Source: Phycisphaerae bacterium (lineage in GTDB: Bacteria > Planctomycetota > Phycisphaerae > Phycisphaerales > Phycisphaeraceae). From it: 64,000 bases of DNA. The position numbers were made by a program, and so were the translations under genes. The notes beneath the pieces are model-generated. The model was given only the letters and a program-made list of their open reading frames with translations. It was not told where the DNA came from and searched no databases. The DNA lies in assembly GCA_030432595.1 (NCBI GenBank), contig JAUIGU010000021.1, positions 1 through 64,000 of the forward strand, in the 5' to 3' direction. Positions 1 through 64,000 of the stretch are shown piece after piece; position 1 is the stretch's first letter, and every line of letters begins with the position of its first letter.

Positions 1-462
1 GTTGTACGCCTGGCGCGCGAAGGCGACCTTGTTCTCGGTCGAGGTCAGCTCCTCGCTGAGCTGCATCATGTTCTGGTTCGCCTTGAGGTCGGGGTACGCC
101 TCGGCGACCGCCATGAGCCGGCCCAGCGCGCCGGTCAGCATGCCTTCGGCCTGGCCCAGCTCGGCCATCGCCGACACGTTGGTCGGGTCGCCGCCGACGT
201 GCACCCGCGCCTGAGTCGCCGACGCCCGGGCCTGCATCACCGCCTCTAGCGTCTCCTTCTCGTGGGCCATATAGCCCTTGGCGACCTCGACCAGGTTGGG
301 GATCAGGTCGTACCGCCGCTCGAGCTGGACGTCGATCTGCGCGAACGCGTTCTTCGCCCGCTCACGGAGGTTCACGAGTTTGTTGTACGCCCCGATCGCG
401 TAGAGCACGATGCCCACGAGGATCACGCCGCCCACGATCAATGCAATCAGTCCTGCGCCCAT
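1..462 (-). CDS. lemA: LemA family protein (C-terminus beyond the window)
   Basis: Membrane-anchored helical protein of the LemA family; its molecular role is unsettled (envelope stress or signalling has been proposed). The 154 residues present start with a short N-out segment and one hydrophobic helix (about residues 3-20), followed by the family's helical core. That core includes the conserved stretch around YNKLVNLRERAKNAF, then RRYDLIPNLVE, and later AYPDLKANQNMMQLSEEL with the TENKVAFARQAYN signature at the window edge. The ATG at 462 is preceded by AGGGAG seven bases upstream, which fixes the start. The family is usually 180-200 residues, so only about 30-40 are missing. The call is firm; the function is not. 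Confidence 0.93.
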   Translation of the reverse strand, partial: MGAGLIALIVGGVILVGIVLYAIGAYNKLVNLRERAKNAFAQIDVQLERRYDLIPNLVEVAKGYMAHEKETLEAVMQARASATQARVHVGGDPTNVSAMAELGQAEGMLTGALGRLMAVAEAYPDLKANQNMMQLSEELTSTENKVAFARQAYN

Positions 463-572
463 GATTCGGCTCCCTTGCTGAAGATTGGAACGGCCATACT
501 TTGCCACAAACCCGCGCCGCGTGCCTGCAAGTCGAAACGGGCCGCTCCCCACGGTTGCGACGCGGCCCGGCG

Positions 573-1163
573 TCACCCGGCCGGGGCCGCCGGCGGCACG
601 TCGGGTGGCGCCCGGTAGATCAGCACCAGGTTCCGCAGATAGATCGCCCAGCCCGTGCCCTGCCCGAGCACGCCCACCACGTCACGCCGCCACACGAAGT
701 ACACCAGCAGCATGCTCGCGCCCGCCAGCGACATCCACCAGAACGCCACCGGCACGACGCTGCGCCGCCGCCTTTCGCTGGTCACCCACTGAACAAGCAT
801 CCGCCCTGCAAACAGCGCCTGCCCCAGCAGACCCAGCCCGACCCACGCGACACCCCACGGGCTCGAGATGTTCAGAAACCGGTAAAGCGAGCTGCGTCCC
901 GGCGAACTCGATGGGTTCAGCGCGTGCCGCGCGAACGCGTCGGGGGTCATGGTTTGCGTTGTTCCCTCGGCCGACTCGACGCGGAACACCGGGCGACCCT
1001 CGGCGTCGTTCTGGAGTTCGGCACGCCCGACGCCGTCGATGCGGACGGTGCGCGACGACACCAAGGTTTCACTTTCGTCCCGGGCCGCCGCCGACAACGT
1101 GAAAGCACACGCGAACAGCATGCAACAACAAAACGCCGTGTCGCGGTAAATGGCGCGGGCCAT
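573..1163 (-). CDS. LAB_N (lipid A biosynthesis N-terminal domain) membrane protein with signal peptide
   Basis: A 196-residue protein. Residues 1-27 form a signal peptide or first membrane helix, followed by a soluble stretch of about 65 residues. Residues about 97-185 are a LAB_N domain (three short helices), recognisable from GLLGQALFAGRMLVQW, the SERRRRSVVP loop, AFWWMSLAGA and YFVWRRDVVGVLGQ. This domain occurs at the N-terminus of some lipid A disaccharide synthases and as stand-alone proteins next to glycosyltransferases; its reaction is unknown. The ATG overlaps the stop of the upstream glycosyltransferase gene (TGATG), so the two are translationally coupled and probably act together on a lipid-linked sugar. 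The extra soluble region between signal and LAB_N is unusual. Confidence 0.85.
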   Translation of the reverse strand: MARAIYRDTAFCCCMLFACAFTLSAAARDESETLVSSRTVRIDGVGRAELQNDAEGRPVFRVESAEGTTQTMTPDAFARHALNPSSSPGRSSLYRFLNISSPWGVAWVGLGLLGQALFAGRMLVQWVTSERRRRSVVPVAFWWMSLAGASMLLVYFVWRRDVVGVLGQGTGWAIYLRNLVLIYRAPPDVPPAAPAG

Positions 1164-2014
1164 CACGCCGCCTCTTCCACCGCCACGGCCCCGGTTCCGC
1201 GATCCGAAGGTTTCGCGTTTTCGTCTATTCTCGTTTCGCGCAGCCCGGGGCGACGCCGGTGCCGCGACATCATCCACCGCACCGCGAGCAGGTCCAGCCC
1301 GCCCGTCAGGCCTCGCCGCAGCGACCCGTAGTGGCTCACGCCGGCGCGGCGCGGCCGGTGTTGCACCGGCACCTCCGCGAGCGCCGCCCCGAGCATCGCG
1401 CTGTACGCCGGCAGGAACCGGTGCATCCCCGCCAGGTGCAGCGGCCACCGCCGCGCCAGCGCCGCGGTCGCCACGCGCGTCGAACAACCCGTGTCGCGCA
1501 CCGGGTCCGCCAGCACGACCCGGCGTGCCCACCGCCCGACCGCGCTGCCGAGTTTTTTGATCCGATGGTCCTGTCGGTGCTCACGGAACCCCTGAACCAG
1601 ATCGAGCCCGTCGCGCCGCAGTCTGGCAAGCATCGTCGGCAGGTCCGCCGGGTCGTTCTGCCCGTCGGCGTCGAGCGTGGCGACAACGCCGGCCCGCGCA
1701 GCACCGATCCCCACCCACAGCGCATACGACTGACCGCGGCGCTCCGAGAGCCGCAACCCGCGGACCCAGGCGTGCTCACCCGCCGCGGATTCAAGCAACG
1801 GCCACGTCTGATCCTCGGACCCGTCGTCAACGACAATCAACTCCGCATCAATCCCAGCATCGCGCACCGACGAACCAACTTCATGAATCAGCGCCTCCAG
1901 GTTCGCCGCCTCGTTGTGCGCCGGGATCACAACCGAAAGCTCAAACAACTCCGACCCGGACTCGGCCACAACACCGAATCGATCCACATCTGAAGCAGGG
2001 GGTCGGTGTGGCAT
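1163..2014 (-). CDS. Family 2 glycosyltransferase (dolichol-phosphate-mannose-synthase type)
   Basis: GT-A fold, inverting glycosyltransferase expected to transfer a sugar from a nucleotide sugar to a polyprenyl phosphate. With the ATG at 2014 (284 residues) the order of motifs is VVIPAHNE (about 28-35), VVDDGSEDQT (about 61-70), the metal-binding DADGQNDP (about 115-122) and the acceptor-side region LVQGFREHRQD. There are no C-terminal membrane helices, unlike some Dpm1/ArnC enzymes. A longer reading frame to 2092 exists, but its extra residues look non-protein; no clear ribosome binding site supports either start. It is coupled to the downstream LAB_N gene, a pairing often seen in lipid A or envelope lipid modification. 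The substrate is not determined. Confidence 0.85.
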   Translation of the reverse strand: MPHRPPASDVDRFGVVAESGSELFELSVVIPAHNEAANLEALIHEVGSSVRDAGIDAELIVVDDGSEDQTWPLLESAAGEHAWVRGLRLSERRGQSYALWVGIGAARAGVVATLDADGQNDPADLPTMLARLRRDGLDLVQGFREHRQDHRIKKLGSAVGRWARRVVLADPVRDTGCSTRVATAALARRWPLHLAGMHRFLPAYSAMLGAALAEVPVQHRPRRAGVSHYGSLRRGLTGGLDLLAVRWMMSRHRRRPGLRETRIDENAKPSDRGTGAVAVEEAA

Positions 2015-2167
2015 GGAAAGGTTTGGGCTTGACGCCCGGACGCGGCCGTTGCACCACGGAACCAGAGCAAACGGCCACCATCCTACGAGCATGGAATGCT
2101 GAATGAAGGCGCCCAGCGTGTCAACCTTTGACGGCGCGAACGCAAGTCGTCCGACGTGTCCGCACCA

Positions 2168-2524
2168 CTACGCCGCCTCCCACGGCGGATAAGCCTTACG
2201 CCAGACCCGGCACGAGCGGTCGCCGGGAACAATGTCTTCCCGGCAGGCGCGCGGCCGGCATGCGTACCACCGGCAGCGCCGCGTCTGAAGGTCGAGCCAG
2301 ACGCACGGGTTCGGCTCGCCGCGCCGCGGGTCGCGCAACCACTTACGGATCAGGGCGTGCGCTTCGGGCGGCGCGGCCGCAAACCAACGCGCCTGCTGCG
2401 GGTCGGCCTCGGCCGCGTCCCGCGCCTCCGGCCGCTCAGGCAACAGCGCCGCAAACCCCGGCGGAACGCTCTGCTCCACGCAACACCCCACACACCCGTC
2501 GCAATTCAGGACAGGCAGTTCCAC
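2168..2524 (-). CDS. YkgJ family cysteine-cluster protein
   Basis: Small (118 residues) metal-chelating protein of the YkgJ/UPF0153 type. The N-terminal CDGCVGCC at residues 8-15 and the C-terminal set (CVWLD, CRWYACRPRACRED) give the cysteine pattern that binds Zn or Fe-S in this family. The middle is shorter and more Ala/Pro-rich than usual. Function in the family is unknown; some members modify or act on partner proteins. It stands alone, convergent to nothing and downstream of a 150-base gap in which no gene is visible. Confidence 0.85.
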   Translation of the reverse strand: MELPVLNCDGCVGCCVEQSVPPGFAALLPERPEARDAAEADPQQARWFAAAPPEAHALIRKWLRDPRRGEPNPCVWLDLQTRRCRWYACRPRACREDIVPGDRSCRVWRKAYPPWEAA

Positions 2525-2609
2525 GGGGAATACTCTACAAACGACTCATTATTCCGCGCGTCTCGAAAAGTATTCTCGGGTGCCACGATCGTTCGCAAAT
2601 ACATTCAGC

Positions 2610-4196
2610 TCACGGTGACGGAGGCAGATACACCGCAGCCGTTTCTGAGAACGCCTCGACCTGCGCGCGAGCCCACGCGCCGTCGTGCCCCAGTTCATCG
2701 GCGAGGGTACGGACGACGAGCGGCGCGGCGTCCACCGCGGCGCGGGCGTTGAGGATCAACGCACGGGTTCGGCGGGCCAGGCAATCGTCGACCGTGCGGG
2801 CGTACTCGTGACGCGACGCCCAGACGACGTGACCGACGCTGTACGGAAGGTCGGGGTGCAGCGGCTGGGCGTACCCGGGGTCGGACGCGATCAACGCATC
2901 GAGCGCTTCGGTGTCGCTGCCGTAGACCGACGATGCACCGAACGCCGAATCGGTATTGCGTTCGACCGGGCAGCCGTGGATCGGAAGGTCCGCCGTCACG
3001 CACGCACGCTTAGACAACCCGACCAGTTCCGCCGCCTGATCGACCGCGTCCTCGGCCATGTGCCGATACGTCGTCCACTTCCCGCCGGTGATGGTGACCA
3101 GGCCCGTGTCGCCGATCTGCACGGTGTGGTCCCGGCTGAGCTTGGCCGTGTTCTTTTCCCCGCCCTGCCCGCCGGCGCGAACCAGCGGGCGAATCCCGGT
3201 GAAGACCGCACGGATGTCCTCACGTACCGGCGGCTCCTCCAAGTAACCCGACACCGTTTCCAGCAAGAACGCGACCTCTTCGTCCTGCGCCCGTGGTTCG
3301 AGTTCGGCGTGATCGATCGGCGTGTCGGTCGTGCCCACCAGCGTGACGCCGTGCCAGGGAATCGCGAACACCACCCGGCCGTCGCGCGTTTTGGGCACCA
3401 TCAGCGCCGCGTCGCCGGGGAGAAACCTTTGATCCAGCACGATGTGCACGCCCTGGCTGGGCGCGATCATCGCGGGAGCGTCGCCATCCGCCATGCGGCG
3501 CACACCGTCGCAAAACGCACCCGTGGCATTGATCACGACCCGGCTCGACACTTCGAGCGTTTCGCCCGTTTCTTCATCCCGCACTACCACGCCCGCGACC
3601 CGGCCCCGTTCGTCTTTCATCAACCCCGTGGCACCGCAATAATTCAACGCCGTTGCGCCGCGTTCAACCGCCGTCTGGACGAGGTTGATCACCAGGCGTG
3701 CATCGTCGAACTGCCCGTCGAAGTATTGCACGCCGCCGCGCAATCCGTCCCTCGCGATGCTGGGCACGGCGTCGATCATCGCCGCGGGACTCAGCAGACG
3801 CGACGGCCCCAAGGACCTGCCCCACGCCAGCAGACCGTAGACCTTCATGCCTAGGCCGTAGTAAAGGCGTTCCCACCACCGGTACGCGGGGATCACGAAG
3901 CGCTGCCGGTGCACGAGGTGCGGCGCATTGCGAATCAACCGGCCGCGCTCGCGCAACGCCTCCATGACCAAGGAGATATTGCCTTGCTGGAGGTAACGCA
4001 CCCCGCCGTGCACCAGCTTGGTCGACCGCGAACTGGTGCCCTTGCCGAAGTCGCTCTGCTCCAAAAGCAGCGTGCGGTACCCGCGTGACGCGGCGTCGAC
4101 GGCCACGCCCGCACCGGTCGCGCCGCCGCCGATGACCAGCACGTCCCACCGCGTCGGCTCCATCAGCGCTGCCAGGGCTTGCGCGCGGGTCTGCAT
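2610..4196 (-). CDS. glpD: Aerobic glycerol-3-phosphate dehydrogenase
   Basis: FAD-dependent, membrane-associated oxidation of sn-glycerol 3-phosphate to dihydroxyacetone phosphate, feeding electrons to quinone. The 528-residue protein has the dinucleotide fold GGGATGAG at residues 23-30, the family hallmark SSRSTKLVHGGVRYL at about 56-70, an FAD-domain GTTDTPIDH segment and the C-terminal helical domain. Length is normal (500-560). The ATG directly follows the TAG stop of glpK with no spacer, so both are read from one mRNA; glycerol kinase makes the substrate of this enzyme. No glpF transporter or glpR repressor is seen nearby. Confidence 0.95.
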   Translation of the reverse strand: MQTRAQALAALMEPTRWDVLVIGGGATGAGVAVDAASRGYRTLLLEQSDFGKGTSSRSTKLVHGGVRYLQQGNISLVMEALRERGRLIRNAPHLVHRQRFVIPAYRWWERLYYGLGMKVYGLLAWGRSLGPSRLLSPAAMIDAVPSIARDGLRGGVQYFDGQFDDARLVINLVQTAVERGATALNYCGATGLMKDERGRVAGVVVRDEETGETLEVSSRVVINATGAFCDGVRRMADGDAPAMIAPSQGVHIVLDQRFLPGDAALMVPKTRDGRVVFAIPWHGVTLVGTTDTPIDHAELEPRAQDEEVAFLLETVSGYLEEPPVREDIRAVFTGIRPLVRAGGQGGEKNTAKLSRDHTVQIGDTGLVTITGGKWTTYRHMAEDAVDQAAELVGLSKRACVTADLPIHGCPVERNTDSAFGASSVYGSDTEALDALIASDPGYAQPLHPDLPYSVGHVVWASRHEYARTVDDCLARRTRALILNARAAVDAAPLVVRTLADELGHDGAWARAQVEAFSETAAVYLPPSP

Positions 4197-5690
4197 CTAG
4201 CTCGCCGCCTCCCAGCCGCGTGCCCGCTCCACCCCGGCGCGCCATCGCTCCCGCTGCACCGCCGACTCTTTGGTCGAGATCGCGGGCTTAAACGTGCGGT
4301 CTTCTTCCCATTGCTGTCGCAGCTCGTCCTTGTCCTTCCACACGCCCACGGCCAGGCCCGCGAGGTACGCCGCGCCGAGCGCCGTGGTTTCGAGCTGTTT
4401 CGGACGCACGACCGACTCCTGGCTGAAGTCCGCCTGCATCTGCATGAGCAGGTCGTTGACGCACGCCCCTCCGTCGACGCGCATCGCGGTGATGGCGTCG
4501 CCGTAGTCCCGCCGCATGGCGTCGAGCACATCCGCGACCTGGAACGCGATGCCCTCGAGCGCCGCGCGGGCGAGGTGCGCCTTGGTGGTACCGCGCGTGA
4601 GGCCGGCGATCAAACCGCGGGCGTACTGGTCCCAGTGCGGTGCGCCCAGACCCGCAAACGCGGGCACGAGCACTACCCCGCCGGTGTCCGGCACCGACGC
4701 CGCGAGTGCCTCGACCTCCGCCGAGTCGCCGATCACGCCCAAGCCGTCGCGCAGCCACTGCACCGCCGCCCCGCCGATGAACACCGAGCCCTCGAGCGCG
4801 TAGGTCGTCCGCTCGCCGATCCGCCACGCGACCGTGCTCAGCAGGCGTTGCCCCGACGTGACGGGTTCGTCGCCGGTGTTGAGCAGCATGAAGCAGCCGG
4901 TGCCGTAGGTGGTCTTGACCTCGCCCGGTTCGAGGCAGAGGTTGCCGAAGAGCGCCGCCTGCTGGTCGCCCGCGATGCCCGCGATGGGGATCGGCGTGCC
5001 GAACCACTCCGCGTCCGTCTCCGCCACGACGCCGCTGCTGTCCACCACCTCGGGCAAGACCTCGCGCGGGACATTGAGCAAGCTCAACATCGCGTCGTCC
5101 CACGCGAGTGTCCGCAGGTTCATCAGCATGGTGCGTGACGCGTTGCTGACGTCCGTGGCGTGGACCCGGCCGCCCGTCAGACGATGGATCAGCCACGCGT
5201 CGATCGTGCCGCACGCCAATTCGCCGCGCTGGGCCCGGTCCCGCGCCTCCGGCACGTGGTCCAGCAGCCACGCGATCTTGGTTCCGGAAAAGTAGGCGTC
5301 GATCACCAGGCCCGTCGTGTCGCGCACCTGATCCGCGTGACCGTCATTGATCAGCTTGGAACACGCGTCGCTGGTCCGGCGGTCCTGCCAGACGATCGCG
5401 CGGTGCAGCGGCTCGCCGGTGGCACGGTCCCAAAGCACGACCGTCTCGCGCTGATTCGTGATACCCAGCGCCGCGATGTCCCCGGCGGAAACGCCCGCCC
5501 GCTCCATCGCGTCCCGCGCGGTCGCGAGTTGCGTCTGCCAGATCTCTTCCGCGTCGTGCTCAACCCAACCCGGCCTGGGAAAATGCTGCGCGAACTCCCG
5601 CTGCGCGACCGCCACCGCCCGCCCGGCCTCGTCGAACAGGATCGAACGCGAACTCGTGGTGCCCTGATCGAGGGCGAGGACGTACGCCAC
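4197..5690 (-). CDS. glpK: Glycerol kinase
   Basis: Phosphorylates glycerol to glycerol 3-phosphate using ATP (FGGY family). I choose the GTG at 5690: GGAG lies seven bases upstream and the resulting 497 residues begin [17 protein letters not shown], matching the family's N-terminus; the longer frame to 5822 adds 44 residues with no similarity. Visible motifs: the phosphate-binding [43 protein letters not shown], and [13 protein letters not shown]. It is the first gene of a glpK-glpD pair and is divergent from glgX, with a 214-base gap that must hold both promoters. Confidence 0.95.
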
Positions 5691-5904
5691 GGCCAAACTC
5701 CGAAAACACCCAAAGACGTTCGGGATCAGGCGACTCGAAACCGCCCACACCATACCGCCTCCGTCGTGGTCATTGCCGGGTGTCTCGCCCGCGTGTTTCT
5801 GCCGATTGTTTCCGACGCACACCGCTGCGAAGCCCGTTCAACCGAGCCGCGCCGGGTCTGCCCGTATCATCCGCGTTCCCGTTGCCGTTCACGGAGTTTT
5901 AGCG

Positions 5905-7968
<2,064 letters not shown>

Positions 7969-7980
7969 TGCCCGCCGGGT

Positions 7981-8634
7981 TCACGGCGCCAACCGCTCGA
8001 CCCGCCAACCGTCGCCTTCCCGCACATAACACAGCCGGTCGTGCAGCCGCGACGCCTGCCCCTGCCAGAACTCGATCCGCTCGGGCAGCACCGCGTACCC
8101 GCCCCAGTGCGGCGGGCGCGGGATGTCGAGTTTCTTGAAGCGTTCTTCCACCTCTTCGTAAGACCGCGCCAACGTTTCGCGGTCCGGCAGCACCGCCGAC
8201 TGCGCCGACGCCCACGCCCCGAGTTGGCTCCCCCGCGGGCGCTCCGCGAAGTAGGTGTCGTTGGTCGTGTCGGGCAGCTTCTGGACCCGTCCCGTCACGC
8301 GCACCTGCCGGTACAGCACGTCCCAGTAGAACACCAGCGCCGCGGCCGGGTTGACGTCGAGTTCCCTGCCCTTGTCCGACGTGTAGTTGGTGTAGAACGC
8401 GAAGCCCGACGCGGGGTTGAGCCCCTTGAGCAGCACGATCCGGGCCGAGGGCACGCCGTCGGGCGTCGCCGTCGCCAGCGTCATCGCGTTGGGTTCTTTA
8501 ATCTGCGCGGCCTTGGCCTGAGAAAACCAGACCTGAAACTGTTCGTACGGGCTCTCCGCCAGGTCGGCCTCTTTCAGGCCCGGCACGACATAATTCTGAC
8601 GCAGAGACGCAAGCTCGGGTGATTCGCTGGCCAT
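7981..8634 (-). CDS. pdxH: Pyridoxamine/pyridoxine 5'-phosphate oxidase
   Basis: FMN enzyme that makes pyridoxal 5'-phosphate, the last step of vitamin B6 synthesis and salvage. The 217 residues match the usual length. Signature segments are MTLATATPDGVPSARIVLLKG, the FMN-binding FYTNYTSDKGRELD, RVTGRVQKL, and the C-terminal PROSITE-type stretch EFWQGQASRLHDR. It is convergent with glgX: the two stops are 13 bases apart. The ATG at 8634 is followed by MASESPELASLRQNY, a normal N-terminus for the family. Confidence 0.95.
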   Translation of the reverse strand: MASESPELASLRQNYVVPGLKEADLAESPYEQFQVWFSQAKAAQIKEPNAMTLATATPDGVPSARIVLLKGLNPASGFAFYTNYTSDKGRELDVNPAAALVFYWDVLYRQVRVTGRVQKLPDTTNDTYFAERPRGSQLGAWASAQSAVLPDRETLARSYEEVEERFKKLDIPRPPHWGGYAVLPERIEFWQGQASRLHDRLCYVREGDGWRVERLAP

Positions 8635-8694
8635 GATGCGTCAAGCATACGGCAGGCAACCCCGCCGAACCCAAGTTGGGATCCGCTTCACGGA

Positions 8695-9540
8695 TCACCG
8701 CAACCGCGTCGCCTTCCGCAACTGCTGCACCTCCCGCGTGGTCAGCAGACGCCAGTGCCCCGGGGACAAGCCCTTGAGCTGCACGGGCCCCACTGCGGTG
8801 CGCTTGAGCTTGCGGACCTTGAAGCCCAGGCGGGCGAGCAGGCGACGGATCTCGCGGTTCTGCCCCTCGGTCAGTTCGACGCCCAGCGTCGTGCGGTCGC
8901 CGCGGGCGCGGTCGGTCTCGTGGCGGATGATGCGGACGTTCTCGAACGAGGCGCGTTTGCCATGGGCGTTCTGCTCTGGGCCGTGTTTCCGAACGCGCTT
9001 CTGATCCGCCAGCACGAGGCCCTTCCGCAACTTCGCCACATCGTCTTCGTTCAACTTCCCCTTGACCGAGACGAGGTAGCGTTTCGTCACGCCGAACCTG
9101 GGGTGCGTCAGCCGCTGCGTGAGGTCGCCATCGTCCGTGAGCAGGATGAGGCCCGTCGAGTCCGCGTCGAGTCGGCCGACCGGGTACAGGCGCGGCCGGC
9201 CGGGCAGCTCCACCAGATCGACCACGGTCGTGCGGTCCTTGCCGGGCTCGTCTGTGACCGTCGAGACCACCCGGCGCGGCTTGTGCAGCATGACGTAGTG
9301 CTTGCCCGCGGTCTTCCTGCCCGACGTGGCCGAGCGCGGCTTGGTGACCGGCTCGCCGTCCACCTCGAGCCTGTCGTTTGCCGGATCGACCCACGCGGGC
9401 AGCGTGTCCACGACGTCGCCGTTCACCTTCACTCTCCCCGCCTCGATCATCGCCTCGCACTCGCGGCGCGACGCGACGCCCGCCTCGGCCAGCGCCTTCT
9501 GCAACCGCACCCCGCGGGACTTGTCGGTGTAATCGTGCAT
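8695..9540 (-). CDS. Pseudouridine synthase, RsuA/RluB/RluE/RluF family
   Basis: Isomerises a uridine in rRNA (probably 23S, RluB-like) to pseudouridine. With the ATG at 9540 (281 residues) an N-terminal S4 RNA-binding domain (VRLQKALAEAGVASRRECEAMIEAGRV) precedes the catalytic domain with GRLDADSTGLILLTDDGDL, which contains the catalytic Asp, and the C-terminal QNREIRRLLARLGFKVRKLKR. A basic patch (KRVRKHGPEQNAHGKR) sits inside the catalytic domain. Upstream of the ATG is a heptamer repeat element rather than a Shine-Dalgarno sequence; the frame runs on into it (HRSSIIYHHSL), which is repeat-encoded and not gene. The specific target base cannot be told from the sequence. Confidence 0.88.
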   Translation of the reverse strand: MHDYTDKSRGVRLQKALAEAGVASRRECEAMIEAGRVKVNGDVVDTLPAWVDPANDRLEVDGEPVTKPRSATSGRKTAGKHYVMLHKPRRVVSTVTDEPGKDRTTVVDLVELPGRPRLYPVGRLDADSTGLILLTDDGDLTQRLTHPRFGVTKRYLVSVKGKLNEDDVAKLRKGLVLADQKRVRKHGPEQNAHGKRASFENVRIIRHETDRARGDRTTLGVELTEGQNREIRRLLARLGFKVRKLKRTAVGPVQLKGLSPGHWRLLTTREVQQLRKATRLR

Positions 9541-9655
9541 GAGTGAGTGATGATAGATGATTGATGAGCGATGAATGGAAGACACTCAACCCCAGCGATC
9601 ATTGGCGTCTGTTGCTGAAATCATCCGTCATCAATCAGCAAACATCAATCAAACT
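9541..9655. repeat. Heptamer array element, family A, copy 1
   Basis: Left half 9545-9577 is built of 7-base units of the form GATGANN. Then come the conserved core GAAGACACTC (9578-9587), about 27 unique bases, CTGAAATCATC (9614-9624), and a right half of CATCNNT heptamers in inverted sense. It fills the whole gap between the pseudouridine synthase start and the lptB stop and overlaps the last codons of lptB. The same core and design recur at 62831-62944. Confidence 0.75.
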
Positions 9656-10382
9656 CGTCGCCCTTGAACGTCGAGCCCAGATACGTCTGCCGCACCAGCT
9701 CGTCGTTGATGATCTCTTTGGGCGTGCCTTCCGCGAACACCTTCCCGTCGCCGATCACATACACCCGGTCGCAGACCGCCAGGATGTGGTGCACGTTGTG
9801 GTCGGTGATCAACATCGCGATGTCGTGCTCGTCTCGCAGCTTGCGGATCTCGTCCTGCAACCCCTGCACCGCCACCGGGTCCACCCCCGCGAACGGCTCG
9901 TCCAGCAGGATCAAACTCGGGTCGGTCACCAGCGCCCGCGCGATCTCGAGCTTGCGCTTCTCGCCGCCCGAGCACAGCGAAGACTTCTGCCGACGGACCT
10001 TGAGCAGGTCGAACTGCCCCATCAGTTCTTCGGCCCGCGCCCGCCGCTGCGCCCGGTTCATCGGCCGGGTCTCCAGGATCGCGTGCAGGTTCTGCTCCAC
10101 CGACAGACGACCGAACACCGACTCTTGCTGCGCCAGGTACCCCATCCCCCGCTGCGCCCGCTGGTACATCGGCAGCTTCGACACGTCCTGCCCGTTGAAC
10201 ACGACCGTGCCCGCGTCCGGCTCGATCATCCCGATGCTCATGCGGAAGCTCGTCGTCTTGCCCGCGCCGTTGCGCCCCAGCAGCCCGACGATCTCGCCCT
10301 CGGCGACGTCGAACGACACGTGGTCCACGACGGTCCGCCCGCCGTACGCCTTCACCAGGTTCTGGGCTTTGAGGATGAACAC
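9645..10382 (-). CDS. lptB: Lipopolysaccharide export ABC transporter ATP-binding protein LptB
   Basis: ATPase of the LptBFG complex that extracts LPS from the inner membrane and drives it along the Lpt bridge. Motifs: Walker A GRNGAGKTTSF, Q-loop YLAQQESVF, signature CSGGEKRKLEIARAL (first position Cys instead of Leu), Walker B SLILLDEPFAGVDP and the switch His in LITDHNVHH. The GTG at 10382 gives 245 residues starting VFILKAQNLVKAYGG, the normal LptB start; the frame to 10502 adds a basic non-conserved stretch. No clear ribosome binding site. The last residues (DEFD) and the stop lie in a heptamer repeat. LptA/C or RpoN, usual neighbours, are not in the window. Confidence 0.92.
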   Translation of the reverse strand: MFILKAQNLVKAYGGRTVVDHVSFDVAEGEIVGLLGRNGAGKTTSFRMSIGMIEPDAGTVVFNGQDVSKLPMYQRAQRGMGYLAQQESVFGRLSVEQNLHAILETRPMNRAQRRARAEELMGQFDLLKVRRQKSSLCSGGEKRKLEIARALVTDPSLILLDEPFAGVDPVAVQGLQDEIRKLRDEHDIAMLITDHNVHHILAVCDRVYVIGDGKVFAEGTPKEIINDELVRQTYLGSTFKGDEFD

Positions 10383-10537
10383 CCCCGGAAGATAACCGCC
10401 CCCGCCCCGCCGCGCGGCCCGTCGCAAAAACGCGTCCACCCAACACCCCAACGCCTCTTTTGCCCCGCCGTCACCACGCGTATTATTGAAGGAAGGACTC
10501 AACCCGATCGCCGACCACCCCTTTTCCGGATCGCGTC

Positions 10538-11593
10538 ATGAACGCCCACGCCCTCACCCTCGCGGCCCTCACGGCGACCGGCGTGCTCGCCACGGCCACC
10601 CACGCCGCCGTCACCGACTTCCGCATCGAATACGGCACCGCGCTCGGCTCCGACGGCGCCGCTTACACCACCAACGATCTGTTCATCGACTTCACCGGCC
10701 AATACACCGGCTCGCAAGTGCTCGTCACCCTCGACGCCGGCACCATCCACCAGGAAAACTACTTCGGCGGCGCCCTGAACCACGCCCCCCACGCCGGCAT
10801 GCTCGACGCCGTGCCCCACCTCTCGGCCGACACCTACTTCACCCACGGCGGCGCGGCCGGGCAACAGGCCCACGGCAATCCGAATCACTTCGGCGGGCCG
10901 GTCAATATCGACGTCAACCAACTCGCCGCCGTCCAGACCGCCGCCCAACTCGCCCAGGCCTGGGCCCCCGCACCCGGCACCTTCATCCTCGACCGCTCCG
11001 ACTTCCACGTCCTCCGCCTTTCCCTCAGCGAAGACGCCCAGGGCAGCATCCAGTACTTCGCCTCCGCCGACGGCGACTTCTTCTACACCAACGCCGGCAA
11101 CCGCTACGGCCAGGCCCCGCTCTACGCCATCGAAGACGGCAAAGTCGTCGCCCTCGAAAACGTGCCCGAGCCGGAGCCCGAACCCGAGGCGACGATGCCG
11201 AGCAGTTACGCCGATTCGTTCCGTCGGCCGTACGACCCGATGATCTTTTTGAATCCCACCTGGACGGCCGAGCCCGACTTGGAATGGGCGCTCCCCAATG
11301 ATTCGGTAGCCGAAGACCGGCTCTCGCTTTTCTACGAGTTGTACGGGTTCTCGGGGATCAAGTACGGCAACTGGGATCCGCATCCCACGTCGGTTGAACC
11401 CACACCCCGGACGCGCGATTGGTCGAGGGGGACCACAAACGTGATCTGGATCGACGGCCACGCGGACTGGTTGGACCTCGCTCGGGCGGACGATCAGATC
11501 GTGATTTCTGATTCGCTGATCCAGACGCCCGAGCCCGCCCTTTTCGGATTGCCGACACTCGCTTTGTTCGCACCCCGCCGGCGAAACCGCTGA
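10538..11593 (+). CDS. Secreted protein: PEP-CTERM-like tail joined to a pseudopilin-like C-terminal segment
   Basis: 351 residues with an N-terminal signal peptide (cleavage about residue 23, THA-A). Residues 25-205 form a domain also seen in PEP-CTERM proteins of this group. At about 209-216 there is a run of Pro-Glu pairs (NVPEPEPEPEA) where a sorting signal would be expected, but the protein goes on. The following segment ends in TTNVIWIDGHADWLDL, which resembles the C-terminal DGH motif of planctomycete pseudopilins (DUF1559/H-X9-DG type). The protein finally ends with PEPALFGLPTLALFAPRRRNR, a plausible PEP-CTERM signal. It looks like a fusion of two unrelated exported proteins. Function unknown; probably anchored through an exosortase. 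Confidence 0.7.
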   Translation: MNAHALTLAALTATGVLATATHAAVTDFRIEYGTALGSDGAAYTTNDLFIDFTGQYTGSQVLVTLDAGTIHQENYFGGALNHAPHAGMLDAVPHLSADTYFTHGGAAGQQAHGNPNHFGGPVNIDVNQLAAVQTAAQLAQAWAPAPGTFILDRSDFHVLRLSLSEDAQGSIQYFASADGDFFYTNAGNRYGQAPLYAIEDGKVVALENVPEPEPEPEATMPSSYADSFRRPYDPMIFLNPTWTAEPDLEWALPNDSVAEDRLSLFYELYGFSGIKYGNWDPHPTSVEPTPRTRDWSRGTTNVIWIDGHADWLDLARADDQIVISDSLIQTPEPALFGLPTLALFAPRRRNR

Positions 11594-11749
11594 GATGCGG
11601 CGGATCGGAATGCTCACCCGCCGGCAGTCATCACGCGCACGGCCCGCCACAATTCACGGCCGCACCCCAGTTCGATGAATGCAGGTTGGCGTGTCGTGCC
11701 GAGTCCGGCCGCGGCTGAGCTATCATCGCGGCTACTCCTGGAGGTTGCG

Positions 11750-12787
11750 ATGTCGAAATATGCGAACAGTATGACGGTCGTTTGCGCCGTGGTCGCGTCG
11801 GTGGTGTGGATGGGACCCGCGTCCGCCGGCCAGCCCGGACAACCACTCGAACGCCACGGCGACGAGATCATGGTCGCCGGCCAGCTCTTTCACACCGGCA
11901 CCAAAGTCGTCCTCTGGACCGACCCCGGCGGCTACGACACCTACCGCGTCCAGCCCGCGTTCGGCCCGCGCGACTCGTTCTCCTGGGAAACCTCGCAAGA
12001 GCGCGGCCTGCCCAGCCCCAACCGCTACGACGTCCGCTACGCCGACCGCTGGTCCGATGACCAGTTCGCCCTGCTCCGCCGCGGCAACTGGGAACTCGAA
12101 GACCTGCAAAAGGTCGTCAACAAGTTCGTCATCCACTACGACGTCACCGCCACCAGCCAGCAGTGCTTCAAGGTCCTCCACGACGTCCGCGGCATCAGCG
12201 TCCACTTCCTGCTTGATGCCGACGGCACGATCTACCAGACCTTCGACCTCAAGGACGCCTCCCGCCAGACCGGCGACATCAACGACAACTCCATCGGCGT
12301 CGAGATCGCCAACATCGGCGCCTACCCGCCCAACGACAAAGACAGCACCCTCAGCAAGTGGTACGGCCAGGACGACCAGGGCAACACGATCCTCACCCTG
12401 CCCAAGTGGCTCGAACCCACCACCGCGCCCTGGCCCGAGGGCTTCGTCGCCCGCCCCGCCCGCAACGAGCCCGTGACCGGCGTCGTCCAGGGCCAAACCC
12501 TCCAGCAATACGACTTCACCCCGCAACAGTACGACGCGCTCATCAAGCTCGCCGCCACACTGTCGAAGGTCTTCCCCGACATCCAGCTCGACGTCCCCCG
12601 CGACGAGGACGGCAAGATGATCACCGACGCGCTTGAGCAGGAAGACCTCGACAACTTCCACGGCATCGTCGGCCACTTCCACGTCACCAAAAACAAGATC
12701 GACCCCGGCCCCGCGTTCCAGTGGGACACCCTGCTCGAAGGCGCCCGCCAACTCGTCGGCGAACAGGCGGAACGCGTCGGACGGTGA
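11750..12787 (+). CDS. Exported N-acetylmuramoyl-L-alanine amidase (Amidase_2 type)
   Basis: Zinc amidase predicted to cut the bond between N-acetylmuramic acid and L-alanine in peptidoglycan. The ATG at 11750 is set by GGAGG five bases upstream; an upstream in-frame ATG at 11675 lacks a site. 345 residues: signal peptide 1-26 (ending PASA), then the catalytic domain with Zn ligands His129 (VIHYDVT), His309 (GHFHVT) and Asp318 (KIDPGPAF), matching AmpD-type geometry; GVEIANIGAY marks the core. An insertion of about 90 residues separates the central strand from the C-terminal ligands. A strong palindromic terminator follows 42 bases after the stop. The exact substrate (murein or muropeptide) is not clear. 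Confidence 0.88.
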   Translation: MSKYANSMTVVCAVVASVVWMGPASAGQPGQPLERHGDEIMVAGQLFHTGTKVVLWTDPGGYDTYRVQPAFGPRDSFSWETSQERGLPSPNRYDVRYADRWSDDQFALLRRGNWELEDLQKVVNKFVIHYDVTATSQQCFKVLHDVRGISVHFLLDADGTIYQTFDLKDASRQTGDINDNSIGVEIANIGAYPPNDKDSTLSKWYGQDDQGNTILTLPKWLEPTTAPWPEGFVARPARNEPVTGVVQGQTLQQYDFTPQQYDALIKLAATLSKVFPDIQLDVPRDEDGKMITDALEQEDLDNFHGIVGHFHVTKNKIDPGPAFQWDTLLEGARQLVGEQAERVGR

Positions 12788-12829
12788 TAACACAGGCCAC
12801 CGTTCTATCGTTTTCTGATTGTCCATCTG

Positions 12830-12857
12830 AGCCCCGCAAGCGCTTGCGGGGCTTTTT
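12830..12857 (+). terminator. Perfect 24-base palindrome plus T-run (rho-independent terminator)
   Basis: Half-site AGCCCCGCAAGC with its exact reverse complement, no loop bases beyond the centre, followed by TTTTT. It ends the amidase transcript. The same palindrome with one symmetrical base change lies inside korA (29997-30020), so this is a repeated element used here as a terminator. Confidence 0.85.
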
Positions 12858-12884
12858 CCTGTTTGCCGACTCTTCTCGCCTCAG

Positions 12885-12950
12885 CCGGAGCGTGACACGC
12901 TCCGGTCCGGACGCGGTCCGCGTCCGGCTATCCGTGCAAGAAACACGGAC
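12885..12950. repeat. Three consecutive small palindromes
   Basis: CCGGAGCGTG-A-CACGCTCCGG (12885-12905), CCGGACGCGG-T-CCGCGTCCGG (12907-12927) and TCCGTG/CACGGA (12931-12950). The first two have ten-base perfect arms and a one-base centre. They follow the amidase terminator directly and read as a cluster of REP-like hairpins in otherwise noncoding DNA. Confidence 0.7.
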
Positions 12951-13014
12951 GATTTTGGGGACGACAACGCCCCTCGGATTTACTTGTGAAAGAACGCCGT
13001 GTGCGTTTCTGGAG

Positions 13015-13066
13015 AGCCGGGCCGTGTCGGCCCGGTGTCCGGCATCCGGGCCGACACGGCCCGGCT
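13015..13066. repeat. Inverted repeat with 21-base perfect arms
   Basis: Left arm 13015-13035 begins AGCCGGGCCGTGTCGG; right arm 13046-13066 is its exact reverse complement; the loop is TGTCCGGCAT. A shorter relative (CGGGCCG-GACA-CGGCCCG) sits between the convergent genes at 16527-16544. No gene is attached, and no T-run follows, so it is more likely a repeated element than a terminator. Confidence 0.75.
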
Positions 13067-13440
13067 CGCTTTGGACTCGCTTCGAAACAAACCCGGGGCG
13101 GGACCGCCGTCGCGATCCACAGACCCCCGGCCGGCGTCGGTTTTGCAACCCGCCGTCACCGCGTTTCGGATGGGACTCACTCGGGGGGTTCCGGCGGGAG
13201 ACGGCGTGCGATCAGGGTCCTTCCTGATTCACCCGTGTCCAAGGCCGCACGTCACTTCGTGATTAAGGAACTCAAGCCCTCACCCACCTGGCACCCACGC
13301 GGAGGCCACGCCCTTCACCTGCACTTACATTTTACCCGCGCGTCAAGACCTCTCGGCGGAGTACCGGGCAAAGCGTGCGCAGGCATCCGAACGGAACCAT
13401 GGCCAGATACACATGCGGCACACCTTATTGCCATGATCGG
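13067..13440. other. Noncoding stretch, no recognisable gene
   Basis: Together with the palindromes before it, this makes an 800-base gap between the amidase and the next plausible ORF. Open frames here lack start signals, have no recognisable domains and overlap one another. Short fragments look eroded, but I cannot assign them to a parent gene. No tRNA-like fold was seen. Confidence 0.6.
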
Positions 13441-13647
13441 TCAGCACGCGCAGGGCCTGCATGAGCACGGCCGGGGTTCGTGCGTCGCTTTAGACCACCG
13501 AGTTCGCTGTGCCCACATCCGCGTTCCGAGCCGGACCAGGCCGCGTCCCATCCACCGCAGCAGCGGGCGGACGAGCGGCCGGCGGGGGGTGACGGGTTCA
13601 CGGGTCAGGGCCTGGGCGAAAGCGAGCGGATCGTAGAGTCCGTACAT
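13441..13647 (-). CDS. Small basic ORF, unknown
   Basis: 68 residues starting MYGLYDPLAFAQALTREP. The ATG at 13647 has a good AAGGA site seven bases upstream, which is rare for chance ORFs here and is the main reason to list it. The middle (RPLVRPLLRWMGRGLVRLGTRMW) can form a basic amphipathic helix; the end is Cys/Arg/Pro-rich. It precedes, by sense, nothing: the next gene on this strand (the amidase region) is on the other strand. It may be a small membrane-active or DNA-binding peptide, or a gene remnant. Confidence 0.35.
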   Translation of the reverse strand: MYGLYDPLAFAQALTREPVTPRRPLVRPLLRWMGRGLVRLGTRMWAQRTRWSKATHEPRPCSCRPCAC

Positions 13648-13708
13648 GCGTGTTCCTTTCTCGAGCGTTCTGGGTCAGGGACTGGTTAACTGCGCGTTCG
13701 TCTCTCGG

Positions 13709-14770
13709 TTACGCACCCTTAATCGACGCCATGTCGATGCTGAAGCGGTATTTCACGTCGCTCTTTTCGAGGCGTTCGTAGGCGGCGTTGAGCTGCTGGA
13801 TGGGGATGACTTCGACATCCGCGGTGACGTTGTGCTGGCCGCAAAAATCGAGCATCTCCTGGGTCTCGGCGATGCCGCCGATAAGTGAGCCGGAGAGCTT
13901 GCGCCGGGCCATGAGCAACGTGAACGCGTTGACTTCCAGCGGCTCCGACGGCGCGCCCACGAGACACAACTCGCCGTCGGCGCCGAGCAGATTGAGGTAC
14001 GCGTTGATGTCGTGCTTGGCCGAGACACAGTCGAGGATGAAGTCGAACGTGCCGGCCTGGGCGTCCATCTGTGCGGGGTCTTTCGACAGCACGACCTCGT
14101 CGGCGCCGAGGCGCTTCGCGTCGTCGGACTTGCTCGGCGAGGTGGTGAAGACGGCAACGTGTGCGCCCATCGCCTTGGCGAGCTTGACGCCCATGTGCCC
14201 CAAGCCGCCGAGCCCGACGACGCCGACCTTTTTGCCCGGGCCCACGCCGCCGCGCTTGAGCGGCGAGTAGGTCGTGATTCCCGCACACAGCAAGGGCGCG
14301 GTCGCGGAAAGCTCGAGGTTGTCGGGGATGCGGAGCACCATCTTTTCGTCGACGACGATGCTCTCGGAGTACCCGCCGTAGGTCACGGGGGCGGTGCCGT
14401 GCCGGTCGGGGAAGTTGTAGGTGAGCACCATGTTGGGGCAGAGCTGCTCGAGGTTGTTCTTGCAGTTCGGGCAGGTGTGGTCGCTGTCGACGAGGCAGCC
14501 GACGCCGACGGTGTCGCCGACTTTGAACTTCGTGACCTCGGAACCGATTGCGGTGACCTTGCCGACGATCTCGTGGCCGGGCACACAGGGGTACACCGTC
14601 GGCATCGCGTCGTGCCACTCGTCGCGGGCCTGGTGCAGGTCCGAGTGGCAGATGCCGCAGTAAAGGATCTCGATGGCGACGTCGGTGGCGGTCGGCTCGC
14701 GACGCGGGATCGTGTCGGACTCGAACGGCGAGGTGGCGCTGGCGACGGAGTAGGCTTTGGCTTGGGGCAT
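13709..14770 (-). CDS. Zinc-dependent NAD(P) alcohol dehydrogenase (cinnamyl/aldehyde reductase type)
   Basis: Medium-chain dehydrogenase/reductase of 353 residues, probably reducing reactive aldehydes with NADPH, like YahK. Catalytic zinc ligands lie in CGICHSDLHQ, GHEIVGKV and PLLCAGITTYSPLKR. A structural-zinc loop is partly kept (CPNCKNNLEQLC). The Rossmann motif is VGLGGLGHMGVKLAKAMGA, followed by the cofactor-selecting FTTSPSKSDDA, where the Ser/Lys region favours NADPH. It shares its strand with the cupin gene (60 bases away) and an AraC regulator of the YqhC type is divergent just beyond, so the three probably form an aldehyde-response unit. Confidence 0.9.
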   Translation of the reverse strand: MPQAKAYSVASATSPFESDTIPRREPTATDVAIEILYCGICHSDLHQARDEWHDAMPTVYPCVPGHEIVGKVTAIGSEVTKFKVGDTVGVGCLVDSDHTCPNCKNNLEQLCPNMVLTYNFPDRHGTAPVTYGGYSESIVVDEKMVLRIPDNLELSATAPLLCAGITTYSPLKRGGVGPGKKVGVVGLGGLGHMGVKLAKAMGAHVAVFTTSPSKSDDAKRLGADEVVLSKDPAQMDAQAGTFDFILDCVSAKHDINAYLNLLGADGELCLVGAPSEPLEVNAFTLLMARRKLSGSLIGGIAETQEMLDFCGQHNVTADVEVIPIQQLNAAYERLEKSDVKYRFSIDMASIKGA

Positions 14771-14830
14771 GATTGAGGTCTCGTCTCTGTTGGGTGGGAA
14801 GACTCGTCGGTGGTGTTCGTTTCGTTCACG

Positions 14831-15373
14831 TCACTTGCGGTACTGCGCGTCGGTCACGGCTTCGAGCCAGTCGACGGGGCTGCCGTCCTGAGCTTCCTGA
14901 ATGGCCAGGTGGGTCATGGCGGTGGTGGGCGTCGCGCCGTGCCAGTGCTTGAGGTTCGGGGGGAACCACACGACGTCGCCGGGGCGGACTTCTTCGATCG
15001 GGCCGCCGTCCTGCTGCACCCAGCCGTGGCCGGCGGTGATGAGCAGGTGCTGGCCGACCGGGTGCGTGTGCCAGTTGGTGCGGGCGCCCGGCTCGAAGGT
15101 GACGCTGGCGATGGAGACCTGCGAGGGCTCTTTGGGCGAGGCCAGCGGATCGAGCCGGACGGTGCCGGTGAACCAGTCGGCCGGGGGCACGACGGAGGCC
15201 TGGTCGCCGGTGCGTTGGATCGTGAGGTCGGGCATGGGGTCGGAGCCTTTCGGTGTGGGGGCCTGCGGGTTTCGGGGCGGGGATTGCTCGGCGGCGGCCG
15301 GTGCCGGTCGGGCACCCGCGGCGAGGATCAAGGGGCTGGCCGAAACGCGAAAAAGGCAATCCCGGCGGGTCAT
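14831..15373 (-). CDS. Cupin-domain protein with a possible twin-arginine signal
   Basis: Single-domain cupin of the kind annotated as (R)-mandelonitrile lyase-like or cupin_2. Metal-binding motif 1 is [19 protein letters not shown] (two His plus Gln), and motif 2 includes [18 protein letters not shown]. With the ATG at 15373 (180 residues) the N-terminus [20 protein letters not shown] resembles a Tat signal, which would place the protein outside the cytoplasm; a start at the internal [11 protein letters not shown] would make it cytoplasmic. The catalytic reaction is unknown. It is likely co-transcribed with the alcohol dehydrogenase. Confidence 0.8.
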
Positions 15374-15527
15374 GCTCAAAAACTGGATTGCACGTTTATC
15401 TCGATCCATGCCATTTTTAGGATCGGCGGCAATCCCTGAATTCGAGGTGCATTCGCCGATCCCCCTTGATCTGACGAAACTCTACGGCCCAATCGGTCGA
15501 TTTCAATCCGACGATCCTCGAAGCTTG

Positions 15528-15556
15528 TTGCACATTCCTCCAAAACCCGATTAAAA
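15528..15556 (+). promoter_or_regulatory. Candidate sigma-70 promoter of the araC gene
   Basis: TTGCAC and TTAAAA separated by 17 bases, 27 bases ahead of the ATG at 15583, in the 209-base AT-richer gap between the divergent cupin and araC genes. A second possible -10, TAGAAT (15571-15576), would give a nearly leaderless message. Pattern match only. Confidence 0.3.
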
Positions 15557-15582
15557 ACGTCCATAGGCGATAGAATCCCCGC

Positions 15583-16488
15583 ATGGCCAAGGCGACCTGC
15601 CCGAACATCGTCGAACTTGCCGAGCTCATCGGGCGTGCACTGCCCGGAGACGGCCAGCGCGAGCTGCGCACCGGCGTGGGGATCTACCGCCGCTCGGCCC
15701 GGGACCAGCCGAACCACGCGGCGACCCAGCCGTGCTTCTGCGTCATCGCCCAGGGCAGCAAGGAGGTCCACACCGGCGACCGCACCCTGCGCTATGACCC
15801 GGCCCACTACCTGATCAACACGCTGGGCGGCCCGGTGTCGAGTTGTGTCGTCCACGCCTCGCCCGACGAGCCCTACCTCGCGTTGCGGCTGGACCTGGAC
15901 CCCGCCGAGGTCACGTCGGTGATCGTCGAGACGCTGCACGCCCCGCCGACCGGGCCGGGACAGTCGGGGTTCGACGTCAGTCCGCTCGACGCGGCGCTCA
16001 ACAACGCGGTCTTGCGACTCGCCCGCCTCGCGGCCGACGACGACGCGCAAACCTACAACGCGCTTGGGCCCCTGGTGCGCCGCGAGATCGTGTACCGCCT
16101 GCTCACCGGCGCGCAGCAGCAACGCATGCAGTACCTCGCGACGCGCGGCGGGCAGTCGCACCGCATCACCGAGGCCGTCCAACGCCTGCAACGTGACTAC
16201 GACCAGCCGCTGCGCATCGAAGACCTCGCCCGGCAGGTCGGCATGAGCGTCTCGGGCTTCCACGCGCACTTCAAGACCGCCACCGCGATGACGCCGCTGC
16301 AGTACCAGAAGCAGCTACGCCTGCTCGAAGCCCGCCGACTGATGCTGGACGACGCGCTCGACGCCGCGGAGGCCGGCTTCCGCGTGGGTTACGAAGATGC
16401 TTCGTATTTCAGCCGGGATTACAAGAAACACTTCGGCGAACCGCCCGGCCGCGACATCGCCCGGCTGCGCGAGCAGTTGGTGGCGTAG
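15583..16488 (+). CDS. AraC family transcriptional regulator (AraC_N type, YqhC-like)
   Basis: 301 residues. Residues about 20-180 match the AraC_N (pfam06719) sensor domain: QPCFCVIAQGSKEVHTGDRTLRYDPAHYLI, then LRLDLDPAEV. The C-terminal 100 residues hold two helix-turn-helix units (IEDLARQVGMSVSGFHAHFK and AGFRVGYEDASYFSRDYKKHFG). Regulators with this sensor, such as YqhC, activate an adjacent aldehyde reductase when they meet reactive carbonyls. Here the gene is divergent from a cupin and a Zn alcohol dehydrogenase, so the same logic is likely. DNA sites were not identified. Confidence 0.9.
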   Translation: MAKATCPNIVELAELIGRALPGDGQRELRTGVGIYRRSARDQPNHAATQPCFCVIAQGSKEVHTGDRTLRYDPAHYLINTLGGPVSSCVVHASPDEPYLALRLDLDPAEVTSVIVETLHAPPTGPGQSGFDVSPLDAALNNAVLRLARLAADDDAQTYNALGPLVRREIVYRLLTGAQQQRMQYLATRGGQSHRITEAVQRLQRDYDQPLRIEDLARQVGMSVSGFHAHFKTATAMTPLQYQKQLRLLEARRLMLDDALDAAEAGFRVGYEDASYFSRDYKKHFGEPPGRDIARLREQLVA

Positions 16489-16526
16489 AGGGCGTTGATT
16501 CAGATCGTGGCGATGGACGCTGGTTC

Positions 16527-16544
16527 CGGGCCGGACACGGCCCG
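16527..16544. terminator. Hairpin between convergent genes
   Basis: CGGGCCG-GACA-CGGCCCG, seven-base arms, between the araC stop (16488) and the stop of the PEP-CTERM gene (16553). Without a T-run. It resembles one arm of the larger inverted repeat at 13015-13066. Confidence 0.4.
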
Positions 16545-16552
16545 CGTCCGTC

Positions 16553-17743
16553 TCAACGCACGCGTCGGCGCGTCGCGACCAGACTCCACAGCAAGAAGGT
16601 CGGCGCGAGCGTTGGCTCGGGAACGACGAACCCCCCGAAGTCCGGCGCGGCGGTGCCGCCCCAGTTCTGGAGTACACCATCAAGTTCGGCCTGATCGACG
16701 ATGCCGGCGAGCCCGAGCACGTTGATCCAGCCGGCGGGGATGTTGAGGGTGGTGTCGGTGCCCCAGTTCTGGAGCACGAGGTCGAGGTCGCCCTGTTCGA
16801 CCTGGCCCGAGGTGTTGTAGTCGCCGGGCATCAAGGCTTCGACGACGACGTTGTCGAACAAGCCGAATTGAAGCTCGGGTTGCGGCGCGATCGAGAGGTA
16901 GAAGTCGTCGTCGTACAGGAGGACAAAACTATCGCCGGTGGACGGCTCGGCCGACTCATCGATCCGGACGATCGGCAGACGTTCGCCGTTGGGCTTTTCG
17001 ATGATCACCATGGCAATGTCGCCGACGGCTTGGTATTCGAAGGTCAGCCATTGAAAACCAACGGCGCCTGCGGCGGTCGGGCCGTAATCGGTTTGTTGCC
17101 CGCCGGGAGCGGAGACCGGTGGCAGAAACTCTGCGTAATAGAGCGAGTCGCCCTGGGAGAACCAAGTGGTTTCGGTCTCGGGGCTGTCGTCGTTGCTACG
17201 CCAGTAGTAGAGGTCGCCGTCACCACGTGCCAAGGTGTAAGCGTTGGTTCGGTACTGCGGAAAGCCGTTCGCGGGGAAGGGGTCGAACGCGGTCGGGTCG
17301 GCGCGGATCGACGCGCCGATTGCTTCCGACGTCCCGCTGCGATTCAGGTTGAAATAGGCGTTCAGGTCGTAATTGATCCAGGCATCGAACCGGAGTCGGT
17401 AGTTTCCGGCGAAGGTCTGGCCGAGAGGGGACAGCGCCACAACATCGGCGGCATCGTTCCTCACCGCGATGTTGGCCTGGGCCTTGACACCCGTGGTCGC
17501 GGCGTCGCCGGGCCGGGTGTTGGGGGCCTCGGGGATGAAGTCGGCGGTGTAGTCGTAGCCGTAGGTGACAAGGCTGTCGGTGGAGGCGGTGTTGAGGTTC
17601 TGCCAGGCGGCACCGTCGGTCATGGCGTCGCGGAAGAGTTCCTGAGCGTGACCCGGGCTCGCAAGCAGCACGGCCGAGAGCACTGCGGGGGTGAACCGGA
17701 GCCGAATCGCCGGGATTGGACTGGACAGTGTGGTTTTCGGCAT
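16553..17743 (-). CDS. Secreted PEP-CTERM protein with dockerin-like repeats
   Basis: 396 residues from the ATG at 17743. Signal peptide to about residue 33 (SPGHA-Q). A long beta-rich domain follows (about 40-290), then two calcium-loop, dockerin-like repeats: GDYNTSGQVEQGDLDLVLQNWG and a second with GIVDQAELDGVLQNWGG. The PEP-CTERM signal VPEPTLAPTFLLWSLVATRRRVR ends the protein. This combination is a hallmark of Phycisphaerae and related Planctomycetota. The role is unknown; the protein is expected to be sorted to the envelope by an exosortase encoded elsewhere. Convergent with araC. Confidence 0.85.
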   Translation of the reverse strand: MPKTTLSSPIPAIRLRFTPAVLSAVLLASPGHAQELFRDAMTDGAAWQNLNTASTDSLVTYGYDYTADFIPEAPNTRPGDAATTGVKAQANIAVRNDAADVVALSPLGQTFAGNYRLRFDAWINYDLNAYFNLNRSGTSEAIGASIRADPTAFDPFPANGFPQYRTNAYTLARGDGDLYYWRSNDDSPETETTWFSQGDSLYYAEFLPPVSAPGGQQTDYGPTAAGAVGFQWLTFEYQAVGDIAMVIIEKPNGERLPIVRIDESAEPSTGDSFVLLYDDDFYLSIAPQPELQFGLFDNVVVEALMPGDYNTSGQVEQGDLDLVLQNWGTDTTLNIPAGWINVLGLAGIVDQAELDGVLQNWGGTAAPDFGGFVVPEPTLAPTFLLWSLVATRRRVR

Positions 17744-18068
17744 CAATTCGGGGACCAAGGTGTGCGTCGTCGAGGCGATAAGCCTAAGCGAATCCGAGAG
17801 AAAGGCCAGCAAAAACTTCGAGCGTGGGCTCGCGCCCGCCGCTCCGCAATCCCCCATCCTCACACGGCTTACGGCGGCGGGGGTGTCGCCCTGTGCTTGA
17901 CCCGGGGGGCGTGGGCGTCGATACTCGGCGGCTCGGGCGCGGTGTCTGTGTCGCTACCGCCCCCGGACCCGCGCCCGGCCCTACCCCGGACCCTACCCCC
18001 CGGGCCCACGCCCGGGCCAACCGGACCTTGACCCCCCGAGCCTGACGGCCCCGACGGAGACGACAGCG
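17744..18068. other. Intergenic divergent region with a very GC-rich low-complexity tract
   Basis: No gene is seen. Bases 17958-18022 are almost pure C/G with repeating CCCGG/CCCTACC blocks of about six-base period. The rest must carry promoters for the PEP-CTERM gene (minus) and the propeller lipoprotein (plus). Confidence 0.55.
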
Positions 18069-19232
18069 ATGAGGCGATTTGCGATCTGTTCCGCCCCGGC
18101 CTGCGTGGCCGTCCTGGCGAGCCTGACCGGGCTGGCCGCCCTGTTGCCGCTGGCCGGGTGTGAGTCTTCCCCGCAGAACTGGAACGACGGCACCGCGCCC
18201 CGGGCCGACCGCGCGGGCGGTTCGCTCTCGGCCGGGCAGTCGCTGGACCCCACGGCGTTGCGCGAGATGGGCTGGTCGGTCCGCTGGATCTACCAGCTCC
18301 GGCAGGCGGGCGGCGGCGGGGTGACCGAGTTCGAGGTGCTGGATGATTTGCTCGTGGCGGTCGAGGGCCCGGACAACATGGTCACGGCGATCAAGGTCGA
18401 CGCCGGGCAGTACGCGTGGAAGGTGCTGATCGGGCAGAACCTCGAGTCGCTGTACCGGCCGCTGCGTGACGGGGACCGGGTGTTCATCAACTCGGCCGCG
18501 CGGTTCTACACGCTCGACGCCGACACCGGGCGGGTGCAGGGCAACGCGGACCTGGACGCGCCGGTGTCCGCGGGCGCGGTGCTGATCAACGACCTGGCGA
18601 TCTTCGGCGCCGCGGCGGGGACGGCGTACGGGCACGACGTGGACGCGGGGTACGCGAAGTGGCGCTACCGGATGCGCGGCCGGCTGCTCGCGCCGCCCAT
18701 CGCGTCGGGCGACAACGTGTTCCTGGCCGACGAGGCCGGCACCTACGCGATGCTCGACGCCGCCTCGGGTGATCTGGTGTTCCGCAACGCGGTGTTCGGC
18801 CCGGTGACGACGCAGCCGACGGTCCACCGCGGCGACATCCTCGTCCCCTCGCAGGACCGCTCGCTTTACGCCCTCAACCGTGCGACCGGGAACGAGTCGT
18901 GGGTCTACCGCGCGTCGCACCCGCTCAACCAGTCGCCCCTGTCGGTCGGCCGGGACATCTACCTGCCCGCCGAGGACGGCGGCGTGATCGCCCTGGACTC
19001 GGCCGGCGCCGAACGCTGGACCTCGCCGCTGCACGCCACGCCGGTGATGGCCACGGACGAGGGCGTGTACGCCGTCGCCAACAACGCGCTGGTGCTGATG
19101 GACCCGGACACGGGCGCGGTCACGCGGTCGGTGCGTTTCTCGGGCGCGGCTCAGGGCATCCCCGGGCCGGACGGGTCGCTGATCCTCCGCAGCGACACGG
19201 GGCGGATCGTGCGGCTGGACCCGATCAATTGA
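18069..19232 (+). CDS. PQQ-like beta-propeller lipoprotein (BamB-like)
   Basis: 387 residues with a lipoprotein signal: charged start, hydrophobic stretch and lipobox LAGC at about residues 33-36, so it is probably anchored in the inner or outer membrane. The mature part is a beta-propeller with repeated blades of the PQQ/BamB sort: YTLDADTGRVQGNADLDAPV, YAMLDAASGDLVFRN, YALNRATGNESWVYR, IALDSAGAERWTSPL and LVLMDPDTGAV. It could be BamB of the outer-membrane assembly machine or another scaffold; no partner gene supports either. The stop is followed by 171 bases without a gene before purH. Confidence 0.8.
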   Translation: MRRFAICSAPACVAVLASLTGLAALLPLAGCESSPQNWNDGTAPRADRAGGSLSAGQSLDPTALREMGWSVRWIYQLRQAGGGGVTEFEVLDDLLVAVEGPDNMVTAIKVDAGQYAWKVLIGQNLESLYRPLRDGDRVFINSAARFYTLDADTGRVQGNADLDAPVSAGAVLINDLAIFGAAAGTAYGHDVDAGYAKWRYRMRGRLLAPPIASGDNVFLADEAGTYAMLDAASGDLVFRNAVFGPVTTQPTVHRGDILVPSQDRSLYALNRATGNESWVYRASHPLNQSPLSVGRDIYLPAEDGGVIALDSAGAERWTSPLHATPVMATDEGVYAVANNALVLMDPDTGAVTRSVRFSGAAQGIPGPDGSLILRSDTGRIVRLDPIN

Positions 19233-19362
19233 GGCAACGTGCGAAGCCCGACGTATAGAGTCCGTAGCAGGCAACATAATCGCCGAGTAAGCCTATCTCC
19301 TGTTCCCTAAGCCGACGCCACGCGGACCCGTTCATATTCAGCTGACACCGTGGCCGTTGGTT

Positions 19363-19402
19363 GACTGACTTCGCACTTTGATCTTCGGACTTCGAACTTC
19401 CC
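19363..19402. repeat. Heptamer array, family D
   Basis: About five units of the form ACTTYGN (ACTTCGC, ACTTTGA and so on) immediately before the purH ATG at 19404, occupying the place where a ribosome binding site would be. No inverted partner is visible here. Confidence 0.6.
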
Positions 19403-19403
19403 C

Positions 19404-20033
19404 ATGTCCCTCATCCCCATCCGCACCGCCCTGCTCTCGGTCTCGGACAAGACCGACCTGGTCCCGTTCGCGCGCAGCCTGCACCAGCGCGGCGTGACGC
19501 TGATCTCCACCGGCGGCACCCGCGCCGCGCTCACCGAGGCCGACCTGCCCACCGTCGGCATCGAGACCGTCACCGGCTTCCCCGAGATGATGGACGGCCG
19601 GGTCAAGACCCTGCACCCCAAGGTCCACGGCGCGCTGCTGGCCGTCCGCGACAACGCCGACCACGCCGCCGCGCTCAAAGCCCACGACATCACGCCGATC
19701 GACCTGGTCTGTGTGAACCTCTATCCCTTCGAGCAGACGGTTGCGAAAGAAGGCGTGACCCTCGAAGACGCCATCGAAAACATCGACATCGGCGGCCCAT
19801 CCATGATCCGCTCGGCCGCGAAGAACCACGCCTACGTCACCGTCGTCACCGCCTCCAAGCAGTACGACGCCGTCACCAACGAGCTGAACAAAAACGACGG
19901 AGCCACGACGCTGGGCCTGCGCCGCAAACTCGCCGCCGCGGCGTTTCAACGCACGAGCGCGTACGACACGGCCATCGCGACGTGGATGTCCGGGCACTTC
20001 AAGACGGCGCCGGCGCCGCGGGAGAACGGTTAA
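19404..20033 (+). CDS. purH: IMP cyclohydrolase domain of PurH only
   Basis: 209 residues covering the N-terminal IMP cyclohydrolase (MGS-like) domain: [84 protein letters not shown]. The usual PurH continues for about 300 residues with AICAR transformylase, which makes FAICAR for this domain to close to IMP. Here the reading frame ends at [17 protein letters not shown] and a few more residues; no transformylase follows. Either the enzyme is naturally split, with the other half elsewhere, or the gene has lost its 3' part. A degenerate copy of the last 70 bases lies at 21878-21950. The cyclohydrolase itself looks intact. Confidence 0.88.
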
Positions 20034-20035
20034 CA

Positions 20036-20959
20036 CTAAGTCGCTTCGATGGCATCATCTTCACCGCGCGTGAATTCCTCGACCGTGCTCTTCAGATATC
20101 CCCGTACCGACTGCATAAAGTTTTCGGGAGCAAGACCTATAGCCCCCGTGAGCATGACTAAAAGTTGGCTCGTCGCATCATCGATGGGGTCGTCTAAAAG
20201 CGATCCGCCAAACCCAGTCAATAGAGTCAACAGCATAATCGCCAGCACGGGCACCAGAAGCGGCAACAAAAAGTGCCTCGCATCAAGCTCGTTTATGTCT
20301 GGCCGACGCTGAAGCATCAAGAGTCTGAGTCCACCGGCGATTAATCCAACACTTGATGCAAAGATAAACAGTATCAACAAAGACAATCGGCCGGACTGGA
20401 AGCCTAAAAAAGGCCACGTCAAACTGCTGGTGCCCAAATCTTCTTCTGATAGTTTGAGGTACGCCTCGAAGGTTTGCCGGTCGGTCGGCTCGATCTGTAC
20501 GTTCACAACGGACCTTTCGGGTGACACGTCGTCTGAAGAAGTCTCGCCTTTACTTGGCCTGTTTTTTTCGCCGTCTTGGCGAGCAATGGCGTGCGCTTCT
20601 TTTATCACCTTATCGAAGTCGGTCTCGAAATCTAGCACGTTTCCACCCAGAACCCGAGACAACTCCAGCAAGAGTGTTTGGGCCATGATTCTATTGCCGG
20701 AAAGATTGGCTTCGGACGCCTCGGCGTTCATGTGGGACATGACGTCTCGGGCCTTTACCAAAAAACTGTGAGTCGATCGCGCACGTTCGTAATCGACACG
20801 GGCGTCCATCAGTGGCGCCAACGCAAAGTGATATGACGTGAACAAAACGACGCCCACGAATAGGTAGACAACACCGCCAACCAAAAACACCGACCGGCGT
20901 TTTTGTAGGTTGTTCTCTTTGATGGGCGTCGCCGAAGAACCGGAATCCGAAGTCATCAT
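20036..20959 (-). CDS. Hypothetical membrane protein, low GC
   Basis: 307 residues from the ATG at 20959 (a second ATG follows at once); an open frame continues to 21121 without plausible start. Three hydrophobic helices: about 25-48, 208-230 and 244-266. A soluble, acidic helical region of about 150 residues lies between the first and second. Nothing in it matches a family I know. GC content is near 50%, clearly below the 65% of neighbours, and codon use is correspondingly different, so recent transfer is likely. It is convergent with purH, two bases apart, and flanked by gene fragments. Confidence 0.65.
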   Translation of the reverse strand: MMTSDSGSSATPIKENNLQKRRSVFLVGGVVYLFVGVVLFTSYHFALAPLMDARVDYERARSTHSFLVKARDVMSHMNAEASEANLSGNRIMAQTLLLELSRVLGGNVLDFETDFDKVIKEAHAIARQDGEKNRPSKGETSSDDVSPERSVVNVQIEPTDRQTFEAYLKLSEEDLGTSSLTWPFLGFQSGRLSLLILFIFASSVGLIAGGLRLLMLQRRPDINELDARHFLLPLLVPVLAIMLLTLLTGFGGSLLDDPIDDATSQLLVMLTGAIGLAPENFMQSVRGYLKSTVEEFTRGEDDAIEAT

Positions 20960-21236
20960 GTCTGTTTTCTCGTGGTTGGACTTCCGCCTCTGTATCCCAT
21001 GTCGCACGGGTGCGTCAAGACCTGCTTCAGAGTGACATGAAAACAAGTCAGGCTGGGCAAGGGGTTTCCCTAACAGCCAGGGTTTTGAAGACTGAGCCCG
21101 TTTACTCGGCGTGACGCCCAACGCTTGTCGCGGTTGTAGGCGAGCATCGGCTCCGCAACTCCTGCAAAAGCACGATACCGGGCTGACTCACATCTAAGAT
21201 GCACTTGTGGGGAGCCCGACCGAATCGCGATGTGCC

Positions 21237-21587
21237 ATGGTCCACCGTCAGATTCGGGATCGTGGGATTGCCGATGAATGGGTGCTGCGAGCCATGTGCT
21301 CGGTCCCGCGCGAGGCGTTTGTGCCGGAGGGCTTGCGGGGTCAGGCTTACGCGGACGGGCCGCTGCCGCTCGGGCGGGGGCAGACGATCTCGCAGCCGTA
21401 CGTGGTGGCGTAGATGGTCGCGGCGGCGCGGATCGAGCCGGACGACCGGGTGCTGGAGGTCGGCGCGGGGTGCGGGTACGCGACGGCGGTAATGGGCCGG
21501 ATCGCGGAGCGCGTGTTCGGCGTCGAGCGCCACGCTGAGTTGGCGGAACGCGCCCGCAGTACGCTCGCCGAAGTTGCTCGGGATTAA
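21237..21587 (+). pseudogene. pcm: Protein-L-isoaspartate O-methyltransferase, 5' fragment with in-frame stop
   Basis: The first part reads [20 protein letters not shown]...[11 protein letters not shown]...[11 protein letters not shown], the unmistakable N-terminal half of Pcm. A TAG at 21411-21413 stands where the family has Leu, and the same frame then resumes with MVAAARI...VLEVGAGCGYATAVMGRIA, the S-adenosylmethionine site. The frame ends at 21587, before the second half of the enzyme. The missing half appears, degraded, at 22780-22962. The gene is therefore dead at two levels. Confidence 0.85.
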
Positions 21588-21737
21588 GCGGCGCAGCGAA
21601 ATTGAATTCGGCCAAAAAACATTGCGGCACGGCGCGGCTTGTGCCGTTGAGTGCCGGGTCGGAGAAGCGTCACGGGGCGACCGGGCCAGACTTGGATGAG
21701 GCGATGCTTTTGCCTGCGGTGCTTTCAGTCTCACCGG

Positions 21738-21893
21738 CCGCTCACCCCCACCGAAATCCACTATCACCCCACGGAAGATCAGCCCGGCCAGAAGCGCCGC
21801 CAGTGCGAGGCGGTACCAGCTGAACGGCGAGAGGCCGCGCCGGGTGAGGAACTGCGCGAACCCGTAAAAGGCCAGCGAATACGACACCGCCAT
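21738..21893 (-). pseudogene. uppP 3' fragment
   Basis: Encodes SLAFYGFAQFLTRRGLSPFSWYRL and on to GLIFRGVIVDFGGG, closely matching the C-terminal 45 residues of the intact UppP at 23159-24064 (VQFLTKRGLAPFGWYRL...GLIFGGVMEDFGG). No start, no N-terminal domain. The bases just beyond its end (TTTCAGTCTCACCGG) also match the sequence beyond intact uppP, so the duplication included flanking DNA. It joins directly to the purH fragment. Confidence 0.8.
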
Positions 21894-21950
21894 CGCGATA
21901 TGGATGTACGGCCACTTTTCAAGACGGCGCCGGCGCCGCGGGAGAACGAG
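21878..21950 (+). pseudogene. purH 3' end fragment
   Basis: About 70 bases nearly identical to 19963-20027 of purH (from TACGACACGGCCATCGCG to CGCGGGAGAACG), with an extra T that shifts the frame and several substitutions. It abuts the uppP fragment in opposite orientation, giving a chimeric join near 21875. Confidence 0.75.
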
Positions 21951-22027
21951 TCGTAGCGGACACGGGGCGCATCAGACCCGATCAGGTATTTTCATCGCCT
22001 CGTCGGCTTACCGCGACTACGTCACGA

Positions 22028-22669
22028 TCAGCCGCAGCTCCGACCCCGCAGACCAAGAAGACCGGTCATGCCCAGAAGCAGGAAGGTGCCGGGCTCGGGG
22101 ACCGATTCGGTCGCGGTAAACCCGATGTTCTGGAAATCCACCTGCTGATTGCTCCCGGTCAGAAACGCGGTGACGGACCGGACGTTCAATGGAGCCGCCA
22201 AGGGGATGTCCTGGGCACGAATGCCCGGGCTGCTGCCAAGGTCCGGCTGAATCGACAGGGTGCCGACTTCTGCCCCGAGGCTGTTGGCAAAGCTGAAATC
22301 GATGTTGTCCACGTCAAACCCTTCGGCGGTGTAATTCCAGAAGTGGAGCGTCGTGATGTCGTAATCGGTTCCGAACTCAAAAACAAGTTCCAAGCCACCG
22401 CCGGGGTCATCTGCGGTAAACCAGATATGGGTCGTCTGGTTGTGGAACTCTTCCGCATCGGCGCTGGGGGCGTCGATGACTTTATCGATGGTCCCACCCG
22501 AAAACGTGTTGTTGAACGTGCCGGGCGACGTGTTGGGGCCGACCGCAACGGTGATGTTGTCCAGGTTCAGGTAGACGTCTTGCTGGACCGTCCCCGCCAA
22601 CGCCGACGCGTGGATACCACAAACCAGACCGGCGACGGCAAGCCACGAACAAATACTTAATCTGGACAT
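22028..22669 (-). CDS. Secreted PEP-CTERM protein
   Basis: 213 residues. GGGAG six bases before the ATG at 22669 is the best ribosome binding site in this region. Signal peptide to about residue 25 (ASALA-G), then one beta-sandwich-like domain with a discoidin flavour (HFWNYTAEGFDVDNIDFSF, VRSVTAFLTGSNQQVDFQNIGF). The PEP-CTERM signal VPEPGTFLLLGMTGLLGLRGR ends the protein, followed only by SCG. Envelope-sorted, function unknown. It lies between the two halves of the broken pcm gene, so it probably arrived by insertion or rearrangement. Confidence 0.82.
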   Translation of the reverse strand: MSRLSICSWLAVAGLVCGIHASALAGTVQQDVYLNLDNITVAVGPNTSPGTFNNTFSGGTIDKVIDAPSADAEEFHNQTTHIWFTADDPGGGLELVFEFGTDYDITTLHFWNYTAEGFDVDNIDFSFANSLGAEVGTLSIQPDLGSSPGIRAQDIPLAAPLNVRSVTAFLTGSNQQVDFQNIGFTATESVPEPGTFLLLGMTGLLGLRGRSCG

Positions 22670-22779
22670 CTATTTCTCCCTTGTTTTAGGACTCAATTCA
22701 CCTCATCCTAGCAAGATCTTGAAGCGTCTGTGTGATGAATAAGGGGAAATCCTCACGCGTTGCAAACATCGAGAGGGGG

Positions 22780-22962
22780 CTTCTGTCTACGGCTTTGGAG
22801 GGATCGAGGGAACATATCACGACGGGGATGGTCCACCCCGGCGATGGCACGATCGACCGGCTCGATACTCAGCGCCGGAGCTTTGGGCGTCGGCGGCCGC
22901 TTGGTCATCCCGGCCGGGGCGGACGGCGGGCCGCAGGCGTGACTCGTAACCCAAGGTGAAAG
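22780..22962 (+). pseudogene. Protein-L-isoaspartate O-methyltransferase, 3' fragment, frameshifted
   Basis: Two plus-strand frames carry successive Pcm C-terminal motifs: VHPGDGTIDRLD (family: the GDGT loop) near 22831-22866, then, in another frame, ALGVGGRLVIPAGADGGPQ near 22890-22946, matching the conserved GGRLVIPVG strand, then a stop. At least one frameshift separates them. With 21237-21587 this makes one original pcm gene interrupted by about 1.2 kb. Confidence 0.65.
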
Positions 22963-23085
22963 CAACGTCGGCTTACGTCAGCGTTACGGGGCAAGGTGAG
23001 TTTTTAATGCCTTGGTCATGATATCGCCCAAAGAACGGCTGGACGTGGAAGTAGGTACGACGTTCGTGGGGCACTTTTCAGTCTC

Positions 23086-23153
23086 ACCGGTCGCGCACGC
23101 TCGCGGCTCTGACGGGGCATGCGAAATCAGAGCCGGGAGCGTGAGCGACCGGT
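23086..23153. repeat. REP-like inverted repeat downstream of uppP
   Basis: Arms 23086-23112 and 23127-23153 (27 bases, 25 paired) around a 14-base loop. Inward end of the left arm reads CGCGGCTCTGA, outer end ACCGGTCGCG. Looks like a palindromic REP/RAYT-type unit; the related sequence GAGCCGCGACCGTGAGGGA occurs inside metH at 27092. It ends six bases before the uppP stop and may terminate its transcript. Confidence 0.75.
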
Positions 23154-23158
23154 CCGCG

Positions 23159-24064
23159 TCATTCCTGGGTGCCGACCGCCGATTCAGATTCGCCAACGTC
23201 TGTTGGTTCCGCCTCCGCCCCGCCAAAATCCTCCATCACCCCACCAAAGATCAGCCCGGCCAGCAGCGCCGCCAGTGCGAGGCGGTACCACCCGAACGGC
23301 GCGAGGCCGCGCTTGGTGAGGAACTGCACGAACCAGAAAACCGCCAGCGCCGCGGACACGGTCGCGGCGATGAAGCCGATCGCGAGGTTCGTCCAGCCGA
23401 TGTGGGTCAGGATGGCGTCGCCGTCCTGCACCGCGTCGTAGCACGTGGCCGCGCCCAGCGTGACCAGGCCCAGCAGGAAGCTGAACTCCGCCGCCGCCTT
23501 GGCCCGCAGGCCCAGCAGAAGCGCCGCGACGATGGTCATCATCGACCGGCTCGTGCCCGGCCACATCGCGATGCACTGGCCGAACCCGATCAGCAGCGCG
23601 ATCTTCCAGTCGATGTCTTCGATCTCACGCCGCGCGTTGCGGTCCAGCAGGTTCTGGTTCCACGCCACCGCCAGCATCAGCCAGCCGCCCACGAAAAGCG
23701 CGCCGATCACCGGCCAGGGCGTGAACAGCTCCGCCTTGATGGTGTCGTTCAGCACCGGCCCCAGCGCCGCGGCCGGCAGGAACGCCACGACCAGCGCAAG
23801 CGCTAGTTTCAGCCCGGCCGGGTCCTTGCCCGCCAGCCCGCGCAGCATCTGGACAACGCGCTTGCGATAAAGTCCCAGCACCGCCGCGATGGCCCCGGCC
23901 TGGATCACGATCGCGAACGCGTTCACCGCCCGCTGCATCTCCGGGTCGTCGCTGTTGAGCCCGAGCAGCCAGTTCGTGAGGATCAGGTGCCCCGTCGAGC
24001 TGACCGGCAGGTACTCGGTCAGGCCTTCGACGATCCCGAGGATGAGGGCTTGCCACCATTCCAT
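23159..24064 (-). CDS. uppP: Undecaprenyl-diphosphatase (UppP/BacA)
   Basis: Integral membrane phosphatase that recycles undecaprenyl pyrophosphate to the monophosphate carrier for cell-wall and other glycan synthesis; overproduction gives bacitracin resistance. 301 residues with eight or so helices. Motif 1 GLTEYLPVSSTGHLIL at residues 14-29 and motif 2 MWPGTSRSMMTIVAALLLGL near 165 are the two signature regions facing the active site. The C-terminus after FGG extends about 20 acidic residues (TDVGESESAVGTQE). Its 3' part is duplicated as a fragment at 21738-21893. The ATG at 24064 is preceded by a heptamer array instead of a Shine-Dalgarno site. Confidence 0.94.
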   Translation of the reverse strand: MEWWQALILGIVEGLTEYLPVSSTGHLILTNWLLGLNSDDPEMQRAVNAFAIVIQAGAIAAVLGLYRKRVVQMLRGLAGKDPAGLKLALALVVAFLPAAALGPVLNDTIKAELFTPWPVIGALFVGGWLMLAVAWNQNLLDRNARREIEDIDWKIALLIGFGQCIAMWPGTSRSMMTIVAALLLGLRAKAAAEFSFLLGLVTLGAATCYDAVQDGDAILTHIGWTNLAIGFIAATVSAALAVFWFVQFLTKRGLAPFGWYRLALAALLAGLIFGGVMEDFGGAEAEPTDVGESESAVGTQE

Positions 24065-24065
24065 G

Positions 24066-24120
24066 AGGGGCCGGGGTGCGGGGATCGGGGGTCACGGATC
24101 AGGGACCGGGGCTCAGAAAG
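24066..24120. repeat. Heptamer array, family C
   Basis: Seven units of the type RGGGNTC/GGGGNNC (GGGGTGC, GGGGATC, ACGGATC ...) directly upstream of the uppP start. No inverted partner is evident in the 330-base gap to metH; the rest of that gap (24121-24398) holds no gene. Confidence 0.65.
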
Positions 24121-24244
24121 CCGGTTTCGGGCGTTGCCGGACCGGTTCTTGGGGTTTGCACGGACACACAGACGGGGAGCGTATCGGCATTCCAGAACGA
24201 AGGGGACAGCCTTTGTGGATTTGCCCAAGAACCCAAAGGTATAT

Positions 24245-24262
24245 CATCCGTAAATCCGGATG
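24245..24262 (+). promoter_or_regulatory. Candidate operator upstream of metH
   Basis: Perfect inverted repeat CATCCG-TAAATC-CGGATG, with a further CGGATG half-site four bases on, in an AT-richer patch 136 bases before metH. Six-base arms with a six-base spacer suit a dimeric winged-helix repressor; ArsR-type regulators of methionine genes are one possibility. The regulator is not in the window. Confidence 0.35.
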
Positions 24263-24398
24263 AACGGATGAATCCTCGTCCGATCGAATCCTGAACGGGC
24301 AAGGCTCGACTGGCAACCGCCCGATACGAGTCTCTCCGAGGGTTGCACCCACAGCCCACGACGAACCCCAAGCCCCCGCCCCCATACCCCGCCACGCC

Positions 24399-27300
24399 AT
24401 GAGCCTGTTCACCCAACACGCCGCCCGCCGCGTCCTCTTCTTCGACGGGGCCATGGGCACGTCGATCCACAACCTCGACGACCTCGAACTCGAGCGCGAC
24501 TACCTCGGCCGCGAGAACTGCACCGAGGTGCTGCTGCTCACCCGGCCCGAAGTCATCCAAGGCATCCACGAGACGTTCCTCGAAGCCGGGGCCGACGGCG
24601 TCGAGACCGACAGCTTCAACGCCCAGCTGCACACCATGGAAGACCAGGACCTGGTCGACAAGGTGCACGAGCTGAACAAGACCGCCGCCGAGGTTGCGCG
24701 GGCCGCGTGCGACAAGTTCGCCACGCCCGACCGGCCGCGCTTCGTGATCGGCTCGATGGGCCCGGGCACGAAGCTCATCACCCTGGGCAACATCGACTGG
24801 GACACGATGCGGGAGAGTTACGCCGCGCAGGTACGCGGCCTGCTCGACGGCGGGGCCGACGTGCTGCTGCTCGAAACGGCGCAGGACATTCTTCAAGTGA
24901 AGTGCGCGTTGTCCGCGACGTTCGGCGTGCTCGAAGAGCGCGGCCTCACGCCCGACACCGGCGGCGCTTCCGGGGGCGACATCCCCGTCATGGTGCAGGT
25001 CACCATCGAGCAGTTCGGCACCACGCTGGTGGGCACCGACATCGCCGGCTGCGTCGCGGCGCTGCGCGACTTCCCGATCTATTCGTTGGGGATGAACTGC
25101 GCGACCGGGCCGGTCGAGATGTCCGAGCACGTCCACTACTTAGGCAAGAACTGGGACCGCGCGATCTCGCTGCTGCCCAACGCGGGCCTGCCCACCCTCG
25201 TCGAGGGCAAGACCATCTTCCCGCTGGGGCCCAAACCCTTCGCCGAGAAGGTCGCCGAGTACGTCAAGACCGCGGGCCTGAACATCGTCGGCGGCTGCTG
25301 CGGCACCACGCCCGGCCACATCGCCGCGCTCGTCGAAGCGATCGGCCTCGACCACGCACCGGTGAAGATCGACAAAAACCCTTGGAAACCCGCGATTTCC
25401 TCACTCATGGGCGCCGTCGAGTACCGCCAGGACAACTCCATCCTCAACGTCGGCGAACGCACCAACGCCTCGGGCTCGCGCAAGTTCAAGCGTTTGCTCG
25501 AGGAAGAGAACTGGGACGAGATCGTTTCGCTGGCCCGCGAGATGGTCAAGGAAGGCTCGCACGTCGTCGACGTCAACGTGGACTACGCCGGCCGGGACAA
25601 CGCGGCCGACATGACCACGGTCGTGTCCAAGCTGGTGAACCAGGTCAACGCGCCGTTGATGCTCGACAGCACGCAGCCGGCCACCATTGAGGCAGGACTC
25701 AAATCCGCCGGCGGCAAGTGCATCATCAACTCGGCCAACCTCGAAGACGGCGAAGAAAAGTTCGCCCAGATGTGCGCGTTGGCGAAACGCTACGGCGCGG
25801 GCCTGGTGCTGGGCACCATCGACGAAGACCCCGAAGAGGCGATGGCGCGGACGCGCGACCGCAAGCTGTCCATCGCCGAGCGCATGCACCAACTCGCCAC
25901 CCAGCAGCACGGCCTCGACGAGGCCGACCTGATGTTCGACCCGCTCGTGCTGCCCGTGTCCACCGGCATGGAGCAGGACAAGCGCTCGGGCCTGGAAACC
26001 ATCGAGGGCACGCGGCTCATTGCGCAGCGCTTCCCGAACTGCCAGATCACCTGCGGGCTGTCGAACATCTCGTTCGGCCTCAACCCCGCGGCCCGGCAGG
26101 TACTCAACTCGGTGTTTCTCTCCGAACTGGTCGACGCCGGCATGACCAGCGCGATCCTGCACGTCAGCAAGATCCTGCCTAAGAACCGCATCCCCGACGA
26201 GCAGTGGAACGCGGCGCTGGACGTGCTTTACGACCGCCCCGCCGATCAACCCGTCACGCTCGAAGACGGCTCGAAAACCACGGAATCCCTGCAGATTTTC
26301 ATCGATCTGTTCAGCAACGCCGAGGCCCAGTCGACCAAGGTCGACCTCGCCGAGCTGCCGCTGGAAGAACGCCTCCGCAAGCACATCATCGACGGCGAAA
26401 AGAAAGGCTTGGAAGACACGCTCACCGAAGCCCGCGAGAAATACGCGCCCTTGGACATCATCAACGACCACCTGCTCGACGGCATGAAGGTCGTGGGCGA
26501 GTTGTTCGGCTCGGGGCAGATGCAGCTGCCGTTCGTGCTCCAGAGCGCGACCGTGATGAAGGCCGCGGTCGCGTTGCTCGAGCCGTTCATGGAAAAGGTC
26601 GACGGGCAAACGAAAGGCACCATGCTGCTCGCCACCGTGCGCGGCGACGTCCACGACATCGGCAAGAACCTCGTGGACATCATCCTCTCCAACAACGGCT
26701 ACACCGTGCACAACATCGGCATCAAGGTGCCGATCAACGAGATCGTCGCCAAGTACAAAGAAACCAAGCCCGACGCGATCGGCCTGTCCGGGCTGCTCGT
26801 GAAGTCGGTCAACGTCATGGAGGAAAACCTCCACGAGCTCAACAACCTGGGGATCGACGTGCCGATGATCCTCGGCGGCGCGGCGCTCCAACGCTCGTAC
26901 TGCGAGGGCCACCTGCGTTCGATCTACAAGGGCAGCACCTTCCACGGCACCGACGCCTTCGAGGGCCTCCGCCTGATGGACCACCTCTGCACGGGAAAGA
27001 TCGACGAACTCAACACCGAGGTCGATGAGCGGATCGCCGGCGGCAAGGAACGCGAAGAAAAGATCGCCGCGCTCAAGGAACGCGCTCAGACGAGCCGCGA
27101 CCGTGAGGGAACGGGCACCGCGACGCTGCCGGCCCGTTCCGACGTCGCCGTCCTCGAACCTGGAGACATCCCGACCCCGCCCTTCTGGGGCTCCCGCGTC
27201 GTCACCGACCTGGCGATGAAGGACATCTACCCCTTCGTCAACGAGTCCGCCCTGTTCAAGACGCAGTGGCAGTTCGTGCGCGGCGACAAGTCCACGCAGG

Positions 27301-27965
27301 ACTACGAAAACCAGCTCGAACACGAGGTCCGGCCGATCTACGACCGTCTGAAAAAGTCAATGGTCGAGAACGACATCCTGCGCCCCGCCGTGACCTACGG
27401 CTACTACCCGTGCAATTCGCAGGGCGATGACCTTGTCGTTTTCGACGCCGAGGATCACGACAAGGAGGTCGCACGGTTCACCAACTTCCCGCGGCAGCGC
27501 GAGCGCAAGCGCCTGTGCCTGTCGGACTTCTTCCTGCCCATCGATTCGGGCCAGCGCGACGTGCTGGCGATGCAGTGCGTCACCATGGGCGACGAGGTCA
27601 GCAAGCTCGCCAAAAAGCACTTCGACGCCGACGACTACACCGAGTACCTCTACGTGCACGGCATGGGGGTCGAGTGCGCCGAGGCCCTGGCCGAGCTGTG
27701 GCACAAACGCGTCCGTACCGAGCTGGGCATCGGCAACGACGACAGCCCGAAGATCAAGCAACTTTTCACGCAGAAGTACCGCGGGTCCCGCTACAGCTTC
27801 GGCTATCCGTCGTGCCCGGAGATGAGCGACCAGGACATCCTCTGGCAGCTCATCGACCCCACGCGCATCGGGTGCGAACTCACCGAGAACTGGCAGATTG
27901 ACCCCGAACAGAGCACGTCCGCGATCATCGTGCACCACCCCGAGGCGAAATACTTCAACACGTGA
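24399..27965 (+). CDS. metH: Cobalamin-dependent methionine synthase
   Basis: Transfers a methyl group from methyltetrahydrofolate to homocysteine through methylcobalamin. 1188 residues in the full four-module order. Homocysteine domain, 1-310, with zinc cysteines in GMNCATGP and GGCCGTTP. Pterin domain about 345-600 (NVGERTNASGSRKF, MLDSTQPATIEAGLK). Cobalamin cap and Rossmann domain about 630-890, with DVHDIGKN and the cobalt-ligating His752. Reactivation domain about 925-1188, with RGSRYSFGYPSCP for S-adenosylmethionine. Residues 898-917 (SRDREGTGTATLPARSDVA) are an in-frame REP-like insertion in the linker. Convergent with korB, 12 bases apart. Cobalamin dependence implies a B12 source. 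Confidence 0.96.
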   Translation: MSLFTQHAARRVLFFDGAMGTSIHNLDDLELERDYLGRENCTEVLLLTRPEVIQGIHETFLEAGADGVETDSFNAQLHTMEDQDLVDKVHELNKTAAEVARAACDKFATPDRPRFVIGSMGPGTKLITLGNIDWDTMRESYAAQVRGLLDGGADVLLLETAQDILQVKCALSATFGVLEERGLTPDTGGASGGDIPVMVQVTIEQFGTTLVGTDIAGCVAALRDFPIYSLGMNCATGPVEMSEHVHYLGKNWDRAISLLPNAGLPTLVEGKTIFPLGPKPFAEKVAEYVKTAGLNIVGGCCGTTPGHIAALVEAIGLDHAPVKIDKNPWKPAISSLMGAVEYRQDNSILNVGERTNASGSRKFKRLLEEENWDEIVSLAREMVKEGSHVVDVNVDYAGRDNAADMTTVVSKLVNQVNAPLMLDSTQPATIEAGLKSAGGKCIINSANLEDGEEKFAQMCALAKRYGAGLVLGTIDEDPEEAMARTRDRKLSIAERMHQLATQQHGLDEADLMFDPLVLPVSTGMEQDKRSGLETIEGTRLIAQRFPNCQITCGLSNISFGLNPAARQVLNSVFLSELVDAGMTSAILHVSKILPKNRIPDEQWNAALDVLYDRPADQPVTLEDGSKTTESLQIFIDLFSNAEAQSTKVDLAELPLEERLRKHIIDGEKKGLEDTLTEAREKYAPLDIINDHLLDGMKVVGELFGSGQMQLPFVLQSATVMKAAVALLEPFMEKVDGQTKGTMLLATVRGDVHDIGKNLVDIILSNNGYTVHNIGIKVPINEIVAKYKETKPDAIGLSGLLVKSVNVMEENLHELNNLGIDVPMILGGAALQRSYCEGHLRSIYKGSTFHGTDAFEGLRLMDHLCTGKIDELNTEVDERIAGGKEREEKIAALKERAQTSRDREGTGTATLPARSDVAVLEPGDIPTPPFWGSRVVTDLAMKDIYPFVNESALFKTQWQFVRGDKSTQDYENQLEHEVRPIYDRLKKSMVENDILRPAVTYGYYPCNSQGDDLVVFDAEDHDKEVARFTNFPRQRERKRLCLSDFFLPIDSGQRDVLAMQCVTMGDEVSKLAKKHFDADDYTEYLYVHGMGVECAEALAELWHKRVRTELGIGNDDSPKIKQLFTQKYRGSRYSFGYPSCPEMSDQDILWQLIDPTRIGCELTENWQIDPEQSTSAIIVHHPEAKYFNT
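27092..27149. repeat. REP-like palindrome inserted in frame in metH
   Basis: Starts GAGCCGCGACCGTGAGGGA; the inner arms GGAACGGGC (27108-27116) and GCCCGTTCC (27132-27140) pair perfectly around 15 bases, and the outer parts pair imperfectly. The start resembles one arm of the inverted repeat at 23086-23153. It encodes the interdomain residues 898-917 of MetH. Confidence 0.65.
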
Positions 27966-27977
27966 TCCTGGCTTGGC

Positions 27978-29030
27978 TCACGCGCCGATCGTGTACGTGT
28001 CGCCGGCGTTGTAGAGCGCGTCCAGATCGCCCGCGCCGCGTTTCTTGATCGCGGCATCGACCTGCTGCTGCACGAGGGTCTCGTAGCAGTCGCGCTCTTC
28101 GGCGTACAGCACACCCAACGGCTCGGGGAAGCCAGACACGTTGTTGCCGTCGGCGTCGAACACCGCGTGCAGCGTCGCGAGCATCATCGCCAGCGGCTTG
28201 TTGGTCTGGTCGTGCACGATCAGGTCGTCTTCGGCGACACCGCCACTTCCGGGGTCACCCAGCGTGACGACTTCCGGCCGCAGGCCGAGCAGGCGGATGC
28301 CCTTGTCGCGGTCCTTGCCGAAGATCAGCGGCTTGCCGTGCTCGAGGTAGACGACGTTGTCTTCGCGGGTGTCCTTGCCGGTGAGTTCCGCGAAGGCGTT
28401 GTCGTTGAAGATGTTGCAGTTCTGGTAGATCTCGACGAACGCGCTGCCCTTGTGCTCGGCCCCGGCCTGCATGACCGGCACCAGCCCGCGGTCCTTGTCG
28501 GTCGAGCGCGCGACGAAGGATGCGCCGGCCGCCAGCGCGACCTGGCACGGGTCCACGGGGAAGTCCAGCGAGCCGAACGGCGTGGACTTGGTCTTCTTGC
28601 CCTGCTCGGAGGTCGGCGAGTACTGGCCCTTGGTCAGCCCGTAGATGCGGTTGTTGAACAGCAGCAGGTTGACGTCCACGTTGCGACGCAGGATGTGCAT
28701 CATGTGGTTGCCGCCGATGGAGAACCCGTCGCCGTCGCCGGTGACCATCCACACGTCAAGGTCCGGGTTGGCGACCTTGATCCCGGTGACGAACCCGGGG
28801 GCCCGGCCGTGGATCGAGTGGAAGCCGTACGTGTTCATGTAGTACGGGAAGCGGGACGAGCACCCGATCCCCGACACGAAGACCGTGTTCTCACGCTTCA
28901 GTTGGAGCGCCTGCGCGACGCGCTGCGCCGCGTTGAGGATCGCGTAATCGCCACAGCCCGGACACCACCGCACATCCTGGTCGGAGGCGTAGTCCTTGGC
29001 TTTGAGTACGGGGAGGTTGGTTTCAGGCAT
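27978..29030 (-). CDS. korB: 2-oxoacid:ferredoxin oxidoreductase, beta subunit
   Basis: Thiamine-diphosphate subunit of a 2-oxoglutarate-type (KorAB) oxidoreductase that makes acyl-CoA, CO2 and reduced ferredoxin in the TCA cycle. 350 residues. DVRWCPGCGDYAIL near residue 20, GIGCSSRFPYYMNTYGFHSIHGR, the ThDP/Mg motif GDGDGFSIGGNHMMHILRRN, and NNRIYGLTKGQYSPTS, as expected. It lacks an added ferredoxin domain; cysteines in the N-terminal part suit one 4Fe-4S cluster. Third gene of korA-small ORF-korB. Which 2-oxoacid is used cannot be proved, but 2-oxoglutarate is most likely. Confidence 0.93.
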   Translation of the reverse strand: MPETNLPVLKAKDYASDQDVRWCPGCGDYAILNAAQRVAQALQLKRENTVFVSGIGCSSRFPYYMNTYGFHSIHGRAPGFVTGIKVANPDLDVWMVTGDGDGFSIGGNHMMHILRRNVDVNLLLFNNRIYGLTKGQYSPTSEQGKKTKSTPFGSLDFPVDPCQVALAAGASFVARSTDKDRGLVPVMQAGAEHKGSAFVEIYQNCNIFNDNAFAELTGKDTREDNVVYLEHGKPLIFGKDRDKGIRLLGLRPEVVTLGDPGSGGVAEDDLIVHDQTNKPLAMMLATLHAVFDADGNNVSGFPEPLGVLYAEERDCYETLVQQQVDAAIKKRGAGDLDALYNAGDTYTIGA

Positions 29031-29088
29031 GATTAATGGTCTTGTGCTTTCTCAATCATCAGGGTCGTTCGTCGGCCATAGGGCCGAT

Positions 29089-29370
29089 TCATCTTCGATC
29101 CGGTTTCCGCCTCACCTGCTTGTCGGTGGTCTCCGCCGGTTCGGGTTCAAGGTAGACGTCGATGCCGAGGTCGGTGAGTTTCGCGGCGAGGTAGGCCTGG
29201 GCGTCTTCAACGCCCTTGTTGTAGGCGTGGACGACGACGGTGTTCGCCAAATCCTTCAACGCCATCTCTGCATCCATCTCGTCTGCGTCGAGGTTGAAGC
29301 GGCGGTTCATGATGGCGCGGAAGGCTTCGACCTGTTCGTAGGTCTGCTCCTTAGTGAATTCGAGGGGCAT
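29089..29370 (-). CDS. Small hypothetical protein between korA and korB
   Basis: 93 residues from the ATG at 29370, which has GGAAA about seven bases upstream; a longer frame reaches back to overlap korA. Mostly helical and acidic: MPLEFTKEQTYEQVEAFRAI, then DMALKDLANTVVVHAYNKG-type core and a charged, disordered tail ending KPDRR. No family recognised. Its place between two subunits of one enzyme, with gaps of 35 and 58 bases, suggests co-expression and perhaps a small accessory or assembly role. Confidence 0.7.
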   Translation of the reverse strand: MPLEFTKEQTYEQVEAFRAIMNRRFNLDADEMDAEMALKDLANTVVVHAYNKGVEDAQAYLAAKLTDLGIDVYLEPEPAETTDKQVRRKPDRR

Positions 29371-29405
29371 CGGTCTTTCCTGATGCTTTTTGCGGTCACC
29401 GCAAA

Positions 29406-31376
29406 TCATGCCGATGCGGCACTGCCGACGAGGCTTTCGATCATGCTTTCCAGTTCCTCCACCATGAACGGCTTACCCTGCACCTTGTTGATGCCGACGG
29501 CGTCGACGAGGTACTTGCCGCGGATGAGGAGGCGGAGTTGGCCGGTGTTGAGTTCGGGGATGAGGACTTGTTTGAACTTGCGGAGCACGTCGCCGGTGTT
29601 GGCGGGCATGGGGGAGAGGTGCCGCAGGTGGGCCTGGCTGACGGAGTGGCCCTTGGCGCGGGCGCGTTGGACGGCGGTGGTGATGCTGCCGTAGGTGCCG
29701 CCCCAGCCGAGCACCAACAAATCGCCGGACGCGTCGCCCTGCAACACTTCGAGGTCGGGGACAAGGGTTTTATCCTCAGCGATTTTTTCGACCTTCGCGT
29801 GGCGGAGGTCGGTCATGAGCTGGTGGTTGTCGGGGTCGTAGGAGACGTTGCCGGTGATGTTCTGTTTTTCGAGGCCGCCGAGGCGGTGCATGCCGTCGGG
29901 GGTGCCGGGGACCATCCAGGGGCGGGTGTGGTTTTCGTTGCGTTGGTAGGGGAGGAATTCGGCGTGGTCACCGGTGTCGCCGTTCGCCGCGGTCGCAGCC
30001 CCGGAAGCGCTTCCGGGGCTATCGGGGTGATTCACTTCGATCTTTTTGAAGTCGGCGGCTTTGGGGACGAGCCAGGGCTCGCTGCCGTTGGCGAGGTAGC
30101 CGTCGGTGAGGAGTATGACGGGCACCATGCGGGTCATGGCGATGCGGGCGGCGTCGATGGCGGTATCGAAGCAGTCGGCGGGGCTGCGCGGGGCGAGGAC
30201 GACGACGGGGGCGTCGCCGTTGCGGCCGTACATGGCTTGCAGCAGGTCGGACTGCTCGGTCTTGGTCGGAAGGCCGGTGGAAGGCCCGCCGCGCTGAACG
30301 TTGACGACGACCAGCGGCAGCTCGGTCATGACGGCCAAGCCGACGGCCTCGGCCTTGAGCGCGAGGCCCGGGCCGGACGTGCCGGTGACGCCGAGCTGCC
30401 CGGCGAAGGACGCGCCGATGGCCATGCAGACCGCGGCGATCTCGTCCTCGGCCTGGACGGTCTTGACGCCGAAGTGCTTCATCGGCGCGAGGTTGTGCAG
30501 GATGTCCGACGCGGGCGTGATCGGGTAGGTCGCGTAGACCACGTCCTTGCCCGCGAGCTGCCCGGCGGTGATCAGGCCCATCGCGAGCGCTTCGTTGCCG
30601 GTGACCTTGCGGTACAGGCCGGGCGCGATGTCGGCCTTCTCGACGTGGTAACGCTCGGAGATGATCTCGGCGGTCTCGCCGAACGCCCAGCCGGCACGGA
30701 GGGCTTTGATGTTTGCCTCGGCGACGGCGGGGAGCTTCTTGCGCACCGCGAAGGTTTCAGTTAAGTGTTCCTCGGTCGTGTCCAGCGGGCGGTCGAACAG
30801 CCAGAACACCAACCCCAGCGTCCACATGTTCCGGCAGCGGTTGACGCTGCGCGGGTCGAGACCAGAGTCTTTCAGCACTGCCTGGTTGAGCTTGGTGATC
30901 GGCACGCGGTACAGGCGGAAGCGTGACGACAGCTCGGGATCGTCGAGCGGGTTGGTCGGTTCTTTCGACCCTTCGGGCGTGGGGTAGCCGGCTTTTTTGA
31001 GGTTGGTTTTGGAGAACTCGTCATCGTTGACGATGACGATGCCGCCGGGGTCGACATCCGCGAGGTGGGCCTTGAGCGCCGCGGGGTTCATGGCGATGAG
31101 GGCGTCGACCTTGTCGCCGGGGTGGAAGATGTCGTCAGCGGCGAAATGGACCTGGAAGCCCGACACGCCGGCAACGGTGCCGGCGGGGGCGCGGATCTCG
31201 GCGGGGAAGTCGGGGAAGGTGGCGACGTCGTTGCCGAAGATCGCGGAGGTGTCGGTGAGCTGCGTGCCGGCGAGCTGCATGCCGTCGCCGGAGTCGCCGG
31301 CGAAGCGAACGACGACGGAGCGCAGCGGCTCGGGGGCGAGCGTGGAGGATTGGCTGTTGGCGGGGGAATCGGTCAT
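29406..31376 (-). CDS. korA: 2-oxoacid:ferredoxin oxidoreductase, fused gamma-alpha subunit
   Basis: Partner of korB. From the ATG at 31376 (656 residues): gamma domain about 20-205 (VVRFAGDSGDGMQLAG), then the pyrimidine-binding alpha domain from about 260 (GNEALAMGLITAGQLAG, YPITPASDILHNLA, GASFAGQLGVTGTSGPGLALKAE), the MTRMVPVILLTDGYL strand and the C-terminal LGWGGTYGSITTAVQRAR domain. The interdomain linker before FLPYQRNENHTRPWM is longer than usual because a 24-base palindrome lies in it (residues 453-460, reading about SPGSASGAA). The frame is intact, so the enzyme should still be made. Confidence 0.94.
   Translation of the reverse strand: MTDSPANSQSSTLAPEPLRSVVVRFAGDSGDGMQLAGTQLTDTSAIFGNDVATFPDFPAEIRAPAGTVAGVSGFQVHFAADDIFHPGDKVDALIAMNPAALKAHLADVDPGGIVIVNDDEFSKTNLKKAGYPTPEGSKEPTNPLDDPELSSRFRLYRVPITKLNQAVLKDSGLDPRSVNRCRNMWTLGLVFWLFDRPLDTTEEHLTETFAVRKKLPAVAEANIKALRAGWAFGETAEIISERYHVEKADIAPGLYRKVTGNEALAMGLITAGQLAGKDVVYATYPITPASDILHNLAPMKHFGVKTVQAEDEIAAVCMAIGASFAGQLGVTGTSGPGLALKAEAVGLAVMTELPLVVVNVQRGGPSTGLPTKTEQSDLLQAMYGRNGDAPVVVLAPRSPADCFDTAIDAARIAMTRMVPVILLTDGYLANGSEPWLVPKAADFKKIEVNHPDSPGSASGAATAANGDTGDHAEFLPYQRNENHTRPWMVPGTPDGMHRLGGLEKQNITGNVSYDPDNHQLMTDLRHAKVEKIAEDKTLVPDLEVLQGDASGDLLVLGWGGTYGSITTAVQRARAKGHSVSQAHLRHLSPMPANTGDVLRKFKQVLIPELNTGQLRLLIRGKYLVDAVGINKVQGKPFMVEELESMIESLVGSAASA
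29997..30020. repeat. Perfect 24-base palindrome inside korA
   Basis: Half-site AGCCCCGGAAGC and its exact reverse complement. It differs from the terminator palindrome at 12830-12853 only by one symmetrical C/G exchange. Inserted in frame in a surface linker. Confidence 0.85.
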
Positions 31377-31471
31377 GACTGGCTTTTTACAGGGGAAACC
31401 CACATCTTAGCAGACCCCTGCCTCACCCCACAGGTGTTCAGCCAGCACCGGCCGTGATGGTTTAGGCAAGT

Positions 31472-31894
31472 TCAGGCGCTGCCGATGACGAAGACAAACC
31501 GCACCCGATCCGGCCCAATCTTCAAACTCAAGAACGACAGGATATGCATCACGATCTGGACTTCGAGCGAGAGCTGGTCTGGCGTCAAGTCATGGTGTTG
31601 GATCGCCCGATCCACTTCGTCGGAACTCAGCCAGCCTGCGTTATGTGGGTCTTCGGTGTCGAAGTAGGTCGATACCGGGTGGCTCGCATTCTCGGGTCGG
31701 CCTCGCTGGGGGAAAAGAGGCGGGATGCACGTCTCGTTGCGACAACCGGAAACCGCTCCGTAGAACGGGTAGTCCTTGTTGGAATAGAGGTCGCCCCATT
31801 GGCCGAGGGGCAGACACTCCACACCCGCCGAATCACTGAACGGAGGGTCCTGGTGAACGTCGTACTCAATCCAGGCTGTGAGATCTGCGCCCAT
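31472..31894 (-). CDS. Hypothetical protein of the MGxDI..WIEYD type
   Basis: 140 residues from the ATG at 31894 (an earlier ATG at 31915 is possible). The pattern MGADLTAWIEYD, then a YPFYGAVSGCRN segment, PPLFPQRGRPENAS and DPHNAGWLSSDEVDRA, follows the layout of a scattered family of small proteins found in phages and diverse bacteria whose function is unknown. GC content is below that of its neighbours, so transfer is possible. No ribosome binding site stands out. It lies 21 bases upstream of the L,D-transpeptidase stop on the same strand but is probably an independent unit. Confidence 0.65.
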   Translation of the reverse strand: MGADLTAWIEYDVHQDPPFSDSAGVECLPLGQWGDLYSNKDYPFYGAVSGCRNETCIPPLFPQRGRPENASHPVSTYFDTEDPHNAGWLSSDEVDRAIQHHDLTPDQLSLEVQIVMHILSFLSLKIGPDRVRFVFVIGSA

Positions 31895-31915
31895 GAGTGA
31901 GGCCAACCGATGCAA

Positions 31916-33172
31916 TCACGGCACGATCTTCACCGTGCTCTGGCCCGGCGTGAGCATGTTGTAGACCATCGCGACGTCGGCGTCGGCGAGGCGGATGCAG
32001 CCCATCGAGAGGTTCTTGCCGATGGAGTCGGGGTCGATGGTGCCGTGGATGCCGAAGCCGCTGCGGGTGCGCGTGTTCTCGTCGGTGCCGGAGATGGGGA
32101 CCCAGTACTCACCGATGGGGTTGTTGGGGTCGCCGGCGGGGAAGTATTCGTTGGTGTTGGGGTTGCGCCAGTCGGGGTTTTCGACCTTGCCGTTGGCGAC
32201 GACCCAGTCACCGACCGGCGTGTTGTCGTTGGCGCCCAAACCGACGGGGAAGGACGCAAGGAAGACGGGCGTGCCGTCGGTGCCTTCGACGAACGTGTCC
32301 ATGACGAACTGCGACTTGGACACGCGGGCGTGGATCGGGCCGTTGATGAGTTTCAAGGGTTGCCCGACGCGGATGCGGTTTGCGTTGATGCCGTTGATCA
32401 TCTCAAGCAGTTGGTACGGCACGCCGGCGCGGCGGCCGATGCTGCCGAGCAGGTCGCCGGACTGGACCCGGTAGACCGACGTGGCGGGGTCGTTGGGCAC
32501 GGCCTCGGGCGAAAAGACCAGTAGCGCGTTGAGGTCGGTGAGGCGTTGCCGGATGAGGTCGGCGTCGGTGGCGCTGAGCCGGTCGAGGCTGCCGAGAAGA
32601 AGTGTGGAGAGCTGAGCCCGTCCGGTGATCGGCTGGTTGCCGTCGAGCATGTCGAGGCCTTCGCGCAAGAGCCGGCCGACCTCGCCGGTGGCGGCGACGA
32701 CGCCGGGCAGGCGGCGGGTGTCGTCGGCGGTGGTGTTGTTCGTGGCGGACGCGCTGTTTGTTGAGCCGGTGGTGTTGTCGGCGGTGCCGTTTAAATGGTT
32801 CGGTTCTTCCGCGGCGGCGATCGGCGGCGGCGCGGGCGTGTCGTCGGAGTCGTCGGGGTCGTCGATGATGGGTGGCCGGCGCGTCTCGGCCGGGGGCGTG
32901 AAGGATCGCTCGGGCTCGGCCGTCCGGTCGGTGACGGGCTGGGCGGAAGGCGAAGGTTCGGCGTTCGACGCGTCGTGGTCGACGGTGTCGGTGCTCTGCC
33001 CGTTGCTGCCGGCCACGTCGGCGGGGGCGTCGTCCTTGAACAGCACCCAGTAGCCGATGATGGCGGCGACGACCACGAGCAGCGCGATCTTCCACCGGCC
33101 GCCGGACCCGCGGCGCGACTTGCCGTACCCGCCGCCTCGTGCGGCCCGGGGGGATTGAGAGGACAACACCAT
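31916..33172 (-). CDS. LysM-containing L,D-transpeptidase (YkuD family)
   Basis: Cross-links or anchors peptidoglycan through L,D bonds. 418 residues; the ATG at 33172 has GGAG nine bases upstream. A short basic cytoplasmic start, one membrane anchor (about 28-45), a long Pro/Thr/Asp-rich linker and helical part, a LysM domain (YRVQSGDLLGSIGRRAGVPYQLLEMINGIN) and a C-terminal YkuD domain with the catalytic His in FGIHGT and Cys in SMGCIRLADADV. So the enzyme is membrane-tethered with the catalytic end in the periplasm. The N-terminal linker is unusually long. Confidence 0.92.
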   Translation of the reverse strand: MVLSSQSPRAARGGGYGKSRRGSGGRWKIALLVVVAAIIGYWVLFKDDAPADVAGSNGQSTDTVDHDASNAEPSPSAQPVTDRTAEPERSFTPPAETRRPPIIDDPDDSDDTPAPPPIAAAEEPNHLNGTADNTTGSTNSASATNNTTADDTRRLPGVVAATGEVGRLLREGLDMLDGNQPITGRAQLSTLLLGSLDRLSATDADLIRQRLTDLNALLVFSPEAVPNDPATSVYRVQSGDLLGSIGRRAGVPYQLLEMINGINANRIRVGQPLKLINGPIHARVSKSQFVMDTFVEGTDGTPVFLASFPVGLGANDNTPVGDWVVANGKVENPDWRNPNTNEYFPAGDPNNPIGEYWVPISGTDENTRTRSGFGIHGTIDPDSIGKNLSMGCIRLADADVAMVYNMLTPGQSTVKIVP

Positions 33173-33547
33173 CGGTTCCGACTCCTTGCAAACACACGGG
33201 AAACCGCCATGGTACGGCAAGGCGCGGCGACGGGTTCAGACAGAGCTGAAAGCAGCTGACCGGCCCTAGCGCAGCGCCACGGCCGCATGAGAGCGCGAAT
33301 CTCGAGACGAAACCCCCATGCCGGGGACAAACGGAGCTGCACTTGGGATGCCGCGGTTAGGGGACAAGAACTGCGGTGCGCGAGCGCGGCGACCTGGAGC
33401 GGATTCAAACATCGCTGATTGAATACCCCGACGCCACGGGTTTCTTTTGCTTGGCATTCCAACGCTTCATCGATATCATCAAAGGCGGTTCCCACCCGCC
33501 TTCAGACTGTTTCCGGGCTCCCCCACACAGTCTTTCCGGAGAAAACG
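33173..33547. other. Intergenic divergent region, no gene seen
   Basis: 375 bases between the L,D-transpeptidase start and a PEP-CTERM gene. Contains a small hairpin (GGCGG-TTCCCA-CCGCC type, about 33485-33503) shortly before the PEP-CTERM gene. Overlapping short frames show no domain. Both promoters must lie here; none could be assigned with confidence. Confidence 0.5.
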
Positions 33548-34231
33548 ATGTTGCGATGCCTACCCGTGTTCGTGTTGACCGCGTTGTTGGTTGCGCCTTG
33601 TGCCGCCAACACCCTGCCCCTAACAATCGATTTTGAGCGTTTGCAGGAGAGTTACAGCGCACTTTCTCCCGATCGAACGCATACGCTCTACATCGGTGCA
33701 CGCCGCGAGTTTGCGTTCGACGATCCCACGCCAATAGAAGAACGCTTGGAGGCCTACGAGGGCGTCCGCCTGGTGAGCACGCCGATCACCCCCGGGTCCG
33801 TGGTCGATGTCACCGTCCCGGTCGAACCCGCCGCCCGCGACGCGTTGGCCGAGTTCGTCGCCAATACCTCCGAAGACATTTTTATCGGGATGAATCTCAT
33901 ATCGTCCGGTCAAGACGGGTCTATCGGATTGCTCAGCAGAGGCCGTGCTGAACTAAGCCTCGCGCTCATGCTCAACAATCAAGTCACCGCGGTCCGCATC
34001 CAGTACGACCCCGACGGCTCACTGCCTTCAACCGACCCGCCGCCCATGTTGCCCCCGACGTTCCCGCCGATCAACTACACCGCCCGGATCACCCTGACGT
34101 TCATCCCCGAACCCGCCGTCGGCACCAGCTTCCTGCTGGGCATCGCAGGCTTAACTCGCCGGCGGAAACGGGTCATGTCTTCGCAGCCTCCGGGCGTGGA
34201 CCGTCGGGGTCAATGTGCATTCACGACTTGA
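33548..34231 (+). CDS. Secreted PEP-CTERM protein with an extra C-terminal tail
   Basis: 227 residues; GGAG six bases before the ATG at 33548. Signal peptide to about residue 20 (APCAA-N), a single beta-rich domain, a Pro-rich spacer (SLPSTDPPPMLPPTFPPI), then the sorting signal IPEPAVGTSFLLGIAGLTRRRKR. PEP-CTERM proteins usually end within a few residues of the basic cluster, but this one runs on for about 19 residues (VMSSQPPGVDRRGQCAFTT) into the 3' end of trxB, overlapping it by 22 bases. The original stop was probably lost. Function unknown. Confidence 0.8.
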   Translation: MLRCLPVFVLTALLVAPCAANTLPLTIDFERLQESYSALSPDRTHTLYIGARREFAFDDPTPIEERLEAYEGVRLVSTPITPGSVVDVTVPVEPAARDALAEFVANTSEDIFIGMNLISSGQDGSIGLLSRGRAELSLALMLNNQVTAVRIQYDPDGSLPSTDPPPMLPPTFPPINYTARITLTFIPEPAVGTSFLLGIAGLTRRRKRVMSSQPPGVDRRGQCAFTT

Positions 34232-35277
34232 AACTCTTCCTCATGCTCCGCAATCCAGCGTTCGGCGTCGATGGCGGCTTTGCAGCCCATGCCCGCGGCG
34301 GTGATGGCCTGGCGGTAAGTGCTGTCGACGACGTCGCCGGCGAGGAAGACGCCGTCGATGTCGCAGGTGCTGCGGTACGGGTCTTTGAGGGTGAGGTAGC
34401 CCTTGTCGTCGGTGGGGAGTTGGCCGTCGAGGAAGCCGGTGATGGGCGTGTGGCCGATGGCGAGGAAGAGGCCGCCGAGCTTCATCTCGGATTCTTCGTT
34501 GGATTGGTTGTTGAGGAGCTTGACGCCGGTGATCTTGTCGTCGCCGAGGACGTCGGTGACCTCGGTGTGCCAGTGGATCTCGATCTTGTCGTGGTTGATC
34601 GCGCGGTCGGCCATGATCTTGCTGGCGCGGAGCTCGTCGCGGCGGACGAACATGTGGACCTTGCTGGCGAACTTGGCGAGGTAGGTGGCTTCTTCGACGG
34701 CGCTATCGCCGCCGCCGACGACTCCGAGCTCCTGGTCGCGGAACATGGGCAGCGCACCGTCGCAGACGGCACAGGCGGAGACGCCGCCGCCGGACTGGGC
34801 GAGGCGTTGCTCGTTGTCCAGGCCGAGCCAGTTGGCTTTCGCGCCGGTGGCGATGATGACGGATTTGGCGCGGGTTTCGTAGGCGTTGGAGCCGTCGCCC
34901 TTGACCTTGAAGGGGCGCTCGGAGAGATCGACCGACGCGACGTTTTGGAAGAGTTGGTAGAGCGTTTCGTTGGAGAGTTCTTCGATGGTTTTGACGCCGT
35001 CGTCGGTGACCACGCGGGTGCCGAAGCGCATGGCCTGGTGGTAGAACATGTGCATCATCTCGGGGCCGGTGATGCCTTTGGGGAAGCCGGGGTAGTTCTC
35101 GACGTCGGTGGTGAGCATCAACTGCCCGCCGGGCAGCAGGTCTTTGCCAGCCGCACGTCCCGGGTAGACGAGCGGGTTGAGGTTGGCGCGGGCGGCGTAG
35201 ATGGCGGCGGTCCAGCCGGCGGGGCCGGAGCCGATGATGACGACGTCTTCAAGGGTTTGGTGGTTGGCGTCAGGCAT
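34210..35277 (-). CDS. trxB: Thioredoxin reductase
   Basis: FAD/NADPH enzyme that reduces thioredoxin. 355 residues, somewhat longer than the usual 315-320 because of extra loops (for instance EQRLAQSGGG and the N-terminal MPDANHQTLE). FAD motif GSGPAGWTAAIYAAR at 16-30, redox-active CAVCDG at 169-174, NADPH motif VVGGGDSAVEEATYLAKF, FLAGDVVDSTYRQAITAAGMGCKAA near the end. Overlaps the tail of the convergent PEP-CTERM gene. Followed (upstream by sense) by the nonulosonic acid cluster. Confidence 0.94.
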   Translation of the reverse strand: MPDANHQTLEDVVIIGSGPAGWTAAIYAARANLNPLVYPGRAAGKDLLPGGQLMLTTDVENYPGFPKGITGPEMMHMFYHQAMRFGTRVVTDDGVKTIEELSNETLYQLFQNVASVDLSERPFKVKGDGSNAYETRAKSVIIATGAKANWLGLDNEQRLAQSGGGVSACAVCDGALPMFRDQELGVVGGGDSAVEEATYLAKFASKVHMFVRRDELRASKIMADRAINHDKIEIHWHTEVTDVLGDDKITGVKLLNNQSNEESEMKLGGLFLAIGHTPITGFLDGQLPTDDKGYLTLKDPYRSTCDIDGVFLAGDVVDSTYRQAITAAGMGCKAAIDAERWIAEHEEEFQVVNAH

Positions 35278-35397
35278 GGGCGGATGGTAGCAGGGAAGGC
35301 GCGGGGCCTTTTCCGTAGATGGCGAAGACGACCCGGACCTTCGCGTGGCTCAGGTCCGGCTTGGGGAGACGGCGGCGTCACTGACGAGAGAACCGCG

Positions 35398-36480
35398 TCA
35401 ATACGCGTTTTGTTTCCGCACCGGGAGTTGCTTGAGGTTCACGGTCGCGAGCAGGTCGGCGACGCGCGAGCCGGTGTCGCCCTTGCCGTAGGGGTGGCGG
35501 AACGTCTGGCGATCCAAGGACTCCGCGGTGGACACGGCGTCCGCAACACTCTGCCGGCCGTAGTCGCAGTCGATGACATTCTCGCAGCGTTCCCGTCCGG
35601 CTTGACGCGGGCCGATATTCACGCAAGGCGTGCCCAGGATCGCCGCCTCGATGAGACCGGCACTGCTGTTGCCCACGATCAGACGGGCGCCCTTGATGAG
35701 TTCCAGGAAACGCTTGCGTGGTACATGAGACGCGGTGCGTGGTTTCTTTGCTCGGATCGCGGCCACGATTCCCCCGAAACCCGGGTCGTGGTTGGGCTGA
35801 AAAACGAGGCGGTCATAATGGTCCGTGGCTTCGAGCGTGCCGAGCATGCGTTCGCGCTCGATGGGTTCATGGTCACCCACCGGGTGTTGAAGCACAATCA
35901 CTTCGGGCGCATCGGCGGCGGGCATGACGTCGGCCAAACCATCCGCCGCGGGCGAGCCGACTACGTGGACACACTCCGGGTTCTCGCCCATACGGAGGAG
36001 CCGTTCTTTGCTCTGGGCCGTTGCCGGGAGGTGCAGATGAGCCAGTTTGGACATGGCGTGTCGCATCGCTTCGTCGGAGACGCCCTCGGCGCGGTCGCCG
36101 CCGTGCATGTGGGCGACCCGGAGACCCGAGAGTGATGCGGCCGTCGTCGCCGCAAAGGCTTCGATCCGGTCACCAAGCACCAACACAAACTCGGGGCGCG
36201 GTTCAGGCTTGTCGAACAGACGTGTGAACAGAGAAATGCCTTGCCCCACTGCTTCGGCGTACTCTCGGCGCGTGCCCGAACCGGTGTCCATTCGAACCTG
36301 ATCGCTGGGCCGATATCGAAATCGTATGTCGCGCAGCGAGCCGGACGTTAAATGGGCACCTGCGACGATCAGGCGGAGTTTGAGGGTTGCCCGGTTTTCA
36401 ATCGCCTGGAGGACCGGCTCAAGCAAACCGTACTCGGCGCGGGTGCCGGTGACGACGGCGATGGTGCGCGGCGTGGCCAT
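35398..36480 (-). CDS. neuC: UDP-N-acetylglucosamine 2-epimerase, hydrolysing (NeuC/LegG type)
   Basis: Removes UDP and epimerises C2 of a UDP-HexNAc to supply ManNAc or its 6-deoxy-diamino analogue for nonulosonic acid synthesis. 360 residues: start IAVVTGTRAEYGLLEPVLQAI, VLVLGDRIEAFAATTAASLSGLRVAHMHGGD, then SDEAMRHAMSKLAHLHLPAT, and the GNSSAGLIEAAILGTPCVNIGPRQAGRERCENVI binding loop. It lies two bases after a CMP-sugar synthetase gene, so the two are an operon. Whether the product is sialic, legionaminic or another acid cannot be decided; the NeuB-type synthase is not in the window. Confidence 0.9.
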   Translation of the reverse strand: MATPRTIAVVTGTRAEYGLLEPVLQAIENRATLKLRLIVAGAHLTSGSLRDIRFRYRPSDQVRMDTGSGTRREYAEAVGQGISLFTRLFDKPEPRPEFVLVLGDRIEAFAATTAASLSGLRVAHMHGGDRAEGVSDEAMRHAMSKLAHLHLPATAQSKERLLRMGENPECVHVVGSPAADGLADVMPAADAPEVIVLQHPVGDHEPIERERMLGTLEATDHYDRLVFQPNHDPGFGGIVAAIRAKKPRTASHVPRKRFLELIKGARLIVGNSSAGLIEAAILGTPCVNIGPRQAGRERCENVIDCDYGRQSVADAVSTAESLDRQTFRHPYGKGDTGSRVADLLATVNLKQLPVRKQNAY

Positions 36481-36481
36481 G

Positions 36482-37204
36482 TCAGCCGGCGGCGCGCTGC
36501 TGGTTCGCGCGGCGCGTGAGGATCGCCTCGGCGACGATGAGGTCGAGTTCTTCGTCGATGTCCACGACTTCGCCGTGCCCGGTCACAATCGCGCGGCGGT
36601 CGATGCCCAGGAACGCGTGGGGCTCGCCAGCTTCAGTGTTTAACAACGACTCACGCGTGACCGCGATGACCCCGCCGTCGAGTTCGTAGAGCGGGGGCAG
36701 GTCCTGCCGACGGTACACGCGGTTGGGGATGTGCTGGAGCAGCGCGTCGCCGGTGTCGCCGCCGACTTCCTTCATCCAGTACGGGTGGTGCTTGCCGACG
36801 GGGCCGACGGACTGCACAGAGTCGCAGCCGGTGTCGCGGAGCTTGGCGACGGCGCGGTCGGTGAGGTCGGCCGGGCGGACGGGGATGTTGCCGTAGAGGA
36901 TGACCACCGCGTCGAAGTCGCCGTCGGGGTCGAGGCGTTGTACGGCGTGCCGCGCCGCGGCATCGACGGTGGCAGCGTCATCGGCGAGCGCGTGGGGGCG
37001 GTGGGTCACTTCGGCGCCGCACGACGCGGCGATGGCCTTGAGCTCGGCGCCGTCGGTGCTGACGACGAGCCGATCGAGCGATGCGCTGCGCTGGGCGTGC
37101 TCGATGGTCCACGCGAGCACGGGCCGGCCGGCACAGGGCAACGCGTTCTTGGAGGGCAGGCCTTGGCTGCCGGCGCGGGCGAGGATGACGGCGAGGGTGG
37201 GCAT
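36482..37204 (-). CDS. CMP-nonulosonate (acylneuraminate) cytidylyltransferase
   Basis: Activates a sialic-acid-like sugar with CTP. 240 residues from the ATG at 37204, which begins MPTLAVILARAGSQGLPSKNALPCAGRPVLAW, the CTP-binding fingerprint of NeuA/LegF/PseF. Further conserved parts are ATVDAAARHAVQRL, the ILYGNIPVRPADLTDRAV loop and HHPYWMKEV. The last helix ends GEVVDIDEELDLIVAEAIL, as in NeuA. A longer open frame to 37627 has no related sequence. It precedes the epimerase gene and follows the fused nucleotidyltransferase/SPASM gene across a heptamer array. Confidence 0.92.
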   Translation of the reverse strand: MPTLAVILARAGSQGLPSKNALPCAGRPVLAWTIEHAQRSASLDRLVVSTDGAELKAIAASCGAEVTHRPHALADDAATVDAAARHAVQRLDPDGDFDAVVILYGNIPVRPADLTDRAVAKLRDTGCDSVQSVGPVGKHHPYWMKEVGGDTGDALLQHIPNRVYRRQDLPPLYELDGGVIAVTRESLLNTEAGEPHAFLGIDRRAIVTGHGEVVDIDEELDLIVAEAILTRRANQQRAAG

Positions 37205-37205
37205 G

Positions 37206-37245
37206 GGTGTTTCGGGGTTCGGGGAGCGGGGAGCGGGGTTCGAAA
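37206..37245. repeat. Heptamer array, family C
   Basis: Four clean units at 37213-37240, GGGGTTC and GGGGAGC alternating in an ABBA order, immediately before the cytidylyltransferase ATG. No ribosome binding site is left between array and start. Confidence 0.7.
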
Positions 37246-37266
37246 AGTGGTTGCAAACAGAGAGTT

Positions 37267-38955
37267 TCAGCAAACAACAGCGTCGCGCTGCGTTGCGTGG
37301 ATCGTGGCAAAATCGAAACAGCGTCGGCACATCGGCGAGTGGTCCGGCGACCACGCCGGGTCGAGATTCAGCGTCGGCACGCGCCGCCAGAGTTCGAGCA
37401 GGGACGCGTCGCGCACGTTGCCCAGCGCGGCGCGGCCGAACCAGTCCTGGTGGCACAGCGAGACGTCGCCGTTGCTCCAGACCGTCAGGCGTTGTTTGCG
37501 TTGGAACGGATCGGGTTCGGCCCACGGCGGGTCCATCGGCACGGGGTTGCGGTCGGGCGCCAACGCGAAATCGCCCGTGCCGCCGGTGGAAAAGCGCTGG
37601 ATCACGGCATGGTCGGCGAGCTGCCACCAGCGCTCGAAGAAGGTCTCCAACTCGGGCGTGGTCACGTCGGTCTTGGCGAGCATCGGCACGATGGCCGGGC
37701 GTTGGTCGGCGGGGTGATTGAACAGACGTTGCAGCGTCTGCAGAACCTGCGCGAACGCCTGGGTCCCGGTTTCCTTCGCGTGGGTCTCGGCAGTCTCGGC
37801 GTGCAACCGGACGAAGACCACGTCAGGCGCGCCGGCGAGGATTTGCTCGGCCAGCGCTTCGGGGGTTTCTTCCGAGTGGGCCAGCAGATCGGTTTCCAAC
37901 GCAACCACCAGAGCACCCGCGTCTTTCAATCCGGATACGGCGTCGGTCCAGCGTGGGTGAAGACGCGGATCGCCGACGCCACCGAGCGTGACTGTTCGGC
38001 CGCGCAGTTGCGGCGCAAGGTCGGTGAACACGTCGAACGGCAGATCTTCACGCTCGATGTCGGCGTGGTGGCCGGGCGTGCTCGGCCCGGTCGTCAGCCG
38101 GCGTGGCGTGAGTTCGACCACGATCTGCGGGGGCAACGACTCGAAACAGGGCGCAGGCCGGGCGGACTCATGACGCCGAACCGTTTCGGTCACGGCGAAC
38201 GCATCGGCGGTGACGTGATCGGTGCCGAGTTGCTCGAAGATACAGGTGATGCGTCGCTGCGCTTCGGGCGTATCAAAGATGAAGCGCCGCGCAGTGTCAC
38301 GAACGGAAGGCGGGACGGCGGCGTTGAACTCGAGCCCGATCGGGTCCAGGGCCGGGCGGCGCGGGTTGTAGGCGAGCAGGGACGCGAAGTCGTGCCCGGT
38401 GTTGGCCATGTCGTGCAGGAGTGACGCGGCCACGACGACGCCGCACAACCCGGGCGGGGCCTGGCTGAAACACAGCTTCATGTTGTCGGGCGCGGAGCGG
38501 TGGATGGCGAGCAGTTCACTGCAGAGCGCTGGATCGATCATCGGCCAGTCGGCACCCAGGATTAGCGCGGCATCGATGCCGTGCGCCGCGGCAACTTCGG
38601 CGAGCGGCGCGGTCGGCGTGAGTTCGTCCCAAACGGTGGCGCCTCGGAAACCGCCGCGCCAGCCGTCGAGCGTCCAGGCGCGGCGGATCGCGCGGCGGCG
38701 GGTGTTGGCGTCGTTCCAGGCGTCGGGCGGGATCGCGACCGGCTCGACCGGCCGATCGATTCCTGTGCCGGATAATTCGGGAATCGGACGATTCTCCGGG
38801 TGCAGCACCAGCACACGCGTAAGTCCTGGGGTCCGGGCGACGCGGCGGAGCGTGGCGCCCAGCACGGTGTCGTCGCCGAGCGGCGCGTCGAGCCGGCGGG
38901 CGTGGCCGAGTTGACCGGCGTCGGGGTTCGCGATGACCAGGGCCGCGGTGTTCAT
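37267..38955 (-). CDS. Nucleotidyltransferase-like domain fused to a SPASM protein without radical-SAM cysteines
   Basis: 562 residues. Residues 1-260 resemble SpsF/KdsB-type nucleotidyltransferases (VIANPD...LGATLRRVARTPGLTRVLVLHP, LILGADWPMIDPAL). Residues about 275-480 follow a radical-SAM barrel, but where CxxxCxxC should be stands ELTPRRLTTGPSTPGHH (281-297); the glycine strand TVTLGGVGDPRLHPRW is kept. The C-terminus is SPASM-like: VWSNGDVSLCHQDWFGRAALGNVRDASLLELW and CRRCFDF. So the barrel probably cannot bind the catalytic cluster, while the auxiliary cluster may remain. It sits in the nonulosonic acid/Maf cluster. Enzymatic role unknown. Confidence 0.75.
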   Translation of the reverse strand: MNTAALVIANPDAGQLGHARRLDAPLGDDTVLGATLRRVARTPGLTRVLVLHPENRPIPELSGTGIDRPVEPVAIPPDAWNDANTRRRAIRRAWTLDGWRGGFRGATVWDELTPTAPLAEVAAAHGIDAALILGADWPMIDPALCSELLAIHRSAPDNMKLCFSQAPPGLCGVVVAASLLHDMANTGHDFASLLAYNPRRPALDPIGLEFNAAVPPSVRDTARRFIFDTPEAQRRITCIFEQLGTDHVTADAFAVTETVRRHESARPAPCFESLPPQIVVELTPRRLTTGPSTPGHHADIEREDLPFDVFTDLAPQLRGRTVTLGGVGDPRLHPRWTDAVSGLKDAGALVVALETDLLAHSEETPEALAEQILAGAPDVVFVRLHAETAETHAKETGTQAFAQVLQTLQRLFNHPADQRPAIVPMLAKTDVTTPELETFFERWWQLADHAVIQRFSTGGTGDFALAPDRNPVPMDPPWAEPDPFQRKQRLTVWSNGDVSLCHQDWFGRAALGNVRDASLLELWRRVPTLNLDPAWSPDHSPMCRRCFDFATIHATQRDAVVC

Positions 38956-38986
38956 GGCTTTGTTGACGGGTTCTTTACGGTTCGGG

Positions 38987-41017
38987 TTACGCCGCCTGGA
39001 CGAGCGGGCCCGCGGCCTCTGACCCCTGATCGACCGCGCCCGGGTTCTCGGCTTTCTCTTTCATCGCACGCCGCTGCCGTTCTGCCCGGTCGAGCGCGTC
39101 GCGGAAGATCGCCAGCGCCTCCTCGCTCGCCTGCCCGAGCCAGCGCAGGTTTTCCTGATCGCGTTTGAGTTGCCGGCCGAGCTTTTCGTGGTCCGTCACG
39201 CCGCTGCGTTCGATCAGGCGGTCGTTGCGCTGGCGATGGAAGGCACCGATGATGTTGACGGTGTTCACGAGCGCGAAGATCTCGCCGAGTTCGCCGTGGA
39301 CGCGGGCCTTGTAGACGTCGAGCTTCTTGAACAGCTTGTTGAGCTTGTCCTTCTGGCTGAGGTGTTTCTGCATCTCGTCAAGCAGCGCGGTGGACTCCCT
39401 GCAGAGCCTCCCCAACGCCTGCGTCTCTTTCACACGTTCGGCCAGGCGGGCGGTCAACGCGGCGTGACGGGCGTCGTCCAGTTCGGTCGAGGGCAGAGGC
39501 AGCCGCGGCACGTCTGCCGTGGCGTGCCGTTCGAGCGTGTCGCGCAGTGCCGCGCGGGTCGTGTGCGCCTTGGGCAGGCCGCCTTCGGTGGCGTCGATCA
39601 CGGCGGTGCCCGCGTCAGCCATCTCCTTGAAGTCGCGCTCGAACTGCTTGAGGTACGTGAGCATCTGCTCGTCGGAGAAACACGGCCGGCCGTGCACGTC
39701 TTCCATCCGGCGGATGCTGCCGCGCATGCGGGCGATGCGCGTCCACTCCATCATCTCGATCGTGTTGATCGGCGAAAGCTCGCACGCCCAGACCTTGTGC
39801 ACCGCGGTGCCGGGCGCGTAGTAGAGCCCGTCGGAGAAGCCCAGGTCCTGCCCGATGAGCACGATCGGGTTGCAGCCCAGGTGCTGCGCGAGGTAGACGG
39901 ACAGGTGCGCGACGGTCGCGCCGGAATTGAGCGCGACGCGCGGCCGGGCCAGGTCGCCCAGCAGGCGGTCGCTGAAGTCGTTCTTGAGCAGCCGCACCGG
40001 CCCGGGGAACGCGTCGAGGACCGCCGGGTGCGCCTTGGGCTCGGCGACGAGCGTGACCTCGGGCAGCGGCGGAAGGCCCTCGTAGAACCGGGCACAGATC
40101 GGTGAGTAGTCCAGCGCGGTCACGAAGTCGGGACGGATTCCCCGGACCAACAGCGGCCGCAGCGCGGTCTGCACCGCGATCAGCACGACGCGTTTCCGCA
40201 AGTCCGGGTCGGCGAGCAGATCAACATTGCGCACCAGCGACGGGCCGGCGCCGACGCAGACCGCCACGCGGCCCTTCGCCGCGTCATGCAGATCGTCGGT
40301 CGTCGCGCCCGCGCCGTAGACCCCGAGGTTCAGCGCGAGGTTGCGGCAGGTCCGCGACGCGTTGACCAAGGCCGTCGCCAGGTTCGTGCGGCAGTAGGCC
40401 ATGAGGTCGGCGAGGTCGGTGCTGAACTGCGTGAACGACTCGGGGGCGAAGCGCCGGCTCGGCGGGTGCGTCACGAGCCGCGTCCCTTGCGTGAGGACGG
40501 CGGCGAAGCCCTCGAGCCGGGCGGTGAGCTCGCTGCGGTCGGCGTCGGGGCCGAACACGAAGACGTTCTTCTCGCCCAGCCAGGCGCTGTGGTCGACGCG
40601 TTCGAGCGTGGCGCGGAGCAGCGCGACATCCGGCTCAAAGACGATCAAGACCCCGAAGCTGCCGAGCGTGCGGTGCGCGGCCGCGGCGTGGTACCCGACG
40701 CCGAACCCCAGCACGGCGGCCGAGGCTATCTGGTCGTCGTCGAGTTCCCGGGTGAGTTTGTCCGCCTCCCCCACGGGGTCGTAGCGGCTGGCGAGGGTGA
40801 CGGGCCGGCCGGACAGTTCGCGGGTCGCGGTCCACGGGCCGGCTTTGGATTCGACCCACACGAGCTCGGCGGGAACCGCACGTTCGACGGATGCGGCGAT
40901 GGCCGGGTTCGAACGCGACAGCGCCGACAGATTCTTCCGCAGCGTCTCAGAAGACGGAGCGGGCGAGGTCGTACCGAAGGACCCAGAATCAGGGATGGAC
41001 GGATCGCGCATAGCCAT
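38987..41017 (-). CDS. Maf-type flagellin glycosyltransferase (DUF115 family)
   Basis: Motility accessory factor family, whose members attach nonulosonic acids to flagellin Ser/Thr. Taking the ATG at 41017 gives 676 residues; an in-frame ATG at 41164 is an alternative, and no Shine-Dalgarno site decides. N-terminal domain with GFGVGYHAAAAHRTLG, then the DUF115 core: VCVGAGPSLVRNVDLLADP, FVTALDYSPICARFYEG, NSGATVAHLSVYLAQHLGCNPIVLIGQDLGFSDG, MEDVHGRPCFSDEQM, and a long helical C-terminal region (about 500-676). The neighbouring epimerase and CMP-transferase plausibly supply its sugar. The octamer CCGATAAC lies just before the ATG. Confidence 0.87.
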   Translation of the reverse strand: MAMRDPSIPDSGSFGTTSPAPSSETLRKNLSALSRSNPAIAASVERAVPAELVWVESKAGPWTATRELSGRPVTLASRYDPVGEADKLTRELDDDQIASAAVLGFGVGYHAAAAHRTLGSFGVLIVFEPDVALLRATLERVDHSAWLGEKNVFVFGPDADRSELTARLEGFAAVLTQGTRLVTHPPSRRFAPESFTQFSTDLADLMAYCRTNLATALVNASRTCRNLALNLGVYGAGATTDDLHDAAKGRVAVCVGAGPSLVRNVDLLADPDLRKRVVLIAVQTALRPLLVRGIRPDFVTALDYSPICARFYEGLPPLPEVTLVAEPKAHPAVLDAFPGPVRLLKNDFSDRLLGDLARPRVALNSGATVAHLSVYLAQHLGCNPIVLIGQDLGFSDGLYYAPGTAVHKVWACELSPINTIEMMEWTRIARMRGSIRRMEDVHGRPCFSDEQMLTYLKQFERDFKEMADAGTAVIDATEGGLPKAHTTRAALRDTLERHATADVPRLPLPSTELDDARHAALTARLAERVKETQALGRLCRESTALLDEMQKHLSQKDKLNKLFKKLDVYKARVHGELGEIFALVNTVNIIGAFHRQRNDRLIERSGVTDHEKLGRQLKRDQENLRWLGQASEEALAIFRDALDRAERQRRAMKEKAENPGAVDQGSEAAGPLVQAA

Positions 41018-41027
41018 GGCCACAGGG

Positions 41028-41035
41028 GTTATCGG
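41028..41035 (-). promoter_or_regulatory. CCGATAAC motif before maf (sigma-28 -10-like)
   Basis: Reads CCGATAAC on the minus strand, 11 bases ahead of the ATG at 41017. The flanks CCGATAACCCCTGTGG match 15 of 16 bases of the site before motA. No TAAA-type -35 box was found, so the promoter role is a suggestion. Confidence 0.35.
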
Positions 41036-41203
41036 AGCATCACGGGCCGCGGCTGCAAACACCGGGGGGATCCGCGCCAAGTCCGCAGACGAGTGGCCCA
41101 CAGGTTTCTCAGGCTCAACCCACGTGGACGAAACCGGGCCCGGCCCACGCTCGAAAGCGGCCATCGCTCTTCGTGCCGTCCGTTCTCGGCGTAGGATGAC
41201 CCG

Positions 41204-41812
41204 ATGCTCGCGGTGGTCGATGTGCTTCAGCGATTCGTTTTTGAGCAGCCCTGGCCGCTCGCCATCGCCCTGGCCATCGTGTCGGCGGCGGTCAACGTCG
41301 CGGGCCAGAGGAAACGCAGCAAGGCGATGCGGCGTGGGTCGATGGCCGTCGCCGTCGTCGCCGGCGCGGTGCTGGCCCTGGGCTACACCCTCGAGACCGG
41401 CAACGAAGCCGTCGAACGCCACACGCACGGCCTGATCGACGCCACCGCCCCGCTCGACCTGGCAGCCTTCCAGGACCTGCTCGCCGACGACGCCCGCCTA
41501 CTCGGCGCCGACGGCGACATCTGGATCACCGGCGACGAGATCGTCGCCCGCCTGGACAACCGCGTGGCCGACCTCGAACTCGATCAGCGGATCACGGGCC
41601 TGACCGTCCAGCCCGTGCCCGGTCAACCGGGCCAGCGCCGCGCCGAGTTGGACCTGCGGACCAAAACCGTCAACACCGGCGGGCTGCCGCTGCTGACCTC
41701 GTGGTCGCTCCTGTGGCAGCGCGACGCAGACGACCCGCGAGTGTGGCGTCTGCTGGACGCCCGATGGCTACGATTCAACCAGAACCCGCCGACGCGAGAC
41801 ATGATCCGATGA
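41204..41812 (+). CDS. Hypothetical membrane protein with a SnoaL-like domain
   Basis: 202 residues. Two N-terminal membrane helices (about 17-33 and 46-62) with a basic loop QRKRSKAMRRGS between them, then a soluble domain of about 130 residues (LDLAAFQDLLADDARLLG..., RAELDLRTKTVNTGGLP, WSLLWQRDADDPRVWRLLDARWLRF) with the alpha-plus-beta pattern of NTF2/SnoaL folds. Function unknown. Its TGA overlaps the ATG of the next gene (ATGA), so the two are coupled. Divergent from maf. Confidence 0.75.
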   Translation: MLAVVDVLQRFVFEQPWPLAIALAIVSAAVNVAGQRKRSKAMRRGSMAVAVVAGAVLALGYTLETGNEAVERHTHGLIDATAPLDLAAFQDLLADDARLLGADGDIWITGDEIVARLDNRVADLELDQRITGLTVQPVPGQPGQRRAELDLRTKTVNTGGLPLLTSWSLLWQRDADDPRVWRLLDARWLRFNQNPPTRDMIR

Positions 41813-42825
41813 AAACCAATCATTCACGCTCCGCCGCCTTGTCGTGCTTCGAGTCAGACCACGGGAAGCCGTGGGCCGTCTTCATGTTGGTGCTGTCAGC
41901 GCTGGTTGCATCCGGAAGTCTTGCCGCCGCGCAAGACGACGCCGACGCCATTGACCTGCGCCCACGCTGGGAGACCGGGCAGACCGCCCGCTACCACTTC
42001 ACCAACACCCGCACCTCGCACTCGGTCGTGAGCTTCAACGGCAACACGCAGGAAACCGACATGACCGTCGACAGCGAGGGCGACGTCGTCTGGACGGTCG
42101 ACGAGGTCAAAGACAACGGCGACGCGGTCTGCACCATGACCCTTGACTGGATGACCGCGTCGTTCACCGGCGAGGGCGAATCCGCGCAGAACGACTCACG
42201 CAAAGGCTCGGGCGACATCCCGTACGTCCACGACCTGCTGAAAGCGATGACCAAGAAAGAACTCAAGGTCCACGTCAACGCCGACGGCAGCATCGAGAAG
42301 GTCGAGGGCATCAAGGCGATGCGCGACGCCGCCGAGGACGCCGACGCCATCCCCGACGAGCGCGACTTCCTCGAGACCGCGACCGACCTGGCGACCGTCC
42401 CGTTCGCGCCCGCGGCCGCCGTCGCCGGAGATTCCTGGGAGGCCGAGTTCGAGTGGAACTACGGCATCGTCGGCATGGACGTCGGCTCCCTCACGCAGGG
42501 CTGGGAGTTCACCCTCGCCGGCACCGAAGACATCGGCGGCGTGCCCGTCGCGATCATCAACGGCACGTCCGACGGCATGAAGCTCGACGACTCGAAAGCC
42601 CAGGACGAGATGCCCCCCGAAGCGCCGCCCGTCAAGATCAAGCTCGCCGACAGCGAGGGCACGAGCAACGTCATCTTCGACCTCTCCCGCCACGAAGCCG
42701 TCGGCCGAACGACCGCGCTCACCACCAAACTCGACATCGCCATCCCCCTGCCCAACGGCCAGACGATCCACCGCACCGTCGAAGAAACCATCGTCAGCCA
42801 GACGCTGCGCGTCGCGGAGGAGTGA
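41809..42825 (+). CDS. Hypothetical exported protein
   Basis: 338 residues from the ATG at 41809, overlapping the previous stop. A signal peptide runs to about residue 41 (ASGSLAAA-Q), with a longer than usual n-region. The mature part is a repetitive beta structure: RWETGQTARYHFTNTRTSHSVV, then VWTVDEVKDNGDAVCTMTLDW, KVHVNADGSIEKVEGI and a second half ending HRTVEETIVSQTLRVAEE. It resembles periplasmic beta-barrel-like families such as DUF6263, without firm assignment. It probably works with the coupled membrane protein. A nonamer-repeat hairpin starts three bases after its stop. Confidence 0.72.
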   Translation: MKTNHSRSAALSCFESDHGKPWAVFMLVLSALVASGSLAAAQDDADAIDLRPRWETGQTARYHFTNTRTSHSVVSFNGNTQETDMTVDSEGDVVWTVDEVKDNGDAVCTMTLDWMTASFTGEGESAQNDSRKGSGDIPYVHDLLKAMTKKELKVHVNADGSIEKVEGIKAMRDAAEDADAIPDERDFLETATDLATVPFAPAAAVAGDSWEAEFEWNYGIVGMDVGSLTQGWEFTLAGTEDIGGVPVAIINGTSDGMKLDDSKAQDEMPPEAPPVKIKLADSEGTSNVIFDLSRHEAVGRTTALTTKLDIAIPLPNGQTIHRTVEETIVSQTLRVAEE

Positions 42826-42827
42826 AG

Positions 42828-42924
42828 AAAACGCAGGAAGAACACGAAACGCAAGAAACGCAGGAAATCGGCATCAGCTTTTTTGCGTTTTCGATTTTTC
42901 CTGCGTTTCTTGCATTTTGCCTGC
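42828..42924. repeat. Nonamer array element (family E) forming a hairpin
   Basis: Left half: 9-base units of the type AAACGCAGG/AAACGCAAG (42830-42867). Right half (42885-42924) carries the inverted units. A perfect 17-base pair exists between 42851-42867 and 42897-42913. It lies between the exported-protein stop and lgt and covers the last 17 codons of lgt; it may terminate both convergent transcripts. Confidence 0.75.
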
Positions 42925-43833
42925 CCACCCCCCCAGCGGCTCGACCTTGCGGGTGCGGGCGAACCACCACAGCCACGCGCCCACGGCGAACAGCGCCACG
43001 CTCAGCCACTGCCCGCGCGTCAGACCCAGCGCTTGATAACCCAGGTGTTCATCCGGCAGACGGAAGAACTCGTTGGCGATGCGCATCACCGCATAAACCA
43101 TCGCGAACCACGCCGCGACCACGCCGGGCTTCACGGGCTTGCTGTACACGAACGCCAACACCGCAAACGTCAACAGGCCTTCGAGCACCGCGGCGTAGAG
43201 CTGCGAGGGGTGCCGGGCGGTGGCTTGGGTTCGGACGTATTCGACGAGCGCCTCGTTGCCCGCCCGATACTGAATCAATTCTTCCTCCGTGAGCACCTCG
43301 TGCGGAAACTTCACGGCCAGGGGGAAGCTTTCGGAAGTCGCACGTCCGTAGAGTTCGCCGTTGATGAAGTTCGCAACCCGGCCCAGGAAGATGCCCAGCG
43401 GCGCGGGGAACGCCAGTAGGTCGAAGAGGTGCCGCATCGACATCCGGTTCCGCCAGGCGAACCACGCGCAGCCCGCCAGCCCGCCGATCATCCCGCCGTG
43501 CGACGCCATCCCGCCCTTGTTGATCGCCAGCACACCCCAGAACGGCGGCGACGACGTCCAGGTCCGCACGAGGTCCAGGTCGTAAAACAACACGTACCCC
43601 AGCCGTCCGCCGACGATCAGCCCCAGCGCCACGGCGACGACGAAGTCCGTGACCCGCTCGGGCGGCAGCGGCGACTTCCCGACCCGCGTCACGCGGCGCA
43701 CCATGAACCACGCCAACACAAAACTCGCCAGGTACGCCAACCCGTACCACCGCAGCCCGTCCACCGGCCAACTCTCGGGGAACTTGATCAGGAACGGGTC
43801 GAGGTCGTGCAGCCACGCGGCGAGGGTCAGCAT
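42874..43833 (-). CDS. lgt: Prolipoprotein diacylglyceryl transferase
   Basis: Inner-membrane enzyme that moves diacylglycerol from phosphatidylglycerol onto the lipobox cysteine, the first step of lipoprotein maturation; several lipoproteins of this window are substrates. 319 residues with seven predicted helices. Signature regions: VDGLRWYGLAYLASF, GGMASHGGMIGGLAG (with the HGG turn) and GRVANFINGELYGRAT. The last 14 residues, KMQETQEKSKTQKS, are charged and are written by the nonamer repeat, not by ancestral lgt sequence. Family length is 260-300 without such tails. Confidence 0.94.
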   Translation of the reverse strand: MLTLAAWLHDLDPFLIKFPESWPVDGLRWYGLAYLASFVLAWFMVRRVTRVGKSPLPPERVTDFVVAVALGLIVGGRLGYVLFYDLDLVRTWTSSPPFWGVLAINKGGMASHGGMIGGLAGCAWFAWRNRMSMRHLFDLLAFPAPLGIFLGRVANFINGELYGRATSESFPLAVKFPHEVLTEEELIQYRAGNEALVEYVRTQATARHPSQLYAAVLEGLLTFAVLAFVYSKPVKPGVVAAWFAMVYAVMRIANEFFRLPDEHLGYQALGLTRGQWLSVALFAVGAWLWWFARTRKVEPLGGWAGKMQETQEKSKTQKS

Positions 43834-43930
43834 TGCCGAATGAGGATTGCCGATTGCCGAGGGAAAAGCAAGGTCGCAGGAACTGATTCCGAGAAGGCCT
43901 ATCGGTAAACGGAAATCCTCAATCGGATTT
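43833..43930. repeat. Heptamer array element, family B, copy 1
   Basis: Units ATTGCCG, AATGAGG, ATTGCCG, ATTGCCG at 43833-43860, a unique core, then inverted units (AATCCTC, AATCGGA) at 43914-43927. Fills the gap between the lgt start and the stop of the PHP gene. Relative of 58616-58700. Confidence 0.7.
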
Positions 43931-44817
43931 CACCGAAACGCCACCGCCGAAAGCTCCTCGTACACCGCCATCGGCACCCGTTGCGAGCCCAGATCGATGG
44001 CTTTGCGGGCGCCGTGGTAGTCGCTGCCGCCGGTGGTGAGCAGGGTGAACCTGGCCGCGAAGCCGTCGAGCAATTCGACGTCGGCCGGGCCGTGGTCGCT
44101 GTGGCGGGTTTCCAGGCCGTCCAGGCCCAGGTCCTTGAGCCGCGCGACGGTGTGCTCGAGCGTGTCGGTGTCCAGGCGGAGCTGCACGGGGTGGGCCAGG
44201 ACCGCGACGCCGCCGGCCGCGTGGATCGCATCGATCGCGCGCTGCGCCGAGAGCCGGTCCTTGCGGACGAACGCCGCCCCGCCGCGCCCGAGGTATTTCT
44301 GGAATGCGTCGTGGATGCTCTTGACGTAGCCCTTGTCCACGAGCACTTGGGCGACGTGCGGCCGGCCGATGATCGCGGTGTCGGCGTCGGCACTGCCGGG
44401 CTGGACGCCGGCAGCGGCGAGCACCTCGTCGTAGTCGATCCGCACGCCGAGTTGGTTGAGGTTCGCGATCAACGCCGGGTTGCGCTGCGCCCGCGCGTCG
44501 CGCAGGGTCACGGCCAGTTCGGCCAGGCCCGGGTCGTCGGCCTCGATGTAGTAGCCCAGGACGTGCAGCGTGCCGCGTGACGTGCCGGTCTCGAGCACGT
44601 CCGGGTCGGCCGACAGTTCGATGCCGGGGACGAACTTCACGCCCAGCCGCTTGCTCGCCGCGGCGGCCTCGCCGAGGCCCGCGGTCGTGTCGTGGTCCGT
44701 GAGCGCCCACGCGCCCAGGCCCGCAGCTTTCACGAGGCGCGGCAGGTCGCCGGGCGCGTCGGTGCCGTCCGACGCGGTGGAGTGGGTGTGCAGGTCGCAG
44801 TACGCAGCCGAGGCCAT
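43930..44817 (-). CDS. PHP-domain phosphoesterase (RNase AM / YciV-like)
   Basis: 295 residues, matching the E. coli RNase AM (YciV/TrpH) length. Metal-binding PHP motifs are CDLHTHSTASDGT (I), ALTDHDTTAG (II), FVPGIELSAD (III), AVLAHPVQL and the terminal TTGGSDYHG (IV). In the family this is a 5'-3' exonuclease acting on short RNA or on 3',5'-bisnucleotides. The ATG at 44817 starts MASAAYCDLHTHS; the open frame further upstream (to 45411) is antisense to the next gene and not real. The stop lies at the edge of a heptamer element. Confidence 0.9.
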   Translation of the reverse strand: MASAAYCDLHTHSTASDGTDAPGDLPRLVKAAGLGAWALTDHDTTAGLGEAAAASKRLGVKFVPGIELSADPDVLETGTSRGTLHVLGYYIEADDPGLAELAVTLRDARAQRNPALIANLNQLGVRIDYDEVLAAAGVQPGSADADTAIIGRPHVAQVLVDKGYVKSIHDAFQKYLGRGGAAFVRKDRLSAQRAIDAIHAAGGVAVLAHPVQLRLDTDTLEHTVARLKDLGLDGLETRHSDHGPADVELLDGFAARFTLLTTGGSDYHGARKAIDLGSQRVPMAVYEELSAVAFR

Positions 44818-44909
44818 GGGTCGGCATGGTATCGCGGGTAAACATGTCCCTCGGCGAGCCGCGCGAAGAAGCGCCCGAGGCCGTTGCCCCGGACGCAAAC
44901 GAACGCGAT

Positions 44910-45764
44910 TCAGAACAGGAACCGCACGCCGGCGGTCAGGCCCCAGGTCGTCTCGGGGCGCTCGTCGAGCTCTTCGATCAACGGCACGCGGACGGTGATC
45001 TCGGCCGCCCATGTCTGCGCTTCGTAGAGGTACCCGGGGGCCAGCATCAACTCGTGGTCGCCGTTGGTCTCGTAACGCCCGAGCAGTTGGAGTTGGAGGT
45101 ACGTCGAGGCCCGGGTGTCGGCGGCGTATTCGTTCGGGGTGAGCCGGTAGAGGTACGACGCGTCGGCGGTCAGGGCATCGGCTGAACCGTGGTTGAACAT
45201 GATCGGGTCGTCGATCCCGCCGGTGTTGACCTGGTATTTCAGCGCCCCGTTGAGCCCGTGCCTGCCGTGGATGTGCGTGAGCGCGATCCCCAGGAACGGG
45301 TCGAGCGATTCCGAGGAAAAGCCCTCGTCGCCGCTGGGCACCTCGAGCCCGCCGAACAGCACGGCCCGTGACGTGTCGATCGTGCCCGCGTCGTGGCGCC
45401 AGAACCGCCACTGCAGCATCACGGGCAGGTCGGCGAGGCCGAGCCCTTCCGCGTCGCCGCCGTCGATGTCGCTGAAGTCGCGGTAGACCACGGGGACGTG
45501 GACCATGGCCACGAGTTCGCGGGCGACGCCATAGGCGAAGACGTTCTCGTGGACGACCTGGTCGATGTCGCCGCGGTTGAGTCCGGTGTTGCCGTCGTCG
45601 TAGCGGGTGTAGCGCGTGAGGTCACGGAAGGCCCAGATGCCTTTGCCGGGCTGGACGCCCGCGGGCATGTCGGTGGCCTGCTGGGCGGACGCGGCGGCGC
45701 TGATGCACAGCGCCGCCGCGAACCCGAAAACCAACCCGGCGTGAGTGTTTGAAGGCCTGATCAT
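44910..45764 (-). CDS. Predicted outer-membrane transporter-type beta-barrel
   Basis: 284 residues from the ATG at 45764, overlapping the TGA of the preceding gene (ATGA). Signal peptide to about residue 28 (AASA-Q). The mature protein shows alternating amphipathic strands, e.g. FLGIALTHIHGRHGLNGALKYQV, DASYLYRLTPN, STYLQLQLLGRYETNGDHELMLAPGYL and VRVPLIEEL, and ends in GVRFLF, with the aromatic last residue typical for outer-membrane barrels. It resembles the MetA-pathway/transporter family. Coupled to a metal-binding lipoprotein, so metal efflux or uptake is a fair guess. Confidence 0.75.
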   Translation of the reverse strand: MIRPSNTHAGLVFGFAAALCISAAASAQQATDMPAGVQPGKGIWAFRDLTRYTRYDDGNTGLNRGDIDQVVHENVFAYGVARELVAMVHVPVVYRDFSDIDGGDAEGLGLADLPVMLQWRFWRHDAGTIDTSRAVLFGGLEVPSGDEGFSSESLDPFLGIALTHIHGRHGLNGALKYQVNTGGIDDPIMFNHGSADALTADASYLYRLTPNEYAADTRASTYLQLQLLGRYETNGDHELMLAPGYLYEAQTWAAEITVRVPLIEELDERPETTWGLTAGVRFLF

Positions 45765-46462
45765 GACCGCGGCTCCTTCATGGTGTGCAACTCGCCGGGC
45801 GTGTACCCCGCCAGCGCGGCCGCGTTCTTGACTTGCCCTTCGGTCAGGCAGGCGTCGGACGTGAACCACAGCGTCGCACCGCCATCATCAAGCGCCACGG
45901 CGTCGATACCCGGCAGCTTCTGCAACTGTTCACGCAGCGCGGGGCCACCCTTGGCCGTCTCGCCGGGCGTGACCGGGACGCGCACGCCGTAGCCCTTGAT
46001 GACGGGATTCTCCGGGTCGCTGATCATCGCGCCGGGCGAGCCCGCGTTGTGTTCGCCGTGATCGGCTTCATCGCCGTGGCCTTCCGTGCCGTGGTCGTGG
46101 TCGCCTTCGTGGTCCATGCCGCTTGCGTCGATGGCGAGTTCTCCGGTCGGCGACTCGGCGACGGTAAAGCCGGCGTCGGCCACGGCGCGGATCATCGCGC
46201 CCTTGTCCGGGGCCTGGCCGTCTTCGTATTGCAGCGTGACCCAGCCGGTGCTCAGGTCGGTCTTGACCCCAGCGATCCCCGGGACCTTCATCAACGACGT
46301 GTCCACGTTGTGGGCACACAGCGGGCAACTTAAACCGTTCACCTTCATCTTCGCGTCCACACGGGTGGGCGCATCGACCGCTTCCGCGGCCGGGCCGGTG
46401 GACTGACAACCGGCAACCACCCCCAACATCCAACTCATCATCAAAACGGGCAGCCAACGCAT
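45761..46462 (-). CDS. Lipoprotein with heavy-metal-associated (HMA) domain and His-rich linker
   Basis: 233 residues. A lipoprotein signal ends in VAGC (residues 16-19). Residues about 38-105 are an HMA domain with the metal-binding GLSCPLCAHNVD (CPLC). It is followed by a His/Asp/Glu-rich linker (DHEGDHDHGTEGHGDEADHGEHN) able to bind several metal ions. A C-terminal domain (about 155-233) looks like a second, degenerate HMA fold with one Cys (SDACLTEGQVK). AGGAG lies seven bases before the ATG. Middle gene of a three-gene envelope operon; copper, zinc or nickel are all possible. Confidence 0.85.
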   Translation of the reverse strand: MRWLPVLMMSWMLGVVAGCQSTGPAAEAVDAPTRVDAKMKVNGLSCPLCAHNVDTSLMKVPGIAGVKTDLSTGWVTLQYEDGQAPDKGAMIRAVADAGFTVAESPTGELAIDASGMDHEGDHDHGTEGHGDEADHGEHNAGSPGAMISDPENPVIKGYGVRVPVTPGETAKGGPALREQLQKLPGIDAVALDDGGATLWFTSDACLTEGQVKNAAALAGYTPGELHTMKEPRS

Positions 46463-46602
46463 GGCGTGCTCCTTTCATAAGTCGTTTGTGTCACAGCTTC
46501 TCGCCCATTGGCCACAACATGCGGCCACGGACGGCACAGACCCGCCGCCTCGTTCGGGCGGCGCAAAACGCAATCGTGTCGTGTCGTGGTTACGAGCCGC
46601 GG

Positions 46603-46974
46603 CTAGGTCAGCCAGCGACAGGTCCACGGCTGCGCGGCGACGCGACAGGCCGACCACGCGGAAGAAAGCGATTCGCGCGGCGGGACCACGCGTGCTCCAT
46701 CGTCCTCCCACGTCCATTCAACCAACGGGGAGGGAAGCGTCAGGAAAAGCAGTGTTGACGCCGTGGCCTCCGCCGGGACCGCGGGCGGCAGTTCGGCCGG
46801 CTGGACCGGTGGCGCAACCGCGCAGCCGCAAGACGGGACCGAGGCGGGCGTCCGTTCGCAGCAGCGCAGCGGGCACGGCCGGGCGTCCGGCGTAGACGGG
46901 CCTAACGCCGCCCCGATCGCCGGCAACGCCGGGTGCAGCAAGAGCGTCAGGATGAGCAGCCACGCGGTCTTCAT
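46603..46974 (-). CDS. Small exported Cys/Pro-rich protein
   Basis: 123 residues from the ATG at 46974. A hydrophobic signal segment (MKTAWLLILTLLLHPALPAIG) is followed by a Cys cluster, DARPCPLRCCERTPASVPSCGCA, a Pro/Ala-rich stretch, then a Trp-rich end. Six cysteines in 25 residues suggest metal binding or disulphides. First gene of the unit that continues with the HMA lipoprotein and barrel, 140 bases away. No family recognised. Confidence 0.6.
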   Translation of the reverse strand: MKTAWLLILTLLLHPALPAIGAALGPSTPDARPCPLRCCERTPASVPSCGCAVAPPVQPAELPPAVPAEATASTLLFLTLPSPLVEWTWEDDGARVVPPRESLSSAWSACRVAAQPWTCRWLT

Positions 46975-47011
46975 ACGCACACTCAACTCTACGCTCACGG
47001 GCCGCGGCGGT

Positions 47012-48190
47012 TCAAGTGTTTCCACCATGACGGAAAACATCTCGCACCCAACCGCCGCCCAGGAGCCGGTCGCCGCCGTAGCAGACCACGGCCTGGCCCG
47101 GCGTCACGGCTTCGACCGGGTCGTCGAACGCGACCTCGAGCGTGTCGCCGCCGGTGACACGCCACCGGGCGGGGACGGCCGGGCTGTTGTAGCGCACCTG
47201 CGCCTCGCAACGCTGCCACTCGGCCGGCGCTTCCTCGACCAGCACATTGATCTGGTCGGCGGTGCATCCCTCGGCCATAAGGTCGTCCTTGCCGCCGACG
47301 GTGACGGTGTGGGTCGCGGGGTCGCGGTCGGTGACGTAGATCGGGTAGCCCAGCGCGACGCCGATGCCGCGGCGCTGGCCGATGGTGAAGTGCTGGTGGC
47401 CGGCGTGCTCGCCCAGAACCTCGCCTTGTTGGTTGACGATCCTTCCGGGGGTGAAGCCACCCTCGGTGCGGTGTTCCACGAGCTTCGCGTAATCCTGGTC
47501 GGGGACGAAGCAGATCTCCTGCGAGTCGGGCTTGTTGAACACGGGCAGGTCGAGTTCCTCGGCAACCTTGCGGACGGCGGGCTTTTGCATCTCGCCCACA
47601 GGAAGGAGCATGTGGGCAAGCCGGTCGCGCGGGGTGCCGAAGAGGACGTAGCTCTGGTCTTTCCCGGTGTCGATGCCGCGGCATAAAGCCCGGGGACGGC
47701 CGTCCCCGGGCTTTGGCGAAACAAGACGGGCGTAGTGGCCGGAGGCGACGTAGTTGCAGTCGATCTGCCTCGCGTAGTCGTGGAGCTTGCCGAACTTGAG
47801 CCAGTCGTTGCAGCGGACGCAGGGGTTGGGCGTGCGGCCCGCGTTGTATTCATCCACGAAGTAGTCGATGACCCGGCCGAAGTCCTTCTTGAAGTTCATG
47901 ACGTAGAACGGGATGCCCAGCGTCGCGGCGACGAGGCGGGCGTCGGCGGCGTCGTTGACCGAGCAGCAGCCTTGTTTGTGGTTTTTCGGTTTGTCGCAGT
48001 CACGTTTGAGCTTCTGCACCGACAGGTTGTCGTAGCCGAGTTGCTCGGCCTCGAAGTTGTCGTCGCTGCCGAGGCGCATGAAACAGCCGACCACCTCGTA
48101 GCCGTCGTCCTTCAGGAGCGCCGCCGCGACAGAGGAGTCCACCCCGCCGGACATCGCCAGGAGCACTTTTTTCCCGTTTCCGGGCTTCAT
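47012..48190 (-). CDS. mnmA: tRNA-specific 2-thiouridylase
   Basis: Adds sulphur to U34 of tRNAs for Lys, Glu and Gln, using ATP and a sulphur relay. 392 residues: PP-loop AMSGGVDSS (12-20), GCCSVNDAADARLVA (74-88), the cysteine loop NPCVRCNDWLKFG (Cys124, Cys127), the KDQSYVLFGTPRDRLAHMLLPVGE segment, and the second catalytic Cys227 in DSQEICFVPD. Residues about 159-169 (PKPGDGRPRAL) are encoded by a 30-base perfect palindrome inserted in frame in the loop after GHYARL. All catalytic residues are kept. Open frame upstream of 48190 is antisense to the next gene. Confidence 0.95.
   Translation of the reverse strand: MKPGNGKKVLLAMSGGVDSSVAAALLKDDGYEVVGCFMRLGSDDNFEAEQLGYDNLSVQKLKRDCDKPKNHKQGCCSVNDAADARLVAATLGIPFYVMNFKKDFGRVIDYFVDEYNAGRTPNPCVRCNDWLKFGKLHDYARQIDCNYVASGHYARLVSPKPGDGRPRALCRGIDTGKDQSYVLFGTPRDRLAHMLLPVGEMQKPAVRKVAEELDLPVFNKPDSQEICFVPDQDYAKLVEHRTEGGFTPGRIVNQQGEVLGEHAGHQHFTIGQRRGIGVALGYPIYVTDRDPATHTVTVGGKDDLMAEGCTADQINVLVEEAPAEWQRCEAQVRYNSPAVPARWRVTGGDTLEVAFDDPVEAVTPGQAVVCYGGDRLLGGGWVRDVFRHGGNT
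47685..47714. repeat. Perfect 30-base palindrome inside mnmA
   Basis: Half-site AAAGCCCGGGGACGG with its exact reverse complement. As RNA it would form a 15-base stem without loop. The length is a multiple of three and the reading frame of mnmA is kept. Confidence 0.85.
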
Positions 48191-48277
48191 GGCGACGATT
48201 GTAGCCGCCACGCAAGCGGGCCCGTGGGTATGATCGCACCGCTGCTTTGAACACTGACCTTTTCTTGAGGATTCGAG

Positions 48278-50128
48278 ATGCAAACCCCATACCTCCGAAT
48301 GTCCACGGTTTTCCAACGGTGTTTCGTCCCCTGCGTGCTGGCGGCCCTGGTGTTGGCCGCACCGGCGCGGGCGCAAGGCGTGATGAACCAAGCCGGGCTC
48401 GACACCATCCTTGACGCGGCGGCGGCGGACGCCGAGGTCGTGATGATCGTGCCGGACATGCGGGCGGCGAGCGACGCGTTGGCGGAGTTGGCCGCGATGT
48501 TCGGCATGGAAGACCCCGAGGCCGCCGACCTGCTCGGTGAGTTCAAGCGTGAGATGGGCTTCGAGCGCGGCCTGGCCGAGGACGGCCCTGCGGTGATCGT
48601 GCTCAGTGACGTCTCGACGGCGATCCAGAACAACGACGAGCCCACGCCGGTCATGCTGATGCCCGTCGATGACTACGCCGCGTTCGTGGCGCAACTCGGC
48701 GGCAACGGCGGCGAAGCGGTGACCGCGGTTCAGCTCGAGAACGAGGAAGGTCACGCCAAATCTATGGCCGGCTACGCCGTGCTCGGCGAAGACGCCGCAA
48801 CCGTCGAGGCCTACGCGGCGGGCAACACCGGCCGGGCCCTGCTCGACCGCGTCGGCGCCTACGCGGACGCGGCCGGCGAAGGCGCCCAGTTCGTGGTGTT
48901 CATCGACGTGCAGGCCCTGGCCCCCGCGCTCAAGCCCAAGATCGACGAGGGCGTCGCCCAGTTCAAGGAAGAGATGGCGCGCAACCGCGACCAGATGCAG
49001 GCGATCCCGTTCGACATGACCGGCGTGATGACCGCGTACGGCGAACTGGGCAAAACCTTGCTCGACGGCGTCGATTGCTTCATGTTCACGGCCGGGTACA
49101 GCCAGGCCGGGGTCACCGTCGATTACGCCGTGCAACTCGTGGAAGGCTCGAAGATCGCGGGTTACCTCACCGGCGACGCGCCGCAGATCGGCGGGCTCCT
49201 CAACGCCATGCCGCACCAGCCGTACATCTTCGCCATGGCGTTCGACGGCAAGGCGCTCAAGTCTGACCAGCTCAACGAGGACCTGCTCACGGGGTTCTCC
49301 AACGCGGCCGGGGAGTCGGCGCTCGTCAACGGCATCGTCGAGTACTCCCGGCGGACGATGGGCTTCTCGAGCCAGCTCAACAACATGGCCTCGGCGGTCT
49401 ACGCACCGGACATGGCCGCCATGATGACCGGCGGCTTCATCAAGGGGCTCACCGTCTACGACGTCGAAGACCCCGAAGCGGCGCTGGCGGCCTGGAAGAC
49501 GAGCGTCGAATCGATGCCCGGCATGCTCGACGGACTCCGGGAAGTGCCCGGCGCCCCGGCCGTGGACTTCAAAGTCTCCTGGACCGACAACGCGTTGTCC
49601 CTCGACGGTCATGATGTGCATCAGTACGACGTCAAACTGGACCTGCCGCCCGAACTGATGCAGGAGATGGGCCCGGGCGCGATGTTCCTGGGCAACGCCG
49701 GGCAGAGCGGGTACCTCGCGGTCGTCGGCAACCGCCTCGTCGCCACCACCGTCCTGGATGCGAACCTCGTGCAGCAGGGCATCACGGCGGCCAAGGAAGG
49801 CAACGGCCTGGGCACGACCGCGGTCATCGGCAACGCCCGGCAGCACCTGCCCGACCAGCCGGTCATGGAGGCGTACCTCTCGCTGGACGGCATCGCCAAC
49901 GCGGCCAACCCGTTCCTGATGATGTTCCTTGCCGGCCAGCAGATCGACGTACCCGCCGACCTGGCCCCGGTCTCGATGGGCCTGGGCGTCAACGGCCGGG
50001 CGCTGGGCTTCCGCGTCCACGCGCCCAACGACACCATGCGCTTCGTCCGCGACACCATCGAGCAGGTGAACCAGATGAACCAGCCGCAGCAGGGCCAGCC
50101 GGGCGGCGGGCAACGCGCCCCGTTCTGA
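48278..50128 (+). CDS. Large exported protein, unknown
   Basis: 616 residues. Signal peptide to about 33 (APARA-Q). Long, Ala/Met/Asp-rich alpha/beta protein with two similar halves by appearance: an early block (AEVVMIVPDMRAASDALAELA) and later TAYGELGKTLLDGVDCFMFTAGYSQAGVTVDYAVQL; KGLTVYDVEDPEAALAAWKTSVESM; the tail is Gln/Gly-rich (NQMNQPQQGQPGGGQ). It resembles the large planctomycete families of secreted DUF3352-like proteins, but I cannot name it. Monocistronic: mnmA is divergent (87 bases away) and a strong terminator follows. Confidence 0.8.
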   Translation: MQTPYLRMSTVFQRCFVPCVLAALVLAAPARAQGVMNQAGLDTILDAAAADAEVVMIVPDMRAASDALAELAAMFGMEDPEAADLLGEFKREMGFERGLAEDGPAVIVLSDVSTAIQNNDEPTPVMLMPVDDYAAFVAQLGGNGGEAVTAVQLENEEGHAKSMAGYAVLGEDAATVEAYAAGNTGRALLDRVGAYADAAGEGAQFVVFIDVQALAPALKPKIDEGVAQFKEEMARNRDQMQAIPFDMTGVMTAYGELGKTLLDGVDCFMFTAGYSQAGVTVDYAVQLVEGSKIAGYLTGDAPQIGGLLNAMPHQPYIFAMAFDGKALKSDQLNEDLLTGFSNAAGESALVNGIVEYSRRTMGFSSQLNNMASAVYAPDMAAMMTGGFIKGLTVYDVEDPEAALAAWKTSVESMPGMLDGLREVPGAPAVDFKVSWTDNALSLDGHDVHQYDVKLDLPPELMQEMGPGAMFLGNAGQSGYLAVVGNRLVATTVLDANLVQQGITAAKEGNGLGTTAVIGNARQHLPDQPVMEAYLSLDGIANAANPFLMMFLAGQQIDVPADLAPVSMGLGVNGRALGFRVHAPNDTMRFVRDTIEQVNQMNQPQQGQPGGGQRAPF

Positions 50129-50161
50129 TCCGCCCTTCACGCCCCCATTTCGACCAACCAT

Positions 50162-50196
50162 GAAGCCCACGTTCCATGAACGTGGGCTTCTCTTTT
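50162..50196 (+). terminator. Rho-independent terminator after the exported protein
   Basis: GAAGCCCACGTTC-CAT-GAACGTGGGCTTC with 13-base perfect arms, followed by TCTTTT, 34 bases after the stop. Confidence 0.85.
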
Positions 50197-50233
50197 GCAC
50201 GTCCCGCACCTCTGAACACCCGACCCACACACA

Positions 50234-50265
50234 ACGCGGCCCGCGATCAATGTCGCGGGCCGCGT
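50234..50265 (-). terminator. Terminator of the flagellar/fliA transcript
   Basis: ACGCGGCCCGCGA-TCAATG-TCGCGGGCCGCGT, 13-base perfect arms, 56 bases past the fliA stop. It has only a weak T-rich flank on the minus strand (TTGTGTGTG), so it may work with rho. Confidence 0.65.
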
Positions 50266-50320
50266 AGGAAAGGGTCGGGTTGTCAGCGGATAAGAGCGGG
50301 GAACGATTCGGGATGTTCGG

Positions 50321-51151
50321 TCAATCGATGGCTTCTTCGAGTTCCTGCTCGCGGTGCGAGAGCTGGGCCTTGAGCCGGGCGAGGATGCTGGAGTGCATCT
50401 GGCTGACGCGCGACTCGGAGAGGTCCAGCGTCGTGCCGATCTCCTTCATCGTCATTTCTTCGAAGTAGTAGAGCAGGACGATCAGGCGCTCGGCCCGGGT
50501 GAGGCCGCGGGTGATCAGGTCCTTGAGGTCGCGCTTCTGGGCGGCGGTCAGCGGGTTGACCTGGCGGGCGTCTTCGAGCACGTCGATCTCGCGGACGTCC
50601 TTGTTCGAGTCGGTCTCGAACCACTTGCGCGACAGCGACACGACGGAGGTGGCGCTGCCGTCCTTCTTGATCTTGGCGTACTCCTCGTCATCGACCCCGA
50701 GCTTCTCGGCCAGCTCGTCGTCGGTGGGCTTCTCGCCGGTCTCCATCTCGATGGCGCGGCGGGCCTTGTCGAGCTGGCTCGTGCGCGAGCGGACCAGGCG
50801 GGGCACCCAGTCCATCGAGCGGAGGTGGTCGAGGATCGCGCCGCGGATACGCGGGGCGCAGTAGGTCTCGAACTTCACGCCGCGGTCCAGGTCGAACGAC
50901 GAGATCGCGTCCATCAGCCCGAACACGCCGGCCGAGACCAGGTCGTCCACGTCCACCTCGTCGGGGAGCTTGGTGTGGACGCGCTCGGCGTTGTAGCGGA
51001 CCAGCGGGAGATAACGCTCCATCAGGTCGTTGCGGAGGGCTTCGGTCGGCTTCTTGCGGTACTTGACCCAGACCTTGCGGGTGGCTTCCTCCTGCTCGGG
51101 GGTGGGTTTGACGCGAGGGGTCCTGGTGCGGGGTTGACGAATGGCTGCCAT
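50321..51151 (-). CDS. fliA: Flagellar sigma factor FliA (sigma-28)
   Basis: Directs RNA polymerase to late flagellar, motility and chemotaxis promoters. 276 residues: region 2 (LVRYNAERVHTKLPDEVDVDDLVSAGVFGLMDAISSFD, then GVKFETYCAPRIRGAILDHLRSMDWVPR), region 3, and region 4 helix-turn-helix (MTMKEIGTTLDLSESRVSQMHSSILARL). Slightly longer than FliA of enterics (239) because of a loop around VSLSRKWFETDSNKDVREID. It ends the large flagellar operon; the anti-sigma factor FlgM is not in the window. Confidence 0.94.
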   Translation of the reverse strand: MAAIRQPRTRTPRVKPTPEQEEATRKVWVKYRKKPTEALRNDLMERYLPLVRYNAERVHTKLPDEVDVDDLVSAGVFGLMDAISSFDLDRGVKFETYCAPRIRGAILDHLRSMDWVPRLVRSRTSQLDKARRAIEMETGEKPTDDELAEKLGVDDEEYAKIKKDGSATSVVSLSRKWFETDSNKDVREIDVLEDARQVNPLTAAQKRDLKDLITRGLTRAERLIVLLYYFEEMTMKEIGTTLDLSESRVSQMHSSILARLKAQLSHREQELEEAID

Positions 51152-51243
51152 GTCTGTCTTCCGTGACCTCGGATGGGGAATGAATGATGCCGCGTCCTTG
51201 CGGCGGGGTCAGCCGGGCGTGGGCCCGGGGCAGGCGGTTTGGA

Positions 51244-51546
51244 TCAGGCGGCGGCGCGGCCGCGCGAGGCGTCTTTGACTGGGAGGTCTTCGACGGAATC
51301 GGGGATGGGGTGTTCGGTTTCATGCCGCCGGGCGTGTTCGTCCACGGCGCGCTGGGCGACACCGCCGACGATCAGGCCGACGACGTAGCAGATGATCATC
51401 AAACAGCCAGCGGTGAGAATCACGACGCGGGCCTCGTTCCCGGCGTAAGCGCCCACAATCGTCGCCGCCGCGAATACACACAACGCGAAACAGGTTGCAA
51501 TGACCTTGGCAGGTATGGCCGGTACTCCGTTACGCCGGCCGGCCAT
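51244..51546 (-). CDS. Small two-helix membrane protein in the flagellar operon
   Basis: 100 residues from the ATG at 51546. Two hydrophobic segments (about 13-33 and 41-65) with a short turn carrying NEAR, then an acidic tail (VDEHARRHETEHPIPDSVEDLP). No family recognised. It sits between flhG and fliA on the same strand; CCGATAAC lies 82 bases before its start, so it may begin a sub-transcript with fliA. Function unknown; anti-sigma or placement roles are guesses. Confidence 0.65.
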   Translation of the reverse strand: MAGRRNGVPAIPAKVIATCFALCVFAAATIVGAYAGNEARVVILTAGCLMIICYVVGLIVGGVAQRAVDEHARRHETEHPIPDSVEDLPVKDASRGRAAA

Positions 51547-51627
51547 TCCGCGAGAACCGCAGAAAACCCGAGCCTTCTCAACTTCCCCGCCAGCCACGTC
51601 CGTGCGGCCAGCTCAAGTAAGCGGAAG

Positions 51628-51635
51628 GTTATCGG
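51628..51635 (-). promoter_or_regulatory. CCGATAAC motif before the fliA sub-operon
   Basis: Minus-strand CCGATAAC, within the AT-rich 204-base gap between flhG and the small membrane protein. Same octamer as before maf, fliL and motA. No -35 match found. Confidence 0.35.
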
Positions 51636-51750
51636 ATTTTTGTAAACCGATTGCTCTTGAATGTTGTTCGCATCAAAAAAGATGGAAAGTAGGGGATCCA
51701 CTGACATCAATGCGTTGCGTGGCGACTAGTTATTCACAACCGCCGCCAGT

Positions 51751-52740
51751 TTATCCACGAATCCACGCGGCCATCCGGCGAATCAAGCCGTGGTCTTCGC
51801 GCGGTTCCGACGCCGCGCGATCCAGGCGGTGCGCGAGTTGGTGCAGACCGCGGGCCGCAGCGGTATTCGGCGACTCGAGTGTGAACGGCCTTCGCAGCCG
51901 CACCGCCCGCTGCACCCGCGGGTCGAGCACCAGGTGCCCGGCGAAACGCGGCGTGAAGTCGAGGAAGTGTCGGCAGGCGGCGGCGATCCGGCCGTAGACC
52001 TCCCGGCCCTCCGCGGCGTCGCGGCACTGGTTGATCAGCACGTGCGTTTCGGGCACAGCGGCGCCAGCACGGTCCGGCGAGAGGTCGCGGTGATTGGGGT
52101 CGGTGGCGCCTGGGCGGTGGACGGTCTTGACCAGGGCGTAGGCGTCGGTGATCGCGGTGGGCTCGGGCGTAGTGACCACCAGCATGCGTTCGGCGGCGGC
52201 GCAGAACGCGTGGACCGACGGGCCAACCCCCGCGCCGGTGTCGATGAGGATGACGTCGGCGTCGGCCTCGAGGCGCTGCATCTGGGCGGCGAGGCGGTCG
52301 AGTTGCTCGCGCGGCAGCGCCGCGATGTTGGACAACCCCGACGCCCCGGGGATCACCCGGAACCCGCCCGGCGCGTCCAGAACGATGTCGTCGAAGCTCA
52401 TGCGGCCGGCGGCGACGTGCGCCAGCGTGCCGGTCGGCATGAGGTTGCACATCACGTCGACGTTGGCGGTGCCCAGGTCGGCGTCGAGGAGCACGACCCG
52501 GCGTCCCAGCCGGGCCAGCGCCACCGCGAGGTTGACCGACACGGTCGTCTTGCCCACCCCGCCCTTGCCCGAGGTGATGGCAATACTGCGGGCCAGCCGC
52601 GGCGCGGGCATCGGCGACATCTCCTCGGCGGCCAGCCGTAGCGCCGCGGCAGATTCAGGTCGGTGGGTTGGCGGCGCACCGGGGCGTCCCTGGTCGATCT
52701 GGCCGACCAGTTCCCGCAGCGCGTTGGCTTGGTCAATCAT
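51751..52740 (-). CDS. flhG: MinD/ParA-type ATPase FlhG (FleN)
   Basis: Limits the number of flagella by antagonising FlhF. 329 residues: an N-terminal helix that starts MIDQANALRELVGQI (the DQAxxLR motif used to activate FlhF), deviant Walker A SGKGGVGKT at 57-65, VVLLDADLGTANVDVMCNL, and the DVILIDTGAGVG switch. A C-terminal amphipathic region serves membrane binding in the family. It directly follows flhF by 34 bases. Start at 52740 is supported by the conserved first residues. Confidence 0.93.
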   Translation of the reverse strand: MIDQANALRELVGQIDQGRPGAPPTHRPESAAALRLAAEEMSPMPAPRLARSIAITSGKGGVGKTTVSVNLAVALARLGRRVVLLDADLGTANVDVMCNLMPTGTLAHVAAGRMSFDDIVLDAPGGFRVIPGASGLSNIAALPREQLDRLAAQMQRLEADADVILIDTGAGVGPSVHAFCAAAERMLVVTTPEPTAITDAYALVKTVHRPGATDPNHRDLSPDRAGAAVPETHVLINQCRDAAEGREVYGRIAAACRHFLDFTPRFAGHLVLDPRVQRAVRLRRPFTLESPNTAAARGLHQLAHRLDRAASEPREDHGLIRRMAAWIRG

Positions 52741-52774
52741 GCTTCACGGTCCCCCCACGGGAGGTACAACTCGG

Positions 52775-54124
52775 TCAAATCAACTCCGCGGCCGAGGCCG
52801 ACTCCCCCAACACCCGCCGCGCCAACCGCGCGGCGTCGCCCGGCTCGATCTGGTGCGGGACTTCCTGCCCGGTCGTCACGTAGCTGACCCGCTTGGCGAT
52901 CTTACTGGCCACATTAAAGATCGTCCCGCAGGTCACGGCTTCGTCAAGTTTCGTAAAGATCACCCGGTCAGGATTTACCCGCGCAAAACGGTCGGCGATC
53001 TCCAGCATCACGCGCTGCGACGCCGTGGACGCCAACACCAGATGCGTCTCGTCCGGCTGCGCGACCCGCATGAACGTCGCCAATTCGTCCAGCCGCGCAT
53101 CGTCACGCTGGCTCCGCCCGGCCGTGTCGATCAGCACGACATCGCAATCCTCGAACCGGTCGAGACACGGGCGCAGCTCCTCGGGCCGGCCAACGACTTC
53201 GAGCGGACAGCCGATGATCGAGCAATACGTCCGGAGCTGATCGACCGCGGCGATGCGGTAGGTGTCGAGGGTGATGACGCCGACCTTCTGCCCGCGTTTA
53301 AGTTTGTAAGTCGCGGCGAGCTTGGCGACGGTCGTGGTTTTGCCGACTCCGGTCGGGCCCACCAACGCAATCACGCGACGCTGGGTGCGCCCGGTTGAGT
53401 CGCGTTCGTCGATTGGGGCATCGGCATCCGCCGAGGGCATTAACTCCGCCAGGGCGTTGCGAATCGCGTCCTGACGGTCCACATCGTCTTGGGTATCCGC
53501 GGCCTGCCTGACCACCCGCTGTGCCAACTCTTCGGCGATCTCCTGCTGAATCAACGTCGTGTAGGCATCGACGAGCGCATCGGGGATGTCCGGTGCCTGG
53601 CGAGCGGCGGCCTCACGTTCCTGCTGGTCGGCGACGCGCGCGACCAAGGCCTTGACCGCGGCCAGCTCCTGAGCAAAACGGTCGCTCTGGTCCACCGACG
53701 ACCCGGTCGGGCGGGCGATCGCCACCGACGGGGCCGCCACTGATGGCGTTCCGGACGAACGCGCGGGCTCGATCTCGGCGCGGGCCGCGGCGTAGGTGCG
53801 GCGGATCAGGTCGCCGGCCAGTGGTTCGTCTGGCACCTCGAGCGGGGCCACGGTGCGCGCCGCGCTCGGCGAATGCACGCGCGACGGCAACGGACTGTTC
53901 ACGGGCCGGGTCGCAGTTTTGGTTTTCTGATTCCGTTGCCCGGCCCGGCGGCGTCCCAACTCGCGCCCGCTGCTGGCCGTGATCTCCACCACCGGCTTGG
54001 CGCCCAGGCCCAGGACCCCGCCCCGCCGGTAAGCGCGTGTGTGCAGGATGACCGCATCACTTCCGTAATGCTGCCTCACGAGGGCCAGAGCCTCCGGCAT
54101 CGTCCTTGCGCTGAAGGTTTTCAT
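52775..54124 (-). CDS. flhF: SRP-type GTPase FlhF
   Basis: Sets the place of the flagellum at the cell pole. 449 residues: a variable basic N-terminal domain (about 1-150, with MKTFSARTMPEALALVRQHYGSDAVILHTR at the start), the helical N domain, and the G domain with GPTGVGKTTTVAKLAATY (about 254-271), LDTYRIAAVDQLRTYCSIIG, DTAGRSQRDDARL and the TKLDEAVTCGTIFNVA specificity region. The gene begins two bases after flhA. Length and order fit FlhF well. Confidence 0.94.
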   Translation of the reverse strand: MKTFSARTMPEALALVRQHYGSDAVILHTRAYRRGGVLGLGAKPVVEITASSGRELGRRRAGQRNQKTKTATRPVNSPLPSRVHSPSAARTVAPLEVPDEPLAGDLIRRTYAAARAEIEPARSSGTPSVAAPSVAIARPTGSSVDQSDRFAQELAAVKALVARVADQQEREAAARQAPDIPDALVDAYTTLIQQEIAEELAQRVVRQAADTQDDVDRQDAIRNALAELMPSADADAPIDERDSTGRTQRRVIALVGPTGVGKTTTVAKLAATYKLKRGQKVGVITLDTYRIAAVDQLRTYCSIIGCPLEVVGRPEELRPCLDRFEDCDVVLIDTAGRSQRDDARLDELATFMRVAQPDETHLVLASTASQRVMLEIADRFARVNPDRVIFTKLDEAVTCGTIFNVASKIAKRVSYVTTGQEVPHQIEPGDAARLARRVLGESASAAELI

Positions 54125-54126
54125 GC

Positions 54127-56427
54127 TCAGACACGGACCCCCGCCGCGTCAAGGCCCGAGCCGGCAAAGCCCGCGTCCTGATCCACGGCACCAAACGCGT
54201 CTCTCTCGGGAGACTCTCCCGGGCCGGCGGCGTTCCGTGCCGACGGCTCCTGCGGCAACTGTACCAGACCCAACGACTCGACATCCACCCCCTTGCTCAC
54301 CTCGTTGTACCCCAGCACCGCGCACGTCGGCAGGTGCGGCTCGATCAGCCGGCGGACCTGCCCGCGCACCTGCGGCGAGGTCAGCACGACCGGGCGCCGA
54401 CCCGCGTTCATCAGTGTGTTGCACTCTTCGAGCAGTGCCGCGGTCACGCGGTTCGCCACGGCCGGCGGCATCGACAGGCTCGTGCCCTGCTCGCTGCGCT
54501 CGATGTACCCGTTGATCAGGTCCTCGAGCGCCGGGTCGAGCGACACGCAGTACAACTTGGTGATCGTCGGGCCCAACGCTAGGCCCGCGTCGTCCAAACC
54601 CGGCTCGGACACGGAATACTGCGTGCAGATCGTGCGGCGCAGCTCGTTGCGAACGTACTCGGTCAACACGTCCAGGTCCTTGGTCCGCGTGCCCCACTGC
54701 CCGAGCGTTTCGACGATGGTCGCCAGGTCGCGGATCGGCACGCGCTCGCGCAGCAGGTTCTGCAGCACGGTCTGCAACTCGTTGGGCTTGATGAGCGGGG
54801 CTTCGGTCTGCGTGCCCGCCGGGCCAAGCACGGCTTCGCACAGCTTCGGCGCTTTTTCCCGCAGCTGCGTGATGAGGTTGGTCGTCTCTTCGTAGTCCAG
54901 CAGTTCGTGGGCGTGGTTCTTGACGACCTCGGTGAGGTGCGTGGACAGCACACTGGTCGCGTCCACGGCGGTGTACTGCATCTGCTCGGCCTGGTCGCGC
55001 AGGTTCGCCTGGATCCACACCGCGTCCAGGCCGAACGCCGGCTCCCTGGTCCGTACACCCGGCAGCGGCTCGGCGTCAGGGTCGGCCAGCCCGCCGTCCA
55101 TCGCGAGGTACTGCCCGGGGAAGACTTGGCCCGACGCCACCGCGTTGCCGCGGATCTTGATGTTGTATTCGTTGGGTCCGAGCTGCATGTTGTCGCGGAT
55201 GCGCACCGGCGGCATCACCAACCCCTGCTCGGCGGCGAGCGTCCGGCGGATCATGGTGATGCGTTCCAACAGGTCGCCGCCCTGACTCGTGTCCACAAGC
55301 TGAACCAGCGCGTAGCCGACTTCGAGCTCCATGGTGTCGACGTGCAGCGCCTGCTCGATGGGTGCGGGGTCGGGCTTGGTTTCTTCCTTGGCCGTCTTAG
55401 CCTCGACGTGTTTCGCCTGCTTTTCGTGCCGGCCCGCGCTCCACGCGACCACGCCGACGATTAACCCCAACGCAAGCATCGGGATCGTCGGCAGGCCGGT
55501 GACCGACATCGCCGCGAGGAAGCCCGCCGTGATCCACAGCGCCGCGCTGCGCGACGCGAGCTGGCCGGCCAGCTCGAGCCCGAGGTCTTCCCGGCTGCCC
55601 GAACGCGTAACGATGAGCGCCGCGGCGATGGAGATGACGAACGCGGGGAGCTGCGACACCAGGCCGTCGCCGATGGTCAAACGGGTGTAAACGTCGACGG
55701 CCTCGCCGACGGGCATGCCGTTCATCGCCACCCCCACCGCGAACCCGCCGACGATGTTGACCAGCGTGATGATGATGCCCGCGATGGCGTCGCCGCGCAC
55801 GAACTTGGCGGCACCGTCCATGGCCCCGTAGAAGTCGGCCTCGCGGCCGATCTCCTCGCGGCGCTTCCGGGCGGTCTGCTCGTCGATGAGCCCGGCGTTG
55901 AGGTCGGCGTCGATGGCCATCTGCTTGCCGGGCATGCCGTCGAGCGTGAACCGCGCCGCCACCTCGGAGATACGCGTCGCACCCTTGGTGATCACCACGA
56001 ACTGCACGATGATCAGGATCAGGAACAGGATCACGCCCACCACCACCGACGAGCCGGACACGAACTCGGCAAACGCTTCGATCACCTTGCCCGCCGACGC
56101 CGTCGCCTCCGCGGCGCTGTCCGCCTCGTTGGAAAGGATCAGCCGCGTGGTGGCGATGTTCAGCACCAGCCGCAGCAGCGTCGTGCCCAGCAGCACCGAC
56201 GGGAACACCGAGAACTCCAACGGCGACTTCACGAAGATCGTCGTCATCAGGATCAGCGACGCGATCGCGATGTTCGCCGCGATCAGCAGGTCCATGATCA
56301 CCGGCGGCAGCGGCACGACGATCACCGCGATCATCCCGATCACCGCCACCGGCACCAGCAACGGCTTGTAACGGTCGAACACCGTCAGCCAGGCGGGGAG
56401 CACGGATTGATTCGGAGCTTGAGCCAT
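54127..56427 (-). CDS. flhA: Flagellar type III export gate protein FlhA
   Basis: Major component of the flagellar export gate, driving substrates by proton motive force. 766 residues: eight N-terminal membrane helices (about 20-330), with the FHIPEP-type region (KGATRISEVAARFTLDGMPGKQMAIDADLNAGLIDEQTARKRR) between helices 4 and 5, and a cytoplasmic C-domain (SQGGDLLERITMIRR, PPVRIRDNMQLGPNEYNIKIRGN, LTEVVKNHAHELLDYEET). The C-terminal 50 residues are extended and Gly/Ala-rich compared with the usual 690-700. Two bases before flhF; a decamer-repeat element separates it from flhB. Confidence 0.95.
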   Translation of the reverse strand: MAQAPNQSVLPAWLTVFDRYKPLLVPVAVIGMIAVIVVPLPPVIMDLLIAANIAIASLILMTTIFVKSPLEFSVFPSVLLGTTLLRLVLNIATTRLILSNEADSAAEATASAGKVIEAFAEFVSGSSVVVGVILFLILIIVQFVVITKGATRISEVAARFTLDGMPGKQMAIDADLNAGLIDEQTARKRREEIGREADFYGAMDGAAKFVRGDAIAGIIITLVNIVGGFAVGVAMNGMPVGEAVDVYTRLTIGDGLVSQLPAFVISIAAALIVTRSGSREDLGLELAGQLASRSAALWITAGFLAAMSVTGLPTIPMLALGLIVGVVAWSAGRHEKQAKHVEAKTAKEETKPDPAPIEQALHVDTMELEVGYALVQLVDTSQGGDLLERITMIRRTLAAEQGLVMPPVRIRDNMQLGPNEYNIKIRGNAVASGQVFPGQYLAMDGGLADPDAEPLPGVRTREPAFGLDAVWIQANLRDQAEQMQYTAVDATSVLSTHLTEVVKNHAHELLDYEETTNLITQLREKAPKLCEAVLGPAGTQTEAPLIKPNELQTVLQNLLRERVPIRDLATIVETLGQWGTRTKDLDVLTEYVRNELRRTICTQYSVSEPGLDDAGLALGPTITKLYCVSLDPALEDLINGYIERSEQGTSLSMPPAVANRVTAALLEECNTLMNAGRRPVVLTSPQVRGQVRRLIEPHLPTCAVLGYNEVSKGVDVESLGLVQLPQEPSARNAAGPGESPERDAFGAVDQDAGFAGSGLDAAGVRV

Positions 56428-56439
56428 GATCAGAAAACG

Positions 56440-56602
56440 GAACCACCGATGAACGCCGATGGACTCAGATGAAGAAACGAAAAGAAGGCATTAAAAGAAA
56501 AACACCACGAAATGGAATCCGGAATGCCTGTAGTCTTTCAGGTCATTTCATGGGTTTTCCTGCCTCATCTCGTCTGTGTTCATCCGTGTTTATCGGTGGT
56601 TT
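56440..56602. repeat. Decamer array element (family F) between flhB and flhA
   Basis: Left half 56440-56473: three 10-base units (CACCGATGAA, CGCCGATGGA, CTCAGATGAA). Right half 56565-56602 holds the inverted units with the same consensus (CACNGATGAA). Between them are 90 unique bases, AT-richer than the genes. It ends in the stop of flhB and starts 13 bases before the flhA ATG, with no Shine-Dalgarno site left. Confidence 0.75.
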
Positions 56603-57675
56603 CAACCTGCTTTCCGCCCGCTCAGCCGGTACACATACGCAAGGATCTCCGCGACCGCGGCGTAGTGTTCCGGCGGGACTTCCTGGCCGACCTCGACGCC
56701 GGCGTAAAGGGCGCGGGCAAGCGGTTTGCGTTCGATCAGCGGGACGCCGTGGATCGCGGCGAGCTGGCGGATGCGCAGGGCCATGAAGTCCGCGCCCTTG
56801 GCGACGACCTTGGGCGCCCGCATCGTGTTCGTGTCGTACTGCAGGGCGACGGCGTAGTGCGTCGGGTTGGTGACGATGACGTCGGCCTTGGGGATCGCGG
56901 CGGCGACGCGCTGCATCGCGAGCTGCCGGGCGACGCGGGCGCGGCGCTGCTTGACCAGCGGGTCGCCGTCCATGTCCTTCATCTCTCGGCGGACCTCTTC
57001 CTTGGTCATCTTCATGTCCTGCTCCTGCTGCCAGCGCTGGTAGGCGAAGTCCGCGATCGCCAGCACGATCAGCAGCACCGACAGCACGACCGCCAGCTTG
57101 AACACCACCCACGCGCCCAAACCCATCGCCTGTGCCGCGGTGAGCCCGGGCATCGAAAGAATGTCCGGCAGCGACTGGTAGATCATCAGGTAGCTCACGC
57201 CGATGACCACGATCAGCTTGCCCATCGACTGCACAAAGCGCATCCCCGCCCGCAGGTTCACGAGGTTCTTCGCGCCCGACAACGGGTTGAGCTTGCTGAA
57301 CTTGGGGATCAGCGGTTTGCCCGTAAGCAAAAAACCGACCTGCCCCAGCGACGCCACCAGCGCCGCGAGCATCAGCCCCACGAGGATCGGCCCTAGCACC
57401 CGGCCCGAGAGGATGCCGGTGTAGCTGGTCAGCTCCATGAGGTCGTCGATGCGCGTCGGGTTCGCGGTGAACTCGAAACCCAGCAGCGTCCGCATCGCCC
57501 CCAGCAGACCTAAGTAGATGTGGTGGCGGAACACCCACAGCAGCACCATCGCGGCGGCCAGGGACGCGGCGGCGCTGAGGTCCTGGCTGCGCGCGACCTG
57601 GCCGTCCTGCCGGGCCTGCTGGCGGCGGCGTGTGGACGCGGATTCTGTGCGTTCTTGCCCGCTGCTCTCGGCCAT
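56602..57675 (-). CDS. flhB: Flagellar export gate/switch protein FlhB
   Basis: Switches export from rod-hook to filament substrates after self-cleavage. 357 residues: four membrane helices (about 35-55, 92-115, 150-172, 190-212), a charged cytoplasmic linker (MKMTKEEVRREMKDMDGDPLVKQRRARVARQ) and the autocleavage site NPTH at residues 270-273 in VIVTNPTHYAVALQY. The C-terminal domain is complete (VLAYVYRLSGRK). The stop codon TGA is the last part of the decamer repeat. The ATG at 57675 begins MAESSGQERTESAS, which fits. Confidence 0.95.
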   Translation of the reverse strand: MAESSGQERTESASTRRRQQARQDGQVARSQDLSAAASLAAAMVLLWVFRHHIYLGLLGAMRTLLGFEFTANPTRIDDLMELTSYTGILSGRVLGPILVGLMLAALVASLGQVGFLLTGKPLIPKFSKLNPLSGAKNLVNLRAGMRFVQSMGKLIVVIGVSYLMIYQSLPDILSMPGLTAAQAMGLGAWVVFKLAVVLSVLLIVLAIADFAYQRWQQEQDMKMTKEEVRREMKDMDGDPLVKQRRARVARQLAMQRVAAAIPKADVIVTNPTHYAVALQYDTNTMRAPKVVAKGADFMALRIRQLAAIHGVPLIERKPLARALYAGVEVGQEVPPEHYAAVAEILAYVYRLSGRKAG

Positions 57676-57800
57676 CCTGGCGCCGCTCCCGCCCGAACGT
57701 CCGCGGCCAAAGCGGGCCGACCCGGGGAGGTGAGAGGAAAGATCGGCGGCGTCCTGCCACCGGCGAGCGCACGAAAGCCGCGCTCACCGGGCATTGATCG

Positions 57801-58604
57801 TCACCCGCCCAGCAGCCACTTGATTTGTTTCACCGCCTCGAACATCTCCCCCCGCGTCGCGGCAGCCACGCCGGCCACGGTCAGCACCAGCAGGCCCGTG
57901 CTCATCAGGATCCGCACCACGAACCCGACGCTCAGGATGTTCATCTGCGGCACCGTCCGGGCGACGAACCCCATCGCCACCGACTCGAGGAACAGCAGCG
58001 TCAGGATCGGCGCCGCGACCTTGATCAGCAGGTCCATCATCGTCGCCAGCAGCCCGAGGATGACTGCGCCGACCGTGTCGAAGTTGGTCAGCCCGGCGAT
58101 CGGCACGTGGTTAAAGCTGTCCAGCAGCACGCCCATCACCGCGATGTGGCCGTCCATGATCAGGAAGATCGCGATGCCCAGCATGAACAGCGCTTGCCCG
58201 ATCGGGCCGGTCTGGTCGCCGAGCTCGGGGTTGAACGCCGCGCCGGCGCTCAGGCCCATCTGCTGGTTGATGATGTCGCCGCCGGCCTGGAGTCCGATGA
58301 TCGGCAGCGTCACCCCGTACCCGATCACGTAACCCACGAGCAGCTCGAGCGCCGCCAGCGGGATCAGGGACCACATCGAAAGCTCCGCGCCGACAAACGG
58401 CCGAAGGTGCGCCGCGCTGGGCGTCCCCGGCGCGATCAACGCGACATACACCGCACACGACAAGCCCGCCACCAGCAACGCCTTGACGTAACGAGGGATC
58501 GTCGCACTGCCCAGCACCGGCGTAAACAGGAACAAACCCGACAGCCGGAACAACACCATCAGCCACGGCACGAGGTGGACGAGGATGGGCGAGAGGTCGG
58601 GCAT
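57801..58604 (-). CDS. fliR: Flagellar export gate protein FliR
   Basis: Membrane component of the FliPQR export pore. 267 residues from the ATG at 58604 (MPDLSPILVHLVPWLMVLFRLSGLFLFTPVLG, the typical N-terminus); the open frame to 58631 adds nine residues (MAILGRTFL) that come from the heptamer repeat. Five or six membrane helices; LGIAIFLIMDGHIAVMGVLLDSFNHVPI is the conserved middle. Followed across 125 bases by flhB; that gap shows no gene. Confidence 0.93.
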   Translation of the reverse strand: MPDLSPILVHLVPWLMVLFRLSGLFLFTPVLGSATIPRYVKALLVAGLSCAVYVALIAPGTPSAAHLRPFVGAELSMWSLIPLAALELLVGYVIGYGVTLPIIGLQAGGDIINQQMGLSAGAAFNPELGDQTGPIGQALFMLGIAIFLIMDGHIAVMGVLLDSFNHVPIAGLTNFDTVGAVILGLLATMMDLLIKVAAPILTLLFLESVAMGFVARTVPQMNILSVGFVVRILMSTGLLVLTVAGVAAATRGEMFEAVKQIKWLLGG

Positions 58605-58615
58605 AAGGAAAGTGC

Positions 58616-58700
58616 GACCGAGGATTGCCAATTGCCGAGTGAAGGAAGTTTCGACCGCCGTGTCTTAGTTCGGCATTCGGCAATCCTCAATCGGCAATGT
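58616..58700. repeat. Heptamer array element, family B, copy 2
   Basis: Left units GATTGCC, AATTGCC, GAGTGAA at 58623-58643. Right half TTCGGCA, TTCGGCA, ATCCTCA, ATCGGCA at 58669-58696, inverted relative to the left. A unique core of about 25 bases is enclosed. Lies in the gap between the fliQ stop and the fliR start and leaves no ribosome binding site for fliR. Relative of 43833-43930. Confidence 0.75.
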
Positions 58701-58955
58701 TCAGCCTCCCCCGAACATCCGCGCCGAGAACTCCATGGTCATCTGCAAGAGCCACGGCGCCGCCAGCGCGGTGACGCCCGCCATCGCGAGGATCTTCGGC
58801 ACGAACGTCAGCGTCTGCTCCTGCACCTGCGTCACCGCCTGGAGGATGCTGATCGACAGACCCACAACCAGCGCCGCCAGCAGGATCGGGGCGCTGATCG
58901 ACATCATCAGGATCAGCATCTCGCGGATGAGGTCGCTCGCCTGGTCGATGCTCAT
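58701..58955 (-). CDS. fliQ: Flagellar export gate protein FliQ
   Basis: Small subunit of the FliPQR pore. 84 residues with two membrane helices (about 16-38 and 50-74) and the conserved LISILQAVTQVQEQTLTFVPKI loop between them. Length slightly under the usual 88-90. AGGAG stands eight bases before the ATG at 58955 (AAGGAGTGTTTGAATG), a clear site in contrast to fliR. The hairpin at 58974-58999 lies just upstream, between fliP and fliQ. Confidence 0.94.
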   Translation of the reverse strand: MSIDQASDLIREMLILMMSISAPILLAALVVGLSISILQAVTQVQEQTLTFVPKILAMAGVTALAAPWLLQMTMEFSARMFGGG

Positions 58956-58973
58956 TCAAACACTCCTTCACCC

Positions 58974-58999
58974 GGACGGGTCACTTAAGCGACCCGTCC
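58974..58999. repeat. Hairpin between fliP and fliQ (family G)
   Basis: GGACGGGTC-ACTTAAGC-GACCCGTCC, nine-base perfect arms. A related hairpin lies at 63824-63850. Within an operon, it may protect or attenuate the mRNA rather than end it. Confidence 0.65.
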
Positions 59000-59012
59000 A
59001 AGTCGATACCAC

Positions 59013-59861
59013 TCACCCCACGCCTGTCGCCACCCAGAACGACCGCAACAGCGACCCCGCCACCAGATCCCACCCGTCCACCAGCACGAACAGCAGCAGC
59101 TTGAACGGCAACGAGATAAACACCGGCGGCAGCATCAGCATGCCCATCGAGATCAGCACCGAGCTGACCACCATGTCGATCACCAGGAACGGCAGATAGA
59201 TCCGGAACCCCATCAGGAACGCGACCTTCAGCTCGCTGAGCACGAACGCCGGCACCAGCGTTAGCATGTCCACGTCCGCCCGGGTCAGGTTCTCCGGCTC
59301 GGAGATGTCCACGCCGCGGTAGTCCAGCAGCATGTACACCGAGTCCCAGTTGCCGGTGTACTCGATCTGGTCGAACATGAAGTCGCGCAGCGGTTGCTTG
59401 GCGTTGCTCCACGCCTGGAGCTGGGTGATGTCGCCGCGGTTGTAGGGCTGGAGCGCCTCGTCGTTGATCCGCCCGAACGTCGGGGCCATCACCATGAAGG
59501 TCAGGAACAGCGACAACCCGACGATGACCTGCGACGGCGGCAGCGCCTGCGTGCCCATCGCCTGACGCAGGAGCGCGAGCACCACGACGATCCGCGTGAA
59601 ACTCGTGCACATCACGAGGATCGCCGGCGCCAGCGAGAGCACCGTCAGCAACAGTACGATCGACAGCGTGGTGTCCAGCCGGCCGACGCCGTCGCCCGCG
59701 CCCTCGCTCTGCATAAGCACGACCTGCCCGGTGGCTTCGAGCGCCGACAACGGGGTCATGACGCTGGTGTCGTTGGTCTGCGTGGCCTGTCCGAACGCCG
59801 CGACCGGACAAAGCAGACACGACAAAGCCAAAACGAGGATCAAGAGGCCCGCACGACTCAC
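59013..59861 (-). CDS. fliP: Flagellar export gate protein FliP
   Basis: Forms the core of the export pore with FliQ and FliR. 282 residues: cleavable signal peptide (to about residue 25, AAFGQ), an extended periplasmic start, then LSIVLLLTVLSLAPAILVMCTSFTRIVVVLALLRQAMGTQALPPSQVIVGLSLFLTFMVMAP, the strongest FliP signature, and AFVLSELKVAFLMGFRIYLPFLVIDMVVSSVLISMGM. The ATG overlaps the fliO stop (ATGA), so they are coupled. The C-terminal helix ends VAGSLLRSF as usual. Confidence 0.95.
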   Translation of the reverse strand: MSRAGLLILVLALSCLLCPVAAFGQATQTNDTSVMTPLSALEATGQVVLMQSEGAGDGVGRLDTTLSIVLLLTVLSLAPAILVMCTSFTRIVVVLALLRQAMGTQALPPSQVIVGLSLFLTFMVMAPTFGRINDEALQPYNRGDITQLQAWSNAKQPLRDFMFDQIEYTGNWDSVYMLLDYRGVDISEPENLTRADVDMLTLVPAFVLSELKVAFLMGFRIYLPFLVIDMVVSSVLISMGMLMLPPVFISLPFKLLLFVLVDGWDLVAGSLLRSFWVATGVG

Positions 59862-60721
59862 GACGACGCCCCCTCCCTGCTGCTGCGCAGCTTGAGGCGG
59901 GCGGACAGCGAGGCCAGGCTGTCGCGGGCGCGGTCGACGGGCGCTTCACTGAGGTCGCGGCCCTCGGCCAGCCGATCGATCGGCGTCGCGCCCTGGGCGT
60001 CCGTGCCGTCGGCGTCGTACTGGCGGTTGAACCGGCCCAGGAGCGTGCCGAACCCGCCGGCGATGCTCTGTGGCTTGGCGCTCTCGACGGCCTGGAGCAG
60101 GTTCGCGACCTCTTGCTCGTCCGTGACCTCGCTGAGCGTGCGCAACCCCCCGGACGACTCGCCGACCACGAGCACGCGCGGGCCGATCCGCAGCAGCAGC
60201 ACGTGGCTGCGCGGCGCGACGGAAGACCGGCTCAACACTTCGACCGCGGCGCTGGCCGTCGCGATCGGCGTGCCGGAGACCTTGGCGACGCCCCAGCGGA
60301 ACAGGAAGATCAGCCCGATCACCACGCCCAGGGCGCTGAGCGTCGCCAGCGCACCCGACCCGCCCCACGACCCGCCGCGCGGTTCAGACACAGCGTCCGC
60401 GACCAGGCCCGGTTCTCCGCCCTCCGCCTTGCCGAGCGCGTCGTTCGGGCCGGCCGGCCGTTCCTTGGGCGCGCCGCCCAACGGCGTGTGTTCGACCGGC
60501 GAGACCGCCACCCCGGGCACGGCGTTGCCGGGGGTCGCGTCCACGGAATCCGCGCCGTCGCCCGCGAACTTGCGGGCCATTTCGGTCAGGCGTTCGGCGG
60601 TCTGATCGTCCTGCGCCCCCGCTGCGCCGGCCCACGCCCAGATCATGCCCAAGGCGACCGCACACGCCGCGACTTGGCGTGTGGCCCGCAAGAATGCTTT
60701 GGTCCGTGTCCCGCCTAACAA
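59858..60721 (-). CDS. fliO: FliO-like flagellar biosynthesis protein
   Basis: Assists assembly of the FliP ring. 287 residues: signal-like start (to about 36, AGA-Q), a long Ala/Gly/Pro-rich periplasmic part, one membrane helix (about 122-141: LATLSALGVVIGLIFLFRW), then the FliO cytoplasmic domain: VEVLSRSSVAPRSHVLLLRIGPRVLVVGESSGGLRTLSEVTD. Longer than enteric FliO (120 residues). The assignment rests on the domain pattern plus position directly before fliP. An alternative start further in is possible. Confidence 0.85.
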   Translation of the reverse strand: MLGGTRTKAFLRATRQVAACAVALGMIWAWAGAAGAQDDQTAERLTEMARKFAGDGADSVDATPGNAVPGVAVSPVEHTPLGGAPKERPAGPNDALGKAEGGEPGLVADAVSEPRGGSWGGSGALATLSALGVVIGLIFLFRWGVAKVSGTPIATASAAVEVLSRSSVAPRSHVLLLRIGPRVLVVGESSGGLRTLSEVTDEQEVANLLQAVESAKPQSIAGGFGTLLGRFNRQYDADGTDAQGATPIDRLAEGRDLSEAPVDRARDSLASLSARLKLRSSREGASS

Positions 60722-60832
60722 CGCGTCGGCCCTCCTGGCCTGCGACTTGGTTCAGGCCCGGCTCCGCCGCGCCTCTGTCCGCCCCCCGCCCCGTCACCCT
60801 TCCGCCCCAGCGTTCAAACCACCGCCCGCGCG

Positions 60833-61315
60833 CTACTGCATCGCGTCCAGCGCCGCCTGGGCGATCGCCTCGGCGTCCTCGTCGCTCGTCTCCGGCACCG
60901 CCCCGCCGCCGTCGGCGTTCTGCTGCTCGAGCCCGGCCTCCTCGGCCTGCTCTTCCAGGTCCGACACGACCTCGCTAACGCGGATGCAGAAGTTGTCGTT
61001 GAGCACCAGCACCTCGCCGCGCGCCACCCGCCGGCCGTTGACGAACACGTCCACCGGGTCGCCCGCGAGCTTGTCCAGTTCCACGACGCTCCCCGACCCG
61101 AGCTTGAGCACATCCTCGACGATCATCTCCGTCCGCCCGAGCTCGATGGTGACGTCCAGATCAACATCGCCGAGCAATTCGAGCCCGCGGCGGGCTTCAC
61201 CGTTGACTTCGACACCGTCGACATCGCCGGCCATGGCGGTCAGCTCGGCCTGCGCCTCGGCGAGGGCCTGGGCGACGATGTCGTCGGCGAGGGATTGTTT
61301 GTTGGCGTCGCTCAT
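60833..61315 (-). CDS. fliN: Flagellar motor switch protein FliN
   Basis: C-ring protein that takes part in rotation switching and in docking the export apparatus. 160 residues: an acidic helical start (about 1-48), the SpoA domain (about 49-118: [66 protein letters not shown]) and an acidic tail of 40 residues not found in short FliN. fliM, usually next to it, is absent here: fliL is the direct upstream neighbour. Confidence 0.93.
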
Positions 61316-61324
61316 CCGTGAGCC

Positions 61325-61352
61325 TTGGGGGAGGGATCAGTGGTCAGTAGTC
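61325..61352. repeat. Short heptamer array, family C, at the 3' end of fliL
   Basis: Units AGGGATC, AGTGGTC, AGTAGTC in direct order; the fliL stop and its last two codons (DY) lie in it. Single-sided. Confidence 0.55.
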
Positions 61353-61880
61353 GGACGCGAACTCGGTGCACTTGCCGATGATCACGTCCTGGAGCAGGTT
61401 CTCGCCGTCCTCGGTCGTGCCGAACTTGCGCTGCAGCACCTCGCGGACCTGGCGCGTCAGCGTCGACAACGCCGGCTCGTGCAGGTGCGCGGGCTCGGCG
61501 CGGCGGAAGATCACCATCACCTCGCTGAGCACTTCGGCCCGGCGGGCCTCGATCATGCCCTCGGCGTGGTCCTTCTGACCGGACTTGACCGTCGCGTAGA
61601 TCTCGGTGTCGTAGAGGAAGTTCTGCCCGCTCTTGGTGTTCTGGAACTTGTCCGCGACCACCAGCACCGTCACCGGCTGCTCGAGCTGGGCGAGCTCGTC
61701 TTCGAGGTTGCCCTCGGCCTTGACCTCGCTGGGGCCGCCGGCCATGAGGAACACGCCCGCGATCACCACCGCCTCGATCAGCATCACCGCCGCGACGATG
61801 ATGATCGGCACCAGGGGCAGTCCGCCCTTCTTGCCTTCCTCTTCCGGGCCCTCGGGTGTTTTTGCGTCGTCGTCGGCCAT
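61344..61880 (-). CDS. fliL: Flagellar basal-body-associated protein FliL
   Basis: Inner-membrane stator-associated protein that supports torque under load. 178 residues: acidic cytoplasmic start (MADDDAKTPEGPEEEGKK), one membrane helix (about 22-47), and the periplasmic FliL domain: VADKFQNTKSGQNFLYDTEIYATV, REVLQRKFGTTEDGENLLQDVIIGKCTEF. The last residues (SDY) come from repeat sequence. CCGATAAC lies 58 bases upstream of the ATG. Follows motB and precedes fliN. Confidence 0.92.
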   Translation of the reverse strand: MADDDAKTPEGPEEEGKKGGLPLVPIIIVAAVMLIEAVVIAGVFLMAGGPSEVKAEGNLEDELAQLEQPVTVLVVADKFQNTKSGQNFLYDTEIYATVKSGQKDHAEGMIEARRAEVLSEVMVIFRRAEPAHLHEPALSTLTRQVREVLQRKFGTTEDGENLLQDVIIGKCTEFASDY

Positions 61881-62063
61881 GGTGGATCAGGGATCAGAGT
61901 TCGGTCGCCGGCAATCTTTGCGCACCAGCCCCCTTGCGTTATCGGCAGCCCGTCAGGCCGACATGAGATTTGGCCCCCTCGGAACCACGACATGACCACC
62001 GCTTCGCCACTGCGGCCCTGATGGCCCGGCCGACCCCCCGATCTCTGACCCCTGAACCCCGGG
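61881..62063. repeat. Inverted pair of heptamer arrays, family C, around a 120-base core
   Basis: Left 61881-61904: GGATCAG, GGATCAG, AGTTCGG. Right 62033-62063, inverted: units GGGGTTC, AGGGGTC, AGAGATC on the minus strand. The enclosed core holds the CCGATAAC motif and no gene. It spans the whole fliL-motB gap. Confidence 0.65.
61938..61945 (-). promoter_or_regulatory. CCGATAAC motif before fliL
   Basis: GCCGATAA on the minus strand is identical to the enterobacterial sigma-28 -10 consensus; 58 bases before the fliL ATG. No TAAA at the expected -35 distance. Confidence 0.4.
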
Positions 62064-62071
62064 AAACGGCG

Positions 62072-62830
62072 TCACTCCGTGCCCGGCGTCTGCATCTCGG
62101 TGACCAGGGTCTCGCTGACCAGGACCTCGACGCGGCGGTTGAGCTGCTCCTCGGCCGTCGTGTAGGCCCGGCTGTCCAGCGGCTCGCGGGCCCCGTTGGC
62201 GGAGACGCGGAAGCGTTCGGGGTTCATGCCCAGCCCCGCGGGCTCGGCGGTGATCATGAATTCTTGCAGCGCCCGGGCGCGGGCGAAGCTCAGCTCCCAG
62301 ACGTCCTCGAACTCGCCGTTGCCGCCCTCGGGCAGCTCGAGCGCCGACGCGTGGCCGCGCAGCTCGAGGATGTTTTCGGTGCCCTTGATCTTCGCGCTGG
62401 CGACCAACTCGCGGACGGCCTGCTTGACCGGCTCGGAGAGCACGGCCGACCCCGGCTCGAAGTGGATACGCCCGCCGGTGCCGACAACCATGCCCTCGCG
62501 GATCTTGGTGACTTTCGCTTCCCGCCCCTTCTGCCCGGGGTCTTTGGTGTTGCTGCGGTTGGGCTGTTTCTCCTGTTTGAGCCGCATCGCGTCGAGGCGC
62601 TTGATGAGCGACATGGTCGGGTCGTCGGTGATGGGGATCTTCCCGCCGCCGCCCATCATGCCGAACGCCTGCTTGATGTGCTCGACGACCGCCTGGAACT
62701 GCTCTTCCTTTTTGACTTCACTGAAGGACACGATGAGCACGAAGAAGCACAGCAGCAGCGTCATCATGTCGCCGTAGGTCGTCATCCACTCGGGGGCACC
62801 GGCGGGCGGGCATTTGCATTTGTCGGCCAT
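62072..62830 (-). CDS. motB: Flagellar stator protein MotB
   Basis: Anchors the stator to peptidoglycan and carries the proton (or sodium) path. 252 residues: a short cytoplasmic start with two Cys (ADKCKCPPAG), a single helix with the ion-carrying Asp21 in TTYGDMMTLLLCFFVLIVSFS, a helical plug/linker region, and the C-terminal OmpA-like domain (FEPGSAVLSEPVKQAVRELV, LELRGHASALEL, LSFARARALQEFMI, NRRVEVLVSETLV). MADK start is at 62830; a heptamer element takes the place of a ribosome binding site. Last residues TLVTEMQTPGTE. Confidence 0.93.
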   Translation of the reverse strand: MADKCKCPPAGAPEWMTTYGDMMTLLLCFFVLIVSFSEVKKEEQFQAVVEHIKQAFGMMGGGGKIPITDDPTMSLIKRLDAMRLKQEKQPNRSNTKDPGQKGREAKVTKIREGMVVGTGGRIHFEPGSAVLSEPVKQAVRELVASAKIKGTENILELRGHASALELPEGGNGEFEDVWELSFARARALQEFMITAEPAGLGMNPERFRVSANGAREPLDSRAYTTAEEQLNRRVEVLVSETLVTEMQTPGTE

Positions 62831-62944
62831 GGTGCTGATTGATGAATGATGAGAGATGAATGATGATTGAAGACACTCCGTGTCGTGACCGTGTTCGGGC
62901 TTGAGCGCCTGAAATCATCTCTCATCAATCATCATTCATCACTC
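62831..62944. repeat. Heptamer array element, family A, copy 2
   Basis: Left half 62837-62868: GATTGAT, GAATGAT, GAGAGAT ... ; core GAAGACACTC at 62869-62878; about 30 unique bases; CTGAAATCATC at 62908-62918; right half of inverted CATCNNT units to 62940. Shares the core and flanks with 9541-9655 while the enclosed bases differ. Covers the complete motA-motB gap. Confidence 0.8.
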
Positions 62945-63718
62945 CTATGCCGCCTCTTCTTCCGTCGCGGGGCGCTGCGACGGGGGCAGGAAGGTGCGGA
63001 GCTTCTGCTCGACGACGCGGGGGTTGTCGCCGGACTGGATGCTCATAACGCCCTTCACGATGATCGTCTTGTAGAGCAGCTCCTCGGCGGAGCGTCGCGC
63101 GAGCCGGTCGGACAACGGCCCGGTGAGGATGTTCGCGACCATCGCGCCGTAGAGCGTGGTCAGCAGCGCGACCGCGAGGCCCGCGCCGATGGCGCTGGGG
63201 TCGGACAGGTCGGCGAGCATGGCGACCAGGCCCACGAGCGTGCCGATCATGCCGATCGCCGGGGCGTACTTGGTCATGGCGTCGAACATGCCCTTTCCGA
63301 CTTCGTGGCGCTCGACGACGTTGTCCAGGTCGTTGAGCAGGACCGCCTCGATGAGTTCGGGGTCCGTGCCGTCCACCGCCATCTGGATGCCCTGCACGAC
63401 GAAGGGGTCTTCGATCTCCTTGCATTGGGCTTCGAGCGAGAGGATGCCGTCGCGCCGGGCGATCTCGGCGAACTTGACCATGTCCTCGATGAGCTTGTCC
63501 ATCGGCTGGGACTTCCAGAACACCGCCTTCATCGCGATCTTGGCGATGCCCTTGACGTAGCCCATCGGGTAGCAGAACAGCACGACCGTGATCGACCCCC
63601 CGAACACCATGATGACCGAGGGAACATCGACATAGATGCCCACCTTGCCGCCCATGAGCATCGCGACCAGGACCAGGGCCCAGGTGCCGATGAAGCCGAA
63701 GATCAGGCCGAGGTCCAT
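62945..63718 (-). CDS. motA: Flagellar stator protein MotA
   Basis: Ion-conducting stator subunit that pushes on FliG. 257 residues from the ATG at 63718 (MDLGLIFGFIGTWALVLVAMLMGG); the extra 20 residues to 63778 are repeat-encoded. Four helices; the cytoplasmic loop carries MDKLIEDMVKFAEIARRDGILSLE, and PAIGMIGTLVGLVAMLADLSDP plus GAGLAVALLTTLYGAMVAN form the conserved TM3/TM4 pair. PAPA-type Pro is present. First gene of the mot-fli-flh operon that can be read completely. Confidence 0.95.
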   Translation of the reverse strand: MDLGLIFGFIGTWALVLVAMLMGGKVGIYVDVPSVIMVFGGSITVVLFCYPMGYVKGIAKIAMKAVFWKSQPMDKLIEDMVKFAEIARRDGILSLEAQCKEIEDPFVVQGIQMAVDGTDPELIEAVLLNDLDNVVERHEVGKGMFDAMTKYAPAIGMIGTLVGLVAMLADLSDPSAIGAGLAVALLTTLYGAMVANILTGPLSDRLARRSAEELLYKTIIVKGVMSIQSGDNPRVVEQKLRTFLPPSQRPATEEEAA

Positions 63719-63721
63719 GGC

Positions 63722-63765
63722 GGGTCGGGGTACAGGGTGCGGGGAACGGGGTTCAGGGCGTGCGC
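63722..63765. repeat. Heptamer array, family C, in the motA leader
   Basis: Six units of RGGGNNC (GCGGGTC, GGGGTAC, AGGGTGC, GGGGAAC, GGGGTTC, AGGGCGT) between the CCGATAAC motif and the motA ATG, so it would lie in the 5' leader of the message. Confidence 0.65.
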
Positions 63766-63780
63766 ACCGGAACCACAAGG

Positions 63781-63788
63781 GTTATCGG
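63781..63788 (-). promoter_or_regulatory. CCGATAAC motif before motA
   Basis: GCCGATAA on the minus strand, 63 bases before the ATG. Flanking CCGATAACCCTTGTGG matches 15 of 16 bases of the site before maf. -35 not recognised. Confidence 0.4.
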
Positions 63789-63823
63789 CGGGGCCCGGAA
63801 TCGGCGTGCATTTTTGCGGGTGA

Positions 63824-63850
63824 GGACCGGCTCACTAAAACGAGCCGTCC
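63824..63850. repeat. Hairpin, family G, upstream of motA
   Basis: GGACCGGCTC / GAGCCGTCC with one bulged C, loop ACTAAAAC. Shares loop and stem pattern with the fliP-fliQ hairpin at 58974-58999. It follows the stop of the next upstream gene by 25 bases and may terminate it. Confidence 0.6.
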
Positions 63851-63874
63851 GGCTGAGGGTGAACCACAGCGGCG

Positions 63875-64000
63875 TCAGTCGGCCGACGCGGTCTGCCGCT
63901 CGAACAGGTCGAGTTCTGAGGTCCACCGCAGCCAGTCCTGCCAGTGCTGGCGGGTCATAGGGATCTCGGGGCGGTTGAACGCGTCGTCCTCCATGCGTTC
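63875..64000 (-). CDS. C-terminal 41 residues of an unidentified protein
   Basis: The frame is open from the window edge to the TGA at 63875 and reads ...EDDAFNRPEIPMTRQHWQDW then LRWTSELDLFERQTASAD. Same strand as motA, 157 bases upstream of it. Charged, Trp-rich; too short to name. Its position suggests a flagellar gene, but nothing in the sequence proves it. It could also start inside the window at the ATG at 63994. Confidence 0.5.
   Translation of the reverse strand, partial: ERMEDDAFNRPEIPMTRQHWQDWLRWTSELDLFERQTASAD

Follow-up and report, generated by a model that had tools for sequence, protein, structure and literature searches.

A cysteine-less radical-SAM-type protein linked to Maf in flagellin glycosylation gene clusters of Planctomycetota

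The window, by which is meant the whole stretch of 64,000 nucleotides analyzed here, encodes a protein, termed X, that raises a simple question: what does a relative of the radical-SAM enzymes do once it has lost the cysteines for its catalytic cluster, and why is it found among genes for flagellin glycosylation? The gene lies in a run of four on one strand, comprising maf, X, a CMP-sugar synthetase and neuC (Table 1), so that its placement in a nonulosonate/flagellin glycosylation cluster by the initial annotation holds. The synthetase-like gene also matches TIGR03584, with a score of 95 bits, below the cut-off of 205.7. Homologues of maf begin to align only at about residue 152, which makes a true start downstream of the listed GTG probable. 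Genes for NeuB and the flagellins are found on other contigs of the same genome. Maf proteins are described as transferring nonulosonic acids to serine and threonine residues of flagellin (PMC11339370).

Table 1. Positions in the window of X, its parts and the adjoining genes
Feature	Coordinates	Strand	Details
X	37267..38955	(-)	562 aa; nucleotidyltransferase (NTase)-like domain, cysteine-less radical-SAM-like barrel, twitch
X, N-terminal cytidylyltransferase-like domain, aa 1-265	38161..38955	(-)	conserved residues; 6oew fold match
X, radical-SAM-type partial barrel, about aa 275-470	37546..38133	(-)	GGVGDP strand at 325-330 retained
X, former [4Fe-4S]/SAM loop, aa 281-293, ELTPRRLTTGPST	38077..38115	(-)	HMM alignment with BtrN
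X, twitch-type C-terminus, aa 483-546	37318..37509	(-)	PF13186; C501, C543 and C546 present; 483 is Pro
maf, flagellin glycosyltransferase, MptE-like/DUF115	38987..41428	(-)	PF01973, 112 bits
CMP-nonulosonate synthetase-like gene, PseF/CTP_transf_3	36482..37204	(-)	ATG at 37204; PF02348, 62.9 bits
neuC, UDP-GlcNAc 2-epimerase, hydrolysing type	35398..36480	(-)	TIGR03568, 283 bits, above cut-off 235.9

The fold of X and its lost cluster site

The fold of X was assigned from an AlphaFold model guided by an alignment of 41 homologues (pLDDT 92.3, pTM 0.92); an alignment-free model, with a pLDDT of 41.6, was set aside. Residues 1-278 of the model superimpose on a Leptospira cytidylyltransferase (6oew) with a Z score of 22.2 and an rmsd of 2.5 over 218 residues, and the N-terminal part matches KdsB proteins with Z about 16 (16.3 for 1h7e). 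The predicted cytidylyltransferase fold is thus clear despite the remote sequence likeness, Pfam NTP_transf_3 scoring the domain at 12.8-16.3 bits, below its cut-off. The earlier description of this domain as CMP-KDO-synthetase-like therefore stands at the level of the fold but only remotely at that of sequence. The C-terminal part is predicted to resemble radical-SAM enzymes with an auxiliary cluster: BtrN, with a Z score of 18.8 for 220 of its 246 residues, and SuiB, SkfB, DesII and MoaA, with Z scores of 17-19. This partial TIM barrel places X within the radical-SAM fold, as had been anticipated, even though the Radical_SAM model PF04055 gives no report for the window protein alone; the same model is reported in 31 of the 41 homologues.

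What the barrel lacks is the means to bind the SAM-cleaving [4Fe-4S] cluster. The sequence at the cluster site runs from P275 as P275-QIVVELTPRRLTTGPST, and a family profile, which finds BtrN with an E-value of 3e-10, sets C16, C20 and C23 of that enzyme opposite R286, G290 and T293 of X. In BtrN these three cysteines are the radical-SAM ligands (PMC9012708). None of the 59 aligned homologues has a cysteine in any of the three columns, and neither do four more that were inspected by eye (L112, L115, L116 and L117), giving 0 of 63 among Planctomycetota that represent both the order of the window and further classes. Because the same loss is seen across this range, it is, on the alignment, ancestral within the Planctomycetota as sampled. 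The absence of the cysteines reported in the initial annotation is thereby confirmed and found to be conserved; with no CxxxCxxC motif, X is a radical-SAM protein by fold and not by function.

Two readings of X are difficult to maintain against this pattern. That X still performs radical chemistry, using a cluster that is displaced or comes from outside, is highly improbable: the GG.GDP strand is retained, but there is no conserved cysteine near the loop, where isolated cysteines occur in only 7 of 59 homologues and never in a pattern, and outside the Phycisphaerales the loop sequence diverges freely. That X is a decaying pseudo-enzyme peculiar to the window genome is barely credible. The clade of the window protein has indeed lost one more cysteine than its relatives, but the identical loss of the cluster site in all 63, the open reading frame in every one of them and the comparison with the congener (dN 0.35, dS 1.0), from which X is judged to be under purifying selection, all stand against local decay. 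We reject both the pseudogene and the intact-enzyme readings on this pattern of conservation. As the cluster has been lost family-wide, a non-radical role follows, as the initial annotation had proposed.

X is not without named relatives, and its family is not altogether new. The closest is TIGR04321, the spiro-SPASM family of spirochetes, which has the same domain order and shares with the X family a strong preference for the four twitch cysteines described below. The model matches the window protein with 82 bits and a homologue (L051) from the Sedimentisphaerales, another order of the window's class, with 159 bits over profile positions 75-506 of 510; its cut-off of 250 bits is reached in none of 149 genomes of the phylum. 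At the radical-SAM cluster sites the preference of TIGR04321 for cysteine is mild, at +1.6, +4.1 and +2.2 bits, as against +7.2, +6.3 and +6.8 bits in the radical-SAM family TIGR04317. Likewise, replacing the loop residues of L051 in silico by three cysteines raises its TIGR04321 score by 8.1 bits, compared with 20.4 bits for a true radical-SAM model. These values suggest, indirectly, that the spirochete members are of mixed cysteine state, some of them perhaps with the cysteines. The full-length relatives found by our profile scan were all from Planctomycetota, and a search of plasmids returned only ordinary radical-SAM proteins. Radical-SAM/SPASM relatives are also represented by a named pseudo-SAM/SPASM family, TIGR04347, to which L051 scores 29 bits against a cut-off of 525. 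Cysteine-less radical-SAM relatives are therefore already a known kind.

An auxiliary site with a variable set of cysteines

The C-terminal part of X matches the SPASM model PF13186 with 30.5 bits (cut-off 21.5), and the initial annotation had drawn attention to a SPASM-like set of cysteines in this region. The cysteines themselves are of a different type. SPASM is a seven-cysteine motif (PMC6231123) that serves two auxiliary clusters, and the twitch domain is its truncated form, with about four cysteines for a single auxiliary cluster. The X family has at most four, arranged as in the twitch site of BtrN, with one cysteine before a beta-hairpin, one after it and then a CxxC pair. The likeness to BtrN, a twitch radical-SAM dehydrogenase (4m7t), thus extends from the barrel to the four-cysteine site; BtrN differs in having C16, C20 and C23, in its SAM chemistry and in the absence of an NTase-like domain.

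All four twitch cysteines are present in 35 of the 59 homologues. The window protein belongs to a clade (with L002, L003, L004 and L014) that keeps three, the first having gone. In a further 19 homologues two or fewer remain, these being 16 forms fused to Maf together with L026, L029 and L040. Parsimony on the tree requires at least four departures from the four-cysteine state. The last-named protein, L040 (genome G030), has a single auxiliary cysteine, and its maf gene lies on another contig.

An Fe-S cluster on the three cysteines of the window protein is possible, because they occupy the same positions as the three that hold a [2Fe-2S] cluster in SkfB (PMC6231123). It is on this basis that X could be seen as a redox or oxygen sensor, in which a three-cysteine twitch cluster gates the activity of Maf. 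The retention of the three residues here and of four in the 35 homologues would fit such a sensor, as would the finding that BtrN still holds its auxiliary cluster when its three radical-SAM cysteines are removed (PMC9012708) and the fact that identity between X and its congener peaks in the twitch region, at 74.6%. Yet the auxiliary cysteines have been lost repeatedly while X stays with Maf, so that sensing cannot be the family-wide function, and we consider the sensor distinctly unlikely. The Fe-S sensor that had been put forward for X is consequently a poor general role. The same pattern weakens the idea that the auxiliary cluster is the point of the protein, since one ligand is missing here and nearly all have been lost in another lineage. 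The remaining metal site would then be structural or modulatory, dispensable, and vanishing in the forms fused to Maf.

The association of X with Maf

The partner that X does keep is Maf. Among 61 relatives, X and a PF01973 Maf are both present in the same 52 and both absent from the same 9, for which Fisher's test gives p 6e-11, a value that is overstated as it counts kin genomes as independent. Within the even sample of 149 planctomycete genomes, the N-terminal domain of X was detected in 18, and all 18 also have Maf and flagellin. In a further 15 genomes of this sample a match to Maf exceeds the cut-off of the family and X is absent, from which it follows that Maf can work without X.

The two genes are also physically linked. 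At 49 of 50 loci, fusions included, maf immediately precedes X in the same orientation; in G030 they are on different contigs. The pair remains intact in distant classes, where it is followed by genes for NeuB, NeuC, a PglD-type acyltransferase or a CMP-sugar synthetase, and in two genomes (G063 and G039) flagellin genes are found within about 12 kb of it. At 16 of the 50 loci, all in one branch, the pair has become a single reading frame of roughly 830-1470 residues, Maf followed by X. As maf and X are two separate frames at L004, there is one fusion lineage. The co-occurrence with maf and neuC that had been named as a check is thus borne out, for Maf in the distribution across relatives and for NeuC in the neighborhood. 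By its linkage, its co-occurrence with maf, the adjacent nonulosonate genes and the presence of flagellin, X belongs to a Maf-associated system.

Several loci depart from the usual arrangement. At L099:7316-12422, maf-like genes flank X on both sides in the same orientation. Degenerate Maf-X fusions are found at L045 and L046, in genomes without a flagellin match (G043 and G055, the former also without NeuB), and these point either to ongoing decay or to a target other than the flagellum.

In the open-access literature we found no paper tying such cysteine-less radical-SAM relatives, or SPASM, to Maf or flagellin glycosylation, and nothing on spiro-SPASM. The link with Maf is thus without a published precedent that we could find, and it supplies a functional address, Maf-dependent flagellin glycosylation, for a family whose named relatives had no role that we found. 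It also describes a stepwise re-use of the radical-SAM fold, in which the catalytic cluster is lost first, a single auxiliary ligand next and almost all of these ligands after that, and the partnership with Maf hardens into fusion.

The conserved N-terminal motif and a proposed role

The invariant part of X is its N-terminal half. Twelve residues (R92, W99, R100, G101, G102, D110, E111, P167, P168, G169, D204 and R224) are at least 93% conserved over all 59 aligned homologues; columns at this level fall mainly in the NTase-like domain, whereas the barrel has seven of them and the twitch part has none. The motif is retained in the fused forms and in those that have lost cysteines. In the Maf-X fusions L048-L050, the C-terminal half is shortened, and the twitch part and cluster loop cannot be aligned; the N-domain motif remains.

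Is this domain an enzyme? It would be one if X were an active nucleotidyltransferase, such as one more CMP-sugar synthetase that acts on a modified nonulosonate, with the C-terminal half as no more than a specificity module. The clear fold match to 6oew and KdsB speaks for this, as do D136, which lies opposite the metal aspartate of the 6oew family, and the D228-T motif, which in the Phycisphaerales resemble the metal-binding aspartate positions of cytidylyltransferases. The fold is what X has in common with the SpsF/KdsB-type enzymes (6oew, 1h7e). In X, however, the Gly-rich CTP loop and its lysine are not conserved (the stretch reads HARRL, LPSRL or variants of these), the R92/WRGG/DE motif is found instead, and a C-terminal barrel has been added. 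Most of the other classes have E, Y, L, S or A in place of D136, which is retained in the Phycisphaerales, and an ordinary CMP-sugar synthetase gene is already present downstream of X. An active nucleotidyltransferase is unlikely on these grounds, even if the conservation of D136 in the Phycisphaerales may leave room for catalysis there. From the loss of the CTP loop and of D136 in most other classes, we infer that the domain binds a nucleotide sugar and does not make one.

The nonulosonic acid donors of Maf are CMP-activated. In the reading that we favor, and regard as probable, X serves Maf as a non-radical accessory subunit, dealing with the CMP-nonulosonate donor, the flagellin, or both. 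A subunit is the most economical explanation of the linkage, the joint loss and the fusion with Maf, which together suggest that X binds Maf. Donor binding is assigned to the NTase-like half, since the motif there is the part of the protein that does not vary: the WRGG..DE, PPG and R elements would be near the nucleotide-sugar pocket, as a cytidylyltransferase fold would place them. The N-domain would bind CMP-nonulosonate from the neighboring synthetase and either pass it to Maf or set the donor specificity. The barrel and twitch, whose redox equipment is disposable, would act as a scaffold or as a surface for binding flagellin or Maf. Caulobacter FlmG, which combines a recognition module with a nonulosonate transferase and has its flagellin-binding module at the N-terminus (PMC7591256), resembles X by analogy of role only. 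If X does set donor or acceptor specificity, it would offer a genetic means of controlling which sugar is attached to which flagellin.

A more elaborate version, which we regard as quite doubtful, is a two-part transferase of Maf and an obligate X, in which a twitch-only Fe-S cluster, borne in most lineages by a radical-SAM fold devoid of radical chemistry, would make flagellin glycosylation responsive to oxygen or redox state. Separately, a nonulosonate cluster of the Sedimentisphaerales harbors, between its CMP-sugar synthetase and NeuB genes, an intact B12-binding radical-SAM gene (L097:7193-8686), the product of which may modify the sugar.
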